Below, in pieces: positions 1 to 28,512 of a stretch of 28,512 nt of DNA (position 1 is its first letter; each line of letters starts with the position of its first letter). Both the position numbers and the translations under genes were made by a program. Below the pieces are notes generated by a model. That model was not told the origin of the DNA, ran no database searches, and worked only from the letters and a program-made list of their open reading frames with translations. The stretch comes from a virus. The stretch is taken from the IMG/VR virus record IMGVR_UViG_3300001460_000134, positions 1 through 28,512 of that record. The stretch is one strand, 5' to 3'.

Positions 1-12
1 CTAAACGATTGT

Positions 13-450
13 ATGGAATATGATCAGCCATTATTGGATTTATATTTAAATTTGGAATCAATTTGTTTGAAAAAAATACAAAATTTGAAAAATCCATTTC
101 ATAAATACCTTGGCAAAGAGGATCATTTCCAAAATCAGGTAATGACTTATTTAAAAACTGCATATCCAAGAGTATTTTCCATTCACGTTCCAAATGAAGG
201 TAAGAGATCGCCATTTGAAAGATACAAGTTTAAATTTCTTGGAGGGGTTTCCGGGGTTCCTGATGTATTAATTTTTCATCAGAAAGAAGATAAATCAGGA
301 TTAGCGATTGAATTAAAAGTCGGCAGCAATAAGCCAACGGAAAACCAAATTAAATGTTTGAATAAACTGAAAGGCAATGGTTGGGAAACAATTTGGTCAA
401 ATGATTTTGATGAAGTGAAAAACGAAATAGATAAATATTTGAAAAAATGA
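13..450 (+). CDS. VRR-NUC domain nuclease
   Basis: Small stand-alone VRR-NUC nuclease of 145 residues. The core is visible as GVPDVLIF (about residues 81-88, Asp84), followed by AIELKVG (Glu100, Lys102, the E-x-K pair) and a downstream PTENQ with Gln112, which is the usual order in this PD-(D/E)XK branch. Phage members are single-domain and sit among replication and recombination genes, probably acting on branched DNA; that role is family knowledge, not shown here. The ATG at 13 is chosen because a possible upstream stop (TAA at 2-4, another frame) ends just before it. The frame is open to the left edge, so a longer N-terminus cannot be excluded. It overlaps the next gene by ATGA. Confidence 0.85.
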   Translation: MEYDQPLLDLYLNLESICLKKIQNLKNPFHKYLGKEDHFQNQVMTYLKTAYPRVFSIHVPNEGKRSPFERYKFKFLGGVSGVPDVLIFHQKEDKSGLAIELKVGSNKPTENQIKCLNKLKGNGWETIWSNDFDEVKNEIDKYLKK

Positions 451-677
451 CAAAACGTTTTTATTATTCCGAAGAAAAACAAAAGGTATCGTTAAAAAAT
501 GATCATTCAATTAATGATGATAAATTTGAATACATTGGATTGGTTACAGTAAATGAGTTTAATTTATTGTTGGATATTCTTTTTGTAAAATATGGCGACG
601 ATGATATTTCTTTGGAGAATATAGAAAAATGTTTTGGCGATTTTAGAACATATATAGACAAGTTGAAAAAAAAATAG
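447..677 (+). CDS. hypothetical protein, 76 aa
   Basis: I do not recognise this family. The ATG overlaps the stop of the VRR-NUC gene (ATGA), so the two are probably translationally coupled. The product is small, charged and soluble-looking: a Lys-rich N-terminus, an acidic middle (GDDDISLEN) and a C-terminus ending in a Lys run. There is no signal peptide, membrane segment or cysteine pair. It is the last gene before a promoter-like box and a structured leader, so it probably closes the upstream transcription unit. Confidence 0.6.
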   Translation: MTKRFYYSEEKQKVSLKNDHSINDDKFEYIGLVTVNEFNLLLDILFVKYGDDDISLENIEKCFGDFRTYIDKLKKK

Positions 678-679
678 TT

Positions 680-687
680 TATCTTTG
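680..687 (+). promoter_or_regulatory. Bacteroidota -7 promoter box (TATCTTTG)
   Basis: TATCTTTG matches the TAnnTTTG -7 consensus of Bacteroidota sigma-ABfr promoters. It lies just after the stop at 677 and would start transcription around 690-694, at the first base of the hairpin that follows. A -33 TTG is only weakly matched (a TTG at 663-665, closer than ideal). Confidence 0.6.
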
Positions 688-689
688 TC

Positions 690-781
690 TCATCGAGTTG
701 AGGCGATGACACAATATTTTTTTTCTATTATTACCTGAACCGGGTTCAAAATTCCTCAACGTTTTGTTCCCGGTTTTTTTT
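690..781 (+). ncRNA. structured leader or small RNA with terminator-like end
   Basis: Directly visible pairings are: a 6-bp hairpin, 690-695 with 704-709, with an 8-nt loop; a 7-bp GC-rich hairpin, aaccggg at 738-744 with cccggtt at 769-775, followed by a T run (774-781), which looks like an intrinsic terminator; and a perfect 7-nt complement between the first loop (gttgagg, 697-703) and the second loop (cctcaac, 754-760). The loops could therefore kiss or form a pseudoknot. Because a promoter box lies immediately upstream and the replication gene starts at 793, this is either an attenuator of that gene or a short RNA of about 90 nt. No known RNA family is recognised. Confidence 0.5.
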
Positions 782-792
782 ACAGATAAAAA

Positions 793-1548
793 ATGAATAA
801 AATTATAAAACCGAAAAAATTCGACAATTTTACGATCATCCCAAGTGCTATATTTCGACAAAAAAATATATCAATGGGAGCAACGGGATTGTATTGTTGG
901 TTGTTTTCCCATCAATCTGATTTTGATATGTCCGTTGAATACATCAGAGGACACTTCAGAGAGGGCAGAGATGGGGTAAATTCGAAGGTAAATGAATTAG
1001 TGGGGTTTGGATACCTCGAAAAAATTAAGATGCGTAAAAAGGGCAAATTTTACGGTTACAATTATATTTTGTCAGAAAAGCCGATTAAAAAACCATATAC
1101 GGATAAACCGAAAACGGAAAAGCCGTATACGACACCGAGTACGGCAAAACCGTCGACGGTTAGACCGAAATCGGCGAATCCGATACAAAGTAATATTAAT
1201 ACTAATATATCTTATAATACTAAAAGTAATATTAATAAAAGTAATGTCCAAGATTCCAATTTCAGCGATAAAGTCAAAGAATCATTGGACTATTTTATTG
1301 ATTTGTTTCCTGATCGATTTAAACCAAAAGGCGAAAATCAAAAAGTAAAATGGTTGCAAACTTTGTCAAGATTGGAAAAGTTGGATGGTTATGATGTTAG
1401 GCGTGTTTATTATATAGTTAAAAAGGTCAGAGACGATGATTTTTGGCGAGATAATTTCTTTTCGATACACAAGCTAAGGGACAAGAATAAGAACGGAATT
1501 AAGTACATCGATTACTTTGCAGAAAAATTTGGAAAAAACATATTTTAG
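793..1548 (+). CDS. phage replication initiator, winged-helix
   Basis: Replisome-organiser type protein, 251 aa. Residues about 10-93 form a helix-turn-helix/winged-helix domain (signature near MGATGLYCWLFSH and the EYIRGHFREGRDGVNSKV region). Residues 94-135 are a low-complexity linker of five-residue KPxTx units, followed by an Asn-rich stretch. Residues 157-251 are a helical C-terminus ending in an FW...NF.S..KLR..K.G..YID pattern often seen in phage DnaD/replisome-loader proteins. It lies at the head of the replication operon. The linker-coding DNA is itself repetitive and followed by AT-rich DNA, as in lambda O. Such proteins bind origin DNA and bring in the helicase; that is family knowledge. 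Confidence 0.75.
   Translation: MNKIIKPKKFDNFTIIPSAIFRQKNISMGATGLYCWLFSHQSDFDMSVEYIRGHFREGRDGVNSKVNELVGFGYLEKIKMRKKGKFYGYNYILSEKPIKKPYTDKPKTEKPYTTPSTAKPSTVRPKSANPIQSNINTNISYNTKSNINKSNVQDSNFSDKVKESLDYFIDLFPDRFKPKGENQKVKWLQTLSRLEKLDGYDVRRVYYIVKKVRDDDFWRDNFFSIHKLRDKNKNGIKYIDYFAEKFGKNIF
1081..1245 (+). other. candidate replication origin inside the initiator gene
   Basis: From 1093 to about 1190 the DNA is a tandem array of roughly 15-bp units beginning CCG and usually carrying CGG at positions 8-10: starts at 1093, 1108, 1123 (12 bp), 1135, 1150, 1165 and a partial one at 1180, with a weaker unit at 1081. One unit holds a perfect 14-bp palindrome, aaccgtcgacggtt (1148-1161). Immediately downstream is an almost pure AT segment (1187-1245) containing the same 15-mer twice (1187-1201 and 1223-1237). 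Iterons followed by an unwinding element inside the initiator gene is the lambda-O style layout. Function is inferred; the repeats could also reflect only the KPxTx protein linker. Confidence 0.5.
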
Positions 1549-1553
1549 AAAAA

Positions 1554-2177
1554 ATGGAAGAATTTAAATTAAACTTAGAAAAACAGATTTATCAAAACTT
1601 AAATCGTGACAAGGATTTAAACAAATTATTCCGCCCGGATAAGATTGGTAAATGTTCAATGCTGTTTGATAAATTCAAAAAAACAGTTGAAATTCAAAAT
1701 AAAAACACTTGGAAGGTATTTTATTTGAAGCAATCAAATGTGATGGCGTTAAAAAATATTGTGGATTACATTCAGAATAAACATTTATTGAATTTCACAG
1801 ATGCTTCAAATTATATGATTTACCGGGTAGTTGGTCAGACTTGGAATGGAATGGTAAATGAACATCGTATAATTGATAAATTAAAAGAAAAACATCCATT
1901 GTTTATTTTTAAAAAATCTAATTATGAAACGGATCAAAACTACTTTACAGATATTGAAGTTTTTTTAGGGCAAAAATTGATTTTAGGTATTCAAATAAAA
2001 CCGATTTCTTACAAAAATATGAATACGGATTATCAGATTCAGGCGAAAAAAAACCATCAAGAACAAGCGGAGAAATATAAATTGAAAAATAAGGTCAATC
2101 ATTTAATCTTATTTTATGATAAAAATACTTTGCAAAATTATTCCGATTTAAAGATTTTATTGAAAAAATATTTATAG
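1554..2177 (+). CDS. putative PD-(D/E)XK nuclease (restriction-endonuclease-like)
   Basis: 207 aa, helical N-terminus, then a segment that looks like a PD-(D/E)XK core: Glu103 in WNGMVNEH, Asp133 in YFTDIEVFLG, and Gln147/Lys149 in ILGIQIKP, giving an E...D...QxK set like that of I-Ssp6803I-type nucleases. A resemblance to MjaI-like restriction enzymes is possible, but I cannot confirm it from the sequence. It follows the initiator gene with a 5-nt gap and lies 1 kb before a DNA methyltransferase in the same operon, so it could be a replication-associated nuclease or the cutting half of a restriction pair. Confidence 0.45.
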   Translation: MEEFKLNLEKQIYQNLNRDKDLNKLFRPDKIGKCSMLFDKFKKTVEIQNKNTWKVFYLKQSNVMALKNIVDYIQNKHLLNFTDASNYMIYRVVGQTWNGMVNEHRIIDKLKEKHPLFIFKKSNYETDQNYFTDIEVFLGQKLILGIQIKPISYKNMNTDYQIQAKKNHQEQAEKYKLKNKVNHLILFYDKNTLQNYSDLKILLKKYL

Positions 2178-2194
2178 TTTTAAAAAAAAATAAT

Positions 2195-2392
2195 ATGTCA
2201 GAAACAAAAACAGATCCAATAGTTGAAGCGGTGGTCAAAAAATTCCAAGACAGGAGTAAAGTTGGAATCAAAAAATACGGAACAACATTGGCGGAAAGTA
2301 AAGAGGGTTTTATGCCATTTTTAAACCATCTTCAGGAGGAGTTGATGGATGCAATTTTATATATTCAAAAACTAAAATCAGAAACAAAATGA
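2195..2392 (+). CDS. MazG-like / nucleotide pyrophosphohydrolase-like small protein
   Basis: 65 aa, with a compact pattern typical of short phage MazG-like proteins: R20 and G24 followed by KKYG, then a helix LQEELMDAILYIQKL (residues 46-60) holding the EE..D metal-ligand spacing (Glu48, Glu49, Asp52). Family members hydrolyse (d)NTPs to monophosphates. This one is shorter than a full MazG domain, so the activity is uncertain. The start is preceded by an A9 run, as for many genes here, and the end overlaps the lipoprotein start by ATGA. Confidence 0.55.
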   Translation: MSETKTDPIVEAVVKKFQDRSKVGIKKYGTTLAESKEGFMPFLNHLQEELMDAILYIQKLKSETK

Positions 2393-3213
2393 AAACAAAA
2401 ATTATTTTTATGATAGTAATATTACTATCATCGTGCAACATTGAGCAGATTAACGATTTGACAGAATCAATCGAAAACTTACAAATTGAAATTAATGATT
2501 TGAAAATTGAAATTGACAGTCTAAATTCTGATATTGATAACTTAGAATATAGTGTAAACATCATAGAGCAAATACAAGAGATTAACTACGCAAATCTGCA
2601 AAATCAGATAACTATTTTAGCAGAAACCATTGATGATAACCAAACAGTATTTCAAAGTCAATTAAACGCATTGAATGACTTGGTAGTGGTGTTGTCAGCA
2701 CAATTTACAGAGCAACAAGAATTGATTGATCAAATTGAAATCAACCAAATAACATTGGAATTAGAATTTGCACAAAATTTGGAAAACTTACAGAATATTA
2801 TAGATGGTCAGGTTTCCGATTTAAATTCACTGATTACATCCGGGCAGCAAATAACAGATTCATTTTTGGAAGAACTGCAAAATCAAATAAGTGATTTAGT
2901 CGAATTAACAACCGAACAAGCTGAACAGATTACCCAATTACAGGAAACATCTTCAGGGGGTTCAAATCCGTTTATAATGTCATTAGTGGTAACATCTAAT
3001 AACGATGAATGGGGAACGGTTTCGCAGAGTTCAGGTCAATATCCATACGGAACTCAATTAACGTTAACTGCGATCCCAAATACAGAGAAAGGATACAGAT
3101 TTGTCAGATGGGTTGGAGTGCTTACAAATTCAACACAAAATCCATATAATATCACAATTACGAGAAATCAAGTGATTGAAGCGATATTTGAGCGTAGATT
3201 TGTAATTCCATAG
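2389..3213 (+). CDS. coiled-coil lipoprotein with C-terminal InlB-like beta-repeat
   Basis: 274 aa. Residues 1-16 form a short lipoprotein signal peptide: Lys, a hydrophobic stretch IIFMIVILL, and lipobox LSSC with Cys16 as the acylated residue. Residues 20-190 are heptad-rich (I/L spacing with E, D, N, Q), predicting a long coiled coil. After a GGSNPF hinge, about residues 197-274 resemble the divergent InlB B-repeat/Flg_new type beta domain (VTSNNDEWGTVS, YPYGTQLTLTAIP, GYRFVRWVG, ...EAIFE). The residues after Cys16 (NIEQ) are not a clear Bacteroidota surface-export signal. It is encoded between nucleotide and DNA-modification genes rather than with tail genes. A cell-envelope role such as blocking superinfection is an inference only. 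Confidence 0.7.
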   Translation: MKTKIIFMIVILLSSCNIEQINDLTESIENLQIEINDLKIEIDSLNSDIDNLEYSVNIIEQIQEINYANLQNQITILAETIDDNQTVFQSQLNALNDLVVVLSAQFTEQQELIDQIEINQITLELEFAQNLENLQNIIDGQVSDLNSLITSGQQITDSFLEELQNQISDLVELTTEQAEQITQLQETSSGGSNPFIMSLVVTSNNDEWGTVSQSSGQYPYGTQLTLTAIPNTEKGYRFVRWVGVLTNSTQNPYNITITRNQVIEAIFERRFVIP

Positions 3214-3215
3214 AA

Positions 3216-3818
3216 ATGAAAATAACAAACGAAGATAATATGAATCTGATGGCAAGGTATGAAGATAATTACTTTGATCTTGCTATTGTTGATCCGCCTT
3301 ATGGTTTAGGTAAAAAAATTTATAGTGGTGGCAATAAAGGATGTAAATTTCATACTTTATTTGGAGATAACAAATGGGATGATAATGTTCCCCCAAAAGA
3401 ATATTTTGACGAACTTTTTAGAGTATCAAAAAATCAAATAATATGGGGAGGTAATTATTTTGATTTACCACCAACAAGAACAATAATCTGTTGGGATAAA
3501 ATGAAAGGAGATAATAACTTTTCGATGTGGGAGATGGCGTGGACATCATTTTACAAACCTGCAAAAATATTTAGACAATCATCAATGGGCGAAAGAATAC
3601 ATCCAACACAAAAACCTGTTAAACTTTACGAATGGCTTTTAATAAAATACGCAAAAGAAGGCGATAAAATATTAGATACACATCTTGGAAGCGGAAGCAT
3701 TGCGATTGCTTGTCATAATTTAGGTTTTGATTTAACTGCTTGTGAGTTGGATGAAGATTATTATAATGCAGCAATAAAAAGACTAAAACAACATCAATCT
3801 CAAATGAGAATGTTTTAA
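3216..3818 (+). CDS. DNA methyltransferase, beta-class (probably N6-adenine)
   Basis: 200 aa SAM-dependent amino-methyltransferase. The catalytic motif IV is DPPY (residues 26-29), followed by HPTQKP (129-134) and motif I LDTHLGSGS (153-161), so the order IV before I marks the beta class. There is little room for a large target-recognition domain, as expected for compact phage enzymes. DPPY usually goes with adenine-N6 methylation, though N4-cytosine is possible. It starts 2 bases after the lipoprotein gene. Likely roles are protection against host restriction or pairing with the nuclease-like protein at 1554; neither is shown. Confidence 0.9.
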   Translation: MKITNEDNMNLMARYEDNYFDLAIVDPPYGLGKKIYSGGNKGCKFHTLFGDNKWDDNVPPKEYFDELFRVSKNQIIWGGNYFDLPPTRTIICWDKMKGDNNFSMWEMAWTSFYKPAKIFRQSSMGERIHPTQKPVKLYEWLLIKYAKEGDKILDTHLGSGSIAIACHNLGFDLTACELDEDYYNAAIKRLKQHQSQMRMF

Positions 3819-3847
3819 ATTTATATCAGAAAAAAAATAGAAAAAAA

Positions 3848-5518
3848 ATGAAAGAATTCGTTGAGGTTGGGATTCATCCCATTGGTAATTCGGACAACCA
3901 AAAATTAAAATGTCCGAAATGTTCTGAAAGTCGTAAAAACAAAAATGATCGCCCGTTATCCATTTCATTATCAAAGGGATTGTATAATTGTCATAATTGT
4001 GGGTGGAGTGGTAATGTAAAATTCAAAGCAAAAAAGGATTTTATAAAGCCGATTGAAACGATTTTACCATTATCAGAAAAGGTAATCAGTTACTTTGAAT
4101 CAAGAGGTATCAGTAAACCAACTTTGGACAATTGGAAGATTTCGGAATCAATTCAATTTTTTCCATCAGCCAATAAAAAAATGACTGCGATAAATTTCAA
4201 CTATTATCGTGATGGAGAATTAACCAATATTAAATACAGATCAGCCGGGAAGGATTTTAAAATGACATCAGGGGCAGAACTTATTTTTTATGGATTGGAC
4301 AAAATCAAAGATTTAAAAACAATTTACATCGTGGAAGGCGAAATGGATGCTTTGTCTGTTCACGAAGCAGGTATTTTTTCGGTTTGTTCGGTTCCAAATG
4401 GGGCATCAAAAGGAAATCAAAGGTTGGAATATCTTGACAATTGTTGGAAGAACTTTTTAGGAAAAGATATAATACTTTGTACAGATACAGATGAAGCGGG
4501 TTTATCGTTAAGAAATGAACTTGCAAGGAGATTTGGAAAGCATCGGTGTAAATACGTTGATTTTGGGCATTATAAAGATGCCAACGATATGCTTGTAAGC
4601 GAAGGCAAGCAATCGCTCAAAGAATGCCTATTGAATCCTAAAAATTTCCCATTGGAGGGGATTGTAAACATCAATGATATATGGGATGATGTTTTAAATT
4701 TCAATGACAAGGGCATTACAAATTACGGAATCGGTTTTGGATCTTCTGATGAGTATTTAAAAATCGCTTTGTCTGAATGGAGTTTAATTAGTGGAATCCC
4801 CAATTCAGGGAAATCGGATGTTGTTGATCAAATTTGCTGCAATCTTGCATTGCAAAACGATTTTCGGATTGGGATGTTTGCACCGGAATCATTTCCATAT
4901 GAGGGCCATATAAAAAGAATTGCAAATAAATTAAACGAAAAGAATTGTGATAACAATATTTTAAATGCGTCAAAGAATTTCATTGAGGAACATTTTTATT
5001 TTGTGAAAATAGATTTGGAAAATCTTACTTTAAAATCCATTCTTGATAAATTCAGAGATTTAGTCCTACAAAAAGGAATTAATATTTGCGTTATTGATCC
5101 TTGGAATATGTTGGATCATACCGATCAAAAAGACCATTCTTATATTGGGCGAATGTTGTCAGAAATAACGCAATTTTGTCAGCAAACAAATACACATTTA
5201 TTTTTGGTGGCCCATCCTCGGAAGATGGAGCAAAACGAAAACGGATATAAAATACCGACTCCTTATGATATATCGGGAAGTGCAGATTTTTTTAACAAGG
5301 CCTACAATTGTTTGACAGTATTCCGGGAACTTGGTCAAGAAACACAATATCAATCAGATGCAGTTGCGATTCACGTTCAGAAAGTAAAGCGGAAGGAAAA
5401 CGGAAAACAAGGAAAGTTTTATACCGCACCCGATTTTATAAATGGTGGGGTTTATCGTTCTTTGGATATAATTCCGGATAAAAGAAAAAAAATATTAAAT
5501 GATGAGGTACCTTTTTAA
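3848..5518 (+). CDS. TOPRIM primase-helicase (T7 gp4-like)
   Basis: 556 aa. A zinc-binding ribbon with CPKC (22-25) and CHNCG (48-52) is followed by a TOPRIM fold: VEGEMD at 162-167 and the DTD pair at Asp213/Asp215. The helicase half carries Walker A GIPNSGKS (316-323), Walker B ICVID (Asp417), an AHPRK segment around 455-459 and a basic QKVKRK strand near 511-516. This combination synthesises primers and unwinds DNA at the fork. It follows the initiator-containing operon and is the largest replication gene here. No DNA polymerase gene is visible in the window, so the host or an unseen phage polymerase is needed. Confidence 0.92.
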   Translation: MKEFVEVGIHPIGNSDNQKLKCPKCSESRKNKNDRPLSISLSKGLYNCHNCGWSGNVKFKAKKDFIKPIETILPLSEKVISYFESRGISKPTLDNWKISESIQFFPSANKKMTAINFNYYRDGELTNIKYRSAGKDFKMTSGAELIFYGLDKIKDLKTIYIVEGEMDALSVHEAGIFSVCSVPNGASKGNQRLEYLDNCWKNFLGKDIILCTDTDEAGLSLRNELARRFGKHRCKYVDFGHYKDANDMLVSEGKQSLKECLLNPKNFPLEGIVNINDIWDDVLNFNDKGITNYGIGFGSSDEYLKIALSEWSLISGIPNSGKSDVVDQICCNLALQNDFRIGMFAPESFPYEGHIKRIANKLNEKNCDNNILNASKNFIEEHFYFVKIDLENLTLKSILDKFRDLVLQKGINICVIDPWNMLDHTDQKDHSYIGRMLSEITQFCQQTNTHLFLVAHPRKMEQNENGYKIPTPYDISGSADFFNKAYNCLTVFRELGQETQYQSDAVAIHVQKVKRKENGKQGKFYTAPDFINGGVYRSLDIIPDKRKKILNDEVPF

Positions 5519-5530
5519 ATAAAAAAAAAT

Positions 5531-5677
5531 ATGATAGATAAAAAACAACTCATTAACGAACTTTTAGAATGTGTGCAAGATGCCACAGATACAGAAACCA
5601 AGATAACAGGATTGTCAATGTGTGCCACTCTTTTTAAAAGTGTACTTGATGAAGCTATTAATTATGCCAAAAGATAA
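5531..5677 (+). CDS. hypothetical protein, 48 aa
   Basis: Short ORF starting with ATG 12 bases after the primase-helicase stop, preceded by an A9 run like its neighbours. The product is mostly helical, acidic in the middle (QDATDTETKIT) and has two cysteines without a metal-site pattern. It overlaps the next gene by 14 bp. No family recognised. Support comes from spacing, the A-rich leader and the tight overlap. Confidence 0.5.
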   Translation: MIDKKQLINELLECVQDATDTETKITGLSMCATLFKSVLDEAINYAKR

Positions 5678-5930
5678 AGAGCGAAAACGATTGGATCAAT
5701 GGAAATTTGTCGACACAACTCCTGATCATTATAAATCAATGTCTTGGTGCATTCAAAACGATATAAAAATTTATCCCAAGAAAACCAAAGAAGGATTTAA
5801 ACTAATTTGCGTAAGAAATGGACAAGCGTTTCAGTCGGGTATCTCGTATAATGATATAGAAATGCACCAAAAAATATGGGATTTTTACGCATATTTGCAT
5901 AAAAAGTATAATAAATGTATAAAAAGGTAA
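5664..5930 (+). CDS. hypothetical protein, 88 aa
   Basis: The start is set at the ATG giving MPKDKERKRLDQWKF, because the longer frame from 5622 would lie deep inside the preceding gene. The product is basic, Trp/Tyr-rich (WKF, SWC, IWDFYAYLHKKY) and has no membrane segment. It overlaps the previous gene by 14 bp and the ParB-like gene by 16 bp, so it is embedded in an operon. No family recognised; a small DNA- or RNA-associated protein is possible from the charge, but this is a guess. Confidence 0.55.
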   Translation: MPKDKERKRLDQWKFVDTTPDHYKSMSWCIQNDIKIYPKKTKEGFKLICVRNGQAFQSGISYNDIEMHQKIWDFYAYLHKKYNKCIKR

Positions 5931-6358
5931 ATATTGCATCCATAAAACCGAACGATGAAAATCCTCGTTTCATTACAGATGCCAAGTTTAAAAAACTTAT
6001 AAAATCGATCAAATTATTTCCTGAAATGTTGGAGGCAAGACCATTGGTCGTTGATGAAAATATGATAGTATTAGGTGGTAATATGCGATTAAAAGCATTG
6101 AAGTCAGCGGGTATTTTTGAGGTACCTATAAATCAAGTATTAGGATGGACAGATGAACAGAAAAAAGAATTTATAGTAAAAGACAATGTTGGTTTCGGTG
6201 AATGGGATTGGGATATTTTGGCTAATCAATATATTCAGGAAGAATTAATCGCTTGGGGAATGGATATACCTGAATTTCCAACAGAGGAAAATGAAGAAAC
6301 AGAAGAAGAAAAAATTGAAGATTTAAAAATTTGTGAACATTGCGGTAAAGAATTGTAA
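5915..6358 (+). CDS. ParB/Srx-fold nuclease-like protein
   Basis: 147 aa with a ParB N-terminal-like domain in the first 90 residues: an NIASIKPNDENPR opening, LIKSI near residues 28-32, RPLVVDENMIVLGGNMRLKAL with the GGN.R core around 54-58, then a helix-rich WTDEQKKEFIVKDN region. The C-terminus is acidic (EENEETEEEK) and ends with a single CEHCG zinc-knuckle-like pair. Stand-alone ParB-like domains are frequent just upstream of terminase genes in phages, where they are thought to process or bind DNA; this one lies immediately before the small terminase. True chromosome-partitioning function is unlikely, as no ParA is visible. Confidence 0.75.
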   Translation: MYKKVNIASIKPNDENPRFITDAKFKKLIKSIKLFPEMLEARPLVVDENMIVLGGNMRLKALKSAGIFEVPINQVLGWTDEQKKEFIVKDNVGFGEWDWDILANQYIQEELIAWGMDIPEFPTEENEETEEEKIEDLKICEHCGKEL

Positions 6359-6363
6359 TTTTG
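6356..6363 (+). promoter_or_regulatory. Bacteroidota -7-like box before terminase genes (TAATTTTG)
   Basis: TAATTTTG matches TAnnTTTG and overlaps the stop of the ParB-like gene. The final G is 4 nt before the ATG at 6368, a spacing also found at 11392 and 22275. If active, the transcript would start at or within a few bases of the start codon. Confidence 0.4.
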
Positions 6364-6367
6364 TAAA

Positions 6368-6745
6368 ATGAAAAAAAGACAAAATCCGACAAAGAAAAAA
6401 GCGATGATTCAGGCATTGGAGAAATCATTAGGGGTTGTAACAACTGCATCAAAGATAGCAGGGATTCATCGTGATACGCATTATCAATGGTTAAAAACAG
6501 ATCCATTATATAAAACAGAAGTTAATCAAATTGATAATATTACTTTGGACTTTGCAGAATCGCAATTACATAAACAGATACAGGAGGGAAATACAACTGC
6601 GACAATATTTTATTTAAAAACAAAAGGTAAAAAGAGAGGATATATTGAACGGCAAGAAATATGGATGGATGCAGTTGTCGTTGAATCAAAATTAAGTAAC
6701 GAGGCAAAAGAAAAGATTCATAATATTTTAGATGAAGAATATTAG
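6368..6745 (+). CDS. terS: terminase small subunit
   Basis: 125 aa. The N-terminal helix-turn-helix (residues about 10-45, LGVVTTASKIAGIHRDTHYQWLKTDPLY) is the DNA-recognition domain typical of small terminase subunits in phages of Bacteroidota. The rest is helical and would form the oligomerisation part (TLDFAESQLHKQIQEGN, then TIFYLKTKGKKRGY). It recognises the packaging site and stimulates the large subunit. The end overlaps the large-subunit start by 14 bp, confirming the pairing. Confidence 0.85.
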   Translation: MKKRQNPTKKKAMIQALEKSLGVVTTASKIAGIHRDTHYQWLKTDPLYKTEVNQIDNITLDFAESQLHKQIQEGNTTATIFYLKTKGKKRGYIERQEIWMDAVVVESKLSNEAKEKIHNILDEEY

Positions 6746-8090
6746 TGGAATTATAAAGTCCAAATGCGAAGATTCATTATTATTTTTCACGAGATATATT
6801 TTTAAAGAAGTATATGGAAGGAAATTTAATTTTGTTGAATTTCACGAGCAAATTTGCAATACATTAGAAAAAGTTTATCGAGGGGAAATAAAGAGATTGA
6901 TAATCAATATTCCTCCAAGATATGGTAAAACAGAAATTTCGGTAAAAATGTATATGGCTTGGTGCATCGCTAAAAATCCTAAATCAAAATTTATCCATTT
7001 AAGTTATTCTGATACATTGGCTTTGGATAATTCATCACAAACAAAAGATTACATAAATTCCCATTCTTTTAAATCAATTTGGAATGTACATTTAAGAAAG
7101 GATTCGCAATCAAAAAAGAAATGGTACACGAATGAAGGAGGTGGAGTTTATGCAACTGCATCAGGTGGAGCAATAACCGGATTTGGAGCAGGTAATGGAG
7201 GTGCAATTATAATAGATGATCCATTGAAGCCCGATGATGCTTTGAGTGATGTAAAGCGTAATTTCATAAACAACCGATTTAATACAACAATAAGATCAAG
7301 AACAAATGACCGAAATGTTCCAATCATTGTGATCATGCAAAGGTTACACGAGGAAGATTTTTCAGGGTTTTTATTAAATGGTGGAAGTGGGGAAAAATGG
7401 CATCATTTAAAATTATCAGCGTTAGATGAAAATAATATCCCTTTGTGGAGTGAAAAACAAAACTTTGCAGAGCTTGAAACATTACGCCAAGCAGATAGAT
7501 TTGTTTTTGCCGGGCAATATCTTCAAGAACCTTCGCCATTGGAGGGAGGCGAATGGAAAAGGGAATGGTTTAATATTATCAATAAATCAGAAATTCCAAG
7601 CGGTGTTAATTGGGAAATGATAATAGATGGAGCTTACACATCGAATACACAAAACGATCCAACAGGAATACAAATTAGTGGATCGGATGGAAAAAACTTT
7701 TACATCTTAAAATCTATTGATAAATATCTTGAGATGCCTGAATTAAAATCATTTATTCCAAATTTTATAAAATCGGTGAATATAAAAATATCTCAAGTAT
7801 TAATTGAACCAAAAGCATCGGGTAAATCATTGGCTCAATTGTTACGGAATGAAACAAAATTAAACGTTTCAGAAATTAAAACATCTTTTGTTAAGATGTC
7901 TAAAATAGAAAGAGCAAGAGCATCATCACCATATATCGAAGGCGGTCGGGTTTTTTTGATTAATGGAAGTTGGGTTGAACATTTTATAAAACAAGTCAGC
8001 ACATTTCCGAACGCAATACACGATGAGCATATTGATTTAACTGCTTATGGAATTGAACGTAATCTTATGTGTGATTTCTTTGTCGTTTAA
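6732..8090 (+). CDS. terL: terminase large subunit
   Basis: 452 aa packaging motor and headful/site nuclease. ATPase: Walker A PPRYGKTE (61-68), Walker B AIIIDD (158-163) and a coupling-like IMQR (201-204). Nuclease: RNase H-like acidic residues at Asp299 (MIIDGAY), Glu359 (LIEPKASGKS) and Asp435 (HDEHID). Length and motif order are normal for a complete TerL. It works with the small subunit upstream and docks on the portal, encoded 33 bp downstream after a promoter-like box. Confidence 0.95.
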   Translation: MKNISGIIKSKCEDSLLFFTRYIFKEVYGRKFNFVEFHEQICNTLEKVYRGEIKRLIINIPPRYGKTEISVKMYMAWCIAKNPKSKFIHLSYSDTLALDNSSQTKDYINSHSFKSIWNVHLRKDSQSKKKWYTNEGGGVYATASGGAITGFGAGNGGAIIIDDPLKPDDALSDVKRNFINNRFNTTIRSRTNDRNVPIIVIMQRLHEEDFSGFLLNGGSGEKWHHLKLSALDENNIPLWSEKQNFAELETLRQADRFVFAGQYLQEPSPLEGGEWKREWFNIINKSEIPSGVNWEMIIDGAYTSNTQNDPTGIQISGSDGKNFYILKSIDKYLEMPELKSFIPNFIKSVNIKISQVLIEPKASGKSLAQLLRNETKLNVSEIKTSFVKMSKIERARASSPYIEGGRVFLINGSWVEHFIKQVSTFPNAIHDEHIDLTAYGIERNLMCDFFVV

Positions 8091-8094
8091 TTTT

Positions 8095-8102
8095 TATCTT
8101 TG
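8095..8102 (+). promoter_or_regulatory. Bacteroidota -7 promoter box before portal gene (TATCTTTG)
   Basis: Exact TATCTTTG in the 32-bp gap between terminase and portal, with 20 nt from its end to the portal ATG. A TTTG at 8079-8082 is too close for a normal -33 element, so the upstream half is unclear. Confidence 0.5.
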
Positions 8103-8122
8103 TTGTATAATTAGAAAGCAAA

Positions 8123-10327
8123 ATGGCATCATTTTTTGATAGGTTTAAAGGGATTTTAAACAAGAACTCACAGAAAACAAACGAGGCGTTTAATAGGGCA
8201 ATTTATAATTACTTAGGAGATACAATTGTTTGGAATCCTGATAACGATGATACTTACATAAACAAAGGGTATAGATATAATTCCACGATTTATTCAATCG
8301 TAAACTTGATCACGAAGGCAGCAACAACAATTCCCTTTCAAATTTATCAAGTTGAAAAACAAAACGATTTAAAAAGATACAAGGCATTAACATCGGGCGA
8401 GTTTAATCCACAAGCAATTCACAATGCGAAATTGATTCAGAAAAATTCGATGATAGAATTGGAAGGAACTGAATTACACGAATTGCTCGAAAGACCAAAT
8501 CCTGCACAATCTTATAATACTTGGTTGACTGAAATTATTGCTTATGGAAATTTAACCGGGAACAGATACATTTGGGGGATTTCTCCTGATAGCGGTTCAA
8601 ATGCGGGTAAATATCGGGAACTCTATGTTTTGCCATCGCAATCAATGGAAATCGTTTCAGGAGGTATTTTTAATCCTGTAAAGGAATACACTTTAGAATA
8701 CAACGGAACAATAAGAATTGATGCAGAGCAAGTATGCCATATCAAAGATTTTAATCCTTACTACGATGGAACGGGATCACATTTATACGGAATGAGTCCA
8801 TTGAAAGCGGGATTAAGATCATTAGATGCAAACAATGAAGCATTGACCACAGGAGTAAGATATTTGCAGAATCAAACTGCAAGAGGGGTTTTGATGTCTG
8901 ATGAAGGAGATATAAACGAAGTTCAAGCAAAGCAATTGAAGGAGAAATTTCGCCAACAATACCAAGGTTCAGATAATGCCGGGGATGTTGTTTTATCTTC
9001 AAAAAAATTATCGTGGATCAATTTCGGTTTGAATGCTTCGGATTTATCTTTGTTGGAGCAGTATAATGCGTCAATCAAGGATTTATGTAATATTTATAAT
9101 GTTCCTGTTCAGTTGCTGAATAATACAGATTCATCAACTTACAACAATATGAAGGAGGCGAAAAAAGCATTGTATCAAAATGCGGTGATTCCTGAGATGT
9201 TGAAAATTCGTGATGAATTGAACAGATGGTTGACTCCACAATTCGGAAACAATTTATTTATTGATTTTGATTTTACAGTAATTCCGGAACTTCAAGAGGA
9301 AATGGACAAAGTAGTTGATCAGATGTCGAAGGCGTGGTGGATAACACCAAACGAAAAGAGATCAGCGATGTCATTCGGTGCAGATGATGAAAATGAGCAA
9401 ATGGATCAATATTACATCCCGGCAAATCTTTTGCCATTATCCAACGAAGTTGATATTCCTCAACCAACAGAATTAAACTTTGATTTTGAGGGAATGCTGA
9501 AATCTGAAGAAAAAGCCAAAGTAAGCGACAAAGTAAAAGTCGCATTAAAAAAGAAAGCGGATGAACATAATGAGGATGTCGGAAATGTAAAAAGTAAACG
9601 AACAACGCCCGGGGTTTTGTCTGATGTTTACGTTCGTGGTATTGGAGCATATAGAACAAATCCATCATCAGTAAGACCAAACGTTTCATCTCCTGAACAG
9701 TGGGCAATGGGCAGAGTGAACTCCTTTTTATTCGCTTTGAGAAATGGTAAATTCAGATCAGGGAAACACGATCAAGATTTGCTGCCGAGCGGTCATCCAA
9801 TGTCATCAAAGAAGGAAACAAAATCAAAAGTTCCAAATTTACCTGATGCTTATACAACACAGGAAGAAGCGGAAGAAAGAGCGAGTGCGTTGGGTGGAAG
9901 TGGTTTCCATTCCCATACTTACGATGGTGAAACAATTTATATGCCATTTGAATCCCACGAAGAATATGAAAACGCTTTGGAGGACAAATACAATAAAAAC
10001 CAAGATAGTTTCAACAATTATCCACAGTCTGCAACCAACAATGCAAAGAGGATGTTGGAATGGCGTGAGAAATATGGAAGGGATATTGTTCGTGGAGGAA
10101 CTGAGGTAGGATGGAAGCGAGCCAATCAACTTGCAAATCGTGAGTCCATTTCGTTGGATACAGTCAAACGCATTAATTCATTTTTATCAAGACACGAGGA
10201 AAACGCAAAGATTGATCCGAAATTTAAAGATGAGCCTTGGAAAGATAAGGGTTACGTTGCTTATAATTTGTGGGGAGGAAAAGCGATGGTGTCTTGGGCT
10301 AAACGAACTGCGAATCAAGATGATTAA
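8123..10327 (+). CDS. HK97-type portal protein with long C-terminal extension
   Basis: 734 aa. Residues 1 to about 455 are the portal domain (N-terminal FFDRFKGIL, YRYNSTIYSIVNLI, LHELLERPNPAQS, PLKAGLRSL, and DLCNIYNVPVQLLNN). It forms the ring through which DNA is packaged. The following 280 residues are extra: domain A about 467-562 (ALKKKADEHNEDVGN...SVRPNVSSPEQWAMGRVNSFL...GKHDQDLLP), domain B about 574-622 (YTTQEEAEERASALGGSGFHSH...YMPFESHEEYENAL) and domain C about 634-730 (LEWREKYGRDIVRGGTEVGW.RANQLANR..., ending LWGGKAMVSWAKR). These resemble modules found fused to other phage head proteins; their role is unknown to me. The stop overlaps the MuF gene start by 8 bp. Confidence 0.88.
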   Translation: MASFFDRFKGILNKNSQKTNEAFNRAIYNYLGDTIVWNPDNDDTYINKGYRYNSTIYSIVNLITKAATTIPFQIYQVEKQNDLKRYKALTSGEFNPQAIHNAKLIQKNSMIELEGTELHELLERPNPAQSYNTWLTEIIAYGNLTGNRYIWGISPDSGSNAGKYRELYVLPSQSMEIVSGGIFNPVKEYTLEYNGTIRIDAEQVCHIKDFNPYYDGTGSHLYGMSPLKAGLRSLDANNEALTTGVRYLQNQTARGVLMSDEGDINEVQAKQLKEKFRQQYQGSDNAGDVVLSSKKLSWINFGLNASDLSLLEQYNASIKDLCNIYNVPVQLLNNTDSSTYNNMKEAKKALYQNAVIPEMLKIRDELNRWLTPQFGNNLFIDFDFTVIPELQEEMDKVVDQMSKAWWITPNEKRSAMSFGADDENEQMDQYYIPANLLPLSNEVDIPQPTELNFDFEGMLKSEEKAKVSDKVKVALKKKADEHNEDVGNVKSKRTTPGVLSDVYVRGIGAYRTNPSSVRPNVSSPEQWAMGRVNSFLFALRNGKFRSGKHDQDLLPSGHPMSSKKETKSKVPNLPDAYTTQEEAEERASALGGSGFHSHTYDGETIYMPFESHEEYENALEDKYNKNQDSFNNYPQSATNNAKRMLEWREKYGRDIVRGGTEVGWKRANQLANRESISLDTVKRINSFLSRHEENAKIDPKFKDEPWKDKGYVAYNLWGGKAMVSWAKRTANQDD

Positions 10328-11099
10328 AAACTTGGATGATTATTACTATAAATTTGAGGATCAACTCGAAAAAGGAGAAAATATTGAAATATCCCGTTGG
10401 AGATCTTGGTACAAATCAAATTACAGTTTAGGCATCTCTATTTTTCAGGCAACCGGGCAAACGAATGCTTTTAATGGTTTATTTAAGTTGGTTGATATTC
10501 GTGAATTATATAAAACTTTATATCAAAAATTAGGAATGCGATTTGCATTATTTTCGGTAAATAGATTTCAAAACGCATTTCCAAATCCATTCAATGTATC
10601 GGGATATGATGACGTTTGGCGTCAGTATTTCGCCGATGTTGGTTTAAAGGTATCAGAAGCAAGGGGTGGATTAGTTCAGGGTTCGGCAAAAAAACAACTT
10701 GAAAACACATTGAAACGATTGTTGAAGGATGTCGAATTTCAAGCATTAAATGAACGTGAAGCGGGAAGGATATTACAGGCTAAATTTGATGGTTATGCAG
10801 ATTGGCAAGCGAGGAGAGTGGTCCGTACGGAATCAATTAACGCAGCAAATAACGCTATTTGGAGGACCAATAACGATATGTATGGAGCGGATAATTTAAT
10901 AAAAGAATGGATAGCGACAAGGGATGACAGGACAAGGGATGCACATATTGAAGCAAACGGAAAAACTGCTGAATGGAATGAAAAATTTTATGTTGGTGGG
11001 GAAAATTTGACACATCCGGGAAGCGGAGTAAAAGCAGAAAACAATATTAATTGCCGATGTCGGATTGTGCCAATTCACAAAGATGATTTTAAACAATAA
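10320..11099 (+). CDS. phage Mu gpF-like minor head protein
   Basis: 259 aa, start placed at the ATG overlapping the portal stop; the longer frame opening at 10131 would run inside the portal gene. The C-terminal MuF domain is clear: RTESINAANNA (169-179), EWIATRDDRTRDAH (196-209), then a glycine-rich loop and NCRCR (244-248). The N-terminal half is helical with Phe/Trp-rich parts. MuF proteins are minor capsid components that travel with the DNA or stabilise the portal region. Position directly after the portal fits. No toxin-type C-terminal extension is present. Confidence 0.88.
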   Translation: MIKNLDDYYYKFEDQLEKGENIEISRWRSWYKSNYSLGISIFQATGQTNAFNGLFKLVDIRELYKTLYQKLGMRFALFSVNRFQNAFPNPFNVSGYDDVWRQYFADVGLKVSEARGGLVQGSAKKQLENTLKRLLKDVEFQALNEREAGRILQAKFDGYADWQARRVVRTESINAANNAIWRTNNDMYGADNLIKEWIATRDDRTRDAHIEANGKTAEWNEKFYVGGENLTHPGSGVKAENNINCRCRIVPIHKDDFKQ

Positions 11100-11109
11100 A
11101 TAAATAATT

Positions 11110-11382
11110 ATGATTAATAGACTTTTAAGAAATTTGCCAATAATCGCAAAGGATAAACTCTTACATTTTTTTTACGGAACTTTTTTAGCGTTCTTTTTTG
11201 TCCTGTCATTCGGATGGGGTGGGATTTTGATCGTTTCATTAGTTGCGATATTTAAAGAAGCGATTGATTACATCAGGGCAGAGGCATTCGGGATTACGTT
11301 CGTTTATATTGAATCGATTAAAGATATTGCTTACACAGTCGCTCCTTCAATCCTGTTCTTTTTGTTCCAAATTTTAAATTAA
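11110..11382 (+). CDS. small membrane protein in head operon
   Basis: 90 aa with two or three predicted membrane helices: about 17-36 (LLHFFYGTFLAFFFVLSFGW), 38-50 and 72-88 near the C-terminus (AYTVAPSILFFLFQIL). The KDKLLHF opening followed by a conserved-looking KEAIDY reminds me of small phage membrane proteins related to the YfiM/VanZ-like pattern, but I cannot assign a family. It lies 10 bp after the MuF gene, between head genes, not in the lysis cluster. A holin role is possible but unsupported. Confidence 0.6.
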   Translation: MINRLLRNLPIIAKDKLLHFFYGTFLAFFFVLSFGWGGILIVSLVAIFKEAIDYIRAEAFGITFVYIESIKDIAYTVAPSILFFLFQILN

Positions 11383-11391
11383 GAAATTAAT

Positions 11392-11399
11392 TATCTTTG
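11392..11399 (+). promoter_or_regulatory. Bacteroidota -7 promoter box before prohead protease (TATCTTTG)
   Basis: Exact TATCTTTG in a 21-bp gap. Its G is 4 nt from the ATG at 11404, so a transcript from it would be leaderless or nearly so. A TTTG lies upstream at 11361-11364, farther than the usual -33 spacing. Confidence 0.55.
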
Positions 11400-11403
11400 C
11401 GAT

Positions 11404-12087
11404 ATGAATAAGATTCTTTATAAATCGACAATGCTTGGAGATTTGGTTGATGCCGATGAAAAAGCGGGTATTGTCAAAGGTTATGGTTCTATTTTTGGTA
11501 ATGTTGATTCTGATGGCGATATAATCAGGAGGGGAGCATATTCCAAAACGATCAAAGAAAATGGATATAGGGTAAAATATATCTATCAGCACGATATGAA
11601 TAAACCATTGGGCAAGATGGTTAATTTATACGAGGATGAAAAAGGTTTAATGTTCGAAGCATCGGTGCCAAAAACACAACTTGGAAAGGATGTTATTGAA
11701 TTAATGAAAGCCGGGGTGATTACCGAAAATTCAGTCGGTATTTTACCAATACAAAAAGAGCAAAAAGATTCTTACAGAGAATTATTAGAATGTAAATTGT
11801 TTGAGATTTCTGCGGTTACATTGGCAGCAAATGATCAGGCGATGATAATGAATGTGAAAGGAAATGTCGATAAAGATTTATTTCTAAAAAGATTTGATAA
11901 TTTATCTAAAGTTATCAGGAAGGGCGATATATCAGATGAGCTTGGTTATGCCATCGAAAGTGAACTATTAAAGTTGAAATCATCGGTTTCCGATTTGATC
12001 ACTTTGCCGGAGCAATCCACAGAGCCGATTGAGACAAAAGATGATCAAAATGAGATTTTTAAATATTTGTATAATTCGTTAAAATAA
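11404..12087 (+). CDS. HK97-type prohead protease
   Basis: 227 aa serine protease of the U35 family. Visible landmarks: GYGSIFGNVDSDGDIIRRGAY (26-46), catalytic His63 in YQHDMNKPLGK, Ser110 in ENSVGI, and Glu134 in LFEISAVT, the usual His/Ser/Glu set. The last 80 residues form a charged helical tail that may act as scaffold. It digests the delta domain of the capsid protein during maturation. It sits immediately before the major capsid gene, the normal order. Confidence 0.93.
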   Translation: MNKILYKSTMLGDLVDADEKAGIVKGYGSIFGNVDSDGDIIRRGAYSKTIKENGYRVKYIYQHDMNKPLGKMVNLYEDEKGLMFEASVPKTQLGKDVIELMKAGVITENSVGILPIQKEQKDSYRELLECKLFEISAVTLAANDQAMIMNVKGNVDKDLFLKRFDNLSKVIRKGDISDELGYAIESELLKLKSSVSDLITLPEQSTEPIETKDDQNEIFKYLYNSLK

Positions 12088-12091
12088 AATT

Positions 12092-13306
12092 ATGAACGAA
12101 GAAGTAAAAAAGCATCTTGACAAAATAGGAGATATTGTTGATGCAAAGATTGAAAAAGCATTTGGGCAATCCCAAGACAATGCAAAGGGTGAAATTGAAG
12201 CATCCTTAAAAAGTGAAATCAGCAACTTGACAAATGAGTTTGTTGCTAAAAACAAAGAGGCAAACGATCGGATCGATGCTATGGAAATGGCAAACAAAAA
12301 ATTTGCTTCAAATCAGCCGACAACATTCAAAGGAGCCTTAGATAAAGCCATCAATGAGGGTGCGATTGATTCCATCGTAAAAGGTAATGCAAACGCAAGT
12401 CGATTTGAAATCAAAGCGGGTGATATGACAATGGCAAACAGTTATACCGGAGTCGTTGCACAGGAAACAGTTTTGCCAACAATCAAATTTGATCCATCAA
12501 GAGCCACACATATTCGCCAATTAATTCCAAATGGATCAACTGATTCACAAACGATTCGTTATCCAAAGGAATCTGCTTATGATGATGGAGGTGCTGCAAC
12601 TGCTCAAGGAAGTACATTAGGTGCATCCGATTTCGATATTACTGCAACATCAGTAAACGTTGAAAAGATTGGAACGTTTATGAGAATCACAGAGGAAATG
12701 TTGGCAGACACTCCACAGTTGTCAAGCTACCTTTCTGCTCGTGTTCCCGGTAAAATTTTATCAATCGAGGACAACGAGATTTTAAATGGTGATGGTTCAT
12801 CTCCTAATTTAGATGGTTTATTCACCGATGGTGCTGCATTCAATACAACTTCAGGAGCTGCATTTTATCAATCGGTAGAAAGTGCAAACGAATATGATGT
12901 TCTTGTTGCTGCATTAAATCAGTTATCATTGGCGAATTATCAAGGTGATTCGATCATATTAAATCCAACGGATTTACACAAAATCACGTTGTTGAAATCG
13001 ACTGCGAATGAATATCTGAAACAGCAAATTTTCAGCGGATTGCAGCCGACGATAATGGGTATTCCAATCGTTGTAAATACTGCGGTAACATCAGGAAAGT
13101 TCTTAGTTGGAAATCTTGCACAAGCCACACAACTTTGGATTCGTGAGAATCTTGCAGTGGAGTTTAGCCGAGATGATTCCACAAACTTCAGAGATGGTTT
13201 TGTAACAGTAAGAGTTCAAGAACGAGTAGCTTTGACAAATTATTTGCCAAATGCGATTGTTCAGGGAACTTTCTCAACTGCGAAAACATCAATGGAAACT
13301 CCATAA
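12092..13306 (+). CDS. HK97-fold major capsid protein
   Basis: 404 aa. Residues 1 to about 75 are a charged coiled-coil delta domain (scaffold), followed by a linker and, from about 115, the HK97 fold: VVAQETVLPTI, RQLIPNG, MRITEEMLADTPQLSSYL, EDNEILNGDGSSPNLDGLF, a long A-domain, and a C-terminal RDGFVTVRVQERVAL strand. Protease processing is expected around residues 105-118. No extra decoration domain is inserted. Strong terminator-like hairpin follows 20 bp after the stop, so the head operon ends here. Confidence 0.94.
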   Translation: MNEEVKKHLDKIGDIVDAKIEKAFGQSQDNAKGEIEASLKSEISNLTNEFVAKNKEANDRIDAMEMANKKFASNQPTTFKGALDKAINEGAIDSIVKGNANASRFEIKAGDMTMANSYTGVVAQETVLPTIKFDPSRATHIRQLIPNGSTDSQTIRYPKESAYDDGGAATAQGSTLGASDFDITATSVNVEKIGTFMRITEEMLADTPQLSSYLSARVPGKILSIEDNEILNGDGSSPNLDGLFTDGAAFNTTSGAAFYQSVESANEYDVLVAALNQLSLANYQGDSIILNPTDLHKITLLKSTANEYLKQQIFSGLQPTIMGIPIVVNTAVTSGKFLVGNLAQATQLWIRENLAVEFSRDDSTNFRDGFVTVRVQERVALTNYLPNAIVQGTFSTAKTSMETP

Positions 13307-13325
13307 TCATTGGCGTTATAAAATT

Positions 13326-13353
13326 AAGGGAGCATATTTGTTCCCTTTTTTTT
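13326..13353 (+). terminator. intrinsic terminator after major capsid gene
   Basis: Stem aaggga (13326-13331) with tccctt (13342-13347), 10-nt loop, then an eight-T run (13346-13353). It closes the head operon. Confidence 0.75.
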
Positions 13354-13392
13354 CATTATTTATTGAAAATATTTTTTTAATTAGAAAAAATG

Positions 13393-13428
13393 TTTTATAT
13401 TTGTATCAACAAACACAAAGAAATTATG
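13393..13428 (+). repeat. promoter-leader repeat, copy 1
   Basis: 36 bp containing TATATTTG, the leader with AACAAACACAAAG and the start codon at 13426. It matches 26131-26166 at 35 of 36 positions (one C/T change). The upstream sequence (attgaaaatattttttta, 13362-13379) also recurs at 26118-26135, but about 15 bp fewer separate it from the promoter there. Confidence 0.85.
13396..13403 (+). promoter_or_regulatory. Bacteroidota -7 promoter box of cassette 1 (TATATTTG)
   Basis: TATATTTG fits TAnnTTTG, 22 nt before the ATG at 13426. The same box and leader precede the gene at 26164, which supports a working promoter. Confidence 0.65.
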
Positions 13429-13692
13429 ACAACAAGAAAAACAATAATTAAAGAATCTACAAAACTTACAATGGGACACAATGAAAATATGTATTTCATG
13501 GTTGAAAATGTATATCAGATTAATTTAAATGGGGAATGTATTTTTATTGAAAAAAGGTATTCAGTAGAAGATAATAGACAAGATGTTTCAAACGGTCGTA
13601 TAATGCGATACTATAGGAATGAGTTTAGCTATAGAAATGCTATTAAAAGATGGGGTAAGAAATCCTTTGGAGCAAAAAGTATAATTTACTAA
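13426..13692 (+). CDS. hypothetical cassette protein, 88 aa
   Basis: The start is the ATG at the end of the shared promoter-leader; the upstream in-frame codons from 13390 fall inside the promoter. The product is basic (MTTRKTIIKES..., RRYYRNEFSYRNAIKRWGKKSFG), likely alpha/beta, with no signal or membrane segment. No family recognised. It has its own promoter and a hairpin terminator, so it is expressed apart from the structural operon: a moron-type accessory gene. It shows no evident similarity to the protein in the matching cassette at 26164. Confidence 0.65.
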   Translation: MTTRKTIIKESTKLTMGHNENMYFMVENVYQINLNGECIFIEKRYSVEDNRQDVSNGRIMRYYRNEFSYRNAIKRWGKKSFGAKSIIY

Positions 13693-13714
13693 ATTAATTT
13701 TATTAGTAAGATTA

Positions 13715-13743
13715 AAAGGGATCATCACGATCCCTTTTTTTTT
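13715..13743 (+). terminator. intrinsic terminator of cassette 1
   Basis: Perfect 9-bp stem aaagggatc (13715-13723) and gatcccttt (13729-13737) with a 5-nt atcac loop, followed by a T run to 13743. The block 13716-13749 is identical over 34 bp to 26371-26404. Confidence 0.9.
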
Positions 13744-13802
13744 GCATTAAACTTTCTAATTAAAAATATTTTTATATATTGCGGTATAAAACAATATAAA
13801 AA

Positions 13803-13940
13803 ATGAAAAAAATAAGACAGTTTAGATCAAGACAAGGGCGGACAGATCGCCAACAATCGGACAGTTTAAAAATCACTTTTGCATCTTTTCTTGGATTCGC
13901 TATTTGTGTTTTAACTTCCTTAATCATCAAGATGCTATGA
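13803..13940 (+). CDS. small membrane protein, 45 aa
   Basis: A short ORF beginning MKKIRQFRSRQGRTD and holding one predicted membrane helix at about residues 24-43 (ITFASFLGFAICVLTSLII). The Arg/Lys-rich N-terminus suggests it stays in the cytoplasm. The stop overlaps the next ATG (ATGA). A weak promoter-like TATATTG lies upstream (about 13774). It heads a row of five tiny genes. No family recognised. Confidence 0.5.
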   Translation: MKKIRQFRSRQGRTDRQQSDSLKITFASFLGFAICVLTSLIIKML

Positions 13941-14047
13941 AAAAAATACTTTTAAAAATATCATTTGTTTTGGCGGTATCAATCCCTTGGATCTTATTAA
14001 TCGCTTTGTACGAATTAATCGATAAATTTTTTAGCAATGGATTTTAA
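13937..14047 (+). CDS. small membrane protein, 36 aa
   Basis: Begins at the ATG overlapping the preceding stop. MKKILLKISFVLAV is followed by a hydrophobic stretch through about residue 25, then ELIDKFFSNGF: one membrane helix, possibly an uncleaved signal anchor. No lipobox. The end overlaps the following gene by 11 bp. No family recognised; its size and coupling to two other membrane peptides suggest a joint membrane role. Confidence 0.45.
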   Translation: MKKILLKISFVLAVSIPWILLIALYELIDKFFSNGF

Positions 14048-14189
14048 AAATTATATCGTGGTGAAGAAGATCACAAAAAAACAAAACCGAGTGAACATCC
14101 TGAAGGAATTCAGTTTGTTCCTCGTTTGTTTATCCTTGTCAATGACCGGGGTTTATCACTTAATTTTAATTATATTAAATAAAATTTAG
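14037..14189 (+). CDS. small membrane protein, 50 aa
   Basis: Starts inside the end of the previous ORF. A basic N-terminus (VVKKITKKQNRVN) is followed by two hydrophobic runs separated by a Ser-Met-Thr-Gly turn (FSLFLVCLSLSMTGVYHLILIIL), which would be one long or two short membrane helices. The stop lies 1 nt before the next ATG. No family recognised. Confidence 0.45.
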   Translation: MDFKNYIVVKKITKKQNRVNILKEFSLFLVCLSLSMTGVYHLILIILNKI

Positions 14190-14190
14190 A

Positions 14191-14337
14191 ATGGAAAAAG
14201 GAAATTTTAATTGGGCAGCAACTTATTTAAATATTGCTGACGAATGTAAACAGAAAATGCAGCCGAGAGATTACGTTGTTTTATCGGACAAATTACACGA
14301 GGTAGATAAGTTGGTTCAAGAAATTAAAAATCGTTAA
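14191..14337 (+). CDS. hypothetical protein, 48 aa
   Basis: A soluble helical peptide, MEKGNFNWAATYLNIADEC... ending in a charged amphipathic helix DKLHEVDKLVQEIKNR. It starts 1 nt after the preceding stop and ends 2 nt before the next ATG, so it belongs to the same mini-operon. No family recognised. The coding call rests on spacing and on a plausible helix pattern. Confidence 0.45.
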   Translation: MEKGNFNWAATYLNIADECKQKMQPRDYVVLSDKLHEVDKLVQEIKNR

Positions 14338-14339
14338 TT

Positions 14340-14465
14340 ATGGACTATTTAAACATCAATAATCCCGATCATCAGCACGAAAACGATCACGAATGTTTGG
14401 AGTGCGGTCGGCCATCAGATTCCGAATTTTGTTGCGGAACTTGTTTTGAGGCTTATATGAGATAA
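14340..14465 (+). CDS. small zinc-ribbon-like protein, 41 aa
   Basis: Contains a compact metal-binding set: CLEC (residues 19-22) followed by CCGTC (31-35), together with an His/Asp-rich N-terminus (NPDHQHENDHE). Short treble-clef or ribbon peptides like this are common in phages, mostly without known roles. Last of the five tiny genes, followed at once by a terminator-promoter repeat. Confidence 0.5.
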   Translation: MDYLNINNPDHQHENDHECLECGRPSDSEFCCGTCFEAYMR

Positions 14466-14488
14466 TATTTTTTTTTGTGTTTAATTGT

Positions 14489-14536
14489 TAGTTGGAAAGC
14501 CGTCTTATTTATTTAAGGCGGTTTTTTTTTATCTTT
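14489..14536 (+). repeat. 48-bp direct repeat, left copy, around nuclease gene
   Basis: Matches 14941-14988 at 47 of 48 positions, same orientation, offset 452 bp. The unit holds a hairpin, a nine-T run and a TATCTTT promoter box, so each copy acts as a terminator fused to a promoter. Together the copies bracket one gene (14545-14913). Confidence 0.9.
14496..14530 (+). terminator. terminator hairpin in left repeat
   Basis: Stem 14496-14507 pairs with 14114-style partner bases 14514-14525 (12 bp including two G-U pairs), loop of 6 nt, and the T run continues to 14530. It would end the transcript of the five tiny genes. Confidence 0.7.
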
Positions 14537-14537
14537 A
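14530..14537 (+). promoter_or_regulatory. promoter box for nuclease gene (TATCTTTA)
   Basis: TATCTTTA differs from TAnnTTTG only at the last base; the right copy at 14982 has the consensus G. It overlaps the terminator T run. The ATG of the nuclease gene is 7 nt downstream, so the mRNA would be almost leaderless. Confidence 0.5.
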
Positions 14538-14544
14538 CAATTAT

Positions 14545-14913
14545 ATGGACAGTACAGTTCTTGGATGTTTGGCAGAATATTTATTTTGCATCGAATGTTT
14601 AAAAAGAGATATTAATGTTTCAATGCCATTATCACCGGGATCTGTTTATGATGTTGTAGTTGAATCTAAAGGGGTTTTATTGAAAGTTCAAGTAAAGAGC
14701 CATTATACAGGAGATCCAAATAATATAGATGCTATTAAAGTCAATTTTACTGCAAAACGAAAATATAACACAGATGAAGTTGATTTTTTTGCGATTTATG
14801 TAAAAAAGTTCAATGGTTTTTTTATTTTTAAAAATAATGGAGAAAGGAGGTCAATTCGTTTATCATTAACAAATAAAAATTCAAATTTTTTTAATAATTT
14901 TGAATTCGATTAA
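14545..14913 (+). CDS. I-Ssp6803I-like PD-(D/E)XK endonuclease (PDDEXK_5 type)
   Basis: 122 aa. An early helix with GCLAEYLFC (Glu11), then MPLSPGSVYDVVVE (Asp36), then LLKVQVKSHY (Gln49, Lys51), then a strand-rich C-terminus with VDFFAIYVKKFNGFFIFK. The E...D...QxK set and the spacing match what I recall of the intron-encoded homing enzyme I-Ssp6803I and its PDDEXK_5 relatives, which cut DNA as tetramers. Start at 14545 rather than the TTG at 14485, because the latter lies in the terminator repeat. No intron is visible around it; it is free-standing between direct repeats, so it may be a mobile homing gene or an accessory nuclease. Confidence 0.75.
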   Translation: MDSTVLGCLAEYLFCIECLKRDINVSMPLSPGSVYDVVVESKGVLLKVQVKSHYTGDPNNIDAIKVNFTAKRKYNTDEVDFFAIYVKKFNGFFIFKNNGERRSIRLSLTNKNSNFFNNFEFD

Positions 14914-14940
14914 AATTTTATTTGATTTTTGTTTTATATA

Positions 14941-14988
14941 TAGTTGGAAAGCCGTCTTATTAATTTAAGGCGGTTTTTTTTTATCTTT
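14941..14988 (+). repeat. 48-bp direct repeat, right copy, around nuclease gene
   Basis: Second copy of the terminator-promoter unit; the one difference is T to A in the hairpin loop. Recombination between copies would remove 452 bp with the nuclease gene and leave one intact terminator-promoter between the tiny genes and 15006. Confidence 0.9.
14948..14982 (+). terminator. terminator hairpin in right repeat
   Basis: Same stem as the left copy (14948-14959 with 14966-14977), followed by the T run to 14982. It ends the nuclease transcript. Confidence 0.7.
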
Positions 14989-14989
14989 G
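14982..14989 (+). promoter_or_regulatory. promoter box for connector/tail operon (TATCTTTG)
   Basis: Exact TATCTTTG, 16 nt before the ATG at 15006. It is the likely start of transcription for the connector genes that follow. Confidence 0.6.
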
Positions 14990-15005
14990 TTTCAAATACT
15001 TACAA

Positions 15006-15200
15006 ATGAAAATTAAAATCATTAAACAAGTTTATACATCTCAAGGATGGAGGAATGAAGGTGCAATTTTTGAACTTGATCCCAAAACTGCAAGGCATTA
15101 TATAAAAAAGGGAATAGGAATTGAATACAAGGAGGAGAAGGCAGAAAAAGAAACAAAAGAATTTAAACCGAAACGAAAATACACAAAACGAAAAAAATGA
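15006..15200 (+). CDS. small basic protein preceding connector genes, 64 aa
   Basis: Opens with MKIKIIKQVYTSQGWRNEGAIFELD then TARHYIKKGIGIEY, a pattern common in small phage proteins next to connector genes (a short beta-domain with a lysine-rich tail). The last 20 residues are almost all Lys, Glu and Arg. First gene after the right repeat, overlapping the connector gene by ATGA. Probably a minor head or assembly factor, but function is unknown. Confidence 0.6.
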   Translation: MKIKIIKQVYTSQGWRNEGAIFELDPKTARHYIKKGIGIEYKEEKAEKETKEFKPKRKYTKRKK

Positions 15201-15724
15201 TGTCGGATATTTTAACTCAAATAAAAATAAGTTCGACAATTGGGAGCGAGGTTATTTCGGTTCAGGATGTCAAGGATTTTGTGAGAATTGATACTTCTGC
15301 GGATGATACTTTAATTTCCCGGATGATCACAACTGCGAGAGAATGGGCGGAGAATTATATGACGAGAGATATTGTTTCTAAATCTCGAATTTATTATTTA
15401 CCCAAGGTCGATGATCGTTTTTTACTTCCTTTTGCTCCAATCACTTCAATTTCACAGGTTACAGTCGATGGGACTGCTACAACAGATTATCAGTTATTCG
15501 GATTAAACGAACAAGTTGTTTTATTAATTTCATTACCATCAAAGGAAGTGAAAGTAACTTATGTAACAACGGGTTTACCTGATGAATCAATAAAACAGGC
15601 ATTGCTGCAATTGGTTTCAAGTTATTACGACAACAGATCAAATTTTGTTGTTGGTGAATCAGTAAACGAGATTCCAACAGGAACAAAAACAATTTTAACA
15701 TCGTTTAAAACAATGTTCATCTAA
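15197..15724 (+). CDS. head-tail connector (HK97 gp6-like)
   Basis: 175 aa. Features of the gp6-like adaptor family: SVQDVKDFVRIDTSADDTLISRMITTAREWAENYMTRDI near the N-terminus (helical bundle), a beta-rich middle (FLLPFAPITSISQVTVDG), then a C-terminal helix with LLQLVSSYYDNRSNF. It forms a ring below the portal. ATG at 15197 overlaps the previous stop; a second ATG directly follows at 15200, so either could be used. It overlaps the next gene by one base. Confidence 0.85.
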   Translation: MMSDILTQIKISSTIGSEVISVQDVKDFVRIDTSADDTLISRMITTAREWAENYMTRDIVSKSRIYYLPKVDDRFLLPFAPITSISQVTVDGTATTDYQLFGLNEQVVLLISLPSKEVKVTYVTTGLPDESIKQALLQLVSSYYDNRSNFVVGESVNEIPTGTKTILTSFKTMFI

Positions 15725-16053
15725 TGGATTCGGGGAAGTTAAATACAAGGGTTGAGGTTTACAGATTGACTAAAACTGCTGATAATTATGGTGGGTTTAC
15801 TTCTACACAATCTTTGATTTACAATATTTGGGCATTTAAAAAGGATTTAAGCGGTGAAATTCGACAAGAAAACGGAAAGAGGTCAAAGTATAACGAAATA
15901 GAATTAATCATCAGAAAAAAGACTGCTGATAACATTTTAATTGGCGATCTGCTGAAGATTGAAAACATTTCCGGTAAATATCGATTAAACGAAAAGTTTG
16001 ACAACGTTGATCGTTATTTTACAAAAATAAAAGCTACGTATCGTGAAGAATGA
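15724..16053 (+). CDS. head-tail adaptor / head closure protein
   Basis: 109 aa, beta-rich. NTRVEVYRLTKTADNYGGFTST at the N-terminus and LLKIENISGKYRLNEKFDNVDRYFTKIKATYRE at the C-terminus fit the SPP1 gp16 / HK97 gp7 head-closure family. It extends the connector and holds packaged DNA. Neighbours on both sides are connector and neck genes, the expected order. Confidence 0.82.
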   Translation: MDSGKLNTRVEVYRLTKTADNYGGFTSTQSLIYNIWAFKKDLSGEIRQENGKRSKYNEIELIIRKKTADNILIGDLLKIENISGKYRLNEKFDNVDRYFTKIKATYREE

Positions 16054-16423
16054 ATTTAGCGTTAATGAAAATGATTTAAGAAAATTGAATCAAAAACTTG
16101 GTAAATTATTCGCCATTGACAAAACAGTTGCATCAAATTTAATTGACAGATTCGCCATAAAATCAGAATATGATATTGTAAAAGATGCTCCTGTTGATAC
16201 AGGTAACTTAAGAAGCCAAGTCCACAAAAAAACAAACGATAAAGAGGCATTGATTGAATCACAGGCATTTTCAAAATTAAATCGAACTTTTGATTATGCT
16301 TTGGTTCAGGAATTTGGATCATCAAGGAGAAAACCAAAATCATATTTTTGGAATAACATCTATAAAAATTACAATGTACTTTTGTTGAGAATTGACAAGG
16401 CAATTAAAAAAGCGATAAAATGA
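16043..16423 (+). CDS. HK97 gp10-like neck/tail component
   Basis: 126 aa. The APVDTGNLRSQV motif (about residues 50-61) with a following beta segment and ALVQEFGSSRRKP is characteristic of the gp10-like family that joins head and tail. The only in-frame start near the 5' end is GTG at 16043, inside the previous gene by 11 bp; there is no later Met in a useful place, so GTG is chosen. It overlaps the tail-terminator gene by 4 bp. Confidence 0.85.
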   Translation: MKNEFSVNENDLRKLNQKLGKLFAIDKTVASNLIDRFAIKSEYDIVKDAPVDTGNLRSQVHKKTNDKEALIESQAFSKLNRTFDYALVQEFGSSRRKPKSYFWNNIYKNYNVLLLRIDKAIKKAIK

Positions 16424-17220
16424 TTGAGGCATTACATTTTTTAAGAAAGGCAATCATTGACAGATTAAGCGGTTCAATCGTTTTAAACAGTCAAAATGTA
16501 CCTGTCTACAATAGAGTTCCATCCAATGCAACAGAACCATTTATCAAAGTTTATTCATTGCAAAATGAGGAAACAGATTTTAATAGGGATTCATATATGT
16601 TGGACTGCATCACGAGGATTGATGTTGTTACTTCCTTTGATGGGGATTCCGGGGGTGAATTGGATGCAAACGAAATTGTTTCTCAAGTTTTAACTTTAGT
16701 TAGGACAAGAGAAGGAAATGAACTTGTTCAAAATGGAAACTTTGCTGATGGTTCTAATAATTGGACGAAATTGGGTGATGTTGAGATAACAGGAGGCGAA
16801 GCGGTATTTTTTGGAACTGATGAATTGTCAAGAATTAAGCAGGAAAACGTTTTTAAAATTGGTCAAGAATTTACTTTGAATTATGAGATTACAAGTTATA
16901 CATCCGGATCGTTGTCCGTTGTAAGATTTGGTGTTGATGATAATAATGGAATGGAAATACCTACAACAGTTGGATGGCATTCGGTTACTGCGAATGCGTT
17001 TCAAAATGATTTGCAGATAAAACGTAAAGGAGATCCAACAACATTGAATATCTCAAATATTTCGGTCAAAGCTAAGTTGAGTTATTTTAATTTAGCTGAA
17101 AATGGTTTAAAAGTATATTCATCTGTTTTAATGAATACAACGTATTTTGAGGAAGATGCAGAAAATAAATCATATTTTAGGGCGATAATTGAGTTGTCTA
17201 ATAAAGTTCAGAAAATTTAA
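16420..17220 (+). CDS. tail terminator (DUF3168-like) with inserted beta-sandwich domain
   Basis: 266 aa, about twice the usual length. Residues 1-97 give the first part of a DUF3168/tail-terminator fold (RIDVVTSFDGDSGGELDANEIVSQVLTLVR). Residues about 100-220 are a separate domain opening ELVQNGNFADGSNNWTKLG, the hallmark of carbohydrate-binding/galactose-binding-like modules and very similar to the opening in the fibre protein at 19090 (ELVTNGDFSNGSTGWT). The terminator fold then resumes at 221-266 (YFNLAENGLKVYSSVL...YFEED...SYFRAIIELSNKVQ). The insertion point is between a helix and a strand. It ends the tail tube; the insert would project outward. Confidence 0.85.
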   Translation: MIEALHFLRKAIIDRLSGSIVLNSQNVPVYNRVPSNATEPFIKVYSLQNEETDFNRDSYMLDCITRIDVVTSFDGDSGGELDANEIVSQVLTLVRTREGNELVQNGNFADGSNNWTKLGDVEITGGEAVFFGTDELSRIKQENVFKIGQEFTLNYEITSYTSGSLSVVRFGVDDNNGMEIPTTVGWHSVTANAFQNDLQIKRKGDPTTLNISNISVKAKLSYFNLAENGLKVYSSVLMNTTYFEEDAENKSYFRAIIELSNKVQKI

Positions 17221-17223
17221 AAA

Positions 17224-17382
17224 ATGGAAGATTTGAAAATATATGGATTGAGTTTTGGAGCAATTTTGATTAGTGTTATCAATCAAATAAATCCATATTT
17301 ACAAACGATTGTTTTGATCACTTCGATTATTTATACAGTTTTAAGAATCATTAAAAATTTAAAAGGCGATGGCAAAGATTGA
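17224..17382 (+). CDS. small two-helix membrane protein, 52 aa (holin candidate)
   Basis: A short ORF, starting 3 nt after the tail-terminator stop. Two hydrophobic stretches, about residues 9-20 (LSFGAILISVIN) and 27-41 (QTIVLITSIIYTVLR), are split by NQINPY, and the tail is basic and charged (KNLKGDGKD). Size and topology fit a small holin, and the endolysin gene is 350 bp downstream. It overlaps the next gene by 14 bp. The holin label is by context only. Confidence 0.5.
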   Translation: MEDLKIYGLSFGAILISVINQINPYLQTIVLITSIIYTVLRIIKNLKGDGKD

Positions 17383-17662
17383 TCTTGATGGTGATGGCAA
17401 AGCGGATTTTTCCATTTCGCTTCCAAATATTGTGATGTTATTGGGTGGTATTGTATCAATCGTCAGTTCTTATTTTATGCTAAACTCTAAAATTGAAAAA
17501 GCGATGATTTCGCCAATTCAGGAGGTTTCGCAAAAAGATTTGAGGTACCTGAAGGACGAAGAAGATTTGAAGATAATGAAACTTGAGAAAGATATTGAGG
17601 ATAATAAAGGATATATAAAAGCCTTGGAAATAGAATTACGAACACAATATAAACGAAAATGA
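17369..17662 (+). CDS. EF-hand-like loop, membrane helix and coiled coil protein
   Basis: 97 aa. The N-terminus DLDGDGKADFS (residues 5-15) matches an EF-hand/dockerin-type calcium-binding loop DxDGDGxxD. A membrane helix follows at about 18-38 (LPNIVMLLGGIVSIVSSYFML), then an alpha-helical, charged coiled coil to the end (LRYLKDEEDLKIMKLEKDIEDNKGYIKALEIELRTQYKRK). A type II or type III orientation is possible. The layout, a membrane anchor plus periplasmic-type coiled coil beside an amidase, suggests an inner-membrane lysis factor such as a spanin-like or holin-partner protein. This is inferred; the family is unnamed to me. It overlaps by ATGA with the next gene. Confidence 0.55.
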   Translation: MAKIDLDGDGKADFSISLPNIVMLLGGIVSIVSSYFMLNSKIEKAMISPIQEVSQKDLRYLKDEEDLKIMKLEKDIEDNKGYIKALEIELRTQYKRK

Positions 17663-17733
17663 AAATTGATTTCGGTTTAATAGTTGGTTTATTAGTACTT
17701 TTAATTTTAACTATTTTTTATTTTAAATTATGA
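17659..17733 (+). CDS. 24-aa membrane peptide
   Basis: A tiny ORF, MKIDFGLIVGLLVLLILTIFYFKL, which is almost entirely one membrane helix. Its ATG overlaps the stop of the upstream gene and its stop overlaps the endolysin ATG, so it fits exactly into the gap between two genes in the lysis cluster. It may be a holin-like or anti-holin peptide, or only a coupling element; its coding status rests on the perfect overlaps. Confidence 0.4.
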   Translation: MKIDFGLIVGLLVLLILTIFYFKL

Positions 17734-18140
17734 GGGATATAAACAAAATAATCATTCATTGTTCAGCAACGAGAGAGGGCCAAGATGTTTCGATTGAAAC
17801 TATAAGAAGGTGGCACGTTGTTGAGAGAGGATGGTCTGATATAGGTTATCATTATGTTATAGGTCTTGATGGGAGTGTTCATAAAGGGCGTTTAAATAAC
17901 GTTCAAGGTGCGCACACTAAAGGACACAATAAAAACAGTATTGGTATTTGTTATATTGGTGGCTGCGACCAAGATATGAATCCAAAGGACACAAGAACAG
18001 ATGCACAGAAAAGGTCTTTTTTAATTTTGTTAGAAGGGTTAAAATCTATTTATCCGAAAGCGAAAGTACATGGCCACAACGAGTTTAGTAACAAAGCCTG
18101 TCCTTCGTTTGATGTAAAGGAAGAATATGGGCATATTTAG
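17730..18140 (+). CDS. endolysin, N-acetylmuramoyl-L-alanine amidase (Amidase_2)
   Basis: 136 aa, compact T7-lysozyme-like amidase. Zinc ligands: His10 (IIIHCSAT), His116 (VHGHNEF) and Cys124 (KACPSFD); catalytic Tyr40 (DIGYHYVI) and Lys122 correspond to the known T7 set. It cuts the bond between muramic acid and L-alanine. No signal peptide, so release needs a holin; candidates lie upstream and at 18192. Single catalytic domain with no separate cell-wall-binding domain, usual for Gram-negative hosts. Confidence 0.92.
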   Translation: MRDINKIIIHCSATREGQDVSIETIRRWHVVERGWSDIGYHYVIGLDGSVHKGRLNNVQGAHTKGHNKNSIGICYIGGCDQDMNPKDTRTDAQKRSFLILLEGLKSIYPKAKVHGHNEFSNKACPSFDVKEEYGHI

Positions 18141-18191
18141 TAAATATTTAAGTTTACATAATAAAATAAATGTAAAGCAATAGATTTACAA

Positions 18192-18638
18192 ATGAATAAA
18201 CCATTTAGAAAAACAAAAGTTGGTCAATTTTTGGCAAAGGTTTCGCCAAAGATTATAGATAAAATTGGCGATGTTCTTCCCGATCGTGGTGCATTGGGCG
18301 TGATTAAAAATTTAATAGACAAGGACGAGGAATTGACATATCAACAAAAGATGATCGCCAACAATCATTTAATGGAATTTTATAAATTAGAAATTGAGGA
18401 TCGGGATTCAGCGAGAAAAAGAGAGGCAGAAATTTCAAAAACAGATAAAATTGATTGGATGATGAAAGCAACAGGTTTGACCGGGTTACTTTCTTTTTTA
18501 TTTATAATTTTTGCAATCGTTTATATCCCAAACATCAAAGAGAATGATCTTTTTTTGCACCTGATGGGGATGGTGGAAGGAGTTGTCGTTGGAAACATAT
18601 TCGCTTACTATTATGGAACTTCTGCGGATAAAAAGTAA
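18192..18638 (+). CDS. holin-like membrane protein
   Basis: 148 aa. The first 90 residues are soluble and charged (MNKPFRKTKVGQFLAKVSPKI, then EIEDRDSARKREAEISKTDKID), the last part has two membrane helices at about 95-113 (GLTGLLSFLFIIFAIVYI) and 121-141 (LHLMGMVEGVVVGNIFAYYYG), ending TSADKK. The EIEDRDSARKRE segment and the double C-terminal helices fit the 3TM-holin family (GTA-type). It sits right after the endolysin, so it is the most likely holin in this window. Confidence 0.65.
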   Translation: MNKPFRKTKVGQFLAKVSPKIIDKIGDVLPDRGALGVIKNLIDKDEELTYQQKMIANNHLMEFYKLEIEDRDSARKREAEISKTDKIDWMMKATGLTGLLSFLFIIFAIVYIPNIKENDLFLHLMGMVEGVVVGNIFAYYYGTSADKK

Positions 18639-18644
18639 ATTGTT

Positions 18645-18652
18645 TAAATTTG
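18645..18652 (+). promoter_or_regulatory. Bacteroidota -7-like box before fibre genes (TAAATTTG)
   Basis: TAAATTTG matches TAnnTTTG, in the 27-bp gap between the holin-like gene and the ORF at 18666, with 13 nt from its end to the ATG. Could start a separate fibre transcript. Confidence 0.4.
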
Positions 18653-18665
18653 TAAAAAAATAAAA

Positions 18666-18938
18666 ATGGCATCAGATTTATACTACACTAAGGAATTTCA
18701 AAAATTAAGTTTTGGCGATAAAGGATTAAGAGTTTTAGCATCCGGATCAACTTCGGTAGCTGATGAAGATTTTTGTGCAATCCAATCAATGGAGGATTCT
18801 GTAATTACATTTAACTGCAATGAAACAAGCGGTGATACTTCGGTAACATCATTAACGTTATTGTCGGGGCATATTGTTTACGGAAATTTGGAAGATATTG
18901 CGGTTGCATCAGGAAAGGTAATTGCTTATTTAAGATAA
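18666..18938 (+). CDS. hypothetical virion-type protein, 90 aa
   Basis: Begins MASDLYYTKEFQKLSFGDKGLRVL and continues beta-rich with Ser/Thr (SGSTSVADEDFCAIQSMEDSVITFNC...), ending with a VASGKVIAYLR strand. The composition and repeats of short strands look like a structural protein, such as a decoration or fibre-base protein. It precedes the fibre genes, with a promoter-like box upstream. No family recognised. Confidence 0.55.
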   Translation: MASDLYYTKEFQKLSFGDKGLRVLASGSTSVADEDFCAIQSMEDSVITFNCNETSGDTSVTSLTLLSGHIVYGNLEDIAVASGKVIAYLR

Positions 18939-18939
18939 A

Positions 18940-19089
18940 ATGTTAGGTTTAGGTAATTCAATTTCAAAAATATCTTCGGTCAGTTCTTTTATTGATAATT
19001 TGTTGTCTGCATTAAAATCACGATCAACATTTTTCGAAAATAAAGGAGGGACAAAAAATATTTTAAATGATTTTAAAAACTGCGGATAA
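18940..19089 (+). CDS. hypothetical protein, 49 aa
   Basis: Short ORF, starting 1 nt after the previous stop and ending 1 nt before the fibre gene ATG, without overlap. The product, MLGLGNSISKISSVSSFIDNLLSALKSRS..., is amphipathic in its first half and basic at the end. No family recognised. The seamless fit between neighbours supports it as real. Confidence 0.45.
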   Translation: MLGLGNSISKISSVSSFIDNLLSALKSRSTFFENKGGTKNILNDFKNCG

Positions 19090-20760
19090 ATGAGTTTGTT
19101 AGATGAAGCAAGTATTATCATTACGCCAACTGCTTATGATGTAGGTAGTATAAATGCTGTTAAACCTATTCAAAGTATTAGTGGTGAATTAGTTACTAAT
19201 GGCGATTTTAGTAATGGTTCAACGGGTTGGACTTTAGGTACACAATGGAGTATAGTTAATAATGAGGCGGTATATGTTGGTGATGGCACAAATAATACGC
19301 TTGTTTATAATGTTACTTTAATTCAAGGTAAAACTTATAGGGTAAAGTTTAATGTTTTATCTTTAAGTGGTGTAGGTAAAGTGCAAATGCAAGATGGTAT
19401 TGATAACGACTTTAATACAGTTGGTGAAAAAACATTCGATGTAAGTATAGAGAATAATCCATTTAGCGGTATTTCATTTGCAAGAAAAAATGGTGTTGTT
19501 TCTATGACTATTGATGATATTTCATTAAAAGAAGTATTAGATGCAGATTTAGACTTTGAAAGAGCAACAAGTGGTAGTGTTGTTGGCACTGCACAACGTG
19601 AGAATTCTGATGGTGTATTAGAACAAGTTGCAGAGAATGTACCGAGAATAGATTATTTAGGAGGGGAAGGGCATTGGCTTATAGAACCACAAGCGACGAA
19701 TACTTCAACTTATTCGAATGATTTATCACAAGGTGCTATATTTAGTGGTTCATCTGCTCCACAAAGTCCAAATGCAACTTTGACTGCAAATCAAGCTACA
19801 TCACCCGATGGCACAACTAATTCAATGAAATTAACTTGTGATACTGACACTAATCAAATACATCATATCAGAATTGAAAACGTTGTAGTTGTTTCAGATA
19901 ATACAAATATCATTTCACTTTTTGTAAAAAAAGGTAGTGGTATTGATTTTTTTGCGATTGCTTGTGATAACTACGACACAAATAATAGACGTGCTTGGTT
20001 TAATGTAAATACAGGTGTTTTAGGGACACAATCGAATGTTGTTGATTCTAACATTGAAGATTACGGAGATGGTTGGTATCGTTGTTCAATGGCTTTTAAG
20101 ACAACAACTTTGGTAAGTGGAACAGTTCGTTTAATTGTTACCAATGCCGATAATACTACTCAATTTGATGGCAATGGAGAATTTCATTATTTCTACGGAT
20201 TACAATGTGAAACATCAGATAATGATAATGCAACAAAACCAACATCATACATTCCTACAAGTGGAGGTACAGTAACAAGGGCGGAAGATGCGTTCGGACT
20301 AAATACAACGTTAGACACATCTTTAATTGATTCAACAGAAGGAACTTTTTATGCTGAAATAGCTGCTTTGGATAACAATTTAGTAGATAGGAATATCAGT
20401 TTGTCAGATGGTGCTGAATTGAATACAATTAGATTTAGATATACAACTGCTTCAAACGGGCTTCAACTATCAGTTAAAGTAGGGACTGCTCAAGCAGCAT
20501 TCACAACAACATCTTTTGATATAACGAATTTTTTAAAAATAGGTTTGAGATTCAAAGAGAATGATTTTTCTTGTTTTGTGAACGGAAGTCAACTTACAAA
20601 TTCTGTTGTAGGTGGTGGTTCAACGTATCCCGCAAATACTTTAACTAAAATAAAAAGTGCGAGAGGTGATAATGCACTTGATTTTGCAGGAAAAATTAAA
20701 TGTATTTCGGTATTCAAAGAAGGATTAACAGATGCGGAATTAACTTGTTTAACATCATGA
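19090..20760 (+). CDS. tail fibre / adhesin with carbohydrate-binding and LamG-like domains
   Basis: 556 aa. A domain at about 32-148 opens ELVTNGDFSNGSTGWT and ends MTIDDISLKEV, a carbohydrate-binding/galactose-binding-like sandwich. Then the phage spike signature at 154-208 (DLDFERATSGS..., PRIDYLGGEGHWLIEPQATN.STYSND), a second sandwich to about 398 (ending PTSYIPTSGGTVTRAED), and a concanavalin/LamG-like C-terminus at 400-556 (GTFYAEIAAL..., LKIGLRFKENDFSCFVNG). No catalytic hydrolase motif is visible. Together these suggest binding to host surface glycans. Start is the ATG one base after the small ORF; it overlaps the next gene by ATGA. Confidence 0.85.
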   Translation: MSLLDEASIIITPTAYDVGSINAVKPIQSISGELVTNGDFSNGSTGWTLGTQWSIVNNEAVYVGDGTNNTLVYNVTLIQGKTYRVKFNVLSLSGVGKVQMQDGIDNDFNTVGEKTFDVSIENNPFSGISFARKNGVVSMTIDDISLKEVLDADLDFERATSGSVVGTAQRENSDGVLEQVAENVPRIDYLGGEGHWLIEPQATNTSTYSNDLSQGAIFSGSSAPQSPNATLTANQATSPDGTTNSMKLTCDTDTNQIHHIRIENVVVVSDNTNIISLFVKKGSGIDFFAIACDNYDTNNRRAWFNVNTGVLGTQSNVVDSNIEDYGDGWYRCSMAFKTTTLVSGTVRLIVTNADNTTQFDGNGEFHYFYGLQCETSDNDNATKPTSYIPTSGGTVTRAEDAFGLNTTLDTSLIDSTEGTFYAEIAALDNNLVDRNISLSDGAELNTIRFRYTTASNGLQLSVKVGTAQAAFTTTSFDITNFLKIGLRFKENDFSCFVNGSQLTNSVVGGGSTYPANTLTKIKSARGDNALDFAGKIKCISVFKEGLTDAELTCLTS

Positions 20761-21047
20761 TTTATAAAAAATATAGCTTTGATTCAGAAGCGCAGGTGAT
20801 TGGATTAATAAATGATTTAGGTGAAAATAATCACACAGTCGTTAAATTAGGTTTTTTACAAATTGGTGATGCTGATGAAGAAACACCACCAACATTCAGC
20901 GACAAGTATTCAGTTGATGTTTTATGGCGAGGATTGGAAGTTGACGAAAATGTAAATCCGATTTTTCCTGAAGGATGGAAAGAGTTTGAATTAAACAGTT
21001 TGTTAAATTATAGACACAACTTTTTCGGTTTAATATTCAAAGAATAA
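20757..21047 (+). CDS. hypothetical fibre-associated protein, 96 aa
   Basis: Start at the ATG overlapping the fibre stop; a longer frame from 20700 would lie within the fibre gene. The product MIYKKYSFDSEAQVIGLINDLGE... contains WRGLEVDENVNPIFPEGWKEFELNSLLNYRHNF near its C-terminus and is soluble and acidic. Its coupling to the fibre gene suggests a fibre-assembly partner or tip, but this is only context. No family recognised. Confidence 0.55.
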   Translation: MIYKKYSFDSEAQVIGLINDLGENNHTVVKLGFLQIGDADEETPPTFSDKYSVDVLWRGLEVDENVNPIFPEGWKEFELNSLLNYRHNFFGLIFKE

Positions 21048-21063
21048 TTTTTTTAAAAATAAC

Positions 21064-21071
21064 TATATTTG
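21064..21071 (+). promoter_or_regulatory. Bacteroidota -7 promoter box before major tail gene (TATATTTG)
   Basis: TATATTTG in the 47-bp gap, 23 nt before the ATG at 21095. It is preceded by a T-run (but no clear -33 TTG). The high-copy major tail protein would profit from its own promoter. Confidence 0.5.
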
Positions 21072-21094
21072 TAAATAAATAAAAAATATAAAAA

Positions 21095-21517
21095 ATGGCT
21101 ACATCAGGCGTATTTAACGGAACAAATTTAATTTTAAAGGTAATTGCTGATGGTGGTACATTACTCACAATAGGACATACAACATCCTGCACATTTTCGT
21201 TGTCAAATGATTTACCGATTGCAACAACAAAGGATTCAAGCGGATTCCAAGAAGTAATAGCCGGTGTAAGATCAGCGGAAATCACATTTGATGGGTTGGT
21301 TGATTATTCTGACATTATGGATATTGATGCGTTGATTGGATTTGTAACATCACGACAAAAAATCGATTTTAGTTTTGGAACTGCTGCAACGGGAGATGTT
21401 GTTTATTCGGGAGAAGGATTTTTGTCATCGGTTGATTACACTGCGGAAATGGAATCCCCGGTATCATTCAGCGGAACAATTACATCAACAGGAGCGATAA
21501 CGGCTGCTGCAAATTAA
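21095..21517 (+). CDS. major tail tube protein
   Basis: 140 aa, beta-rich, compact. MATSGVFNGTNLILKVIADGG..., LSNDLPIATTKDSSGFQEVIAGVRSAEITFDGLVDY and EGFLSSVDYTAEMESPVSFSGTITSTGAI fit the TP901-1-type major tail protein pattern. It is flanked by a promoter-like box and a strong terminator, consistent with a separately controlled, abundant product. It sits directly before the tail-assembly chaperone, the usual order. No Ig-like extension at the C-terminus. Confidence 0.88.
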   Translation: MATSGVFNGTNLILKVIADGGTLLTIGHTTSCTFSLSNDLPIATTKDSSGFQEVIAGVRSAEITFDGLVDYSDIMDIDALIGFVTSRQKIDFSFGTAATGDVVYSGEGFLSSVDYTAEMESPVSFSGTITSTGAITAAAN

Positions 21518-21524
21518 GATAAAC

Positions 21525-21554
21525 GGGGTGGTCTTAAAACCATCCCTTTTTTTT
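21525..21554 (+). terminator. intrinsic terminator after major tail gene
   Basis: Stem ggggtggt (21525-21532) with accatccc (21539-21546), with one G-U pair, 6-nt loop, and an eight-T run (21547-21554). It would reduce expression of the downstream tail genes compared with the tube protein. Confidence 0.85.
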
Positions 21555-21561
21555 AAATTTT

Positions 21562-21933
21562 ATGGGAAACAAAAAAAGAAGCTACTACACGACAAAATTG
21601 GGCGGCAAAAACCGAACATTACATTTCTCTATGAATTTTTGGTCAAATTTTACGGATATATTGGATATTCGTTTGGATCAAATTGGGGCGGTTTTTGATG
21701 GAGGCGTAAAACTTTCTACAATTAGAACTTTGATTTATTCCGGGTTATTGGCATATGATCAAGAAGAAGGAAACAAAATTGACTACAATGAATTTAAAGT
21801 CGGTTCTTGGTTGGAGGATTTAGATTCAAACGAACTTGATAAAATCGTTTCTTCAATGATGGAAAGCCGAATCCTTGGGAATAGCTTAAACGGAGGCATT
21901 CAGCGAAGGGAAAACGATCCAAAAAAAAAATAG
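21562..21933 (+). CDS. tail assembly chaperone, short (G-like) product
   Basis: 123 aa, TAC family. RTLHFSMNFWSNFTDILDIRL and AVFDGGVKLSTIRTLIYSGLLAYDQEEG match short tail-chaperone N-termini. It ends in DPKKK followed by TAG directly after an A10 run. As with lambda G/GT, this is the abundant form, with a minority extended by frameshifting (next entry). The chaperones coat the tape measure during tube polymerisation. It lies 7 bp after the terminator, with no promoter box seen, so read-through is likely. Confidence 0.85.
   Translation: MGNKKRSYYTTKLGGKNRTLHFSMNFWSNFTDILDIRLDQIGAVFDGGVKLSTIRTLIYSGLLAYDQEEGNKIDYNEFKVGSWLEDLDSNELDKIVSSMMESRILGNSLNGGIQRRENDPKKK
21921..21930 (+). promoter_or_regulatory. 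A10 slippery site for -1 ribosomal frameshift
   Basis: Ten A residues lie immediately before the TAG of the short chaperone. Sliding back one base reads on through AAA ATA GAT GAA TCC into an open frame ending at 22274 that encodes the expected T domain. This is the classic position of the G/GT frameshift; transcription slippage on the A-run would have a similar effect. Confidence 0.8.
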
Positions 21934-22274
21934 ATGAATCCCTTACTTGGGATGATCTTCTTGATTTTTACATCGGTCAAGTTGGTATTTCGCCAAATGA
22001 TTTTTGGAAGTTTACTTGGAAGGAGAATCAATTGCTTGGCGAATCTTTTATGATTAAAAATAATTTGAGTTGGGAACAAACAAGATACTTGGCAACTATT
22101 TTGTATAATACAAATGCAACCAAGCGATCCCAAATGTTAAAGCCTGAAGATTTGTTTAAATTACCACAGGATAAAATTTATAAATCCGGGCCAAAATCAA
22201 CGAAAGAGGAATATATTAAATTTCAACAGAAAGTTGATCAGGCTAAAAACAAAATCAAGAATCCATTATTTTAG
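21930..22274 (+). CDS. tail assembly chaperone, T-domain extension (frameshift product part)
   Basis: Read in the -1 frame from the A10 run, this gives about 114 residues after the shift: IDESLTWDDLLDFYIGQVGISPNDFWKFTWKE..., the recognised T-domain pattern (WDDL..., G.S..DFW), then a charged, helical tail rich in Lys. The fused protein would have about 237 residues, starting at 21562. An ATG at 22032 inside this frame could only give a partial T domain, so a separate gene is less likely. It lies between the major tail gene and the tape measure. Confidence 0.8.
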   Translation: MDESLTWDDLLDFYIGQVGISPNDFWKFTWKENQLLGESFMIKNNLSWEQTRYLATILYNTNATKRSQMLKPEDLFKLPQDKIYKSGPKSTKEEYIKFQQKVDQAKNKIKNPLF

Positions 22275-22282
22275 TAAATTTG
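22275..22282 (+). promoter_or_regulatory. Bacteroidota -7-like box before tape measure (TAAATTTG)
   Basis: TAAATTTG directly follows the TAG at 22272-22274; the last G is 4 nt before the ATG at 22287, the same spacing as at 6356 and 11392. Possible leaderless start. Confidence 0.4.
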
Positions 22283-22286
22283 CAAT

Positions 22287-24041
22287 ATGGATAATAAATT
22301 AAGAGTTGTTGTTTCTGCTGACACAAAATCTTTTGTTACAGGATTAAATGCTGCATCAACCAAATTAAAATCATTCGGAAACAAGGCAAAGGATATAGGT
22401 AAATCTCTCTCAATGTCTTTGACTTTGCCGATTGGATTGGTTGGAGGTGCTGCGATTAAATTGGCATCTGATTTTGAGGAATCGATGAATAAAGTGGATG
22501 TTGCATTTGGACAATCTTCTGAATCGGTCAAAGATTTTGCTAAAACTACATTGGAACAATTCGGGATTGCAGAGGGATCTGCGTTGGAAATGACTTCCTT
22601 GTTTGGCGATATGGCAACAGGTATGGGAATCGCTCAAAATGATGCAGCAAATTTATCTACTTCAATGGTAGGTTTAGCGGGTGATTTGGCATCTTTTAAG
22701 AATATGAACATTGAGGAAGTTACAACTGCTTTGAGTGGGGTATTTACCGGAGAAACCGAATCATTAAAGAGATTGGGAATTGTGATGACAGAGGTAAACT
22801 TGAAGCAATTCGCAATGGAGCAAGGGATCAAAAAAAATATAAAGGAAATGACGCAAGCAGAAAAAGTTGCTTTGAGATTCCAATATATATTATCGGTTAC
22901 AGGAAATGCTCAAGGTGATTTTGCGAGGACTTCAGGAGGTGCAGCAAATCAAACAAGAATATTTCAAGAAAGTTTAAAGCAACTTGGTCAAAGATTCGGG
23001 AACGAAATATTACCATTATTTACAGATGTAGTTAAGTTTTTAAATAAAGTCATCGGAGCATTTATGGATTTAGATTCCGATACAAAAAAAATAATAATTA
23101 CTGCGGGTTTATTAGCTGCTGCGATCCCTCCATTAATTGCGGGATTTGGTCAATTATCAATTGTCATTGGGGCGGTTATTTCGCCAATTGGATTAATTGT
23201 TGCGGCATTTTCAACAGTTACTTTGGTAGCGGTTGAATTGTTGCATCGTATAAACCCGATGGTTGATAGGTTGAATACATTTTTCAATCTTATCAAATCG
23301 GGTGGTAATATAATGTCATTTCAAAATTTACAGATTGAAACAGTTGCTAAAAATTTAGCCGAAGAACATAAACAACAAGAAAAACTAAACGAGGCAAAAC
23401 GAAAAGCAAAAGAAGATCTTGATAATTTATCAAAATCATATAGTAATTTTCAAACGACAACGAGCGGAAGGACACAAATTCAAGGTCTTGGGGCAAATAT
23501 TACAACAACAGGATTGCAATCAATGCAAACTCCTGAAATTACTGCTTCAGATGATATGTCAGATTTGACCAATAATTTTTCAAGCATTGAAGGTAAATTA
23601 AGATCAGTCAGAAATTTAGCAGAACAGTTTGGTCAATCATTAATGGGTGCATTCGAAACGATGGGAGAAGGTGAACCATTTTTTAAAGTGCTAATGCAAA
23701 TGCTTGGTAAATTAATTAAAAAGTTAATTACCGCTGCAATCGTTTCCGGAGTTGTTTCATTTGCGGTCAATGGTATTTTTGGCGGTGGTACTTTAGGATT
23801 TGGGGCAATTTTCGGAAGTTTATCCGGGATTGGTGGTTTGTCAGGACTTGGAGGAAGATCAGCATTTGGCGAGCAATCATTTGTTCCAAAAGCAATTTCA
23901 CCCGGTAGAACATTTGGAAGATTAAACGCCAATAGGTCAATGAAATCAAATCAACTTCAAGGAGATTTTAGGCTCCAAGGACAGGATTTGGTTTTAGCAT
24001 TACAGAGAGCAAATACAACAAGAAACAGAATTTTAGGATAA
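22287..24041 (+). CDS. tape measure protein
   Basis: 584 aa. The N-terminus is typical of TP901-type tape measures: LRVVVSADTKSFVTGLNAASTKLKSFGNKAKDIGKSLS, SDFEESMNKVDVAFGQSSESV, and the ALSGVFTGETESLKRLGIVM pattern. A hydrophobic segment at about 265-325 (AGLLAAAIPPLIAGFG, IGAVISPIGLIVAAFSTVTLV) is followed by a coiled-coil part and a Gly-rich hydrophobic region (GGGTLGFGAIFGSLSGIGG) near the end. It fixes tail length and later helps DNA entry. It overlaps the tail-tip gene by one base. Short for a long-tailed phage; about 85-90 nm would be expected from the usual ratio. Confidence 0.93.
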   Translation: MDNKLRVVVSADTKSFVTGLNAASTKLKSFGNKAKDIGKSLSMSLTLPIGLVGGAAIKLASDFEESMNKVDVAFGQSSESVKDFAKTTLEQFGIAEGSALEMTSLFGDMATGMGIAQNDAANLSTSMVGLAGDLASFKNMNIEEVTTALSGVFTGETESLKRLGIVMTEVNLKQFAMEQGIKKNIKEMTQAEKVALRFQYILSVTGNAQGDFARTSGGAANQTRIFQESLKQLGQRFGNEILPLFTDVVKFLNKVIGAFMDLDSDTKKIIITAGLLAAAIPPLIAGFGQLSIVIGAVISPIGLIVAAFSTVTLVAVELLHRINPMVDRLNTFFNLIKSGGNIMSFQNLQIETVAKNLAEEHKQQEKLNEAKRKAKEDLDNLSKSYSNFQTTTSGRTQIQGLGANITTTGLQSMQTPEITASDDMSDLTNNFSSIEGKLRSVRNLAEQFGQSLMGAFETMGEGEPFFKVLMQMLGKLIKKLITAAIVSGVVSFAVNGIFGGGTLGFGAIFGSLSGIGGLSGLGGRSAFGEQSFVPKAISPGRTFGRLNANRSMKSNQLQGDFRLQGQDLVLALQRANTTRNRILG

Positions 24042-26023
24042 TGAGTTACGGGGTAAAGTTTAAACTTGAATTTGACGATGTTGCTGCGAAGCAATTTAAA
24101 CTCGAAATTCTAAAATTTAATTACGGAGGTTCAGTTTTGGATTTGGTTGGTGGTGAAAATCCTGTTCAGATCGATTGGCAAAGTGATGATGATATTTATT
24201 CGCCAATAATTGGATCAACTTGTAAAATTCAATTGTATAATACAGATACAACGAATTATGACGATTTTTATGATGCTGATGAGCGAGAATATCAAGTAAA
24301 AATTTCCGTTAAAATTTCAGGGTTTTTTACTACAATTTGGAAGGGTTGGTTGGTCAATGATACTTACCAAGAAGTGGTGCAATCAAATCCATTTTTAATT
24401 GAGTTGTTAGCCATTGATGGACTTGGGATTTTATCAAATTATACAATTCCATTTTATACAAAATCATCCGGATCAGATGTCGTTGAAAATGTACTTCCTC
24501 CTAATTCATATATTCAGGAGGTGTTAAACAATTTGGGACTTGAACTCGATTTTTATTATTCAAACGAACTTTTTCAAGATGGTGCAGAATCATCAAATAT
24601 TTATTTTAGTATTTTTAGTTCAACAGATGATGACAATAACGTTCCTTATGGATTTATGAAGGACGCTTCAGAGTTTATGAATGCGGAGGAACTTTTAAAA
24701 CAGATTTTAAATTTCACGCATTCAAGACTTTTTCAGTCATTCGGGCGATGGTATATTATCAATAAATCAGCTTATTCAGAACAAAGCATTAAAGATGATT
24801 TAATGGATGGTAGTTTCTCAGGTGCATCAATTAGAGCAGCGGAAACAACATCACTACAAACGAATGGGACTGAAAATATTAAATTTAAGAAAGTAACTTT
24901 TGCCGGGGTTTCATCCGATGTAACATTTGATATGTTGTATCAGGTTCCAAGTGATTTGACTCCTTTGAAAATGGATCTTACTAAGCAAATGTTAAGACCA
25001 TTGAACAGGGCGATTTTTACCAATTCATTGCAAAATAGAATGGATTTTTTAAATCCAAATCCTTTCTTGGAATGGTCAACGCCAAGATCGGGAGTTTATG
25101 CGGGGTGGGATTTAAGCAGTTCAAATGTTACATTTGATACAACGGAACCATTCAAAACAAATACATCGTTTAAATGGTCAGGAAGCGCCACAGTAACAAG
25201 TAATACATTTACTTTAGAAAAGCAAAATGTTGGCGGATATTATAAATTCAAAATAATTTATTTATCATTGTCGAATCCATCGGGGGCAATTCAATACAGA
25301 TTAAGCGGATTCAATGGAACGCAAACAGTTTATTTTGATGAAACAAATAATACTTTTAATTCAGTTCCCATTGTCAATAATCAAGTTGAAACAAATGAGT
25401 TTATATGGGTAGAACACGAGGTCGAACTTCCTTATATTACGCCATTATCTTCCGCTACAACTTACACAGATTGCAAAATTGAAATAATAGGGACTGCGAA
25501 TGATTATGTAAATGTTTGTGGAGTTTTTAGAGATATTTTCAATTCAAATTTAGAGGGACTATATTCAACAATAAAAGCAGATGTAAACCAAAATCTATTT
25601 GAACTTACAAGGAACACCGGAGTTTATTCCGCAGAATATTCAACAGAGGAATCAACCTTATCGGATTTCATTTTTGTGAATTATTCCAAAGGCGATTCAA
25701 TAACCTCGGTCAGACGACCATACGATGAGTTTTTAAATGTTTCAAAAAGATTATCTGAAATCATTCCAAGGTATATTTTAAACGATCATCGGAGTTTTAT
25801 ACCGAGATACGAAGGAACACTTTACAACAACACTGCAATCCCATTAATGCCATCAAATAAAGTTTGGGTAAATTTTGGAACATCAGTTTTGCAAGAACCG
25901 GTATCTTGTTACGTTGACGCATTATCTTACAACATCAAGGCCAACGAATCGAAAGTAATAATGCACATTCCAAATCAAGACAACGATTTAGGGGCAACTT
26001 TAAAACAAAAGTTTAAATCATAA
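24041..26023 (+). CDS. tail-tip / baseplate hub-like protein with inserted sandwich domain
   Basis: 660 aa. MSYGVKFKLEFDDVAAKQFKLEILKFNYGG, then IWKGWLVNDTYQEVVQSNPFLIELLAIDGLG (100-129), a pattern I associate with large tail-tip proteins of Bacteroidota phages that take the place of distal tail and hub proteins. A domain around 338-497 (NPNPFLEWSTPRSGVYAGWDL...FTLEKQNVGGYYKFKIIYL) resembles a galactose-binding-like sandwich. The last part (SRRPYDEFLNVSKRLSEIIP, RNDHRSFIPRYEGTLYN style) returns to the hub-like fold. A strong terminator ends the operon. The exact role, hub or receptor-binding, is inferred. Confidence 0.75.
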   Translation: MSYGVKFKLEFDDVAAKQFKLEILKFNYGGSVLDLVGGENPVQIDWQSDDDIYSPIIGSTCKIQLYNTDTTNYDDFYDADEREYQVKISVKISGFFTTIWKGWLVNDTYQEVVQSNPFLIELLAIDGLGILSNYTIPFYTKSSGSDVVENVLPPNSYIQEVLNNLGLELDFYYSNELFQDGAESSNIYFSIFSSTDDDNNVPYGFMKDASEFMNAEELLKQILNFTHSRLFQSFGRWYIINKSAYSEQSIKDDLMDGSFSGASIRAAETTSLQTNGTENIKFKKVTFAGVSSDVTFDMLYQVPSDLTPLKMDLTKQMLRPLNRAIFTNSLQNRMDFLNPNPFLEWSTPRSGVYAGWDLSSSNVTFDTTEPFKTNTSFKWSGSATVTSNTFTLEKQNVGGYYKFKIIYLSLSNPSGAIQYRLSGFNGTQTVYFDETNNTFNSVPIVNNQVETNEFIWVEHEVELPYITPLSSATTYTDCKIEIIGTANDYVNVCGVFRDIFNSNLEGLYSTIKADVNQNLFELTRNTGVYSAEYSTEESTLSDFIFVNYSKGDSITSVRRPYDEFLNVSKRLSEIIPRYILNDHRSFIPRYEGTLYNNTAIPLMPSNKVWVNFGTSVLQEPVSCYVDALSYNIKANESKVIMHIPNQDNDLGATLKQKFKS

Positions 26024-26043
26024 CAATTCCTTTTTTTGTTTCT

Positions 26044-26081
26044 TCCCGGTGATGGCATCTGCTTGATCCGGGATTTTTTTT
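26044..26081 (+). terminator. intrinsic terminator after tail operon
   Basis: Stem tcccgg (26044-26049) with ccggga (26068-26073), 18-nt loop, followed by T runs. It separates the structural genes from the next cassette. Confidence 0.75.
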
Positions 26082-26130
26082 ATTTTTTTTAATCTTTTTC
26101 TTAAAATATAGTTTAAAATTGAAAATATTT

Positions 26131-26166
26131 TTTTATATTTGTATTAACAAACACAAAGAAATTATG
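26131..26166 (+). repeat. promoter-leader repeat, copy 2
   Basis: Nearly identical to 13393-13428 (35 of 36), including TATATTTG, the leader and the ATG at 26164. Here the upstream attgaaaatat element is closer to the promoter box than in copy 1. Confidence 0.85.
26134..26141 (+). promoter_or_regulatory. Bacteroidota -7 promoter box of cassette 2 (TATATTTG)
   Basis: TATATTTG, with 22 nt to the ATG, as in cassette 1. Preceded by a TTG at 26119-26121, too close for a canonical -33. Confidence 0.65.
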
Positions 26167-26361
26167 AAATTATTATCTGAAATATTTGATTCATTATTAA
26201 AAAGTTATAACAACAATGAAACAATAAACTTTATTGATATAAGAGATTTAGAGGAAATAATACCAAATTCTAAATTGATCAAGTCGCTTATAAATTCATA
26301 CAACAATAGAGAAAAAATAAACTTTAGAGATTTAAGAGATTTAGAAAATTTAATCAAATAA
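26164..26361 (+). CDS. hypothetical cassette protein with internal duplication, 65 aa
   Basis: Start at the ATG shared with the leader repeat. The protein is built from two similar 24-residue units: residues 10-33 (SLLKSYNNNETINFIDIRDLEEII) and 41-64 (SLINSYNNREKINFRDLRDLENLI), spaced by 7 residues. The shared pattern is L..SYNN.E.INF.D.RDLE..I, predicting two helix-strand-helix or two-helix repeats. No family recognised. It has its own promoter and terminator, as for the gene at 13426. Confidence 0.65.
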   Translation: MKLLSEIFDSLLKSYNNNETINFIDIRDLEEIIPNSKLIKSLINSYNNREKINFRDLRDLENLIK

Positions 26362-26370
26362 CCATCAAAT

Positions 26371-26398
26371 AAGGGATCATCACGATCCCTTTTTTTTT
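26371..26398 (+). terminator. intrinsic terminator of cassette 2
   Basis: Stem aagggatc (26371-26378) with gatccctt (26384-26391), atcac loop, T run to 26398. Identical to the cassette 1 terminator over 34 bp (26371-26404 against 13716-13749). Confidence 0.9.
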
Positions 26399-26433
26399 GC
26401 ATTATTTTAAAAAATATAGTTTTAAATTTAAAA

Positions 26434-26441
26434 TATATTTG
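26434..26441 (+). promoter_or_regulatory. Bacteroidota -7 promoter box of recombination operon (TATATTTG)
   Basis: TATATTTG, 30 nt before the ATG at 26472. A second, weaker TATTTTTG overlaps at 26442-26449. The leader (AGAACAAAATCAAAG) is a diverged form of the cassette leaders. Confidence 0.55.
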
Positions 26442-26471
26442 TATTTTTGTAAGAACAAAATCAAAGTAATT

Positions 26472-26756
26472 ATGGAATTTATCAACTTCAGTTACACCAA
26501 AAATATCGAAATGGAAAAGTCTTATTTCCAAATAAATTACTTTGTCGATGGCACTATTAACATTAGAGGCATATTTTCAGAAAAGCGATATAAAGAACTT
26601 AATTTAATCGAAAACAACTTAGTGGTACACTACGATGATTTATTTCAAAAAAAAGGGTTCAAAATGCTTAGAAAAGATAGAAGTTATTATACCTGTAAGA
26701 ACGCAAAAACATTATTAACCAAAATAGAAAATCAAATTAAAAACAGAAATTTATGA
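26472..26756 (+). CDS. hypothetical protein, 94 aa
   Basis: Start at the ATG just after the leader, since the longer frame from 26397 runs through promoter DNA. The product, MEFINFSYTKNIEMEKSYFQINYFVDGTINIRGIFSEKRY..., is alpha/beta, with a Lys-rich C-terminus. No family recognised. First gene of the recombination operon; overlaps the HTH gene by 4 bp. Confidence 0.55.
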   Translation: MEFINFSYTKNIEMEKSYFQINYFVDGTINIRGIFSEKRYKELNLIENNLVVHYDDLFQKKGFKMLRKDRSYYTCKNAKTLLTKIENQIKNRNL

Positions 26757-26944
26757 ATGCATTTGAAATGGAGTTTATCAACGATATGAAACGTTTATCT
26801 TTTCGCAGATATGATGTTTGTAATATATTAGGCGTAACGATGCCAACGTTGAAATCGAAACTCAAAAACCCCGATACCATCACAGTCGGTGAAATTGTGA
26901 AGCTAAAGAAAAAAGGATTTAAACTAATTAATTTAGGAATATGA
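26753..26944 (+). CDS. small helix-turn-helix DNA-binding protein
   Basis: 63 aa. A helix-turn-helix is visible at about residues 20-45: RRYDVCNILGVTMPTLKSKLKNPDTITVGEIVKL, i.e. a Cro/C1-like or resolvase-like pattern with the recognition helix in TLKSKLK. It is short, without a dimerisation domain, so it probably binds DNA as a small regulator of its own operon. Overlaps the neighbouring genes at both ends (26753-26756 and 26941-26944). Confidence 0.6.
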   Translation: MNAFEMEFINDMKRLSFRRYDVCNILGVTMPTLKSKLKNPDTITVGEIVKLKKKGFKLINLGI

Positions 26945-27441
26945 AAGCAATAAACATTAAAGGGAAGGAGTACATCACAGTCAATGAACGATTAAAACAT
27001 TTTCGTTCATCTGCTGATTTCAAAGGATGGAGCATTACAGAATCCATCGAATCATTGACCGAAAAAGAAGGTATTTTCAAAGTTAGTATAAAGGATTCTA
27101 ACGGAATTACAATGGTAAACGCTCACGCACAAGAATACCGGGATTCAAGTTATATCAATAAAACATCATTTGTTGAAAATGGATTTACATCAGCATTGGG
27201 AAGGGCGTTAGGATATTTAGGTATTGGAATAGATACATCGATTGCATCAGCACAGGAAGTGCAAAACGCAATCCACAATCAAGAAAATCCAAAAAAAGAA
27301 AAAGACAATCGTCCGTGGTTAAATGAAACCCAATTGCGATCAACTTTAACAGGAACAAAAAAGCAAGCAGAATCAGTTGTCAAAAATTTCCGAATGAAAA
27401 AGGAATACAGAGCGACAATAGAAGCAAAATTTAAATTTTAA
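26941..27441 (+). CDS. probable ssDNA-annealing protein (ERF/Rad52-like)
   Basis: 166 aa. Core: a strand-rich start (YITVNERLKHFRSSADFKGWSITESIESL), FKVSIKDSNGITMVNAHAQEYRDSSYIN, then TSFVENGFTSALGRALGYLGIGI (about 80-97), a helix motif seen in phage recombinases of the ERF/Rad52-like group. A Lys-rich C-terminal tail follows. Such proteins anneal single strands. The next genes (SSB-like and RecE-like exonuclease) are its classic partners. The assignment is by motif and context; I cannot name an exact family. Confidence 0.5.
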   Translation: MKAINIKGKEYITVNERLKHFRSSADFKGWSITESIESLTEKEGIFKVSIKDSNGITMVNAHAQEYRDSSYINKTSFVENGFTSALGRALGYLGIGIDTSIASAQEVQNAIHNQENPKKEKDNRPWLNETQLRSTLTGTKKQAESVVKNFRMKKEYRATIEAKFKF

Positions 27442-27451
27442 ATCAATAGAA

Positions 27452-27742
27452 ATGTCAGAACAAAAAACAATTTACGCCGGGGGCGGGAAACAAGTAAAAG
27501 GGCAATACGGAACATTCCGGGCCATTACAGTTAATTTATCGGATTTGCCGAAAGAACATATATTTGAGTACAACGGGAAGAAGTACATCAAATTTAATGT
27601 ATCAGACAAGCAAGAACCCGACAACTACGGAAAGGATGTTTCGGTTTCCATTAATACTTGGAAACCCGATACAGAAAAAACAAATTCTTTTCTTGAAGAA
27701 GAACCCCAACCGGAGGAAGTAAATGGCGATTTGTCATTTTAA
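27452..27742 (+). CDS. probable single-stranded DNA-binding protein
   Basis: 96 aa. A beta-rich body (TFRAITVNLSDLPKEHIFEYNGKKYIKFNVSDK, GKDVSVSINTW) and an acidic C-terminal tail ending EEEPQPEEVNGDLSF, with a terminal hydrophobic Phe as in SSB tails that bind partner proteins. Position between the annealing protein and the exonuclease fits. No OB-fold motif strong enough to be certain, so SSB-like is tentative. Confidence 0.45.
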   Translation: MSEQKTIYAGGGKQVKGQYGTFRAITVNLSDLPKEHIFEYNGKKYIKFNVSDKQEPDNYGKDVSVSINTWKPDTEKTNSFLEEEPQPEEVNGDLSF

Positions 27743-27748
27743 TTAATC

Positions 27749-27774
27749 AAGGGATGATTTTCGGATCATCCCTT
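27749..27774 (+). terminator. perfect 10-bp hairpin after the SSB-like gene
   Basis: Stem aagggatgat (27749-27758) with atcatccctt (27765-27774), 6-nt loop, but only a short T run. May be a weak terminator or an attenuator before the exonuclease gene, which starts 13 nt further on. Confidence 0.6.
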
Positions 27775-27787
27775 TTAAATTTTAGAA

Positions 27788-28512
27788 ATGAAAAAAAGGA
27801 ATTTAACAAATGCAGAATATCACGCAAACAAAACTCATATATCTGCAAGCGGTCTTAAAATGATCGCCAAAAAATCGGTTTATCATTATTTAAACCAAGA
27901 ACCATTTTCATCAACTGCGATGAATTTGGGTTCAGCTATTCACACAACATTATTAGAACCACAAAACTTTGACAAGGAATTTTTTAGAATGCCAAAAATT
28001 GATCTTAGGACAAAAGATGGTAAAGAGCAAAAAAAGGAATTGCAGAAAATTGCCGGGGATCGGATTTTATTAAAAGATTCAGAACTTGAAATAATTGATG
28101 GCATAAAATCCAATTTTGAAAAAGATGATCTTGCAAAACTCTACTGTCAAGGCGAAATTGAATCATCTTACTTTGGTGAAATTAATGGGGTGAAAGTAAG
28201 AGTTCGTCCGGATGTATATAATGGATTTCATAAATTCATAACAGATGTAAAAAGTTGTCAGGAAAATTTTCCTAACGCATTCAAAAGAGATTGTTATAAA
28301 TATGGTTATCCATTGCAGGCGGTTTGTTATTCAACGTTGATGGGTATTGATCCAAAACAATTCCGATTTATCGCAGTTGAAACCAAATATCCGTTCAGTT
28401 GCCAAGTTTATGCTTTGTCTGATGAAATGATTGATTATGGCAAAAAACAACTTGAAAAAGCATTGGCAGAATGGAAGTTTTATTTAACAACAAAAAAAGC
28501 GGATTTGTATCA
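27788..28512 (+). CDS. RecE-like PD-(D/E)XK exonuclease (cut by window end)
   Basis: Partial; 241 full residues before the window ends. The fold marks are: HISASGLKMIAKKSVYHY (17-34), GSAIHTTLLEP (48-58), RPDVYNG (Asp142), ITDVKSC (Asp153 and Lys155, the D-x-K pair) and YGYPLQAVCY (Gln177/Tyr181), which is the QxxxY-type motif of RecE/RecB-like nucleases. Such enzymes resect dsDNA ends to feed the annealing protein two genes upstream. The start is ATG at 27788. The rest of the gene is outside the window. Confidence 0.85.
   Translation, partial: MKKRNLTNAEYHANKTHISASGLKMIAKKSVYHYLNQEPFSSTAMNLGSAIHTTLLEPQNFDKEFFRMPKIDLRTKDGKEQKKELQKIAGDRILLKDSELEIIDGIKSNFEKDDLAKLYCQGEIESSYFGEINGVKVRVRPDVYNGFHKFITDVKSCQENFPNAFKRDCYKYGYPLQAVCYSTLMGIDPKQFRFIAVETKYPFSCQVYALSDEMIDYGKKQLEKALAEWKFYLTTKKADLY

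Follow-up and report, generated by a model that had tools for sequence, protein, structure and literature searches.

A homing-type nuclease gene resident in an insulated slot among phage head genes, and a possible competition between its alleles

Introduction

Why should a nuclease gene of homing type lie among the head genes of a phage, flanked by two nearly identical repeats, and what keeps it there? In the life cycle described for homing genes, a selfish homing gene is expected to decay at fixation, after invasion (PMC13405050). The first-pass annotation of the DNA studied here read the locus as a recent homing insertion that had duplicated a regulatory junction and could be lost cleanly by recombination between the repeats. 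Here, we compare the locus with those of related phages and weigh this reading against other explanations.

The whole stretch analysed (28,512 nucleotides), hereafter the window, is a contig of 28.5 kb from a marine phage, stored as a virus record. Its genes run in the order small terminase, large terminase, portal, capsid, head-tail adaptor and tail, some of these names having been read off the ORF sequences. Two genes of the early region encode a protein with a VRR-NUC domain (13-450) and a DNA methylase of the N6/N4 type (3216-3818). Going by promoter type only, the host phylum is probably Bacteroidota. Capsid and terminase searches of a phage collection for isolated relatives gave only matches below 60% identity, and a search of bacterial genomes gave one match, a contig with the same phage head genes in a Woesearchaeota metagenome-assembled genome. 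This contig (PBPJ01000031.1, L328) carries a nuclease of the same family and is probably a phage contig that was mis-binned.

Relatives were sampled as IMG/VR contigs found by pattern scans. Most were retrieved through the capsid, which kept their selection independent of whether a nuclease was present; some of the 185 loci spanning the region of interest came from a nuclease scan.

Results

The locus is anchored on the left by the major capsid protein gene (12092-13306 on the plus strand, as are the features of this locus given below; PF05065, 2.3e-39) and on the right by the head-tail adaptor gene (15197-15724; PHROG 442, 2.6e-22). The nuclease ORF (14545-14913, 122 residues; PF11645, PHROG 5018) is intergenic between the two. 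Directly 5' of its cassette are two small ORFs of 48 and 41 residues (14191-14465) that are conserved in the subclade of the window, and directly 3' is a gene for a small conserved protein (15006-15200; PHROG 2616) found in most relatives.

Several lines of evidence point to the family of the nuclease. The Pfam model PDDEXK_5 (PF11645) matches the ORF at 9.7e-14, with 52 bits against a curated cut-off of 26.1, and the I-Ssp6803I chain 2OST is matched at 6e-6 by the single sequence and at 1.7e-9 by a profile. The AlphaFold2 model (pLDDT 89.7) has 2OST as its best fold match (Z 14.9, 2.5 Å over 120 residues); archaeal Hjc resolvases share the PD-(D/E)XK fold but score lower (Z 10-11, best 11.1), and profile and sequence comparisons found no Hjc match; the fold by itself would also be compatible with resolvase activity. 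The residues E11, D36, Q49 and K51 are exactly where the first-pass annotation had placed them, and they are unchanged in 140 of 140 homologues, among which residues 53-73 vary most. A PADLOC homing-endonuclease model also matches (5.5e-8), which we take as a hint of family without reading a defence role into it, while an NCBIfam search gave nothing useful. Sequence and predicted fold thus agree in assigning the protein to the I-Ssp6803I group, as a small PD-(D/E)XK endonuclease that is probably site-specific. It resembles I-Ssp6803I in fold, in size and in the E/D/Q/K pattern of the active site at about 24% identity; however, I-Ssp6803I sits in a tRNA group I intron, whereas the window nuclease is free-standing, insulated and constant in its lineage.

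The gene indeed stands free between two 48-bp repeats (14489-14536 and 14941-14988), which agree at 47 of 48 bases and so differ, as claimed, at one. Each repeat consists of a hairpin of -16.5 kcal/mol followed by a T-run (z -5.5 and -6.1; no shuffle was equally stable) and, after the T-run, a promoter-like element that runs one base past the repeat, TATCTTTA at 14530-14537 in the 5' copy and TATCTTTG at 14982-14989 in the 3' copy. The -7 element of Bacteroidota is TANNTTTG (PMC6847099); the 3' copy matches it exactly and the 5' copy resembles it, the motif shared by the two repeats being TATCTTTR. The proposal that each repeat is an intrinsic terminator fused to a promoter is therefore upheld as a prediction from sequence. 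The 5' element ends 7 bases before the ATG of the nuclease (14530-14545), which would leave the mRNA almost without a leader; the same arrangement is seen in several relatives, whose start codon is GTG or ATG. As the window holds just these two copies, and shuffled sequences none, a regulatory repeat dispersed across the window was rejected.

Insulation of the nuclease extends well beyond the window. Among 106 relatives, a terminator was found 5' of the gene in 97% and 3' of it in 100%, against 8% in shuffles on either side; the sequences are related, so these counts are not independent. With the same qualification, a T-run followed by the motif TANNTTTR was found in 69% on the 5' side (shuffles 7%) and in 100% on the 3' side (shuffles 2%), compared with 0-7% 5' of capsid and adaptor genes.

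The likeness between the two junctions is of a different age. When left and right junctions were compared, six loci of the subclade scored 43-50 and all others 16 or less, the 95th percentile of the null being 17. Relatives outside the subclade also have a terminator-promoter on each side, but the two are unrelated in sequence. The terminator-promoter architecture is thus old and the repeat young, and the gene, being present where the repeat is absent, is older than the repeat. Within the subclade, variants of the stem come in left/right pairs (CCGTC/CCGTC in the window, CCGCC/CCGCC in L006 and CCGCT/CCGCT in L003, L005, L008 and L009), with L004 as the exception; such pairing is suggestive of copying, or of gene conversion, from one side to the other. 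We conclude that the likeness of the two junctions is secondary and limited to one subclade, and that the 48-bp repeat was probably produced by copying or gene conversion of the terminator-promoter module. A target-site duplication as the origin of the repeat was rejected, since the gene is older and more widespread than the repeat.

The nuclease was present in all 185 loci that span from capsid to adaptor (140 distinct intervals). The same was true of the 62 spanning loci of a first comparison, nearly all of them fetched by capsid, and of the 55 loci of a further ring reached via a more distant capsid, some of whose contigs repeat earlier ones; capsid identity within the relatives goes down to about 45%. 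An empty site was found in none of the 140 distinct intervals and none of the further ring, and no decayed copy was seen across the lineage, the active site being intact in 140 of 140. Loci in which no nuclease was seen end at most 1.9 kb past the capsid gene, and the nuclease starts 0.1 to 2.2 kb past it; as these contigs may end before the gene begins, none of them is a proven absence. The nuclease is a permanent resident between capsid and head-tail genes in this lineage, and the sporadic presence and empty sites in close relatives that mark a homing gene are not found here.

These results bear directly on the first-pass annotation. That two 48-bp repeats lie in the right place is what a recent insertion duplicating its landing site would predict, but gene-free relatives with a single repeat were looked for and none was found among the spanning loci, the near-identical repeat is confined to a subclade although the gene extends beyond it with two unrelated terminators, and loss by repeat recombination was seen in none of the seven subclade contigs. 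We therefore regard this origin as very improbable.

Although the gene stays in place, its ORF does not always keep its flanks. Phages that are about 94-99% identical over kilobases diverge precisely in the nuclease ORF, where their DNA identity is 52-77%, and phages with divergent flanks carry nucleases that are 90-94% identical. In the pair L031 and L050, the capsid is 99%, the protease 100% and the adaptor 100% identical but the nuclease 55%; in DNA, identity is 92-100% up to the start codon, 52-72% in the ORF and again 92-100% over its last 30-odd bases. Over 8.7 kb, L031 and L049 are 98.9% identical once the nuclease ORF, an indel and a single 60-bp window are set aside. Exchange of a whole module was rejected for this pair, as the nuclease ORF is the sole long divergent stretch. 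The pairs L020/L022 and L174/L179 show the same ORF-exact divergence, with more differences elsewhere. The reverse case is given by L134 and L138, in which the nuclease is 91% identical in amino acids, the capsid 53% and the adaptor 67%, and high DNA identity stops near the ends of the nuclease ORF.

On a tree of adaptor and protease, nuclease clusters required 7-8 label changes beyond the minimum and capsid clusters 2-5. Nuclease identity nevertheless tracks adaptor identity (rho 0.70), indicating that inheritance is mostly vertical with repeated replacement. Assembly error could account for a single pair but is unlikely as the source of all swaps, because each of the two alleles is found repeatedly, in contigs that come from different samples. 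The capsid-adaptor interval was also inspected for another nuclease that might cause the swaps, and none was seen. The mobility that had been claimed for the gene is thus borne out in another form, in that the ORF has been exchanged horizontally against its flanks.

It could be argued that the phage has co-opted the enzyme to process its own DNA, for instance by debranching it or trimming it before packaging, and that the swaps are ordinary recombination at a core gene. The median dN/dS of the nuclease is 0.135, near that of the adaptor (0.118), the protease (0.114) and the capsid (0.087), which indicates purifying selection. Like structural genes the nuclease is universal and intact in the lineage, its position among the head genes is fixed, its fold is also near that of Hjc resolvases (Z 11.1), and the HNH nuclease of phage HK97 works with terminase (discussed in PMC10448857). 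However, 2OST, a homing enzyme, is closer than Hjc in both fold and sequence, separate insulated expression would be unusual for a packaging gene, and in a second phage lineage the family is dispensable. There, 22 of 74 loci carry a nuclease of the family between the genes for small and large terminase; in the remaining 52 the gap is short or holds other inserts, HNH_3 genes among them. We consider DNA processing for packaging the main rival to a homing reading, though a less likely one.

The terminase junction of this second lineage (L249-L327) is a hot spot that may hold a PDDEXK_5 nuclease, an HNH_3 endonuclease, a second, unassigned ORF, methyltransferase-like ORFs or almost nothing. In L137 the first bases of the nuclease gene overlap the last of the gene before it, so that the nuclease is not insulated there, and in L090 the gene is at another location. 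Sporadic presence at the terminase genes and the location in L090 show that the family in general behaves like a mobile homing gene.

A second insulated cassette adjoins the capsid gene, about 1 kb 5' of the nuclease cassette. It comprises a terminator, a promoter-like leader, a variable ORF (to 13692) and a terminator at 13712-13749 (13326-13749 in all). Its gene is not a nuclease, and the cassette serves here as an internal control. The window, L003, L008 (whose ORF was read directly off the sequence), L009 and L010 each have an ORF in this slot, together with a leader and a terminator of its own, whereas in L004 and L006 the cassette is missing and one terminator is directly joined to the next promoter. 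At least four different ORFs occur in the slot, several of them between the same terminator-promoter and terminator modules. The idea of a regulatory junction as landing site, which is not borne out for the nuclease, therefore holds for this neighbour, whose site is empty in some relatives and occupied in others. Across the window, the same promoter-leader module occurs three times (13345-13433, 26083-26171 and 26391-26479) and the same terminator GGGATCATCACGATCCC twice (13712-13749 and 26371-26404); these modules surround small ORFs that are unrelated to each other, at two places far apart in the genome.

As a cassette without a nuclease also swaps its ORF, exchange at such junctions needs no nuclease, and the nuclease cassette may be one of several plug-in slots in which shared regulatory sequences recombine and the enzyme is passive in its own exchange. 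Unrelated ORFs between the same modules, and the empty slot of L004 and L006, are what this would predict. On the other hand, the post-capsid cassette is missing in some close relatives and the nuclease never is, and donors with poorly alignable flanks gave nucleases at least 90% identical, so that shared flanks were not always available. We find a passive nuclease doubtful, and less credible than a role in packaging. Since cassettes such as the neighbouring one can be gained or lost at these junctions, it calls for an explanation that the nuclease is always there.

Discussion

The explanation we favour, with about even confidence, is that a homing-type nuclease is kept as a fixed, insulated, allele-swapping cassette whose alleles compete. 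The nuclease gene would be transcribed as a unit by itself, from a promoter-like element of its own, with terminators closing both sides. Occasionally, a divergent allele would replace the ORF through crossovers at the conserved gene ends and the regulatory junctions. We infer that, in mixed infections, the enzyme could cut the DNA of relatives with a different allele, and that repair or selection would then install the allele of the cutter, combining homing with interference competition. As the slot is always filled, alleles would compete with alleles and not with empty sites. A stronger version, to which we give distinctly less than even weight, is that of a homing locus without empty sites, in which every phage of the lineage has one of several mutually hostile alleles in the same insulated slot and each allele spreads by cutting genomes with a different one, so that targets never run out and the enzymes do not decay. 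Three findings count against a homing reading, namely that the nuclease is fixed in the lineage and yet shows no decay, that ORFs are exchanged also in the neighbouring non-nuclease cassette, and that inheritance of the nuclease is mostly vertical.

Known phage systems offer partial parallels to competition between alleles. In T-even phages, free-standing homing enzymes of T4 bring about marker exclusion (PMC2988022), and the reference list of this review has SegH and Hef replacing mobC and mobE. The seg and mob genes are, like the window nuclease, intergenic and beside conserved genes, and a given site may see one homing endonuclease gene replaced by another, as with the alleles in the lineage studied here. 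They differ in being GIY-YIG or HNH enzymes that vary between relatives, seven of those in T4 being promoter-less, whereas in the lineage of the window the slot was never seen empty and the swaps are ORF-exact. Homing endonuclease genes at exchange boundaries in ICP1-like and other phages (PMC10448857) likewise include nucleases near capsid or terminase genes and allele exchanges; that survey covers the T5orf172 and IPA-HNH families, and the word PDDEXK occurs nowhere in its text. Interference competition by a homing nuclease is also the model for gp210 of phage PhiPA3 (PMC11620839), an intron-encoded HNH enzyme for which it was shown experimentally, while in the lineage of the window such interference is a proposal.

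Many diverse phages of this lineage all carry a homing-type nuclease, with no decayed copy seen, and yet its ORF is replaced with near base-level precision. The matched pairs of phages that differ almost only in the nuclease provide a natural system for asking whether such enzymes persist because their alleles compete. More generally, terminator-promoter junctions act as plug-in points for single phage genes.
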